DNA of 39,783 bases from Mycoplasmatota bacterium (GTDB taxonomy: Bacteria > Bacillota_I > Bacilli_A > RF39 > UBA660): positions 1 to 39,783 of the forward strand of contig JAAYGD010000002.1 of assembly GCA_012727915.1 (NCBI GenBank). Direction: 5' to 3'. The translations under genes and the position numbers were made by a program. The notes beneath the pieces were generated by a model. That model was given only the letters and a program-made list of their open reading frames with translations, did not search any database and had not been told where the DNA came from. Below are positions 1-39,783 of this stretch, one piece after another; position 1 is the first letter of the stretch, and the number at the start of each line of letters is the position of its first letter.

Positions 1-112
1 TAAAGGCTTCAGCTATTACTTTGTCATCTTTTACTACAATTGCTCCATAAGGGTAATAACCCTTTTTTGATAATTCTATTGCTTTTCTAACATATTCAAT
101 ATCTTTAGCCAT
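1..112 (-). CDS. nucleoside/deoxycytidylate deaminase-family protein, N-terminal part (runs off the window)
   Basis: Own translation of minus strand from ATG at 112: MAKDIEYVRKAIELSKKGYYPYGAIVVKDDKVIAEAF, typical of the CMP/dCMP deaminase N-terminus. Confidence 0.6.
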   Translation of the reverse strand, partial: MAKDIEYVRKAIELSKKGYYPYGAIVVKDDKVIAEAF

Positions 113-152
113 TTTATCACTTATTTAAATTATACAATAATAATTAAATTTA

Positions 153-500
<348 letters not shown>

Positions 501-650
501 CTATTCTGTATTTATAATTGTGTCATTATACCAATTTTATCATTATTGAAAGACGTTGGGAAGACACATTTTTAATACATATTTTCTTCACTTGGCGATA
601 CACTTTTAATACACTTTTTATACAGTGCCTTAATACACAGGTACTGGTTT

Positions 651-944
651 TTATGCATTTTTAAGTAATTCTATTAGTTTTAGCCAATTTATTTTGTTTG
701 TTTTATCATATAAGAATATTTCGTTTTCATCATTCGAATATTGTCCATATGATAGAATCACATAAGTTTTATCATTCTTTTTTATAATGATTTTTATTGG
801 CTGTATAATCCTAATATTTGTCCGCTCTATAGTAGCTGACATGCCATTGTGCCAAGTAATATAAGTGTTTTTAGTTGATATGTACTTATCTACTTGTTCT
901 CTCAACTTAGAGGTTGGAGCAATTTCTTTTTCAATTTTTTGCAT
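651..944 (-). CDS. hypothetical protein (97 aa)
   Basis: ORF with ATG preceded by GAGTGAGG at a plausible RBS spacing. No family recognised. Confidence 0.5.
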   Translation of the reverse strand: MQKIEKEIAPTSKLREQVDKYISTKNTYITWHNGMSATIERTNIRIIQPIKIIIKKNDKTYVILSYGQYSNDENEIFLYDKTNKINWLKLIELLKNA

Positions 945-948
945 AATA

Positions 949-982
949 AAACCTCACTCATCCTTTCAGACTAGTGAGGTTT
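949..982 (-). terminator. hairpin downstream of tRNA-His; its arm overlaps the RBS of ORF 651-944
   Basis: 10-bp inverted repeat AAACCTCACT (949-958) / AGTGAGGTTT (973-982), followed on the minus strand by TTTTATT. Confidence 0.5.
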
Positions 983-1018
983 GTATTTATCTACTCTTAT
1001 GAGTAGTATTATTCTTAA

Positions 1019-1095
1019 TGGGGCGACATATGGGAATCGAACCCATGTATACTAGAGCCACAATCTAGCGTGTTAACCACTTCACCAATGCCGCC
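1019..1095 (-). tRNA. tRNA-His (anticodon GTG)
   Basis: Minus strand GGCGGCATTGGTGAAGTGGTTAACACGCTAGATTGTGGCTCTAGTATACATGGGTTCGATTCCCATATGTCGCCCCA: cloverleaf, encoded G-1, C73 and CCA, GTTCGATTC T-loop. Confidence 0.95.
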
Positions 1096-1097
1096 AT

Positions 1098-1132
1098 AAA
1101 AAAAGTAACAATGCTATTATAGCATTGTTACT
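1098..1132 (-). terminator. intrinsic terminator of the zinc-ribbon gene
   Basis: AGTAACAATGCTA TTA TAGCATTGTTACT (1104-1132), followed on the minus strand by a T7 run. Confidence 0.85.
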
Positions 1133-1144
1133 GGGAAAATTCAA
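1116..1144 (-). promoter_or_regulatory. predicted sigma-A promoter for tRNA-His, inside the terminator hairpin
   Basis: Minus strand TTGAAT (1139-1144), 17-nt spacer, TATAAT (1116-1121). Predicted TSS near 1109, 14 nt before the tRNA. Confidence 0.65.
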
Positions 1145-1147
1145 TAA

Positions 1148-1324
1148 TTATCCTCTTCTGCCGTTTGAACTTTTTCTTGATGCTCTACATTCTGGGCATC
1201 TAGTTGGTTCATTTTGAAATCCCTTTTGAGCATAGAAATCTTGTTCACCAGCAGTGAATGTGAATTCTTTTCCACAATCTCTGCAAGTTAACGTTTTGTC
1301 TGTGTATTCTTTTTTAGTTTCCAT
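1148..1324 (-). CDS. small zinc-ribbon protein (58 aa)
   Basis: Not in ORF track. Own translation: METKKEYTDKTLTCRDCGKEFTFTAGEQDFYAQKGFQNEPTRCPECRASRKSSNGRRG; two CxxC knuckles. Confidence 0.9.
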   Translation of the reverse strand: METKKEYTDKTLTCRDCGKEFTFTAGEQDFYAQKGFQNEPTRCPECRASRKSSNGRRG

Positions 1325-1449
1325 TGAAAATCCTCCTTCTTAAAAATCTGGATTTTAATTATCTTACTTTCCATTTTTTTTATAGGAGGTTCGGATCAAA
1401 TTTAAAATCTATTAATGATTATATCATCTTTTTCAAATAATGCAAGTGA

Positions 1450-2100
1450 TTACCACTTTATTTCTTTAAAATTGTGTAATTTTAAATAATTGTTTATTTT
1501 AGAAAAAGGTTTGCTACCCTTAAACCCCTTTTCATAAGAAAACGGAGATGGATGAGCTGATTCTATTATTTTATGAATATTATTAGTTATATATTTTTTC
1601 TTTTCTCTTGCCGCGTTCCCCCATAATACAAAAATAACGGGTTCTTTTTTATTATTTAACTCTTTTATTATGTTGTCTGTAAACATTTCCCATCCTATAT
1701 TTTTATGAGAGAAAGGTTTATCCTTTTCTACAGTAAGCACAGTATTTAATAACAATACTCCCTGTACTGCCCAATCAATTAAATCTGTATTTGTTCTTTC
1801 AATATTTAAATCTTCTTTTAATTCTTTAAAAATATTGTTCAATGAAGGCGGTTTTTTTATTCCTATATTTACTGAGAAACACAATCCATTTGCTTCTCCT
1901 TCTCCATGATATGGATCTTGACCTAATATTAAAACTTTTACGTTATCATAATCAGTTACTTTTAATGCTTTAAATAAATCTTCTTTTTTAGGATATATAA
2001 TTTTTGTTAAATTTTCCTTATTTAAAAAAATTACTAGGTTTTTAAAGTAATCTTTGTTAATTTCTTCTTTTAAAATTTTATCCCAACTATTTCCAAACAT
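1450..2100 (-). CDS. ung: uracil-DNA glycosylase
   Basis: LILGQDPYHGEGEANGLCFSV, LLNTVLTVE and ESAHPSPFS motifs. Likely start is the internal Met (MFGNSW). Confidence 0.97.
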   Translation of the reverse strand: MFGNSWDKILKEEINKDYFKNLVIFLNKENLTKIIYPKKEDLFKALKVTDYDNVKVLILGQDPYHGEGEANGLCFSVNIGIKKPPSLNNIFKELKEDLNIERTNTDLIDWAVQGVLLLNTVLTVEKDKPFSHKNIGWEMFTDNIIKELNNKKEPVIFVLWGNAAREKKKYITNNIHKIIESAHPSPFSYEKGFKGSKPFSKINNYLKLHNFKEIKW

Positions 2101-2108
2101 TTTACACC

Positions 2109-2561
2109 TCATTTATGATATGTTTCATTGTTAATTATTTTAAACGCTCTATATAATTGCTCAAAAAACACTAGTCTAAACAGTTGATGTGGGAAAGTAA
2201 ATTTTGAAAAAGACAAGATGTCATTTGACATGTTTTTTAACAAATTATCAACTCCATTTGAACCTCCAATTACAAAAGTAATATTTTTATTAGATAAAAT
2301 ATTATATATTTTATTTGAAAATTCTTTTGATGATAATTCTGTGCCATTAGTATCTAAAATAATAATATGCTCTTTCGGGTCTATATATTTTATAATCCCA
2401 TTACTCTCTTCTTTTAAGTTTCTGCTTATATCATCATACTCAAAACTTTCTACTTCAATTATTTTTAATTTAGTATATTTTGATAGTCTTCTAATATAAT
2501 CATTTATTCCTTCAACTAAATATCTTTCTTTAATTTTTCCAACACAAATTACCTTAATCAT
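2109..2561 (-). CDS. rlmH: 23S rRNA (pseudouridine1915-N3)-methyltransferase
   Basis: FVIGGSNGVDNLL and FPHQLFRLVFFEQLYRAFKIINNETYHK are characteristic of RlmH. Confidence 0.97.
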   Translation of the reverse strand: MIKVICVGKIKERYLVEGINDYIRRLSKYTKLKIIEVESFEYDDISRNLKEESNGIIKYIDPKEHIIILDTNGTELSSKEFSNKIYNILSNKNITFVIGGSNGVDNLLKNMSNDILSFSKFTFPHQLFRLVFFEQLYRAFKIINNETYHK

Positions 2562-3301
2562 ATTTCAATTACTCCAGTTGGAACATTTTGTTTTGCAACA
2601 ATTTTTATTATTTTAGTATTTTTTATTTTATTATTTAATTCTTCTAGAGCTTTTTCTTCAGTATTATTTTCCTCACTTAAATGAGATAAAATTATGTACT
2701 TGGTATTTTCCCCTATTAGTTGAGACAAATAATAAGAACAAGCTTCATTTGATAAATGTCCTTTATCGCTTAATATTCTTTGTTTTAAATAATGAGGATA
2801 ACTACCATTCATTAACATTTCAACATCATGATTACTCTCTAATATATATACTTCCTTATTTAATATCAATGGGAAGTGTTTTGAATTAATATATCCAGTA
2901 TCTGTTATATATACAACTTTATCATTTATTATAAAACCAAAAGAATCACAATCATGTGAATTTTTTATTATTTTAATTGATAATCCATCTAAATCCATTT
3001 CTTTATTAAAATAAATAATATTAGGATCTTTTACTTTTTTAATTATTTCCGATTCCATCTTAGGGCTTATTAATATCGATGTATCATATTTTTTTATAAA
3101 CTTTGAAAGTCCAATAATATGATCAGAGTGTGTATGAGTTATAAGAATACAATTAATATCTTTTGGGTCAACATTAATATTGTTTAATTTATCTTCAATA
3201 TATTCTAGAGAAACTCCTAAATCTATTAATATTTTTTTATCATTATTTTCTATATATGTTGAATTTCCTTTTGAACCACTTGCAAGAACTACTATTTTCA
3301 T
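2558..3301 (-). CDS. MBL-fold hydrolase, WalJ/YycJ-like
   Basis: LASGSKGNSTYIE, ITHTHSDHIIGL and SHLSEENN motifs; position next to rlmH. Confidence 0.88.
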   Translation of the reverse strand: MKIVVLASGSKGNSTYIENNDKKILIDLGVSLEYIEDKLNNINVDPKDINCILITHTHSDHIIGLSKFIKKYDTSILISPKMESEIIKKVKDPNIIYFNKEMDLDGLSIKIIKNSHDCDSFGFIINDKVVYITDTGYINSKHFPLILNKEVYILESNHDVEMLMNGSYPHYLKQRILSDKGHLSNEACSYYLSQLIGENTKYIILSHLSEENNTEEKALEELNNKIKNTKIIKIVAKQNVPTGVIEI

Positions 3302-4638
3302 TATTCTTCTTCCAAATATCCAATAAAAGTACTAGTATTCTTTTTAAACATTAATTTAATAGTACTCGTTATACCACTTCTATTTTTTCCAATTATAAAT
3401 TCAACAACACTATTATTATTTTCTAATTTAGATTCTTTATTATAATAATCATCTCTATATAAAAATGCAACAATATCTGCATCTTGTTCTATTGAACCGG
3501 ATTCTCTTAAATCACTCATCAATGGTCTTTTATCTTCTCTAGAATCAACGGATCTATTCAACTGTGCACACGCGATTATTGGAACATTTAATTCTAATGA
3601 TAGTTCTTTTAGTGATCTTGAAATTTCCGCTACTTCTTGTTGTCTATTATCACTATTTTTTCCACCAACATTTACTAATTGTAAATAGTCTATAATTATT
3701 AATTCTAATCCTTCTTCTGAAGACGCCAATCTTCTACATTTAGCTCTAATTTCACCAACAGTTATGCCAGGAGTATCATCAATCTTTAAATTTGTATTTG
3801 CAAGTTGACTAATTGCTTCATTTACTCTTTTCCAATCATTATTTTCAAGTTTACCAGTTCTTATTCTATATCCATCTATTTGACCTACAGAACTTATCAT
3901 ACGCATTGCTAATTGCTCAGCATTCATTTCCATATTAAAAACCGCAACAGCTTTTTTTGTAGATGAAGCTACATTTGTTGCAATATTTAAAACAAATGCA
4001 GTTTTTCCCATACCTGGTCTTGCAGCAACTATTATTAATTCGTTTTCATGAAATCCTGTAGTTAGTTTATCCAAATCATGAAAACCACTGGCTACTCCAG
4101 TAATATCGCTTCCGGCTTCAGATAATTTTTCCAAATTAGCTTGAGCTCTAAACAATACATCTTGTATATTTTTAAATTCAGTTGCTCTTCTATTTTTAAC
4201 TACATTTAATATTTTCCTTTCAGCATCATCTAACATTTCTCCAATATCTTCAGATTCTGAATACGCTACAGTAGCAATATTAGTAGCAGTATCTATTAGT
4301 TTTCTTGATATTGCTTTTTCTTTTACTATACTTATATAATAATCAACATTAGCAGCTGTAGGAACTGAGTTAACAATTTCTAATAAATATTCAGCACTCA
4401 AAGAAGAAGAAAAATATTTTTTCTTTTTCAATCTGTCAGATACAGTTGTAACATCTATTGCAACACCTTCTATATATAATTCTTTTAATACTTCATATAT
4501 TTTAGAATTATCCGATGAATAAAACGAATCTTTTTCAAGATCTTCTATAACTTTTTGCAAAGCACTTTTTGAAATAAATACAGATCCTAATACCGATTGT
4601 TCTGCTTCTATATTTTGTGGTAATTTTCTTTCTGTCAT
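3301..4638 (-). CDS. dnaB: replicative DNA helicase
   Basis: RKLPQNIEAEQSVLGS, ARPGMGKTAFVLNIA and IIDYLQL motifs. Confidence 0.97.
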   Translation of the reverse strand: MTERKLPQNIEAEQSVLGSVFISKSALQKVIEDLEKDSFYSSDNSKIYEVLKELYIEGVAIDVTTVSDRLKKKKYFSSSLSAEYLLEIVNSVPTAANVDYYISIVKEKAISRKLIDTATNIATVAYSESEDIGEMLDDAERKILNVVKNRRATEFKNIQDVLFRAQANLEKLSEAGSDITGVASGFHDLDKLTTGFHENELIIVAARPGMGKTAFVLNIATNVASSTKKAVAVFNMEMNAEQLAMRMISSVGQIDGYRIRTGKLENNDWKRVNEAISQLANTNLKIDDTPGITVGEIRAKCRRLASSEEGLELIIIDYLQLVNVGGKNSDNRQQEVAEISRSLKELSLELNVPIIACAQLNRSVDSREDKRPLMSDLRESGSIEQDADIVAFLYRDDYYNKESKLENNNSVVEFIIGKNRSGITSTIKLMFKKNTSTFIGYLEEE

Positions 4639-4647
4639 AATTCACCT

Positions 4648-5088
4648 CTATTCTTTAATTAATTGAACTCTAATATTAAACTCTACTTCCTTATTTAGAA
4701 CAATTTTAACTTCATGAAAACCCAACTTATCAATATTTTCAGCTTTAATATCTTTTTTATCAATAATATAATTTATTTTTTTTAATTCTTCAGATATTTG
4801 TTTTGATGTTACACTACCAAACACTTTATCCTCAATACCAGTTTTTACTTTAAATTTTATAATTTTATTTTCTAATTCTTTTTTAATTTGAATATATTTT
4901 CTAAGTTCTTCTTTTTTATCTTTTTCTTTTTTTATAATTTGTTCATTTAATACTTCTTTACTAAATTCGGTATATTTAACTGCATAACCTTGTTTAATTA
5001 AAAAATTATTTGCATAACCATCTTTTACTTCTTTAATTTCATCTTTTTTTCCTTGATTTTTCAGATCTTTAATGAATATTACTTTCAT
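4648..5088 (-). CDS. rplI: 50S ribosomal protein L9
   Basis: [36 protein letters not shown]; adjacent to dnaB. Confidence 0.96.
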
Positions 5089-5150
5089 AATTTCACCTCT
5101 CAAATTTCTTTGTATATTTATTATACTACAATTATTATAATATAAAACAA

Positions 5151-5170
5151 AAAGTAACTAAAGTTACTTT
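5151..5170 (-). terminator. intrinsic terminator overlapping the stop codon of the DHH gene
   Basis: AAAGTAACT..AGTTACTTT hairpin followed on the minus strand by a T-rich tract. Confidence 0.7.
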
Positions 5171-6132
5171 AAGATTAATTTTATAACCATTTCTTTTACT
5201 TCATCTATATTCTTGTCAATTATTTGTGTTGCCGCCTCTGTTTTATGGCCTCCACCATTTAACTTTTTCATTATAGATTGTACATCAATTTTTCCTAAAG
5301 ATCTTGCACTTATTCCTATTTGATTCTTATCTATTTTTCCTATAACAAATGAAGCTTCCACAAAATTAAACGTTAACATTGTATCTGCAGCTTTTGCTAA
5401 TTCATCATTATCATATATTTTATTATCTTCCGCAATTGCTATTATTACATTTTTGTTTACAAATACTGATGATTTAATTATTTCTTGTCTTTTAATATAT
5501 TCATTAAAATCTTGTTTAAATAAATACTGTATATCATTATAATCTGCTCCCATTTTTTTTAATAAAGCTGCAACTTCAAAAGTATTTTTAGTTGTTTTAA
5601 TATAAAATCTATTGGTGTCAACCATTATACCTGAAAGCATCACTGATGCAATATATTGAGGGATATATACATTTAAATCTATTAACAAATCCATAATAAT
5701 TTCACAACTACTAGATTCTTGAGAATTAATATAAGAATACAAATAATCATTCTCATTAACGCCACCTTTAACATGATGATCTATTAATATTTTATTATTT
5801 ATTTTATTAATTGATTTTTCATTTTGGATTCTGTCTTCGTTATTTGTGTCTAAAATAACTAACAGTGTATTTTTACCTATTTTTGTTTTCGATAACTTAT
5901 TAATAGGTATATTAAAACCTAATTTTTCAATATTGTTTAAAGCGGTTTTAACTCCTTCTTCGAAAATATCGTCTTCAATTAATAAATATGATTCTTTGTC
6001 AAGTTTAGATGCTATGTAAAAAAATCCAAGTATTGCGCCAAGTGCATCTAAGTCTAAGTTTTTATGTGCAGTTATTACAACATTACTTGACTTTTTTATT
6101 ATTTCTTCGATCTTTTTTGAATCTATTTTCAT
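5164..6132 (-). CDS. stand-alone DHH/DHHA1 phosphoesterase (GdpP/NrnA-like)
   Basis: ITAHKNLDLDALGA, LIDHHVKGG and LNGGGHKTEAA motifs. Located at the gdpP-rplI-dnaB position but without TM, PAS or GGDEF regions. Confidence 0.88.
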   Translation of the reverse strand: MKIDSKKIEEIIKKSSNVVITAHKNLDLDALGAILGFFYIASKLDKESYLLIEDDIFEEGVKTALNNIEKLGFNIPINKLSKTKIGKNTLLVILDTNNEDRIQNEKSINKINNKILIDHHVKGGVNENDYLYSYINSQESSSCEIIMDLLIDLNVYIPQYIASVMLSGIMVDTNRFYIKTTKNTFEVAALLKKMGADYNDIQYLFKQDFNEYIKRQEIIKSSVFVNKNVIIAIAEDNKIYDNDELAKAADTMLTFNFVEASFVIGKIDKNQIGISARSLGKIDVQSIMKKLNGGGHKTEAATQIIDKNIDEVKEMVIKLILK

Positions 6133-6170
6133 ACTATCACCATAATTATTATACTATAATATTAAAAGAA

Positions 6171-6192
6171 AAAGTGAATTAATATTCACTTT
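6171..6192 (-). terminator. intrinsic terminator of hpf
   Basis: AAAGTGAAT taat ATTCACTTT with a minus-strand T tract. Confidence 0.7.
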
Positions 6193-6712
6193 ATTCAACT
6201 TCTATAATTCCATAATCTTTATCTTTTCTTAAATATAAAACTTTAATTTTTCCATCAAATCCATCTTTAAATATATAAAAATCGTGTCCTAACATTTCCA
6301 TTTGAAGAATTGCTTCCTCTTCACTCATAGGTTTTGTATCAATTTTTTTTCTTTTCGTAATCTTTTGATTTTCTTCTTCATTTCCATTTTCTATTTCATA
6401 ATTTAAAAATTTATCTTTATCAATTCTTCCAATTTTTTCTTTATTTTTTCTAATTTGTCTTTCTATTTTATCCATTACTAGATCTATTGCTGCATATAAA
6501 TCTGATTGTGACTCTTCATTTCTAATCAACAAATTTTTTGTAGGAATTGTAACTTCTATTATTTGCTCATGTCCTCTTAACTTTAAAACTATATTTGCAG
6601 TTATTTCATTAGGATTTCTAAAAAATTTGTCTACTTTCTCTAACTTGCTTTCAATATAGTCTTTTATTGGCTTATTAACCTCAATATCTTTGCTTCTAAT
6701 TATACTTTTCAT
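6191..6712 (-). CDS. hpf: ribosome hibernation-promoting factor, long form
   Basis: N-terminal HPF/YfiA domain plus C-terminal KPMSEEEAILQMEMLGHDFYIFKDGFDGKIKVLYLRKDKDYGIIE. Confidence 0.95.
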   Translation of the reverse strand: MKSIIRSKDIEVNKPIKDYIESKLEKVDKFFRNPNEITANIVLKLRGHEQIIEVTIPTKNLLIRNEESQSDLYAAIDLVMDKIERQIRKNKEKIGRIDKDKFLNYEIENGNEEENQKITKRKKIDTKPMSEEEAILQMEMLGHDFYIFKDGFDGKIKVLYLRKDKDYGIIEVE

Positions 6713-6764
6713 TATTGTCCTCCTTAATCAAATATTAACATATTATTTAAAAAAAAACCACTTT

Positions 6765-7790
6765 TTATTTTTTTGTTTTATGACCTATTTTATATACGAT
6801 TATTACAAACACTATAAACAAAATTATATATAAAACTATACCAATTTTTTTGTCTATAACTGCATATATAATAGAGGAAAGCGCAAATAGGGAATTCATT
6901 AAGTATATTAATAATACTGTATTTCTATGGCTTATATTTAAACTTAATAATCTATGGTGCAAATGCATTTTGTCGGCAGTCATAATAGATTTTTTATTAA
7001 TAATTCTTCTTAATATTGCCCAAGCCGTATCAAGTATTGGAATTGCCATAATAAATAAAGGAACTACAAAAGATGTCAATGTAACGGATTTAAATCCTAA
7101 TATTGCAATTATAGATACAATATAACCTAATAACATAGCTCCACTATCTCCAAGATATATTTTAGCAGGATAAAAATTATGAATTAAGAATCCTAAAGTA
7201 GTTCCTAACATTATTAAAGTTAAATAAATATCTAAACCATTGTATTTACCAGACACAAACGATATTATAGCAATTGTAATAAAAAATATTTCTGATATAC
7301 CGGTAGCTAGTCCATCTAATCCATCAATAAAATTTACAGCATTAATCATTCCTAAAATGAATATAATAGATATTAATTGATCAAACATTCCAAAATCTAT
7401 ATATATTCCAAATGCATCAACCTTTTCTATAACCAAACCGCCGTATAAAACAACAATAATAGCCGCGATAAATTGACCAATAAATTTATATTTTGCCTTA
7501 ATTGGATTTAAATCATCAATCATACCAGTAATTAAAATTATAATTCCTCCTAATATAATAGGTATCATATCAATTATTTTGCTTGCAAATACCATATATC
7601 CGAATATAAATGTCAAAAAAATAACTAATCCTCCTAAGGTTGGCATAGGAATTTTATTAATTCTTCTTTTATTTGGTTTATCAACTGATTTAATATGAAA
7701 AGCTATTTTTTTTATAAAAGGTGTAATAATAAATGAAAATAAAAAAGTTGAAATTATAATTGTAACTATTTCTTTTGTATCTAAATACAT
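6765..7790 (-). CDS. TagO/WecA-like undecaprenyl-phosphate sugar-1-phosphate transferase
   Basis: GGLVIF, DDLNPIKAKYKFIGQ, NFIDGLDGLATGIS, LGDSGAMLLGY and KMHLHHRL motifs; multiple TM segments. Confidence 0.92.
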   Translation of the reverse strand: MYLDTKEIVTIIISTFLFSFIITPFIKKIAFHIKSVDKPNKRRINKIPMPTLGGLVIFLTFIFGYMVFASKIIDMIPIILGGIIILITGMIDDLNPIKAKYKFIGQFIAAIIVVLYGGLVIEKVDAFGIYIDFGMFDQLISIIFILGMINAVNFIDGLDGLATGISEIFFITIAIISFVSGKYNGLDIYLTLIMLGTTLGFLIHNFYPAKIYLGDSGAMLLGYIVSIIAILGFKSVTLTSFVVPLFIMAIPILDTAWAILRRIINKKSIMTADKMHLHHRLLSLNISHRNTVLLIYLMNSLFALSSIIYAVIDKKIGIVLYIILFIVFVIIVYKIGHKTKK

Positions 7791-7800
7791 AATTATCCTC

Positions 7801-8007
7801 TCATTTAATTAAAGAAAAAAGTTGATAAATATCGAATATAAAATTAGTAAATAAATAAGACAAACTTAGTGATATAAATAAATAAAATAATTTAATTTGA
7901 TTTGTGCTATTTTTTTTAAATGCATTTTCCATTTTTAAAGATGAAACACTCCATATTGAAAATGGAATAATTATTAAATATATTATCAATTTAACATTCA
8001 TTTTCAT
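7801..8007 (-). CDS. small two-TM protein, DUF1146/YwzB-like
   Basis: 68 aa with the pattern IWSVSSLKMENAFKKNSTNQIKLFYLFISLSLSYLFTNFIFDI. Confidence 0.6.
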   Translation of the reverse strand: MKMNVKLIIYLIIIPFSIWSVSSLKMENAFKKNSTNQIKLFYLFISLSLSYLFTNFIFDIYQLFSLIK

Positions 8008-8431
8008 AATCCTTTATTTTTTCAATTCTTTTCAAATGTCTTTCTTCTATTTCAAAATTACTTGTTAAAAATTTATCAATAATTTTTTTTGCTTTTCTAA
8101 AACTTAATGCACCACTTATTGCTATTGCATTTGCATTATTATGCTTTCTAGCATAAAGAGAGTCAGTTGTACTATCAGCTTTAACACATAAAACACCATG
8201 AACTTTATTAAGAGCTATTGACATACCTATTCCCGTTTTACATATAGCAATACCAAAATCAATAGATTTATTTATAAGATTGCTTCCTAATTTAAACGCA
8301 AAATCAGGATAATCAACAGATTCTTCACTGTTTGTGCCATAATCCATTACCTCATATTTATCAACTAAATACAAAATTAATTTTTTCTTTAAAATATATC
8401 CACCATGATCAGAAACTATACCTATTTTCAT
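7991..8431 (-). CDS. rpiB: ribose-5-phosphate isomerase B
   Basis: MKIGIVSDHGGYILKK, DYGTNSEESVDYPDFA, KTGIGMSIALNK and LYARKHNNANAIAISG motifs. Confidence 0.95.
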   Translation of the reverse strand: MKIGIVSDHGGYILKKKLILYLVDKYEVMDYGTNSEESVDYPDFAFKLGSNLINKSIDFGIAICKTGIGMSIALNKVHGVLCVKADSTTDSLYARKHNNANAIAISGALSFRKAKKIIDKFLTSNFEIEERHLKRIEKIKDYENEC

Positions 8432-8463
8432 ATGTGCCTCCATATATATTATATAACAAAAAA

Positions 8464-8483
8464 AAGATAATTTAAATTATCTT
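8464..8483 (-). terminator. intrinsic terminator downstream of rpmE
   Basis: AAGATAAT TTAA ATTATCTT with a minus-strand T run. Confidence 0.65.
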
Positions 8484-8685
8484 AATTTTCTATTCCATGT
8501 TTTTTGTTAAATTTTTCTATTTGTCCAGCTTTTGATTTTCTATTAACTTGTTTTCCTTGATAAAATGGATGACATTCAGAACAAACTTCAACATGAATTT
8601 CATCTTGTGTTGACTTAGTTTCAAATGATGATCCACATGCACAAGTAACTTTTGAATCTTTATATAAACTTGCTTTTTTACTCAT
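8482..8685 (-). CDS. rpmE: 50S ribosomal protein L31
   Basis: [30 protein letters not shown]: zinc-binding L31 form. Confidence 0.96.
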
Positions 8686-8750
8686 GATAACCTCCTTGAT
8701 AAATAAACTTTATATAGTATATCATTATAAATTGCAATTATCAAGAAAAA

Positions 8751-10001
8751 TTAATCTTCTATACTAATTTTTGCACCAACTTCTTGAAGTTTTTCAACAA
8801 TCATTGAATAACCTCTCAAAATATGTTCAGAATTTTCTATTTCGGTTTTTCCTTTTGCAATTAATCCTGCAATCACTACACAAGCACCGCCTCTTAAATC
8901 AGTAGCTTGAACAACTTTCCCTTTTAAATTTGTTTTACCAGTTATATATGCTTTTTTATCTTCAATTCTTACTTTTGCTCCCATTCTTTCTAATTGTTCT
9001 AAATTTTTAAATCTGTTTTCATATAATGTTTCTTCAATAGAGCTTACTCCGTTACATTGTGTTAAAAAAGTTGATAATGGTTGTTGTAAATCAGTTGGAA
9101 AACCTGGGAATCCCAATGTTTTAATACTGATAGGTTTCAAATAATCAACCGAATTAATAATGCAATGATCATCTTTAACAACAATATCTACTCCAGATTC
9201 CTTAAGTTTTAATATTAATGATTCTAAATGTTCTGGAATGATATTTTCTATAACTAAATCTTTCCCTAATAATGAAGCAATAATAATATACGTTCCAGCT
9301 TCTATTCTATCAGGTATTACCTCAATAGATGCTTTCTTTAATGATTCTACACCTTCAATTATTATTATACTTGTTCCCGCTCCTCTAATCTTTGCTCCCA
9401 TATTATTTAAAAATGTTGCAATATTTACTATTTCTGGTTCCTTAGCGGCATTATTAATAGTAGTAATTCCTTCTGCCTTAACTGCAACCAACATTGTATT
9501 TACAGTAGCTCCAACACTTGGCATATCCAAATATACTTCTCCACCAATTAATTTATCAGCGAAAACCGTATATTTATTACCTTCTTCTATTACTGTTGCC
9601 CCCAAAGCTCTATAACCTTTTAATGTTTGATCTATCGGTCTAGAACCAATAGAACATCCTCCAGGAAAATACATACAAGCCTTTTTATATTTTGCTAATA
9701 ATGCCGACATAAAATAATAGGATGCCCTCAATTTCTTTGAAATTTCTTCGGGTATTTCTTTTGACTCTATTTTTGAAGGATCAATTTTTATAGTTCCGCT
9801 TCTTCCTTTTACTGTAGCTCCTAAAAAAGTTAATATCTCTTCCATAGCTTCAGTATCAGAAATTTCAGGAACATTGTTAATAGTTACTTCTTCATCACAT
9901 AATATTGCAGCAGGAATTAGAGCAACAGTACTATTCTTTGCACCACTAATTTCTATTTTTCCTTTTAATTTCTTATTTCCTTCTATAATTATTTTAGACA
10001 C
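8751..10001 (-). CDS. murA: UDP-N-acetylglucosamine 1-carboxyvinyltransferase
   Basis: IEISGAKNSTVALIPAAIL, PGGCSIGSRPIDQ and FPTDLQQP motifs. Confidence 0.97.
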   Translation of the reverse strand: MSKIIIEGNKKLKGKIEISGAKNSTVALIPAAILCDEEVTINNVPEISDTEAMEEILTFLGATVKGRSGTIKIDPSKIESKEIPEEISKKLRASYYFMSALLAKYKKACMYFPGGCSIGSRPIDQTLKGYRALGATVIEEGNKYTVFADKLIGGEVYLDMPSVGATVNTMLVAVKAEGITTINNAAKEPEIVNIATFLNNMGAKIRGAGTSIIIIEGVESLKKASIEVIPDRIEAGTYIIIASLLGKDLVIENIIPEHLESLILKLKESGVDIVVKDDHCIINSVDYLKPISIKTLGFPGFPTDLQQPLSTFLTQCNGVSSIEETLYENRFKNLEQLERMGAKVRIEDKKAYITGKTNLKGKVVQATDLRGGACVVIAGLIAKGKTEIENSEHILRGYSMIVEKLQEVGAKISIED

Positions 10002-10013
10002 AAAACCTCCCTA

Positions 10014-10862
10014 TTAAGCTTTATTTTTACTTCCAAACAAATTGATTTTTTTATCAATAACATTTTTAATTGCTTCTTCTCCAGATGATATTATTTTTCT
10101 AGGATCATATTCTGTTTTGTTTACACCAATAAAATTCCTAACAGCTTCATTCCAAGCACTTTTTAATTCAGTATCAATATTTATTTTAGAAATACCAATA
10201 TTTACTGATTCTTTTATTAAATAATCATTTACTCCAGTTCCACCATGTAAAACCAAAGGTACTTTTACTGATTCTTTAATTTTTTTCATTCTTTCGAAAT
10301 CTATATTGAGTTCTCCTTTATAAAAACCATGGACTGTTCCTAAAGCGGGCGCTAATGAAGTAACTCCAGTTTCTTCAACAAATTTTATACACTCATTAAC
10401 ATCTGCATACCTTATATTTGCGCTTATATTATCTTCTATTCCGCCAATTGACCCTACCTCTGCTTCAATAGATACATTTCTTTTTAAAGCATATTCAACA
10501 ACTTCTTTTGTAATACGAATATTTTCTTCTAATATATTTTTAGATGAATCTATCATAACCGATGTAAAACCAGCATCTATAGCTTTTTTGCATGAATCTA
10601 CACTAGTTCCATGATCTAAATGAAGTACAACTGGTATCCTTATATTTAAATCTTTTATCATAGCGTTGACTATTGAATATACTACATTGTATCCTCCCAT
10701 ATATTTTATGGCGCCTTCACTAGCACCCAATATTACGGGACTCTTTAGTTCTTCACACTTTTCTAATATATATTTAATCCATTCAAGATTAGTAATATTA
10801 AATTGAGGAATTGCATATTTTTCAATAACAGCTTTTTTAAATATTTCATTTGAATTAATCAT
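10014..10862 (-). CDS. fba: class II fructose-bisphosphate aldolase
   Basis: PQFNITNLEW, LHLDHGTS, IEAEVGSIGG and LVLHGGTGV motifs. Confidence 0.95.
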   Translation of the reverse strand: MINSNEIFKKAVIEKYAIPQFNITNLEWIKYILEKCEELKSPVILGASEGAIKYMGGYNVVYSIVNAMIKDLNIRIPVVLHLDHGTSVDSCKKAIDAGFTSVMIDSSKNILEENIRITKEVVEYALKRNVSIEAEVGSIGGIEDNISANIRYADVNECIKFVEETGVTSLAPALGTVHGFYKGELNIDFERMKKIKESVKVPLVLHGGTGVNDYLIKESVNIGISKINIDTELKSAWNEAVRNFIGVNKTEYDPRKIISSGEEAIKNVIDKKINLFGSKNKA

Positions 10863-10917
10863 CTTATTCTCCTTAATCTAATATTATTATCAATTTTATT
10901 TAATGTCAAATAAAAAA

Positions 10918-10941
10918 AGACATCTTTTCAAAAAGATGTCT
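10918..10941 (-). terminator. intrinsic terminator after ORF 10944-12185
   Basis: AGACATCTTTT/AAAAGATGTCT hairpin, followed on the minus strand by a T run. Confidence 0.85.
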
Positions 10942-10943
10942 AA

Positions 10944-12185
10944 TTATTTGTTTAATGTTGGGTAATTACTACACAATACATTAATTTGTATATTAACTTT
11001 GTTTTGAAGCTCTGTCGCTTTTTCCATATAATTTCCTATATTAGGATCATTTATAAATGGTAATTTTTCAATTGCATATCCTAAAACAACTAACTCTTCA
11101 ATCGGATTATATTCTAGATTATCATCAACTTTTTTAGATATATTATCAATTAAACCAAAAATAAATTTATAATTATTTGGATTCTTTTTATATTCAATAA
11201 ATTTTTCTTCTACTTCTTCAAGTCTTGCTTTTGCATCTAAATCTTTTGTAAACAAATTAGATAAACCATATTCTTTACCAAGATATTTACTAAAATTTGA
11301 AATACCACTTTCTAAAGTTCCTCTTATATAATCAAATTTATTTTGTGAGCTAGATTTATCATTTAATAAATTATCTAATCCATTATTTATAAAATCATAT
11401 AAATCATTTAAACTATTTTCAGAAAACAATATATCTGTTTCAATACCTATATTATTTTCGCCTTCTTTTTTTGCTCCATCGAGCATAGCATTTCTATAAT
11501 TACTTAATATTTCTTTTTCTGAATTAAGTAGTTCTAACACCTCTTTAGTAGCTAATGGTCTCAAAGTTGGTGTTGGCGCTTGTGTTGGCAATTGTGTTGG
11601 TGTTGGTGCTTGTGTTGGTGCTTGTGTTGGTGCTTGTGTTGGTGCTTGTGTTGGCGCTTGTGTTGGCAATTGTGTTGTTTCAGTAACAACATCAACTAAC
11701 CCTGTTTGATTATTAGATAAGTTAGATACATCTTTATTTTTATTTTTATTTACCAATGTATAAGCATACAATCCAATTGCAGCCGCTGTTACTAAAGATA
11801 AAAAGATTGCTACCGCTTTCTTGTCTTTGGATTTTTGGCTATTTTTAGCATCTTTAATTTTTTGTTTATCTGCCTCTTGTCTTATTTTTATGGATTGAAG
11901 TATATTTGTATTTTCTTTGGTTGCATTAAATATGACATTGTATTTTTTATCTTCATTTGAATAAATTGTTTTAATGTATCCATTAGATTCTTCAACACTA
12001 TCAATATTTAAAACTAAAGAGTCAATAATAGGTTTCAATTCTTTTATTTTTTCTTTTCCTCTTACTACGGTTTTAATCAAATCTTTTTCTTCATATACTA
12101 CTGAACCATTATATTCCAAAGAATATAAAGCTATATAATCTCCGTATATTTTATATTTTACTATATTATTAATTTCATAATTCAT
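10944..12185 (-). CDS. membrane-anchored protein: cytosolic N-terminal domain, single TM, TQAP-repeat linker, external alpha-helical domain
   Basis: TM AVAIFLSLVTAAAIGLYAYTLV after a Lys-rich stretch, then (TQAP)n, then a domain resembling part of the adjacent ORF. Confidence 0.8.
   Translation of the reverse strand: MNYEINNIVKYKIYGDYIALYSLEYNGSVVYEEKDLIKTVVRGKEKIKELKPIIDSLVLNIDSVEESNGYIKTIYSNEDKKYNVIFNATKENTNILQSIKIRQEADKQKIKDAKNSQKSKDKKAVAIFLSLVTAAAIGLYAYTLVNKNKNKDVSNLSNNQTGLVDVVTETTQLPTQAPTQAPTQAPTQAPTQAPTPTQLPTQAPTPTLRPLATKEVLELLNSEKEILSNYRNAMLDGAKKEGENNIGIETDILFSENSLNDLYDFINNGLDNLLNDKSSSQNKFDYIRGTLESGISNFSKYLGKEYGLSNLFTKDLDAKARLEEVEEKFIEYKKNPNNYKFIFGLIDNISKKVDDNLEYNPIEELVVLGYAIEKLPFINDPNIGNYMEKATELQNKVNIQINVLCSNYPTLNK
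11566..11689 (-). repeat. 12-bp minisatellite encoding the TQAP linker
   Basis: Plus strand ggtgcttgtgtt tandem copies with ggcgcttgtgtt and ggcaattgtgtt variants. Confidence 0.9.
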
Positions 12186-12213
12186 AAATATTACCCCCTT
12201 TTAATAAATAATA

Positions 12214-13359
12214 TTAAGCTTTCTTTTTTATTGTTTTTGCTCTAGCTTCTTCAACAATAGGATATATTGCATTATCATCTAAATCCACTATAAAGTTACC
12301 AGGCATATTAATTAAAATATTTTCGTTATTCATGTTTACTAACACGTTAGCTAAAATTTGAGTTGCTTTGCCTTGCAATTCGTTTTCAACTAAACCCGCT
12401 GGATTTAACATATCATTTCTTTGTTTTTCGCTTATATTGTTTGCAATTATGCCGTTCATTGCTTGAATTGCTTTGTTTTCAACATCGTTAATATCTCTAA
12501 TTAATCCATATAAAGACAAATATTCATCATTGTCTTCGTGTTTAATTGCATTAACTCGATTAACTAATTCATTTAATTCTTCCTCTGTGTAATCTTTTCT
12601 TTGAAACATATGAGTAGAAAATTCTGTAAATATTGTTCCGCTTTCATTATTTGCAAAAAAAACTATTTTTCTCTCATCGTTATTTTCGTCCAAATACATT
12701 ATTGATCTTCCGTCTCTTGGATTTACAGTTCCATTTTCTTTCTCTTCGTATATGTAATTCGCAGGTATTGATGCTGCTGCTCCCGCTAAAATACAAACAC
12801 TTACGATTTCTATCATAGTTGAATATGGATATCTATCAAGACCTCTAAAAGATCTAAAAATTTGATCATAAGAATCTTTATTTCCAATTAAATGAACATA
12901 TTGATATCTATCTTCTTCTCTTCTAAATAGTTCTTTTTCAGCTTTGTCAACAACATAATTAGATATTCTAAAATTTTCTTTATTATATTTACCAAAATAA
13001 TAAGCTACTCTTTCTACAAAAATAGATGCTTTTTGTGCTTCTTTGTTAATATCTTGCCAATCTAAATCATCAAAAGGATATCTTCCGTTTACTAACATAA
13101 GTGCATTATATGCAGTATCTAAATTTGCCATTACATCAGTTTCTAACCCAATATTTTCTATTCCTTCAAGAGCAGCGCCTTCCTTATAAGCATTCAAAAA
13201 AGCCACTACATCTCTAGAATATGTCCTATTTGGATAAGTAACTGTTTTTTCTTGATTAAGTGGTCTTTCACTAGCGCTTGCAGTTACTAAATTTGATGCC
13301 CCCATATTCATTAAAGTAATTAATGCCAACATTGAAGCTATTTTTTTATTTTTATTCAT
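12214..13359 (-). CDS. secreted protein with signal peptide, partner of ORF 10944-12185
   Basis: MNKNKKIASMLALITLMNMGASNLVTASAS signal peptide. Shared motif GIENIGLETDVM versus GENNIGIETDIL in the neighbour. Confidence 0.8.
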   Translation of the reverse strand: MNKNKKIASMLALITLMNMGASNLVTASASERPLNQEKTVTYPNRTYSRDVVAFLNAYKEGAALEGIENIGLETDVMANLDTAYNALMLVNGRYPFDDLDWQDINKEAQKASIFVERVAYYFGKYNKENFRISNYVVDKAEKELFRREEDRYQYVHLIGNKDSYDQIFRSFRGLDRYPYSTMIEIVSVCILAGAAASIPANYIYEEKENGTVNPRDGRSIMYLDENNDERKIVFFANNESGTIFTEFSTHMFQRKDYTEEELNELVNRVNAIKHEDNDEYLSLYGLIRDINDVENKAIQAMNGIIANNISEKQRNDMLNPAGLVENELQGKATQILANVLVNMNNENILINMPGNFIVDLDDNAIYPIVEEARAKTIKKKA

Positions 13360-13391
13360 AAAATCCCCCTTTTTGAATAATTTGGTTGTTA

Positions 13392-14207
13392 TTATACATC
13401 TTTTTTATTATTTGTCAAGTTATGTATGAATATCATTCTATCTCTTCCTTGTAAATCTTTTTTTACTTCAATTTTTATATTGGTTAAATTAGCTTCTATT
13501 ATTGAAATAATATCATCTTTTTGAGAAGATCCTATTTCAAATGCAATAACAAAATCATCTTCTAAAACTTTATTAATATCTTTTAATATTTTATTATAAT
13601 AAAACAAACCATTTTCTCTTGCATATAAAGCTAAATGCGGTTCATTATTTTTAACCATTTTATCTATTTTATAAGTTCTTGCTATATAAGGCGGATTGCA
13701 TATAATAACATTAAATTTTTCTTTTTTATTTACAAATGGATCTAACAAATTTCCTTTTACGATTTTAATATCTATTTGTTTTGAATTTTCTTTTGCTACT
13801 AATAATGCTTTACTACTTATATCTGATATTGTAATATCTATATTAGGCAATTCTTTTTTTATTGTAATTCCAATACAACCCGATCCAGTACCCAAATCCA
13901 ACACTTTTACTTTGTTATTAAAATGTCTTTTAATATATTTAATTGTGTTTTCCACAAGTTCTTCGGTTTCAAATCTAGGAATAAGTACATTTTTATTTAC
14001 TTTATAGTCATATCCATAAAAATTTGTTTTTTCTAAAACATATTGTAAGGGTTCTTTTTTCAATCTTTTTATTAATCTTATTTGTTTTTTTATATCATAA
14101 TTAGATATATTTTTTATAAAATAGTTGGAATCTAAATCACTTAACCCTGTTTTTTTGCAATAAGAAAAAAGATCAATTGTTTTGTAATTTTCTTCTTTGA
14201 TCTTCAT
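13392..14207 (-). CDS. prmC: release factor glutamine methyltransferase
   Basis: LIPRFETEELVE, VLDLGTGSGCIGI and NPPYIA motifs; adjacent to prfA. Confidence 0.97.
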   Translation of the reverse strand: MKIKEENYKTIDLFSYCKKTGLSDLDSNYFIKNISNYDIKKQIRLIKRLKKEPLQYVLEKTNFYGYDYKVNKNVLIPRFETEELVENTIKYIKRHFNNKVKVLDLGTGSGCIGITIKKELPNIDITISDISSKALLVAKENSKQIDIKIVKGNLLDPFVNKKEKFNVIICNPPYIARTYKIDKMVKNNEPHLALYARENGLFYYNKILKDINKVLEDDFVIAFEIGSSQKDDIISIIEANLTNIKIEVKKDLQGRDRMIFIHNLTNNKKDV

Positions 14208-15228
14208 TAATTAATCCCTCTATCAATTCATCCATTTTTCCCAACATTATTCTATCTAAGTTCATTATAGTTAGATTTATTCTATGATCAGTGACTCTGT
14301 TTTGTGGATAATTATATGTTCTTATTTTTTCTGATCTATCTCCACTTCCTATTTTATTTCTTCTTTCGTTATCTGCTTTTTCTTCTTTTTGTCTAATTGT
14401 CTCTTCATAAATCTTACTTTTTAATAATTGCAGTGCCTTTTCTTTATTTTTTATTTGGCTTCTTTCATTTTGACAAGTTACTACTATTCCAGTTGGTATA
14501 TGTGTCATTCTTACTGCACTATCTGTTGTATTTACTGATTGGCCTCCTGCACCACTCGACCTATATACATCTACTTTTATATCATTATCTTTAACCTCAA
14601 TATCAATATCTTCATGCTCTGGCAATACTATTACGGTTGCAGTTGAAGTATGAACTCTACCTTGTGCTTCTGTTTCCGGAACTCTTTGAACTCTATGCGT
14701 TCCACTTTCGTATTTTAGTTTTGAATAAGCGCCCTTACCTTTTACTATAGCTTCTATTTGAGAATATCCTCCTGATGTCCCCTTAATTTCATTTATTATT
14801 TCAATTTTCCAGTTCATCTCTTCAATATATCTAGTGTACATGTCAAAAAGGTCACCAGCAAATATATTTGCTTCATCTCCACCAGCAGCCCCTCTTATTT
14901 CCAAAATTACATTTTTTTCATCATTTGGGTCTTTTGGAACTAACATAAGTTCTAATTTTTGTTCAATTTCTTCTTTTTGTATAGTCAAATTTACGATTTC
15001 TTCTTTAGCAAACTCTTCTAAATCTTTTTCTTTAATCATTTCTTTAGCATCTTTAATAGAATTAATGATGCTTTTATAATTTCTATAAACAATAACTAAC
15101 TCTTCTAAGTCGCTTTTTTCTTTAGATATAGCTTTTAATAAATCAATATTGTTAAAAACGTTTGGATTTAGTAACTCTTTTTCCAAACTATCATATTTTT
15201 TTTCAATACCATCTAATCTATCAATCAT
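14173..15228 (-). CDS. prfA: peptide chain release factor 1
   Basis: IRGAAGGDEANIFA, YRSSGAGGQSVNTTDSAVRMTHIPTG and NYPQNRVTDHRI motifs. Confidence 0.98.
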   Translation of the reverse strand: MIDRLDGIEKKYDSLEKELLNPNVFNNIDLLKAISKEKSDLEELVIVYRNYKSIINSIKDAKEMIKEKDLEEFAKEEIVNLTIQKEEIEQKLELMLVPKDPNDEKNVILEIRGAAGGDEANIFAGDLFDMYTRYIEEMNWKIEIINEIKGTSGGYSQIEAIVKGKGAYSKLKYESGTHRVQRVPETEAQGRVHTSTATVIVLPEHEDIDIEVKDNDIKVDVYRSSGAGGQSVNTTDSAVRMTHIPTGIVVTCQNERSQIKNKEKALQLLKSKIYEETIRQKEEKADNERRNKIGSGDRSEKIRTYNYPQNRVTDHRINLTIMNLDRIMLGKMDELIEGLINEDQRRKLQNN

Positions 15229-15238
15229 AAGACTCCTT

Positions 15239-15712
15239 TTAAATTATATCGTCTGACTCTATTTCTTCCTCATCTATTATAGTTAAATCTTCAATTTCAG
15301 ATATTTCTTCTTCATCTAATATTTCATCATCTTCATCTATTATTTCTTCTTCTATTTCTTCATCTTCTTCTGTTTCAGTTTCTTCCTCGTCATCTTCATC
15401 AATATCATAATCGTCAATTAAATCAATACCTTCTAGATCATCTAAATCGTCCTCATCTAGTATTGTTCCAACTGGATGTTTTTCCTTTAAATCCCATTTT
15501 TTATTATCTAATAAATGAAATCTTTTATCTAAATTTAAAGCAGTATAAAAATCTCCAATTACTTCTTGATATTTTTGCTCATCAAGTTGTAGTAATAAAC
15601 ATATTTCTTTAAATAATTCTAGTGTAGTTTTTGGTTCATTATCTTCTTTTATTATATTATACGCAATATCTTGATAAGTTAATTTATTTACTTCTATATC
15701 CCTTTGTTTCAT
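15239..15712 (-). CDS. rpoE: RNA polymerase delta subunit
   Basis: Globular N-terminal domain (YQDIAYNIIKEDNEPKTTLELFKEI) with a highly acidic C-terminal tail. Confidence 0.9.
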   Translation of the reverse strand: MKQRDIEVNKLTYQDIAYNIIKEDNEPKTTLELFKEICLLLQLDEQKYQEVIGDFYTALNLDKRFHLLDNKKWDLKEKHPVGTILDEDDLDDLEGIDLIDDYDIDEDDEEETETEEDEEIEEEIIDEDDEILDEEEISEIEDLTIIDEEEIESDDII

Positions 15713-16098
15713 TGTTCCTCCTTATTGATGAATAATATTTTATATTCAAAAGTACCCATATCTAATTCTTTATTATTTAATTTATATTGAATATATATAT
15801 ATTTTTCTTTTATTTCTAATTTTAATGTGGTTACTAATAAGTCTAAATTTAATCCCAAAGATAATATTTTATAATTACATACAATTTTTTCGTTTTCTTT
15901 AAATTCTAAATTTAAATCATAATCATCGTTTTTTCTATTAATTATAATATGATTTTTTTTAATTTTTAATGTGACAGTCAAATCATCTTCTTTATAAATA
16001 TAGGTTTCATTATCTTTGTTATACTTTGCATTTGTTTCACAATTTGTTGTTTCATTTTCAGAATTAATCAATACTGTTTTTATTTTTATTTCCTTCAT
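15709..16098 (-). CDS. DUF1934/YwiB-like protein
   Basis: 129-aa beta-rich protein next to rpoE, with ..YIQYKLNNKELDMGTFEYKI. Confidence 0.6.
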   Translation of the reverse strand: MKEIKIKTVLINSENETTNCETNAKYNKDNETYIYKEDDLTVTLKIKKNHIIINRKNDDYDLNLEFKENEKIVCNYKILSLGLNLDLLVTTLKLEIKEKYIYIQYKLNNKELDMGTFEYKILFINKEEQ

Positions 16099-16173
16099 GT
16101 GCTTCTCCTATAAAAAATTACATAGCACATTATAACATATTATATTTTAAAATAAATACTTTTTTTAATAAAA

Positions 16174-16195
16174 AAAATCTATTTTTTTAGATTTT
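16174..16195 (-). terminator. intrinsic terminator of the prepilin-like pair
   Basis: AAAATCTA-6-TAGATTTT followed by a minus-strand T run. Confidence 0.65.
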
Positions 16196-17045
16196 AATTA
16201 ACATTAACTATTCTTGTAATTGTGTTAGCTTTATTGCCATTTACATCAGATACATCGTAGTACCTATAATATGTTCCTTTTGTTGAAGTATCTACTACTC
16301 CAGTTATTGTTATTCTTGCAGTAATATCGCCATCTTTATTATCAATTGCAATAGCTCCTTGTTCATTATATGTGTTACCCACAAGTAACGATATTGTACT
16401 TGCTCCAACCAAAGTTATTACTGGTTTTACATTGTCTGATTCTATAATAGTATCCTCTACAATTACCTTCCTTTTTACTTGATCTGAAGTAGAATAACTA
16501 TATATAATTTCATATTCTCCTTCAGTAGAAGTGTTGACACTTCCTGTAATATTTATTGGATCTAAATTAGAAATTGTAACATTTGTTGTATCAATAACTA
16601 CAGCTCCATATTCATAATAACTTCCGTTTACAGTTATTTTAATTTCTGAAGGTCCTTTTAATACAATAATAGGTTCTGAATTTTGTTCTCTATCATATAA
16701 TGTGTATATTTCTCCATCAATTAAATATAAAATTACATTATCAGTTTTTTCAATCGTAAGTTTAGTATTTATTATTAAATCTTTATCATCAATAAAACCT
16801 TTATCAAAAAGAGTTTGTACAGTAATTAATGCTATACTATTTGAATCTATTGTTGGTATTTCACTTTTGTAGTTTTGATAATAAATATTTGCAGATTCTT
16901 CTATCAATTTAACTTGAGAATCAGATGCAAAGCTTTTTCCATAACTCAAATCTTCATCAACAATAGATATTAATATAGTAATTAGTACTCCTAATAAAAT
17001 TAATACTCCTAAAGTTTCTATTAAAGTGAATCCTTTACTTTTCAT
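16194..17045 (-). CDS. type IV prepilin-like protein with two Ig-like (DUF5011-type) domains
   Basis: MKSKGFTLIETLGVLILLGVLITILIS N-terminus, then repeats such as PVITLVGASTISLLVGNTYNEQGAIAIDNKDGDITARITITGVVDTSTKGTYYRYYDVSD. Confidence 0.88.
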   Translation of the reverse strand: MKSKGFTLIETLGVLILLGVLITILISIVDEDLSYGKSFASDSQVKLIEESANIYYQNYKSEIPTIDSNSIALITVQTLFDKGFIDDKDLIINTKLTIEKTDNVILYLIDGEIYTLYDREQNSEPIIVLKGPSEIKITVNGSYYEYGAVVIDTTNVTISNLDPINITGSVNTSTEGEYEIIYSYSTSDQVKRKVIVEDTIIESDNVKPVITLVGASTISLLVGNTYNEQGAIAIDNKDGDITARITITGVVDTSTKGTYYRYYDVSDVNGNKANTITRIVNVN

Positions 17046-17061
17046 ACTTACTCCTTTTATA

Positions 17062-17658
17062 CTACATATCATCAGTTACTATAACATTTCTTTCTATTAT
17101 ATTTGAATTTTGATAAAAATACTTCAAAACATATACCCCTTCTTTAGAAGTATCTACAGTACCCGAAAATGCTGCTACATTAGAATTAGTATTTGTACCA
17201 TCAAACCCAATTGCTCCCGGATCTACATAAGGTGTTCCCAATTTTACTTTATCATTAAAAAAACCCTTTAAAGTAATAGTAGATTTATTTTTTTGATCAA
17301 TATCATAAGTAGTTTTAATGTTATTATTATAATCTAAAGTTATATAAATAACGTCATCAATAAATAACGTCTCATTATTCATAGGATTTTTTATATTTGC
17401 ACCAATATAATTATTATCAATCAAGGTTTTTAAGCTTAAATTCATAAATCCAAATCTATTTAATTCATCTAAATCTCTTATATTATCTGTTGCATATTTC
17501 TTAGCTGCTATTTCTATATTATTTACTTGAGCTTCCATTGCTTTTGTTTTAGTTTCTTTCATTTTATCACTTAAAATTGGAATTGTAATAGTAATTAATA
17601 TCATTATAATAATTAAAACCGCTAAAACCTCTATTAATGTAAATCCATTATTTTTCAT
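17062..17658 (-). CDS. type IV prepilin-like protein with one Ig-like domain
   Basis: MKNNGFTLIEVLAVLIIIMILITITIPIL N-terminus; C-terminal STITLKGFFNDKVKLGTPYVDPGAIGFDG..FSGTVDTSKEGVYVLKYFY. Confidence 0.87.
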   Translation of the reverse strand: MKNNGFTLIEVLAVLIIIMILITITIPILSDKMKETKTKAMEAQVNNIEIAAKKYATDNIRDLDELNRFGFMNLSLKTLIDNNYIGANIKNPMNNETLFIDDVIYITLDYNNNIKTTYDIDQKNKSTITLKGFFNDKVKLGTPYVDPGAIGFDGTNTNSNVAAFSGTVDTSKEGVYVLKYFYQNSNIIERNVIVTDDM

Positions 17659-17685
17659 TTTTCCTCCTTTATAAAAGAAGACATA

Positions 17686-19008
17686 TTATTTATCTATTTT
17701 TATTATTATTTGATATAATCTTTCAAAATCAAACTCTTCATAATCAATCTTTACTCCACTATTTTGAATACTTTCAATTATTTTTTTAATCATATTTTTT
17801 GAATTTGATATATCCCCTCTATCTTCTTTCGGTTTAACTTCATCATTAATAATGAATCTATTTTGAGATATAGGTTCTTCTTGAAAATTATTTTGAACTT
17901 TATCTGATTCTAATAACTTATCAATATCAAATCCTGAAGAAGTATTTAATGATTGATTTTCATTATTATTAATATTTATAGGTTCAGCATAATTGGATTG
18001 TGGTGTTAAATAACTATCTTTTATATCTTTTCTTGGAATTACATATGGACTAGGATTAACTAAAGTAGCTTCTTTAAATATATTTAAATTTGTATCATTT
18101 TCAATATTACTTAATCTATTTATTATTTCCATTTGTGGATTTTCTTCATAATTATTATGTGGTTCAGCCTTTTTTTCTTCAATCTCTTCTTTAACTTCTT
18201 CATAAACGAATGGTTTTGGAGCATTTATAATTGGTTTAGTTTCTTCAACTTCATTTTCAATATTTTCTAAATTGAAGTTCATTATGTTGTTTGGTCTTTG
18301 ATTTTCAATAACTTCTTCTTCTATTTTTTTAGGTTGAACCGGAACATCTTCAATTATTTCAGATTCTTTATTATGCATTATTTCTTCCACAACTTCTTCA
18401 ACACCGTATCTTTCTTTAATAATATCATCTGTAGCTTTTACTGTTAATTTATTATTTATTATTTCATTTAACATTTTTTGTTGTTCATTATTGTCCTTAA
18501 TAGATAATAAACTTCTTGCATGTCTTTCAGATATTTCTTCCTTTACTAGAGCTTCTTGTACTTTTTCGTCCAAAGATAAAAGTCTAAGTTTATTTGCAAT
18601 ATATGATTGACTTTTTCCCAAACTAATTCCCAATTGCTCTTGAGTAATGCCTCTTTGTAATAATTTTTTATAGGATTTTGCCTCTTCTAATGCTGACATG
18701 TTTTTCCTATGAAGATTCTCTACTATTGCAACCTCTGCACTTTTGTTATCATCTAAATCAACAACAATAGCAGGAACTTTGCTTAACCCAATTATTTGAG
18801 ATGCTTTATATCTTCTTTCTCCCGCAATTATTTCGTATTTTTCTCCCAGTTTTCTTACTACTAAAGGTTGTATTATTCCATGTTGTTTTATAGAATCCGC
18901 TAATTCCATTAAAGATTTTTGATCAAAATTTAATCTAGGTTGAAATCTATTTGGAATTATTTCATCTAAAAATATTTCTTTTATTTCTTTTTCTAATTCT
19001 TCGTTCAT
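17686..19008 (-). CDS. noc: ParB/Noc-family nucleoid occlusion protein with a long linker insertion
   Basis: PNRFQPR, GIIQPLVVR, IIAGERRYKA, ENLHRKNMSALEEA and GKSQSYIANKLRLLSL..ISERHARSLL. C-term SGVKIDYEEFDFERLYQIIIKIDK matches the Noc C-terminus. Adjacent to rsmG with no parA next to it. Confidence 0.85.
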   Translation of the reverse strand: MNEELEKEIKEIFLDEIIPNRFQPRLNFDQKSLMELADSIKQHGIIQPLVVRKLGEKYEIIAGERRYKASQIIGLSKVPAIVVDLDDNKSAEVAIVENLHRKNMSALEEAKSYKKLLQRGITQEQLGISLGKSQSYIANKLRLLSLDEKVQEALVKEEISERHARSLLSIKDNNEQQKMLNEIINNKLTVKATDDIIKERYGVEEVVEEIMHNKESEIIEDVPVQPKKIEEEVIENQRPNNIMNFNLENIENEVEETKPIINAPKPFVYEEVKEEIEEKKAEPHNNYEENPQMEIINRLSNIENDTNLNIFKEATLVNPSPYVIPRKDIKDSYLTPQSNYAEPININNNENQSLNTSSGFDIDKLLESDKVQNNFQEEPISQNRFIINDEVKPKEDRGDISNSKNMIKKIIESIQNSGVKIDYEEFDFERLYQIIIKIDK

Positions 19009-19076
19009 ATTAATTACACCCTCTTATTCTTATATCTAATATAATACTAAATAATACTAAAAAAAACAATGTTTTT

Positions 19077-19778
19077 CTATTTTAAAGGATTATCAACAAT
19101 GTTTTTATAACTTCTAGGATATTTTTCATCACATTTCTTATATTTATTTATTTTTATTAATGATCTTTTACTATTTTCAATTGGTAAATAAAATTCATAA
19201 ATTTTTTCAATTTTACTATTTAGTAACTTTAAATATTCAATATTTTCAATTTCAGAATTAATTTCTCCTTTCATAGGAATAAAATAACCTCCTATTTTTG
19301 TCATAGGAATACAAATTTCAGATATAGTATTTAATTTTGATAAAGCTCTACAAGTTACTAAATCATATTTATTTTTGTTGTTTTTTGAATATTCTTCTGC
19401 TCTTATGTTTATAATTTCTATATTAATTTTTAATTTTTTAACTAATTCTTTTAAAAAAACTGTTTTTTTATTAATAGATTCAATTAAAGTTACTTCTATG
19501 TTGGGAAATAATATTTTTATTACTACTCCTGGAAATCCAGCACCTGTTCCTACATCACATAAAGTATTTACTTTTTTTAAATCAATTGCTTTATATAAAG
19601 TTAAACTATCAAAAAAATGTTTTAAATAAATATCTTTTTTATTAATTATAGAAGTAAGATTAACTTTTTTATTATATTCAATCAAAAAATCACTATAATA
19701 CCTTAGTTTTTTTAACTGTTCTTCGTTAATTTCTATATTTAATTCTTTTAAATACTCTATAAATTCTATTTCATTCAT
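19077..19778 (-). CDS. rsmG: 16S rRNA (guanine527-N7)-methyltransferase
   Basis: KVNLTSI..HFFDSL and CDVGTGAGFPGVVIKI motifs; next to mnmG. Confidence 0.97.
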   Translation of the reverse strand: MNEIEFIEYLKELNIEINEEQLKKLRYYSDFLIEYNKKVNLTSIINKKDIYLKHFFDSLTLYKAIDLKKVNTLCDVGTGAGFPGVVIKILFPNIEVTLIESINKKTVFLKELVKKLKINIEIINIRAEEYSKNNKNKYDLVTCRALSKLNTISEICIPMTKIGGYFIPMKGEINSEIENIEYLKLLNSKIEKIYEFYLPIENSKRSLIKINKYKKCDEKYPRSYKNIVDNPLK

Positions 19779-21585
19779 TTTTAAAATACCTTTTCATATA
19801 TACCAATAAAACAGATATATCAGATAAATTTACTCCACTTATTCTACTAGCTTGACCAATTGATTTAGGTCTTATTTTAATTAATTTTTGTCTTGCTTCT
19901 GTTGCTAAATTTTTTATTTGATTATAATCAATATTTTCAGGTATTGATTTATATTCAAGTTTTAACATATTTTCAGCGTTTTTTGATGTTTTTTTAATAT
20001 ATCCCTCATATTTAATTATGATTTCAACTTGTTCTAACTCTTCATCAGTATATTTTTTTTCTAATAAATCTTTAATAGAATTAATATTTGATTCGGTATG
20101 TTTCAAATATTCATATATTGTTTCTTTAGAATTTGCTTTAATTTTTTTACATTTATCAAATAATTCATTTATATTTTCTTTCTTTTTTTCAAATTTTTGA
20201 TGTTTTTGTTTTTCTATAAGACCTATTTTATATCCATAATCCATTAATCTTAAATCAGCGTTATCATGTCTTAATAAAAGTCTGTATTCAGCTCTTGACG
20301 TTAATAATCTATATGGTTCGCTTGTCCCTTTTGTTATCAAATCATCAATTAATACTCCAATATATGCTTCATTTCTAGTCAATACAAATGGTTCTTTGTT
20401 TTCTAATTTAAAAACAGCATTTATACCTGCCATTAAACCTTGACAAGCTGCTTCTTCATAACCACTAGTTCCATTAATCTGACCAGCAGTAAATAAATTA
20501 TTAATTATTTTAGTTTCAAGAGTATTTTTTAATTGTGTAGGATTTATTGCATCATATTCAATAGCATATGCATATTTTTTTATTATTGCATTTTCCAATC
20601 CTGGTAAGCTATGCACTAATTTATCTTGAACTTCTCTTGGCATACTAGTAGAAAAACCTTGTAAATATATATCGTCATAATATAAGCTTTCTGGTTCTAA
20701 AAATATTTGATGAGTATCTTTATCTTCAAATTTTACTATTTTATCTTCAAAAGAAGGACAATATCTAGGCCCAACACCTAATTTTTCTTCAATTGCTCCA
20801 TATATACTTGATTTATTTAAATTATCTAATATTATTTGTTTTGTTTCTTTTGTAGAATGTACTAAATGACAAGGTACTTGGTTTTTAACATCATAATATA
20901 CCTTATTATCAAAACTAAATGTATATTCTTCTTCAGATCCTTGTTCAATTTTTGTTTTTGAAAAATCAATTGAAGATTTTTCAATTCTTTGAGGAGTGCC
21001 AGTTTTAAGTCTAATTATTTCAAAACCATATTTTTTTAAATTATCACTTAAATATAAAGAAGGTTTTTGTTCCATAGGACCCATTCTTGTTCTAATATTT
21101 CCAACTAAAATATCACTTTTTAAATATGTTCCTGTTGTTAATATTACAACTCTTGAATATATTTTTTCTCCATTTTCTAAAATTATACCTTTAACTTCTC
21201 TGTTTTCTATTATTAAATTTTCGACCATATTTTCTAATAAATCTAAATTATGTTGATTCTTTAAAGTATTTAGCATTTCTTTTGGATATGTTACTTTATC
21301 TGCTTGGCATCTTAAACTTCTTACAGCAGGACCTTTTCCTGTATTTAACATTTTCATTTGGATAAGTGTTTTATCAGCACACTTGCCCATTTCTCCACCT
21401 AGAGCATCAATTTCCCTTACTACAATTCCCTTTGCACTTCCTCCAATTGAAGGATTACAAGGCATTTGAGCAACAATATCAAAGTTTCCAGTTACTAACA
21501 ATGTTTTATGACACAAACGTGAAGTAGCTAAAGCTGCTTCACATCCAGCATGTCCTCCACCAACTACAATAACTTCATAATTCAT
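19771..21585 (-). CDS. mnmG: tRNA uridine-5-carboxymethylaminomethyl modification enzyme
   Basis: VIVVGGGHAGCEAALA, PCNPSIGGSAKG and NGTSGYEEAACQGL motifs. Confidence 0.98.
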   Translation of the reverse strand: MNYEVIVVGGGHAGCEAALATSRLCHKTLLVTGNFDIVAQMPCNPSIGGSAKGIVVREIDALGGEMGKCADKTLIQMKMLNTGKGPAVRSLRCQADKVTYPKEMLNTLKNQHNLDLLENMVENLIIENREVKGIILENGEKIYSRVVILTTGTYLKSDILVGNIRTRMGPMEQKPSLYLSDNLKKYGFEIIRLKTGTPQRIEKSSIDFSKTKIEQGSEEEYTFSFDNKVYYDVKNQVPCHLVHSTKETKQIILDNLNKSSIYGAIEEKLGVGPRYCPSFEDKIVKFEDKDTHQIFLEPESLYYDDIYLQGFSTSMPREVQDKLVHSLPGLENAIIKKYAYAIEYDAINPTQLKNTLETKIINNLFTAGQINGTSGYEEAACQGLMAGINAVFKLENKEPFVLTRNEAYIGVLIDDLITKGTSEPYRLLTSRAEYRLLLRHDNADLRLMDYGYKIGLIEKQKHQKFEKKKENINELFDKCKKIKANSKETIYEYLKHTESNINSIKDLLEKKYTDEELEQVEIIIKYEGYIKKTSKNAENMLKLEYKSIPENIDYNQIKNLATEARQKLIKIRPKSIGQASRISGVNLSDISVLLVYMKRYFKNE

Positions 21586-21643
21586 AATATCACCCAATTC
21601 GAAAACAAATTATACTTTATATATTATATAAAATCAATATAAA

Positions 21644-22762
21644 TTAAAAAGTTTTTATTGGTACAATTAATTGAATTAAATTATCTTCTTCAGTTGATTT
21701 TAATATTATTGGTTTAATTTCTCCACTTAATAATATTGAAGTATATTCACTTTTTATAGTTCTTAATGCTTCCATCATATATTTAGATGAATAAGAAATA
21801 TTAAGTAATACATTATTATCCTTTTCTACAATAATTCTTTCTTCAATTTTACCTATTTCTTGAGAAGTAGAACTAATTACTACTTCTTTGTCTTTTATTT
21901 CCATATTAATAACATTTTTATCTTTTTCAGATGTTAATAATGATGCTCTATCAATTGCGTTATATAAATCCTCAGTATTTACTTTTATCTTTAATGTAGG
22001 TTCAATTATTATTAATTTTGAAGTATCAGGATAATTTCCATTTAATAATCTTGATTGAAATATTATATTATCAAATTTAAATAACACATTATTAGAAAAA
22101 ATATGCATTTCAATTTTTTCGTTTTCTTCATTTATTATTTTTGATAATTCAATTAAATTTCTTCCTGGTATTACTAAATTAACTTCTTCTTCTATTTTTT
22201 CTTCAATATTAATTATTTTTTTTGATAATCTATATGAATCTGTTGCTACACATTCTATTATTCTATCTTTAATTTTAAAATTAATTCCTGTTAATATAGG
22301 TCTAGATTCTTGATTAGAAATTGCAAAAGAAGTTTGATTAATAATGTTTTTTATTACATTTTTATCTATTTTTATTAGATTTTTTGATAATTCTAATGAT
22401 TTATCAGGAAATTCATCGGGATTCATACCATTTAAATTATATTCACCATTTATCGTACTAATTGTAAGATTTAATCCATCAGTAATTATTTCAATTAAAT
22501 CACTTGGTATTTTTCTTATTAATTCAATAAAATATCTTCCTATAATTACTATACTTCCTTTATTATTAATTTTTTCTATATCTTTTTTCTCAATAAAGGA
22601 TCTTATTGTTATTTCATTATCACTACATGTTAAATATAAACCTTCTTCTGATAAGTCTAATTTAACTCCTCCTAATATAGGTATTATATTTTTATTAGAA
22701 ATAGCTTTTGATACATTGTTTAAATTTTCTAAAAGTAATTCTTTTTTTATTATAAAATTCAT
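21644..22762 (-). CDS. dnaN: DNA polymerase III beta clamp
   Basis: Beta-clamp domain pattern (NGEYNLNGMNPDEFP, ATDSYRLSKK); adjacent to dnaA. Confidence 0.96.
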   Translation of the reverse strand: MNFIIKKELLLENLNNVSKAISNKNIIPILGGVKLDLSEEGLYLTCSDNEITIRSFIEKKDIEKINNKGSIVIIGRYFIELIRKIPSDLIEIITDGLNLTISTINGEYNLNGMNPDEFPDKSLELSKNLIKIDKNVIKNIINQTSFAISNQESRPILTGINFKIKDRIIECVATDSYRLSKKIINIEEKIEEEVNLVIPGRNLIELSKIINEENEKIEMHIFSNNVLFKFDNIIFQSRLLNGNYPDTSKLIIIEPTLKIKVNTEDLYNAIDRASLLTSEKDKNVINMEIKDKEVVISSTSQEIGKIEERIIVEKDNNVLLNISYSSKYMMEALRTIKSEYTSILLSGEIKPIILKSTEEDNLIQLIVPIKTF

Positions 22763-22865
22763 TATTAATATTCCTTTCTTATTTTTATATTTATTATTAT
22801 AGTTAATATTGTTGATAACTTAATTATACCTTATTTTTCATTACCTTTTTTAATATTTGTTAACA

Positions 22866-24215
22866 TTATTTAAGTTTCTTTTTCAACAAGTCTATAGAAT
22901 TTTTAAAATCTTTATCTTTTTTTATTTCTTCTTCTATTTTATTGCATGAATGTATAACTGTTGTATGATCCCTACCTCCAAATTCTATACCAATTCTTGG
23001 AAAACTTTCTTCAGTTAAATTTCTAGATAAAAACATTGCTACTTGTCTGGGAAGTACAAAATTTTTATTTCTTTTCTTTGAATTCATATCTTCTAAAGTT
23101 ATTTGATAATAATCACAAACTATTTTTTGAATTTTTTGTATATTATTTTTCATATAAGAATTGGAATTCAAAAAGTCACTTAAAGCTTCTTTAGCAACAT
23201 CTAATTCAATTTTTTCTTTATTAAACATTACTGTGTACGCAAATAATCTATTTAAAGCTCCTTCTAATTTTCTTACATCAGATGTGCAATTATTTGCAAT
23301 AAATATTAAGACATCTTCAGAAATAGGTTTTGCAACTTCATGAGCACTAATTTTTTTCTTTAATATTTCTATTCTTAACTCATAATCAGGAGGAAAAATA
23401 TTTACTGCTAATCCCCAATTAAATCTTGTTCTCAATCTTTCTTCTAATAGTTTTAAATCATCGGGAGATCTATCAGAAGATATTATTATTTGTTTTCCTT
23501 CTTGATGTAATTCATTAAAAGTATGAAAAAATTCTGTTTGACTTTCTGTTGCTCCCGCTAAAAATTGTATATCATCTATAATGAGAACATCAATATTTCT
23601 ATATTTATTTTTAAATGAGTCAACATTATCCATATTATTTTCATCATGTTTTCTTTTATTTATAGCAATAAAATCAGATTTAAATTTGTCACTTGTTATA
23701 TATAATACTTTTTTATTAGTTTCACTAACTATATAATTTCCAATGGCATGCATTAAATGTGTTTTTCCTAAACCACTACTACCATATAAAAACAATGGAT
23801 TATATGCTTTACCAGGTCTTTCCGCAACAGCAAAAGCAGCGGTAAAAGCCATTCTATTTGTTTCTCCAATAACAAAAGTATCAAATGTGTAGTTAGAATT
23901 TAAATTAGCTTGAATTGGATTATTGAATGGAACACCTTCTTCAATTTTATCAATTTTTTTATCATTTATTTCTTCTTCCAACAAAAACTCAAAATCAAAA
24001 TTAGTACCAGTCAATTTATTCATATTTTCTTTAATAATATCATAATATGTTTCTGATAAGTTTTTTTTATGAAGATTCATTGGAACTATAATATACATTT
24101 TTTTATTTTCAACTTTATGAAGTCTTGTTTCACTGAACCATGCATCAAATGCAATAGGAACTAATTTTTCTTTAATTAAATTCAAAAAATTTATCCACAG
24201 ATCTTTTTCATCCAT
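22866..24215 (-). CDS. dnaA: chromosomal replication initiator protein
   Basis: NPLFLYGSSGLGKTHLMHAIGN, VLIIDDIQF and GGRDHTTVIHSCNKI motifs. Confidence 0.98.
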   Translation of the reverse strand: MDEKDLWINFLNLIKEKLVPIAFDAWFSETRLHKVENKKMYIIVPMNLHKKNLSETYYDIIKENMNKLTGTNFDFEFLLEEEINDKKIDKIEEGVPFNNPIQANLNSNYTFDTFVIGETNRMAFTAAFAVAERPGKAYNPLFLYGSSGLGKTHLMHAIGNYIVSETNKKVLYITSDKFKSDFIAINKRKHDENNMDNVDSFKNKYRNIDVLIIDDIQFLAGATESQTEFFHTFNELHQEGKQIIISSDRSPDDLKLLEERLRTRFNWGLAVNIFPPDYELRIEILKKKISAHEVAKPISEDVLIFIANNCTSDVRKLEGALNRLFAYTVMFNKEKIELDVAKEALSDFLNSNSYMKNNIQKIQKIVCDYYQITLEDMNSKKRNKNFVLPRQVAMFLSRNLTEESFPRIGIEFGGRDHTTVIHSCNKIEEEIKKDKDFKNSIDLLKKKLK

Positions 24216-24440
24216 AATTACTTCTCCTTGATTTTATTTCTTTATTACATTACTATTGTAAATCATTTTGCCTAAAAATTAAACAAAAAAAGTTAATTAA
24301 CAATATATAAACATATTTATCCACAAGATATTTAGGTATATTTAAATACTATATGAGTAGTTATCCACAAATTTCAATAATAATCTTATCAACATACAAA
24401 ATAAATAATTCAATTAAGTTGTTAATATGTTGATAACATT
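24191..24440. other. oriC: replication origin region (oriC) with DnaA boxes
   Basis: TTATCCACA at 24191-24199, 24317-24325 and 24361-24369; TTATCAACA at 24386-24394 and reverse at 24428-24436. AT-rich, between divergent dnaA and rpmH. Confidence 0.9.
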
Positions 24441-24444
24441 TTAA

Positions 24445-24473
24445 TTGACTTTTAATGGTAATACCATTATAAT
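24445..24473 (+). promoter_or_regulatory. rpmH promoter
   Basis: TTGACT (24445-24450), 17-nt spacer, TATAAT (24468-24473). Confidence 0.85.
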
Positions 24474-24503
24474 TATAGTGATTTAAGGACAGGAGGAATT
24501 ACA

Positions 24504-24632
24504 ATGAAAAGAACATATCAACCAAACAAATTAAAAGCAAAAAAGACTCATGGTTTTTTAGCAAGAAAAAAAGCAGATACTGGAGTGGTTGCTTCAAGAA
24601 GAAAAAAACAAAGAAAGAAATTGACAAAATAA
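24504..24632 (+). CDS. rpmH: 50S ribosomal protein L34
   Basis: Not in ORF track. AGGAGG RBS, then [42 protein letters not shown]. Confidence 0.97.
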
Positions 24633-24653
24633 AACACCTCAATGTGTTTTTTT
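24631..24653 (+). terminator. weak hairpin plus T run after rpmH
   Basis: AAAACAC CTCAAT GTGTTTTTTT. Confidence 0.45.
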
Positions 24654-24675
24654 GTTATGAAGTAAGGTAAATACA

Positions 24676-24996
24676 ATGAAAAAAATTAATATTGTAAAAT
24701 CTAATAAAGACTTCGATAACATAATAAAAAATGGATTATTTATTAATAATAAATACTTCAATGTATATTATATAAACAATAATAATAATATATATAGAAT
24801 AGGTGTTTCTGTACCCAAAAAAATTGGAAAAGCTGTTATTAGAAACAAATTAAAAAGACAAGTAAAGAATATTTTAGATTATAATAAAGAAAAAATAAAA
24901 ACATACGATTATATTATTATGTTAAGAAAAAGTTCTCTTGATATAGAATATAAAGAAAAAGAGCAAGAATTGATAAAATTATTAAATAAGTTATAG
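24676..24996 (+). CDS. rnpA: ribonuclease P protein component
   Basis: GVSVPKKIGKAVIRNKLKRQVKNIL; located between rpmH and yidC. Confidence 0.96.
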   Translation: MKKINIVKSNKDFDNIIKNGLFINNKYFNVYYINNNNNIYRIGVSVPKKIGKAVIRNKLKRQVKNILDYNKEKIKTYDYIIMLRKSSLDIEYKEKEQELIKLLNKL

Positions 24997-25004
24997 GAGA
25001 AAAT

Positions 25005-26024
25005 ATGTACAAAAAAATAATTCTTATAATATTGATGCTATTTATATTTACTGGATGTTCAAAAACATTAGTAGATAAAGATAAAAAACCAATTAAATAT
25101 GAAGCAAGTTATATTTGTGATACTTGTGATTTTTCTTGTGAAAAAGAAGAAAATAAAGATGAGTGTTTGATTGATTGTATTGAAAAGTGTGAAATTGCAA
25201 AAGAAAATGAAACTGGTCAAACTTTAACAGAAAATATTCTTTGTAAACCAACTAATAAAGATGTTATGGAAATATATGAAAATAATAATGTTGATTTGTC
25301 TAAATTACAAGATTGTGACGAGTATAAAATTTCTTCTGGAGAATATGAAGGATTATGGGATACAATTTTTGTTAAACCATTAGCGTGGCTTATATTAAAA
25401 TTAGGTAATATTTTAAATAATTATGGAATATCTTTAGTAATAATAAGTATTTTAATAAGAATAGTATTATTACCTGTTACAAAAAGTACAGCTTTACAAT
25501 CAGAAAACATTAAAGTTGCACAACCTGAGATAAAAAAGATAGAAAAAAAATATGAAGGAAAAACAGATCAAGAATCTCTTATGAAAAAGAGTCAAGAAAC
25601 AATGGCAATATATAAAAAATATAAAATTAACCCAATGTCTAGTTGTTTGTTTGCAGTTATTCAAATTCCTCTATTATTCGCGTTTATTGAAGCAATAAAT
25701 AGAACTCCAGCCATATTTGAGGGTAGTTTATTAGGATTGAAATTAGGAATGACTCCATTGATTGCTATTCAAAAAGGTGCATGGTGGTACATAATAATAG
25801 TAATTTTACTTGGAGTAATAACATATTTATCATTTAAATTAAATAAAGGCGCCCCATCAAATTTAGATAATCAAAAACAAATGAATATAATGAATACTGT
25901 ATTTGTAGTAATGATAATATTTATGTCATTCTCAATGGCAAGCGCTATAAGCATTTATTGGATATCTTCAAATATATTTACAATACTGCAAAATATTGTT
26001 GTAAAAAGGAGGAGCGAAAAATGA
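25005..26024 (+). CDS. yidC: YidC/Oxa1 membrane protein insertase, lipoprotein with Cys-rich N-terminal extension
   Basis: Lipobox FTGC; ISILIRIVLLPVTKSTALQSENIK, MSSCLFAVIQIPLLFAFIEAI. Eight Cys between the lipobox and the first core helix. Confidence 0.95.
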   Translation: MYKKIILIILMLFIFTGCSKTLVDKDKKPIKYEASYICDTCDFSCEKEENKDECLIDCIEKCEIAKENETGQTLTENILCKPTNKDVMEIYENNNVDLSKLQDCDEYKISSGEYEGLWDTIFVKPLAWLILKLGNILNNYGISLVIISILIRIVLLPVTKSTALQSENIKVAQPEIKKIEKKYEGKTDQESLMKKSQETMAIYKKYKINPMSSCLFAVIQIPLLFAFIEAINRTPAIFEGSLLGLKLGMTPLIAIQKGAWWYIIIVILLGVITYLSFKLNKGAPSNLDNQKQMNIMNTVFVVMIIFMSFSMASAISIYWISSNIFTILQNIVVKRRSEK

Positions 26025-26635
26025 TAAAAGTACATGAATATTTAGAAAAAAACATAGATGTTGCTAAAGAAAAAATGTTATATGAGCTTGAAACATCAGA
26101 AAAAGATATTTTAATTAAAGAAAGCGAAGAGACAACTGGAGGATTATTCAAATCAAAAAAATCAAAAATTGAAGTAATTTTAAAAGACGATATTATTGAA
26201 TATTCAAAGCAATTGATTATAGATATTGCAGAAAAGATGGGATTAGAAATAAAAATAGAGGCAAAAAAAAGAGATGACTTTATCAAATTAAATTTAATAT
26301 CTAATAATAATGCAATACTTATAGGTAAAAATGGAAAAACACTTGATTCTTTACAAACAATATTAAGAAGCTCTATTCAAAATCATACAGGGTTTAAGGT
26401 TAATATAATAATTGATATAGAGGATTATAGAGAAAAGCAACAGAGAAATATTGAAAGAAACATAAAAAATATAGCTTATGAAGTCAAAAATACAGGAGTA
26501 CCAGTCACATTAGATCCAATGAATTCATATGAAAGAAGAAATGTTCACAATATTTGTGGAAACATCCCCGGTATTACAACCGAATCAATTGGAGAAGAAC
26601 CGGAAAGATATATTGTTATAAAAAGAAAAGAATAG
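26021..26635 (+). CDS. jag: Jag/KhpB RNA-binding protein
   Basis: GKNGKTLDSLQTILR (KH) and SYERRNVHNI..EPERYIVIKRK (R3H). ATGA overlap with the yidC stop. Confidence 0.93.
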   Translation: MIKVHEYLEKNIDVAKEKMLYELETSEKDILIKESEETTGGLFKSKKSKIEVILKDDIIEYSKQLIIDIAEKMGLEIKIEAKKRDDFIKLNLISNNNAILIGKNGKTLDSLQTILRSSIQNHTGFKVNIIIDIEDYREKQQRNIERNIKNIAYEVKNTGVPVTLDPMNSYERRNVHNICGNIPGITTESIGEEPERYIVIKRKE

Positions 26636-26656
26636 AGATTAATCTCTATTTTTTTG
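26631..26656 (+). terminator. intrinsic terminator overlapping the jag stop codon
   Basis: AATAGAGATTAATCTCTATTTTTTT. Confidence 0.75.
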
Positions 26657-26680
26657 TTATAATTATTTTGGGTGATTGTT

Positions 26681-28027
26681 ATGGAAGACACAATTGTAGG
26701 AATTTCATCTTCTTTAGGTATAGGTGCAATATCTATTATTAGAATGAGTGGAAAAGAATCTTTTGAAATTGTAAACAAAATATTTACACAAAATATTTTA
26801 AACGTAGATTCTCATACAATTCATTATGGGCACATAAAAGAAAACAACAAATTAATTGATGAAGTTTTAGTAAGTGTTATGAAAGCTCCAAAAACATATA
26901 CAAGAGAAGACATAATAGAGATTAATTGCCATGGGGGTATAATTACCACTAATAAAATTTTAGAATTACTAATAAAAAATGGTGCAAGATTAGCGGAGCC
27001 TGGAGAATTTACAAAAAGGGCATTTTTAAATGGAAGAATAGATTTAATTGAAGCTGAAGCCATTATGGATTTAATTAATTCAAAAAGTGAAAGTGCTAGA
27101 AAGTTAGCAATTAATGGGTTAAGTGGTAACGTTACATTGATGATAGAAAATTTAAGAAATAAAATATCTAAAATATTATCAAATATAGAAGCAAATATTG
27201 ATTATCCTGAATATGAAGATATATTAGTTATGACTAAAGAGTTAATAAAAAAAGAGATAATAATTATTGAAGCAGAAATAAATAAAATAATTAAAGAATC
27301 AGAAAATTCAAAAATAATAAAAAATGGTATAGATACAGTAATACTTGGAAAACCAAATGTAGGAAAAAGTAGTTTATTAAACAAGCTTATTGGTGAAGAA
27401 AAAGCTATAGTAACTAATATTCCCGGAACTACAAGAGATTTTGTAGAAGGAACCATAGTTATTGATTCAGTATTATTTAATATTTTTGATACCGCAGGAA
27501 TTAGAGAAACTCACAATAAAATTGAACAAATAGGAGTTTCAAAATCAATTAATTTAATAAATACTTCTGATGTTGTAATTTTAGTTTTTGATAACAATAG
27601 AAAAATTCAAAAAGAAGATATGCAATTGTTAAATTTAACAAAGGATAAAAAAAGAATAATAGTAATAAATAAAATAGATTTAGAAAGCAAATTAGATAAA
27701 AAATTACTAAGCGGAGACATAGTAGAAATAAGTGCTTTAAATAACAATATTAAGCCATTAAAAGACAAATTAATAGAAATGTTTAATATAGATAGCATTA
27801 ATAAAAAGGATCCTAATTATTTATTTAATACAAGACAAATATCTACCCTTAAAAAAACACTAAATAACATTTTAGAATTAAAAAAAGGCATAAAAAACAA
27901 TTTACCTGTAGATATATTAGAAATAGATATAATGGAAATATGGAAATTATTAGGTGAAATAATAGGAAAAAACTATAACGAAGAATTAGTTGAAGAAATA
28001 TTTAAGAATTTTTGTTTGGGAAAATAG
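26681..28027 (+). CDS. mnmE: tRNA modification GTPase
   Basis: GKPNVGKSSLLNKLIGEEKAIVTNIPGTTRD, C-terminal FCLGK. Confidence 0.98.
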   Translation: MEDTIVGISSSLGIGAISIIRMSGKESFEIVNKIFTQNILNVDSHTIHYGHIKENNKLIDEVLVSVMKAPKTYTREDIIEINCHGGIITTNKILELLIKNGARLAEPGEFTKRAFLNGRIDLIEAEAIMDLINSKSESARKLAINGLSGNVTLMIENLRNKISKILSNIEANIDYPEYEDILVMTKELIKKEIIIIEAEINKIIKESENSKIIKNGIDTVILGKPNVGKSSLLNKLIGEEKAIVTNIPGTTRDFVEGTIVIDSVLFNIFDTAGIRETHNKIEQIGVSKSINLINTSDVVILVFDNNRKIQKEDMQLLNLTKDKKRIIVINKIDLESKLDKKLLSGDIVEISALNNNIKPLKDKLIEMFNIDSINKKDPNYLFNTRQISTLKKTLNNILELKKGIKNNLPVDILEIDIMEIWKLLGEIIGKNYNEELVEEIFKNFCLGK

Positions 28028-28035
28028 GTTTTTAT

Positions 28036-29145
28036 ATGATATTAAAAGAATTAGAATTAAAAAACTTCAGAAATTACGATGATTTAAAATTATCTTTTTC
28101 AAATAATGTTAATATTTTTTATGGAAATAATGCTGAAGGAAAGACAAATATATTAGAAAGCATTTATTTTTTGGCTATTACCAAGTCACATCGAACAAAT
28201 ATTGATAAATCATTATTAAAAAACGATAAACTATTTTCAAAAATAAAAGGTATAGTTGAATCAAATAACAATGTTAACAAATTTGAAATATTAATTAATA
28301 GTAAAGGGAAAAGTGTAAAAATTAATAATCAAACTATTAAAAAAATAAGTAATTATATATCAAAATTTAATGTGATTATGTTCTATCCAAACGATATGGA
28401 GCTTATAAAAGGTAATCCTTCAATAAGAAGAAAATATTTAAATATAGAAATAGGTCAAGTAAACAACAAATATTTATCATTATTAAACGAGTATAATATT
28501 CTTATAAAAAATAGAAATGAATATATAAAAAACAAACTATTTAAAGAAATAGATTTAAATTATATTTCTACAATAGATGAGCAAATTTCGAAAAAAGGAG
28601 CTCAAATTATTATTATAAGAAATCAATATATTAATAAAATAAATATCAACACAAAAAATATATACAACAATATTTTTGGTAATGGAGAATTAACAATAAA
28701 ATATAAAACAAATATAGAAATTGATAATTATGAATTAGAAAATATTGAAAAGATTTTTTATAATAAATTAAAAAACAACATTAAAAGAGATAATTTTTTG
28801 GGAATGACTTATTATGGACCGCATAGAGATGATCTAACATTTTATATTGATGATATTGAAGTAAAGGAACAATCTTCTCAAGGTCAACAAAGAATCATAG
28901 TTATTTGCATGAAACTTGGAGAAATAGAAATAATAAAGGAAAATACTAAGGAATATCCTATTTTATTACTAGATGATATATTTAGTGAATTAGATGAAAA
29001 TAAAAAAAATAACATATTAAAATATTTAAAAAAAGAAATTCAAACATTTATTACTACAACAGATATAAACAAAATAAGTAGTAATTTATTAAAAAACGGA
29101 AATATTTATCTTATCAAAAATCAAAATATTATAAAAAAACAATAA
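28036..29145 (+). CDS. recF: DNA replication and repair protein RecF
   Basis: LKNFRNYDDLKLSF, GNNAEGKTNILESIYFL and LLDDIFSELD motifs. Confidence 0.96.
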   Translation: MILKELELKNFRNYDDLKLSFSNNVNIFYGNNAEGKTNILESIYFLAITKSHRTNIDKSLLKNDKLFSKIKGIVESNNNVNKFEILINSKGKSVKINNQTIKKISNYISKFNVIMFYPNDMELIKGNPSIRRKYLNIEIGQVNNKYLSLLNEYNILIKNRNEYIKNKLFKEIDLNYISTIDEQISKKGAQIIIIRNQYINKININTKNIYNNIFGNGELTIKYKTNIEIDNYELENIEKIFYNKLKNNIKRDNFLGMTYYGPHRDDLTFYIDDIEVKEQSSQGQQRIIVICMKLGEIEIIKENTKEYPILLLDDIFSELDENKKNNILKYLKKEIQTFITTTDINKISSNLLKNGNIYLIKNQNIIKKQ

Positions 29146-29179
29146 AAATTATTTTAACTTATAAAATCGCTTAAATTTG

Positions 29180-29188
29180 TGGTATAAT
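29180..29188 (+). promoter_or_regulatory. extended -10 promoter candidate for gyrB
   Basis: TGGTATAAT upstream of gyrB; no convincing -35. Confidence 0.5.
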
Positions 29189-29266
29189 TATTATGTAAGT
29201 ATTAATCTACACAAAAAAACATTATAGCCATAAAAAGGGCGATTTTTTATTGATAAGGAGAAATAT

Positions 29267-31192
29267 ATGGAAAACATTAATAATTTACACTATGATTCGT
29301 CTGATATTCAAGTATTAGAAGGTTTAGAAGCTGTTAGAAAAAGACCGGGTATGTATATTGGTACAACCGGATCTAAAGGATTACATCATTTGGTATGGGA
29401 AATTGTTGATAATGCAGTAGATGAAGCGTTAGCGGGTTATTGTGATGATATTGAAATAACTATAGAAAAAAACAATATAATTACAGTAAAAGATGATGGA
29501 AGAGGAATTCCAATTGATATACATCCTAAAACCGGAGTGTCTACAGTTGAAACGGTTTATACTGTTCTTCACGCGGGTGGAAAATTTGGAAACGGAGGAT
29601 ATAAAGTATCGGGAGGCCTACATGGTGTAGGAGCATCTGTAGTAAATGCATTAAGTTCTTTTTTAGAAGTTACAGTATATAAAGAGGGAAAAATATATTT
29701 TCAAAGGTTCAAAAATGGGGGAAAACCCGAAGATATTTTGAAAATTATTGGTGAATGTGACATAAACAGAACAGGAACCACAGTTAGTTTTAAAGCTGAT
29801 CCGACTATTTTTGAAGAAACAATCGAGTATGATTATGATATTTTAAAAAACAGAACAAGAGAGCTAGCTTTTTTAAATAAAGGGCTTAGATTTATATTAA
29901 CTGATGAAAGAGAAGATACTAAAAAGGATATATTTATCTATGAAGGTGGAATATCAGAGTACGTAAATTTATTAAATAAAAATAAGACACCAATACATAA
30001 GGATATTATATATTTTGAAGAGACGGAAGAAGATATAAAAATAGATATTTCGTTACAATATACTGATACATATACTGAAAACATATATTCTTTTGTTAAT
30101 AATATTAATACCTATGAAGGTGGAACACATGATGAAGGTGTCAAAAGAGCATTAACAAGAATAATTAACAATTACGCAAAAACAAATGGTTATTTAAAAC
30201 AAAATGATGAAGCTTTGATTGGTGAAGATGTTAGAGAAGGTTTAACTATGATAATATCTGTTAAACATCCTAACCCTCAATTTGAAGGTCAAACAAAAAC
30301 AAAACTTGGAAACACAGAAATTAGAAAAATATCAGATAACATTTTTTCTAATGGATTAGAGAGATATTTACTTGAAAATCCTGAAGAAGCTAGAAAGATA
30401 ATGGATAAAGTTTTTTCTGCAGCAAGAGCAAGAATGGCTGCTAAGAAAGCAAGAGAGTTAACAAGAAGAAAAGGATTACTAGATATTTCTAACCAATGGG
30501 AAAAATTAACTGATTGTTCTAGTAAAGATCCAACAATATCTGAAATATTTATTGTGGAAGGGCGAAGTGCAGAAGGCCCAGCCAAACAAGGAAGAGATTC
30601 CAAAACACAAGCTGTAATTCCTATTAGAGGAAAAATATTAAATGTTGAAAAATCTAGGCTTGATAGAATATTAGGAAACGAAGAAATAAGAAATTTAATT
30701 ACTGCATTTGGTACTGGTATTGGTGAAGAATTTGACTATACAAAATTAAGATATTATAAAATAATTATAATGACAGACGCAGATGTTGACGGATCACACA
30801 TTAGAACTTTATTGTTAACTTTTTTATATAGATATTTTAAGCCTTTGGTTGAGAAAGGTCATGTTTATGCTGCTCAACCACCATTATTTAGAATATCTCA
30901 TGGTAAAACACAAAAATATGTGCTTAATGAAAAAGAAAGAGATGAATATATTTCTACTTTACCAGAAAATACAAAAGTTGAGATAGTAAGAATGAAAGGT
31001 CTTGGAGAAATGGACGCTATTGAACTAAGAGAAACCACTATGAGTGTTAATTCGAGAACTTTAATAAGATTAAATGTTGAAGATGCAATTGTTGCGGATG
31101 AAACTTTTCAACTATTAATGGGTGAAGAAGTAGAACCACGTAGACAATTTATAGAAGAAAATGCATTAAAAGTAAGAAATCTAGATGTATAA
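29267..31192 (+). CDS. gyrB: DNA gyrase subunit B
   Basis: [40 protein letters not shown] and [18 protein letters not shown] motifs. Confidence 0.98.
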
Positions 31193-31202
31193 AGGAGAAG
31201 AT

Positions 31203-33632
31203 ATGGAAGAAAAAAATATTGATAAAATAGAAGATATAAATTTATCTTCAGAAATAAAAAATTCTTTTCTCGATTATTCTATGAGTGTTATTGTATCAAG
31301 AGCTATTCCTGATGTAAGAGATGGATTAAAACCAGTTCATAGAAGAATATTATATACTATGTATGAAGAAGGTATGACACCAGATAGAAAACATCAAAAA
31401 AGCGCTAATGCTGTTGGAGCTGTAATGGGACATTATCATCCTCATGGAGATTCAGCAATATACGATAGTATGGCTAGAATGGCTCAAGATTTCACATATA
31501 GGCACGTCCTTGTTGATGGTCATGGAAACTTTGGCTCAGGTGATGGCGATAGTCCGGCTGCTTCGCGTTATACAGAAGCTAGATTATCAAAAATATCAAT
31601 GGAGTTATTAAGAGACATAAACAAGAATACTGTTGATTTTATTGATAATTATGATGGTCAAAGAAAAGAACCAACTATACTTCCTTCTAGATTTCCTAAT
31701 ATATTAATTAATGGTAATATGGGTATTGCGGTAGGAATGGCAACAAATATACCTCCTCATAATTTGGGAGAAGTCATTGATGGCTGTGTTGCTTTTATAG
31801 ATAATCCTGATATTTCAGTATTAGAATTGATGCAACATATTAAAGGACCAGATTTTCCTACATATGGATTTATTATAGGAAATAGTGGAATAAAAAAAGC
31901 CTATGAAACAGGGAGAGGATCAATAACTTTAAGAGGAAAAGCAAAAATTATTGAAGAAGAAAACAAAAAAAGCCAAATTGTTATTACCGAAGTGCCTTAT
32001 CAAGTTAGCAAAACAAATGACTTAACTAAAAAAATTGGAGAATTAATTCGAAACAAGCAAATAGATGGTATAAGTGATTTGCATGATGAATCAACACTTG
32101 AAGGAATTAAATTAACAATTGATTTAAAAAAAGAAGCAAATGCAAACGTAGTTTTAAACAATCTATATAAACATACACCTTTACAAATAAATTATGGGAT
32201 TAATTTATTAATGTTGGTAGATGGAAGGCCTAAAACATTGGGCTTAAAAGAAATATTAAGATATTATGTAGAATATCAAAAAAGCATAATTGTACGAAGA
32301 ACACAATTCGATTTAGAAAAATCTAGAGCTAGAGAGCATATTTTAGAAGGATTAAAAATTGCATTAGATAATATTGACGAAATTGTTAAAATTTTAAAAA
32401 GTTCAAAAGACGATAATAAAGCAAAAGAAGAATTAAAATTAAGATTTGGACTAACTGATATACAGTCCGAAGCAATTTTAGAAATGAAATTAAGGAGATT
32501 GACTGGTCTCGAAAGAGGAAAAATCGAAGAAGAACTTAAACAATTATTAGAATTAATTAAAGAATTGGAATCAATTCTTAATGATTCTAAGAAAGTATTG
32601 GATATAATCAAAAAAGAGATGATTGAAATTAAAGACAAATATTCAAACGAAAGAAGAACTATTATAGATACTTCTTCTATTGAAAATATAGAAGACGAAG
32701 AATTGATAACAAGAGAAGAGATAATAGTTACACTTACGAATAATGGATATATAAAAAGATTACCTTTAGATACCTATAGAATACAAAATAGAGGCGGAAC
32801 AGGAATAAAAGGTATGAATACTAATGAAGAAGATTTTGTCGAGAATTTAATAATGCTAAATACTCATGATTATCTATTATTATTTTCAGATAAAGGGTTA
32901 ATTTACAGAATTAAAGGTTATGAGGTTCCAGAATTTAGTAGGCAATCAAAAGGTTTACCAATTGTAAACTTGATTCCTTTGGAAAAAGAAGAAAAAATAA
33001 CTTCAATATTAAAAATAACTAAAGAAGAAGAAAATAAATGCTTATTGTTTGTAACAAAAAGAGGATTAGTTAAAAGATGTAATGTTTCAGAGTTTGAAAA
33101 TATTAGAAAAACCGGAAAAATTGCTATTAAATTAAAAGAAAGCGATAAATTAATAGCGGTGTTAAAAACTGATGGCAATACCGAAGTAGTCATGGCTTCT
33201 TCCACCGGAAAAATGGTTAGATTCGATGAGAATGAGATAAGAATAATGGGAAGAAATGCAACAGGAGTAAGGGGAATTAATTTAGAAAAAGATGCTATAT
33301 GTATTGATGCAAACATATCTGATAGTAATAGCGAAGTATTGGTCGTAAGCGAAAATGGATATGGTAAAAGGACATCAATTGAAGAGTATAGAAAAACTAA
33401 AAGAGGTAGTAAGGGAGTTAAAACACTAAATGCTACTAATAAAACGGGTAAGATCGTTGCGTTTAAGCTTGTAAATAACGAAGAGGATTTAATGATAATA
33501 ACAGATTTTGGTATGATTATACGAATTCCTATAGTTCAAATATCAAAAATGAGTAGAGTCACTCAAGGAGTAAGATTAATTAATTTAAAAGAAAACCAAA
33601 AAGTATCATCTGTATTTAATATAAAAGAATAA
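31203..33632 (+). CDS. gyrA: DNA gyrase subunit A
   Basis: [27 protein letters not shown] and [16 protein letters not shown]-like [23 protein letters not shown], plus C-terminal beta-pinwheel repeats. Confidence 0.98.
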
Positions 33633-33648
33633 TGATAAACATGCATTT

Positions 33649-33664
33649 TATTTCCCGGGAAATA
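33649..33664. promoter_or_regulatory. Noc-binding-site-like palindrome, copy 1
   Basis: TATTTCCCGGGAAATA, perfect 16-bp palindrome. Confidence 0.75.
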
Positions 33665-33672
33665 ATAAAAAA

Positions 33673-33688
33673 TATTTCCCGGGAAATA
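33673..33688. promoter_or_regulatory. Noc-binding-site-like palindrome, copy 2
   Basis: TATTTCCCGGGAAATA, embedded in a 28-bp perfect palindrome (33667-33694). Confidence 0.75.
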
Positions 33689-33696
33689 TTTTTTAA

Positions 33697-33712
33697 TGTT
33701 CCACGTGAAACA
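33697..33712. promoter_or_regulatory. parS centromere site 1
   Basis: TGTTCCACGTGAAACA, matches TGTTNCACGTGAAACA. Confidence 0.93.
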
Positions 33713-33739
33713 TAAACCAGATTAAAAGATATAGAACAA

Positions 33740-33755
33740 TGTTCCACGTGAAACA
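33740..33755. promoter_or_regulatory. parS centromere site 2
   Basis: TGTTCCACGTGAAACA. Confidence 0.93.
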
Positions 33756-33782
33756 TAAGCAAGATTAAAAGATATAGAACAA

Positions 33783-33798
33783 TGTTCCACGTGAAACA
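33783..33798. promoter_or_regulatory. parS centromere site 3
   Basis: TGTTCCACGTGAAACA. Confidence 0.93.
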
Positions 33799-33852
33799 TA
33801 AGCAAGATTAAAAGATATAGAACAAAGCTTCAAACAAAACTAAGCAAATAAG

Positions 33853-33881
33853 TTGATAAATTTTCGTTATTATAATATACT
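33853..33881 (+). promoter_or_regulatory. SRP RNA promoter
   Basis: TTGATA (33853-33858), 17-nt spacer, TATACT (33876-33881). Confidence 0.75.
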
Positions 33882-33887
33882 TATATA

Positions 33888-33968
33888 GACGTAACAAACC
33901 CCTTAATATAATTGGTCAGGATCGAAAGATAGCAGCCCTATTAAGTGGGATTGTGTACGTCGTTTTTT
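33888..33968 (+). ncRNA. ffs: signal recognition particle RNA, small bacterial (4.5S-like) type, with T6 terminator
   Basis: GGTCAGGATCGAAAGATAGCAGCC core; GACGTA/TACGTC terminal pairing; T6 tail at 33963-33968; upstream of tadA and dnaX. Confidence 0.93.
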
Positions 33969-33970
33969 AA

Positions 33971-33986
33971 TGTTCCACGTGGAACA
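33971..33986. promoter_or_regulatory. parS-like site 4, perfect palindrome
   Basis: TGTTCCACGTGGAACA, 1 mismatch from TGTTNCACGTGAAACA but fully symmetric. Confidence 0.85.
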
Positions 33987-33999
33987 TAAAAGGAGAATT

Positions 34000-34431
34000 A
34001 TGAACGAAGAAAAGTATATGAAAATAGCAATTAAAGAAGCAAGAAAAGCTTTTCTTAATAAAGAAATACCTGTAGGAGCAGTTATAGTATATAAAAATAA
34101 AATAATAGCAAAAGGATATAACAAGAAAGAAAAAACAAACAATCCACTTAATCACGCAGAAATTATTGCAATAAAAAAAGCGTGTAATAAATTAAAAGAT
34201 TGGAGATTAAATGAATGTTTACTATTTGTAAACTTGGAACCTTGTTTAATGTGTATGGGAGCAATAATTGAATGCAGAATTAAAAAAGTTTACTGTTCTG
34301 TAAAAAACAAACAATTCAATTCATCTTATAATAAAATGATAAAGGAAAGAAAACCAAATATTTCGTATGGATTGTGCGAAAAAGAATCAACCTTGTTAAT
34401 TAATGATTTTTTTAGAGAAATAAGAAAATAA
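34000..34431 (+). CDS. tadA: tRNA-specific adenosine deaminase
   Basis: EIPVGAVIV, NHAEIIAI and EPCLMCMGAI motifs; AGGAG RBS before ATG 34000. Confidence 0.95.
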   Translation: MNEEKYMKIAIKEARKAFLNKEIPVGAVIVYKNKIIAKGYNKKEKTNNPLNHAEIIAIKKACNKLKDWRLNECLLFVNLEPCLMCMGAIIECRIKKVYCSVKNKQFNSSYNKMIKERKPNISYGLCEKESTLLINDFFREIRK

Positions 34432-34499
34432 AAAAATTTTAATAATAAAAGAAATAAAATACATGATATAATTAATCTATCATTTAAGGAGGACAAATT

Positions 34500-36158
34500 A
34501 TGCAATATAAAGCATTATATAGAAAATATAGACCACTTGATTTTGATGATTTAATTGGTCAAGATGCTATAGTTAAAACACTAAAAAACTCTTTAAAAAA
34601 CAATAAAATAGGCCACGCCTATTTATTTACTGGTACAAGAGGAACTGGAAAAACAAGTGTTGCTAAAATGTTTGCCAATATTGTTAATTGCGAAGATTTA
34701 ATTGATGGTCTACCTTGTGGTAAATGCAAGATATGTAATACAACAAAGAAAGATGATAATCCCGATATTATTGAAATAGATGCTGCATCAAATAATGGTG
34801 TAGATGAAATTAGAGAAATAAAAAATAAAGCTACATTTGTGCCCGTTATAAGTAAATATAAAGTATATATAATTGATGAAGTACATATGCTTTCAATTGG
34901 AGCTTTCAATGCCTTATTAAAAACATTAGAAGAGCCTCCATCTCACGCTATTTTTATTTTGGCAACTACTGAGCCACATAAGATACCTATTACAATAATA
35001 TCTAGATGTCAAAGATTTGATTTTAAAAAAATTTCAATTGTTGATATTAAAAAGAGATTAAAATATATAGCTGACAAAGAAAAAATATCAATAGAAGATG
35101 ATTGCATAAATGAGCTTGCTATATTATCGGATGGGTCACTTAGAGATGCTATTGGACTATTAGATCAAGTTAATTCGTTTTCAGAAGGAAATATAACCCT
35201 TGATAATTTATATGAATTAACAGGAAATGTTGGAATTCCATTGATTTGTAATATTATTGAGCATTTATTAAATAATAATATTAACAAATTAATTGAAATA
35301 TATGATAATTTATATGAAAAAGGCGCCAACTTTCAAAAAATAGCTGAAACTATGTTAGAAGTATTAACTAATGTATTAATTTCAAAAAATGCAAAAAAAT
35401 ATTTTAATAAAAAAGATATTTATTATAAAGAAGAAATTGAAAAGTTGGAAAAAATTTCAAATAGAGAAATATTACATAATATAATTATTGATATTAATGT
35501 TTTATTGGATAACATGTCAAATAGTTCTAATTCCAGCTTATTATTTGAATTATTTTTGTTAAAAACAATAGATTTAGGAAATAAAACTGATAAAAAAGAT
35601 GATAACAATAACATTGTATCCGAAATTGATGAGAAGAAAATGGTGGTGGATTTAAAAAATAAAGATAATGAAAATATTAAGAATGACAATTATTTATTGA
35701 AACACGCTTTGGTGAATAATACTATTGCATTAGCATGCAAGGAATATAAAAATGAAATTAAAGAATTATTTTCAAACATTGATAAGTATTTGTTAGATTC
35801 AAAGACAAAGAATATTGCAACATTATTGATGGATTGTAACATAAATGCTGCGAGCGATGATCATTTATTATTAACATATAAATATGAAAGTTTAGTTATT
35901 GAACATGACAAAAATATTAATAAAATTGAAAAAATATTAAATGAATTGACAAAAAGAAAATATAAAGTTGTTGCAATTAGTGAAGATAAATGGAAAGAAG
36001 TAAGACCTAAATTTGTAGAATTAAAGAAAAATAATTCTAAAATAGAGTTAATGGATGAAAAAAAAGATGATACAATATCATGCGTAGTAGAAGAGTTAAA
36101 TGATATAGACAAAACTATTAATGAATTTGGATTAGAAATTATTGAAGTGGAGGAATAA
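34500..36158 (+). CDS. dnaX: DNA polymerase III subunit gamma/tau
   Basis: YRKYRPLDFDDLIGQ, GTRGTGKTSVAK and LKTLEEPPSHAIFILATTEPHKIP motifs. Confidence 0.97.
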   Translation: MQYKALYRKYRPLDFDDLIGQDAIVKTLKNSLKNNKIGHAYLFTGTRGTGKTSVAKMFANIVNCEDLIDGLPCGKCKICNTTKKDDNPDIIEIDAASNNGVDEIREIKNKATFVPVISKYKVYIIDEVHMLSIGAFNALLKTLEEPPSHAIFILATTEPHKIPITIISRCQRFDFKKISIVDIKKRLKYIADKEKISIEDDCINELAILSDGSLRDAIGLLDQVNSFSEGNITLDNLYELTGNVGIPLICNIIEHLLNNNINKLIEIYDNLYEKGANFQKIAETMLEVLTNVLISKNAKKYFNKKDIYYKEEIEKLEKISNREILHNIIIDINVLLDNMSNSSNSSLLFELFLLKTIDLGNKTDKKDDNNNIVSEIDEKKMVVDLKNKDNENIKNDNYLLKHALVNNTIALACKEYKNEIKELFSNIDKYLLDSKTKNIATLLMDCNINAASDDHLLLTYKYESLVIEHDKNINKIEKILNELTKRKYKVVAISEDKWKEVRPKFVELKKNNSKIELMDEKKDDTISCVVEELNDIDKTINEFGLEIIEVEE

Positions 36159-36160
36159 TT

Positions 36161-36454
36161 ATGAATATGCAAGCAATGATGCAACAAGCACAAAAAATTC
36201 AAAAAGAAATAGCTAAAGCTAAAAACGAAATTAATGATAAAGAGTTTGAAATAACAAAGTCTTTTATAACTGTAAAAGCTAATGGAAAAAAAGAAATAAT
36301 TAAGTTAAATATAAACGAAAAAAACTTAAATGAAGAAGACATAGATATTTTAGAAGATCTTTTAACTGTAACAATAAATGAATTGTTTAAAAAAATTGAT
36401 CAAGAAACAGAATCAAAACTTGGAAAATACGGCATAGGTTCGTTAGGTTTTTAA
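36161..36454 (+). CDS. YbaB/EbfC nucleoid-associated protein
   Basis: MNMQAMMQQAQKIQKEIAKAK; between dnaX and recR. Confidence 0.93.
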   Translation: MNMQAMMQQAQKIQKEIAKAKNEINDKEFEITKSFITVKANGKKEIIKLNINEKNLNEEDIDILEDLLTVTINELFKKIDQETESKLGKYGIGSLGF

Positions 36455-36455
36455 T

Positions 36456-37058
36456 ATGAATTATCCAGATAGTTTAAACAATTTGATTGAAAATTTCAAA
36501 AAAATGCCTGGAATTGGTGAGAAAACAGCCGAAAGATTAGCGTTCAGTGTTTTAAACTTTGATCAAGACGATATTGATAGTTTCTCAAAATCAATAAAAG
36601 AAATTAAAAGTAAATTAAAAAAATGTGTTGTATGTAATAATTTAACTGAATCAGAAAAATGTAATATATGTGATGATTTATCCAGAGATAATTCAATTAT
36701 TTGTGTTGTTGAGGACACTAAAAATCTTTACTTATTTGAAAAAGCTGGAAATTATAATGGTAAATATCATGTATTAGATGGATTGATTTCTCCATTAAAT
36801 GGAATTAATCCTGAAGATATAAATATCGATTCATTAATAAATAGAGTTCATAAAGAGAATACAAAAGAAGTAATAATTGCAGTTAAACCAACAATTGAGG
36901 GAGAAACCACTTCGTTATATATATTAAAACTTCTTAAAGATACAAATGTAGTTGTATCAAAAATCGCTCATGGAGTTCCTCTTGGATCCGATATGGAATA
37001 TTTGGATGCATTGACATTAGAAATGGCAATGAATGATAGAAAAAAAATTTCAGAATAG
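36456..37058 (+). CDS. recR: recombination protein RecR
   Basis: LIENFKKMPGIGEKTAERLAF, four-Cys zinc finger, Toprim domain and ..ISPLNGINPEDI. Confidence 0.97.
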   Translation: MNYPDSLNNLIENFKKMPGIGEKTAERLAFSVLNFDQDDIDSFSKSIKEIKSKLKKCVVCNNLTESEKCNICDDLSRDNSIICVVEDTKNLYLFEKAGNYNGKYHVLDGLISPLNGINPEDINIDSLINRVHKENTKEVIIAVKPTIEGETTSLYILKLLKDTNVVVSKIAHGVPLGSDMEYLDALTLEMAMNDRKKISE

Positions 37059-37070
37059 AGATGATTTTTT

Positions 37071-37985
37071 ATGGATGGATATAAACTGGAAACATATGAT
37101 AAATTTAAAGGCTATTTAAAGAACCTTTCTCATGCATATATATTTGTCAATAATGGTGATGTTAATTTTGAAAACATAGTATATTATTTTGCGGCATTAA
37201 TAACAAATAATTTTAATAATGATGACAATATAGATATTATAATTCGTTCAATAAAAGAAAATACCCATACTGAAATTAGACAAATAAAGCCTGAAGGTTT
37301 ATGGATAAAAAAAGAACAATTAGTTGATTTAAAAAATGAATTTAAATCAAAATCCTTAAATAGTTCAAAAAAGATATATATAATTAAAGAAATAGAAAAA
37401 TTAAATAAATATTCTGCAAATAGTATATTAAAGTTTTTAGAAGAGCCAGAAGAGGATATAATAGCAATTCTAACTACCAATAATATTAATTCAGTATATA
37501 GTACTATTGTATCTAGATGCCAAAAGATTATTTTGCCAAACCAAGGAAACAAAACAGACTATATACTTAATCTTTTTTCAGAAAAAAATTTTAGTAATCT
37601 TAATATTGATAAAAATAATATTGAAGAATTTGTTAATAGCGTTATAAATTTTATATATTTATATGAAGAAAATGGAATTAATGTGATTTGTTATTCAAAA
37701 GATTCGTTTTATAAAACTTATAACAAAAGAGAAGAACTTGAAGTGTCTTTTCAGATAATGATATTATTTTATAAAGATATATTGTATTACTTGAGGAACA
37801 AATCAATTTATGTCTTTAGTAATTACGAAGAGTTCATAAAAAAAATTGCTGAATTTAATAACCAATCAGATATAATAAATAAGATAAAGGTATTAATGCA
37901 AAAAAAAGATTTGATAAAATATAATATTAATGTTAATCTATTATTTGATTCTTTAGTATTAGAATTTGAAGGAGAATATATATGA
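37071..37985 (+). CDS. holB: DNA polymerase III delta' subunit
   Basis: YIIKEIEKLNKYSANSILKFLEEPEEDIIAILTTNN..TIVSRCQ. Confidence 0.92.
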   Translation: MDGYKLETYDKFKGYLKNLSHAYIFVNNGDVNFENIVYYFAALITNNFNNDDNIDIIIRSIKENTHTEIRQIKPEGLWIKKEQLVDLKNEFKSKSLNSSKKIYIIKEIEKLNKYSANSILKFLEEPEEDIIAILTTNNINSVYSTIVSRCQKIILPNQGNKTDYILNLFSEKNFSNLNIDKNNIEEFVNSVINFIYLYEENGINVICYSKDSFYKTYNKREELEVSFQIMILFYKDILYYLRNKSIYVFSNYEEFIKKIAEFNNQSDIINKIKVLMQKKDLIKYNINVNLLFDSLVLEFEGEYI

Positions 37986-38767
37986 TGGATGTAATAGGAG
38001 TATCTTTTGAAGAAAATAGTAAAATATATTATTTTTTTCCAAATAATTTATCTTTAAAAAAAGGAGAAAAAGTTATTGTTGAGACCGAAAGGGGTAGTCA
38101 AATTGGAGATGCTGTTACTGAAATAATGAAAATAAATAGCGAAAAAATAAATTCCATTTTAAAGAAAGTTATTAGAATTGCAACTTTAGAAGATATGAAT
38201 AAGGCCAAAAAAAATAAAGTAGATGCTGTATTAGCTAAGAAAAAGTGTGAAGAATTAATAAAAGAGTTTAAAATAAATATGTCAATAATTAGCGCTACTT
38301 ACACATTTGACAGATCACAATTATTATTTCATTTTTTATCAGATGAAAGAGTAGATTTTAGAAAACTTGCAAAAGAATTAGCAAATATATATAGAACAAG
38401 AATTGAATTAAGACAAGTAGGAGTTAGAGATAAAGCAAAGGAAATTGGTGGAATCGGAGTATGTGGAAGATGTCTTTGTTGCTCAACCTTCTTAAAATCA
38501 TTTGATTCCTTATCTATAAACATGGCTAAAAATCAAAATATGTCATTAACTCCAAATAAAATAAACGGATCTTGTGGTAGATTATTATGTTGTTTAGGAT
38601 ATGAAAACAATTTATACGAGGAATTTAGAGAGGGATTGCCAAGTATAGGAGAAAAAATCAAGACAAATAATGGACAAAAAAGAGTAATTTCAGTAGATAT
38701 TTTAAGTAGATCATACAAAACGTTAAATGAAAATGATGAAATTGAAACTGTTTATTTAGATAAATAA
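37982..38767 (+). CDS. ricT: PSP1/RicT (YaaT) family protein
   Basis: ARIELRQVGVRDKAKEIGG-like stretch plus CGRCLCCSTFL..GSCGRLLCCLGYE cysteine motifs. Confidence 0.94.
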   Translation: MMDVIGVSFEENSKIYYFFPNNLSLKKGEKVIVETERGSQIGDAVTEIMKINSEKINSILKKVIRIATLEDMNKAKKNKVDAVLAKKKCEELIKEFKINMSIISATYTFDRSQLLFHFLSDERVDFRKLAKELANIYRTRIELRQVGVRDKAKEIGGIGVCGRCLCCSTFLKSFDSLSINMAKNQNMSLTPNKINGSCGRLLCCLGYENNLYEEFREGLPSIGEKIKTNNGQKRVISVDILSRSYKTLNENDEIETVYLDK

Positions 38768-38782
38768 GAGGGTGAATTATAT

Positions 38783-39346
38783 ATGAAAATGATTGTTGGA
38801 TTAGGAAATCCCGGTATATTATATAAAAATACAAGACATAATATTGGATTTTATTTTTTAGATAGTTTTTGTAAAAATAACAACATATCTATGAAAAACA
38901 GAAAGTTTTTTGGCAATTATTCTATTACAACTATAAAAAATACAAAGGTTTTGTTTTTAAAACCATTAAAATATATAAATTTATCTGGAGAAGTAATAAA
39001 AAAATACTGTGATTTTTATAAAATATCTATTGATGATATTTTAATAATACATGATGATATGGATATTGAAGTAGGAAATATTAAATTAAAAGCATCTGGA
39101 AGTAGTGCTGGACATAATGGATTAAAAAACATAGAGTTATGTCTTAATACAAAAGATTACAAAAGGTTAAAAATTGGAATTTCAAAGAATAAATTAATTG
39201 AATCCAAAGATTATGTTTTGGGCAAATATTCAGAAGAAGAAAAAAATATATTTGAAAATCTTGAAAACACAATAAATGATATAATATTGGATTTTTTAGA
39301 TCTTGATTTTAATATTTTAATGAGCAAATATAATATAAACAGATAA
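38783..39346 (+). CDS. pth: peptidyl-tRNA hydrolase
   Basis: MIVGLGNPGILYKNTRHNIGF and SAGHNGLKNI motifs. Confidence 0.97.
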   Translation: MKMIVGLGNPGILYKNTRHNIGFYFLDSFCKNNNISMKNRKFFGNYSITTIKNTKVLFLKPLKYINLSGEVIKKYCDFYKISIDDILIIHDDMDIEVGNIKLKASGSSAGHNGLKNIELCLNTKDYKRLKIGISKNKLIESKDYVLGKYSEEEKNIFENLENTINDIILDFLDLDFNILMSKYNINR

Positions 39347-39360
39347 AACTTGGAGGATAC

Positions 39361-39783
39361 ATGAATTTTTTTGACGACAAAATAAATAACAAGTTAGAAA
39401 ATGAAACCGCAATTTTTTGCTCAAATGATGAGTTTTCCTGTATTTATATTAATTCATTAAGAAAGAATAACATATTGGTTGTCACTAATACTTTATATGA
39501 AGCCAACAAAATATTTAATTCATTAATTAATTATAATAATAATGTACTATTTTTTCCTACAGATGACTTTTTATCTGAGGAGTTTTTTGCTTCTAGTCCT
39601 GAATTAGAAATGACTAGATTGGAAACGATTAACGAGATTGTATATTCTAAAGAAAAACATATAGTTGTGACCGATTTTATGGGTTTGATTCGTTTATTGC
39701 CTAAAAAAAATTCATGGAAAAAGAATTGCATTAACATAAAAACTGGGCAAATTATAGAAAAAGAAAAATTAATAAACAATTTA
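39361..39783 (+). CDS. mfd: transcription-repair coupling factor, N-terminal part (runs off the window)
   Basis: Own translation MNFFDDKINNKLENETAIFCSNDEFSC..FFPTDDFLSEEFFASSPELEMTRLETINEIV..IVVTDFMGLIRLLP; follows pth as in Bacillus. Confidence 0.85.
   Translation, partial: MNFFDDKINNKLENETAIFCSNDEFSCIYINSLRKNNILVVTNTLYEANKIFNSLINYNNNVLFFPTDDFLSEEFFASSPELEMTRLETINEIVYSKEKHIVVTDFMGLIRLLPKKNSWKKNCINIKTGQIIEKEKLINNL

Follow-up and report, generated by a model that had tools for sequence, protein, structure and literature searches.

ParB and Noc are CTP-dependent clamps, each of which loads at its own site, parS or NBS, and then slides. In the stretch of DNA analysed here (the window, 39,783 nt in length), sites of both kinds lie together in a small island next to gyrA. 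This raises the question of whether two ParB-type systems are joined at this origin or only stand near each other. Based on the sequences, the locus is best read as part of an origin-restricted Noc-NBS system that is co-located with ParB-parS in this uncultured lineage, and we give this reading a probability of roughly 0.78.

Two NBS and four parS sites near the origin

The features on which the argument rests are listed below.

31185..33632, plus strand: gyrA, adjoining the island on its left
33649..33664, no strand: NBS 1, TATTTCCCGGGAAATA, perfect and palindromic, 17 bp downstream of the gyrA stop codon
33673..33688, no strand: NBS 2, TATTTCCCGGGAAATA, perfect, 8 bp upstream of parS 1
33649..33694, plus strand: terminator-like hairpin in which the two NBS form a 16-bp stem with an 8-nt loop, followed by a T6 run (fold z-score -6.4)
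33697..33712, no strand: parS 1, TGTTCCACGTGAAACA
33740..33755, no strand: parS 2, TGTTCCACGTGAAACA
33783..33798, no strand: parS 3, TGTTCCACGTGAAACA
33697..33825, no strand: three 43-bp tandem repeats, each opened by a parS
33880..33974, plus strand: small SRP RNA gene (RF00169, 45.7 bits), within the island
33971..33986, no strand: parS 4, TGTTCCACGTGGAACA, before tadA
22866..24215, minus strand: dnaA, used as the origin marker for relatives
24216..24490, no strand: oriC region between dnaA and rpmH, containing DnaA boxes at 24317 and 24361, with a third at 24191 (dnaA start)
17686..19008, minus strand: noc, an NBS-type ParB paralog of 440 aa that lacks a membrane helix and has about 170 aa of acidic linker ahead of its C-terminal domain

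The original prediction had named two perfect NBS, three parS sites of one type and one of another, and all six were found at the positions given above. The parS set of the window was matched by none of 100 shuffles, and no NBS beyond the two was found in the window, even at three mismatches (shuffle expectation 0.22). The island had been placed between gyrA and the SRP RNA gene; this holds for the NBS pair and for parS 1 to 3, while parS 4 is outside the interval, because the SRP RNA occupies 33880-33974 and parS 4 overlaps its final 4 nt. The DnaA boxes beside dnaA place oriC there, and thus the predicted distance of about 9.4 kb between oriC and the island is correct. In the island itself, no DnaA boxes were found.

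Statements on whole genomes are based on pattern searches. In the source genome (872,930 bases in 76 contigs, 93.8% complete), the proposed scan for both motifs revealed no perfect NBS or parS beyond the six in the island and none at one mismatch, and matches with two mismatches were few, with a frequency about that of the reversed-pattern control.

Two further regions of the window are mentioned in passing. At 153-488 (minus strand), a short serine-recombinase-like N-terminus is joined to an unrelated tail and is probably a remnant. At 10944-13359 (minus strand), two adjacent proteins have no NCBIfam match, and one of them carries a (TQAP)n repeat behind a predicted membrane segment.

NBS are conserved and origin-proximal in the family

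The NBS core pattern WTTTCCCGGGAAAW was searched in 98 genomes of the family, one per genus. It is present in 85 of them, usually in one to five copies and in one genome in 20, and the reversed-pattern control gave zero. The class and phylum samples from outside the family contain it only rarely. Sites for ParB were detected in 65 of 80 family genomes. Free variation of the NBS next to conserved parS would have spoken against a joint hub; instead, the NBS are kept in these 85 genera.

The positions of NBS, dnaA, gyrA and parS were combined for 45 genomes, the relatives being fragmented metagenome-assembled genomes. Among the matches listed, 88 of 133 NBS share a contig with dnaA, and none of these 88 is farther than 27.2 kb from it, the median distance being 8.9 kb. 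Many of the listed NBS on other contigs sit on fragments that carry the origin neighbours dnaX, recR or pth, since the contigs break in repeat arrays. One NBS in G014 (C1:104579) is seemingly about 110 kb away from the origin. In 13 genomes every exact match to the relaxed NBS is on origin-region contigs, and allowing one mismatch adds just three stragglers elsewhere. In several genera the NBS flank dnaA on both sides, and further preferred places are found inside dnaX and between psp1 and pth.

The strict core is missing from 13 of the 98 genera. A general loss of the system in such genera is contradicted by one of them, G093, which has no strict NBS but harbours four TATTTCCTGGGAAATA variants on a 1.04-Mb contig, all within about 18 kb of dnaA. 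In G033, nine variant parS sites, TGTTACACGTGTAACA, were found without NBS (L202, G033:C20, 13958-14975). In the proteins of this genome (L167, L144), S172 of ParB is replaced by N and Q173 of Noc by V, so that, at the level of sequence, the site and the residue reading it look like a co-varying pair. In the sister family f19, relaxed matches were few and mostly scattered, and we claim the pattern there for G298 and G330 only.

Inside dnaX, NBS occur at several points of the variable linker and nearly always in the frame reading (N/I)-I-S-R-E-I (L049, L050, L058, L199, L203, L206, L209 and other loci). These in-frame sites use the rare codons TCC CGG. The arginine codon within the NBS is CGG in 22 of 22 cases, compared to 2.2% CGG in the remainder of the same dnaX genes, as expected if the DNA site and not the peptide is kept. 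The codon choice argues against a mere conserved peptide.

One ParB-type protein of each predicted specificity

The source genome encodes two strong ParB_N proteins. The Noc-type protein of the window (17686-19008) adjoins rsmG. Among the NCBIfam models nucleoid_noc (TIGR04285) fits it best, with 279.2 bits, which is under the cut-off of 315. ParB is encoded in a canonical parA-parB operon (L044 4992-6681, G000:C41), which is thus on another contig than noc. In several relatives (compared: G068, G004, G055 and G053) the distance between noc and parB is about 2.3 kb, as in B. subtilis. In a tree of 65 rows, all Noc-type proteins of the family and the Noc proteins of B. subtilis and Geobacillus were separated from all ParB-type proteins and Spo0J with support of 100/99.

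The positions that set specificity according to Jalal et al. (PMC7383237), namely 173, 179, 184 and 201, are occupied by Q/K/S/R in the Noc of the window and by R/I/N/G in its ParB, which keeps with R173 and G201 the parS-type residues. Q173, K179 and R201 are kept in all Noc-type proteins of the family except the one with V at 173. Position 184 is not K here, unlike in B. subtilis, and K179 alone was reported to be sufficient for NBS-type specificity (PMC7383237). Judged by these residues, the two proteins divide the specificities between them, one being of the NBS type and the other of the parS type. A parS cluster near oriC and a ParA-ParB operon with parS-type residues are thus both present, as in a chromosomal ParABS centromere.

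Aligned with Geobacillus Noc (7nfu) and B. subtilis Noc (7ol9), the Noc of the window starts only at their residues 25 and 27, respectively, and therefore the N-terminal, membrane-targeting amphipathic helix is missing. The Noc proteins of the family likewise lack it, most of the 34 that were scanned having no more than 15-22 residues ahead of NRFQPR. In two other families of the class, the Noc proteins (G122, G330) similarly begin near the QPR motif and have short N-termini. A substitute cationic amphipathic helix in the linker or the N-terminus was rejected, since a crude scan found one in only 1 of the 34 proteins. Their linkers have a median length of 189 aa and a median net charge of -22, and the C-terminal stretch after the linker probably resembles the Noc dimerisation domain. 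These acidic disordered linkers (e.g. L049, L147 and L153) share the short motifs (V/I)D(I/V)xKIxENAxDI and NKFFNFLED, which are possible partner-binding peptides. On the chromosome, noc is adjoined by two pilin-like genes (16194-17658, minus strand) with a ComGC/GspG-type N-terminus and long C-terminal extensions.

Juxtaposition of NBS and parS

The surroundings of gyrA in 52 family genomes were analysed for the nearness of the two kinds of sites, with NBS accepted up to one mismatch. The gyrA-dnaX gap holds NBS in 30 of the 52 genomes, and in all 30 it also contains parS; the juxtaposition is frequent but not universal. The nearest NBS-parS pair is at most 30 bp apart in 21 genomes and at most 100 bp apart in 28. 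In the other 22 genomes the parS interval is free of NBS; most of these genomes have NBS elsewhere near the origin.

Interleaved arrays, with parS and NBS in each unit, were found at G241, G013, G021, G053, G004 and L068. The spacing is mostly fixed within a genome, and the surrounding bases diverge in several arrays; in G013, G241, G053 and L068 the flanks diverge while the parS-NBS pairing stays. A fixed helical phasing of the two sites was rejected, because the spacing, though constant inside a given array (28 bp for G241, about 46 bp for G013), changes between genera. Conservation of a DnaA box between the two sites was rejected too, as the box is strong in L068 and L207 and absent from the window and most genera. 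Matches to the DnaA box TTATNCACA recur in the arrays of a few genera, often beside parS (L068 5696-6805; L207 10358-12163). Across 86 loci, 33 such matches were counted vs 9.2 expected.

Possible roles of the island

Starting from the sites, their exclusivity, origin restriction and conservation, the specificity residues and the missing helix, all of which we observed, we propose that the island would be the ParB centromere of the chromosome with Noc loading sites built in alongside. ParB would load at the four parS sites and feed ParA- and SMC-driven segregation of the origin, while the Noc paralog would load at the two NBS, 8 bp from the parS array, and then slide onto adjacent DNA, as other ParB/Noc CTP clamps do. 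By analogy to these clamps we infer binding, CTP clamping and sliding for both proteins. With NBS only near the origin, Noc could mark the origin region but not the whole nucleoid. It may condition freshly replicated origins by restraining Z-ring assembly or re-initiation until ParABS separates them, and it would act via its long acidic linker rather than a membrane helix. Origin-specific control of division or initiation as the cellular role of Noc is a tentative assignment, to which we give clearly less than even odds. It would fit with B. subtilis, where Spo0J and Noc act jointly at early replication (PMC6852036), and with S. aureus, where Noc controls replication initiation (PMC5540599).

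It is tempting to go one step further. There is no cross-reaction between ParB-parS and Noc-NBS (PMC11109969), and clamps that load at their own sites and then slide would occupy the same few kilobases and encounter each other; ParB sliding is known to be blocked by a DNA-bound protein (PMC7053999). Adjacent or interleaved parS-NBS units could then be a composite centromere, at which two orthogonal ParB-type CTP clamps form one origin complex. From the sequences we consider this doubtful. The hub idea of the original prediction is partly supported: both sites are origin-restricted and often adjacent or interleaved across the family, and a protein of either specificity is encoded, but the pattern is not universal, given the 22 of 52 genomes described above. 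The two complexes may load side by side, compete or spread into each other, as that prediction suggested.

Co-location without coupling is an alternative that we place somewhat short of even odds. Both proteins would need origin-proximal sites, Noc and ParB would work independently, their nearness would have no effect, and the long gyrA-dnaX gap would be a permissive place in which tandem repeats grow. The nearness of NBS and parS may be a by-product of their both being tied to the origin in a single long gap, and the 22 genomes with no NBS there, most of which have them elsewhere near the origin, together with the variable spacing among genera, fit this. It accounts less well for the pairs within 30 bp in 21 genomes and for the pairing that persists in arrays with diverged flanks. 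An unlikely alternative, in our estimate, is that Noc is mainly a regulator of replication initiation or a boundary element, with NBS clamps flanking oriC that limit DnaA or block ParB spreading. The NBS on either side of dnaA in several genera, the excess of DnaA boxes that a few genera show in the array gap, initiation control by S. aureus Noc (PMC5540599) and the block to ParB sliding (PMC7053999) are in line with it, but the island of the window lacks DnaA boxes and has NBS on one side only of the parS array.

Ordinary chromosome-wide nucleoid occlusion, in which Noc would also use degenerate NBS throughout the genome and the perfect ones would merely be the strongest, is improbable. It would suit the orthology of Noc in the tree and the few relaxed matches elsewhere in relatives; however, in 13 genomes these amount to the three one-mismatch stragglers mentioned above, and in the source genome to none. 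B. subtilis Noc needs its amphipathic helix for membrane binding and occlusion (PMC4331003, PMC8429893), and the absence of this helix argues against ordinary occlusion here. Together, the lack of NBS elsewhere and of the helix makes it unlikely that Noc acts as in B. subtilis. At the other extreme, the NBS pair could be nothing but the intrinsic terminator of gyrA, with a coincidental NBS match. The pair does have the makeup of such a terminator, a GC-bearing hairpin with a T run directly after the gene, and in the window it likely has a dual use as predicted terminator and putative Noc site, a possibility absent from the original prediction. A terminator role cannot explain the family-wide pattern, however: NBS are mostly single, occur also in dnaX and other gaps, and are kept at the DNA level. 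The codon choice in dnaX likewise argues against a mere terminator, and we regard coincidence as very improbable.

Comparison with known systems

Noc was described as a ParB duplicate that acquired a new, chromosome-spread DNA site and a membrane helix (PMC7333895). The family studied here separates these two innovations, since it has the DNA specificity but keeps its sites at the origin and lacks the helix. Thus the order of events in Noc evolution becomes testable, also with the short N-termini in two other families of the class. If the composite centromere were true, Noc would probably have begun as an origin-specific partner of ParB, pre-dating the helix and the chromosome-wide sites of Bacillus and Staphylococcus. 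Further, naturally occurring arrays of as many as a dozen parS-NBS units offer a test bed for whether two sliding-clamp systems on one DNA help or block each other. Our literature searches, which covered open papers only, turned up no description of NBS that are restricted to the origin or interleaved with parS. The novelty lies in the arrangement and in the form of the protein, the components being known.

The original prediction had treated both kinds of sites as usually dispersed. This applies to NBS, with about 70 dispersed sites in B. subtilis (PMC4331003) and 41 across +-700 kb in S. aureus (PMC5540599), but not to parS sites, which are normally clustered at the origin (PMC7383237). With these two Noc-NBS systems the family shares an orthologous Noc (tree, rsmG neighbourhood), the same 16-bp site and the same key specificity residues. 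It differs from them in having one to five NBS, rarely more, near oriC instead of sites dispersed over the chromosome and absent near ter, and in a Noc with a long acidic linker and without the N-terminal amphipathic helix. Like a chromosomal ParABS centromere, the locus combines a canonical ParA-ParB operon of the R173/G201 type with a perfect tandem-repeat parS cluster about 9.4 kb from oriC; unlike it, a second, paralogous site is found beside or inside the parS array, and parAB is not next to noc here. Two orthogonal protein-site pairs are also brought together in mParSpot (PMC11109969), but that is an engineered tool for dual labelling in human cells, whereas the pairing described here is natural and conserved.
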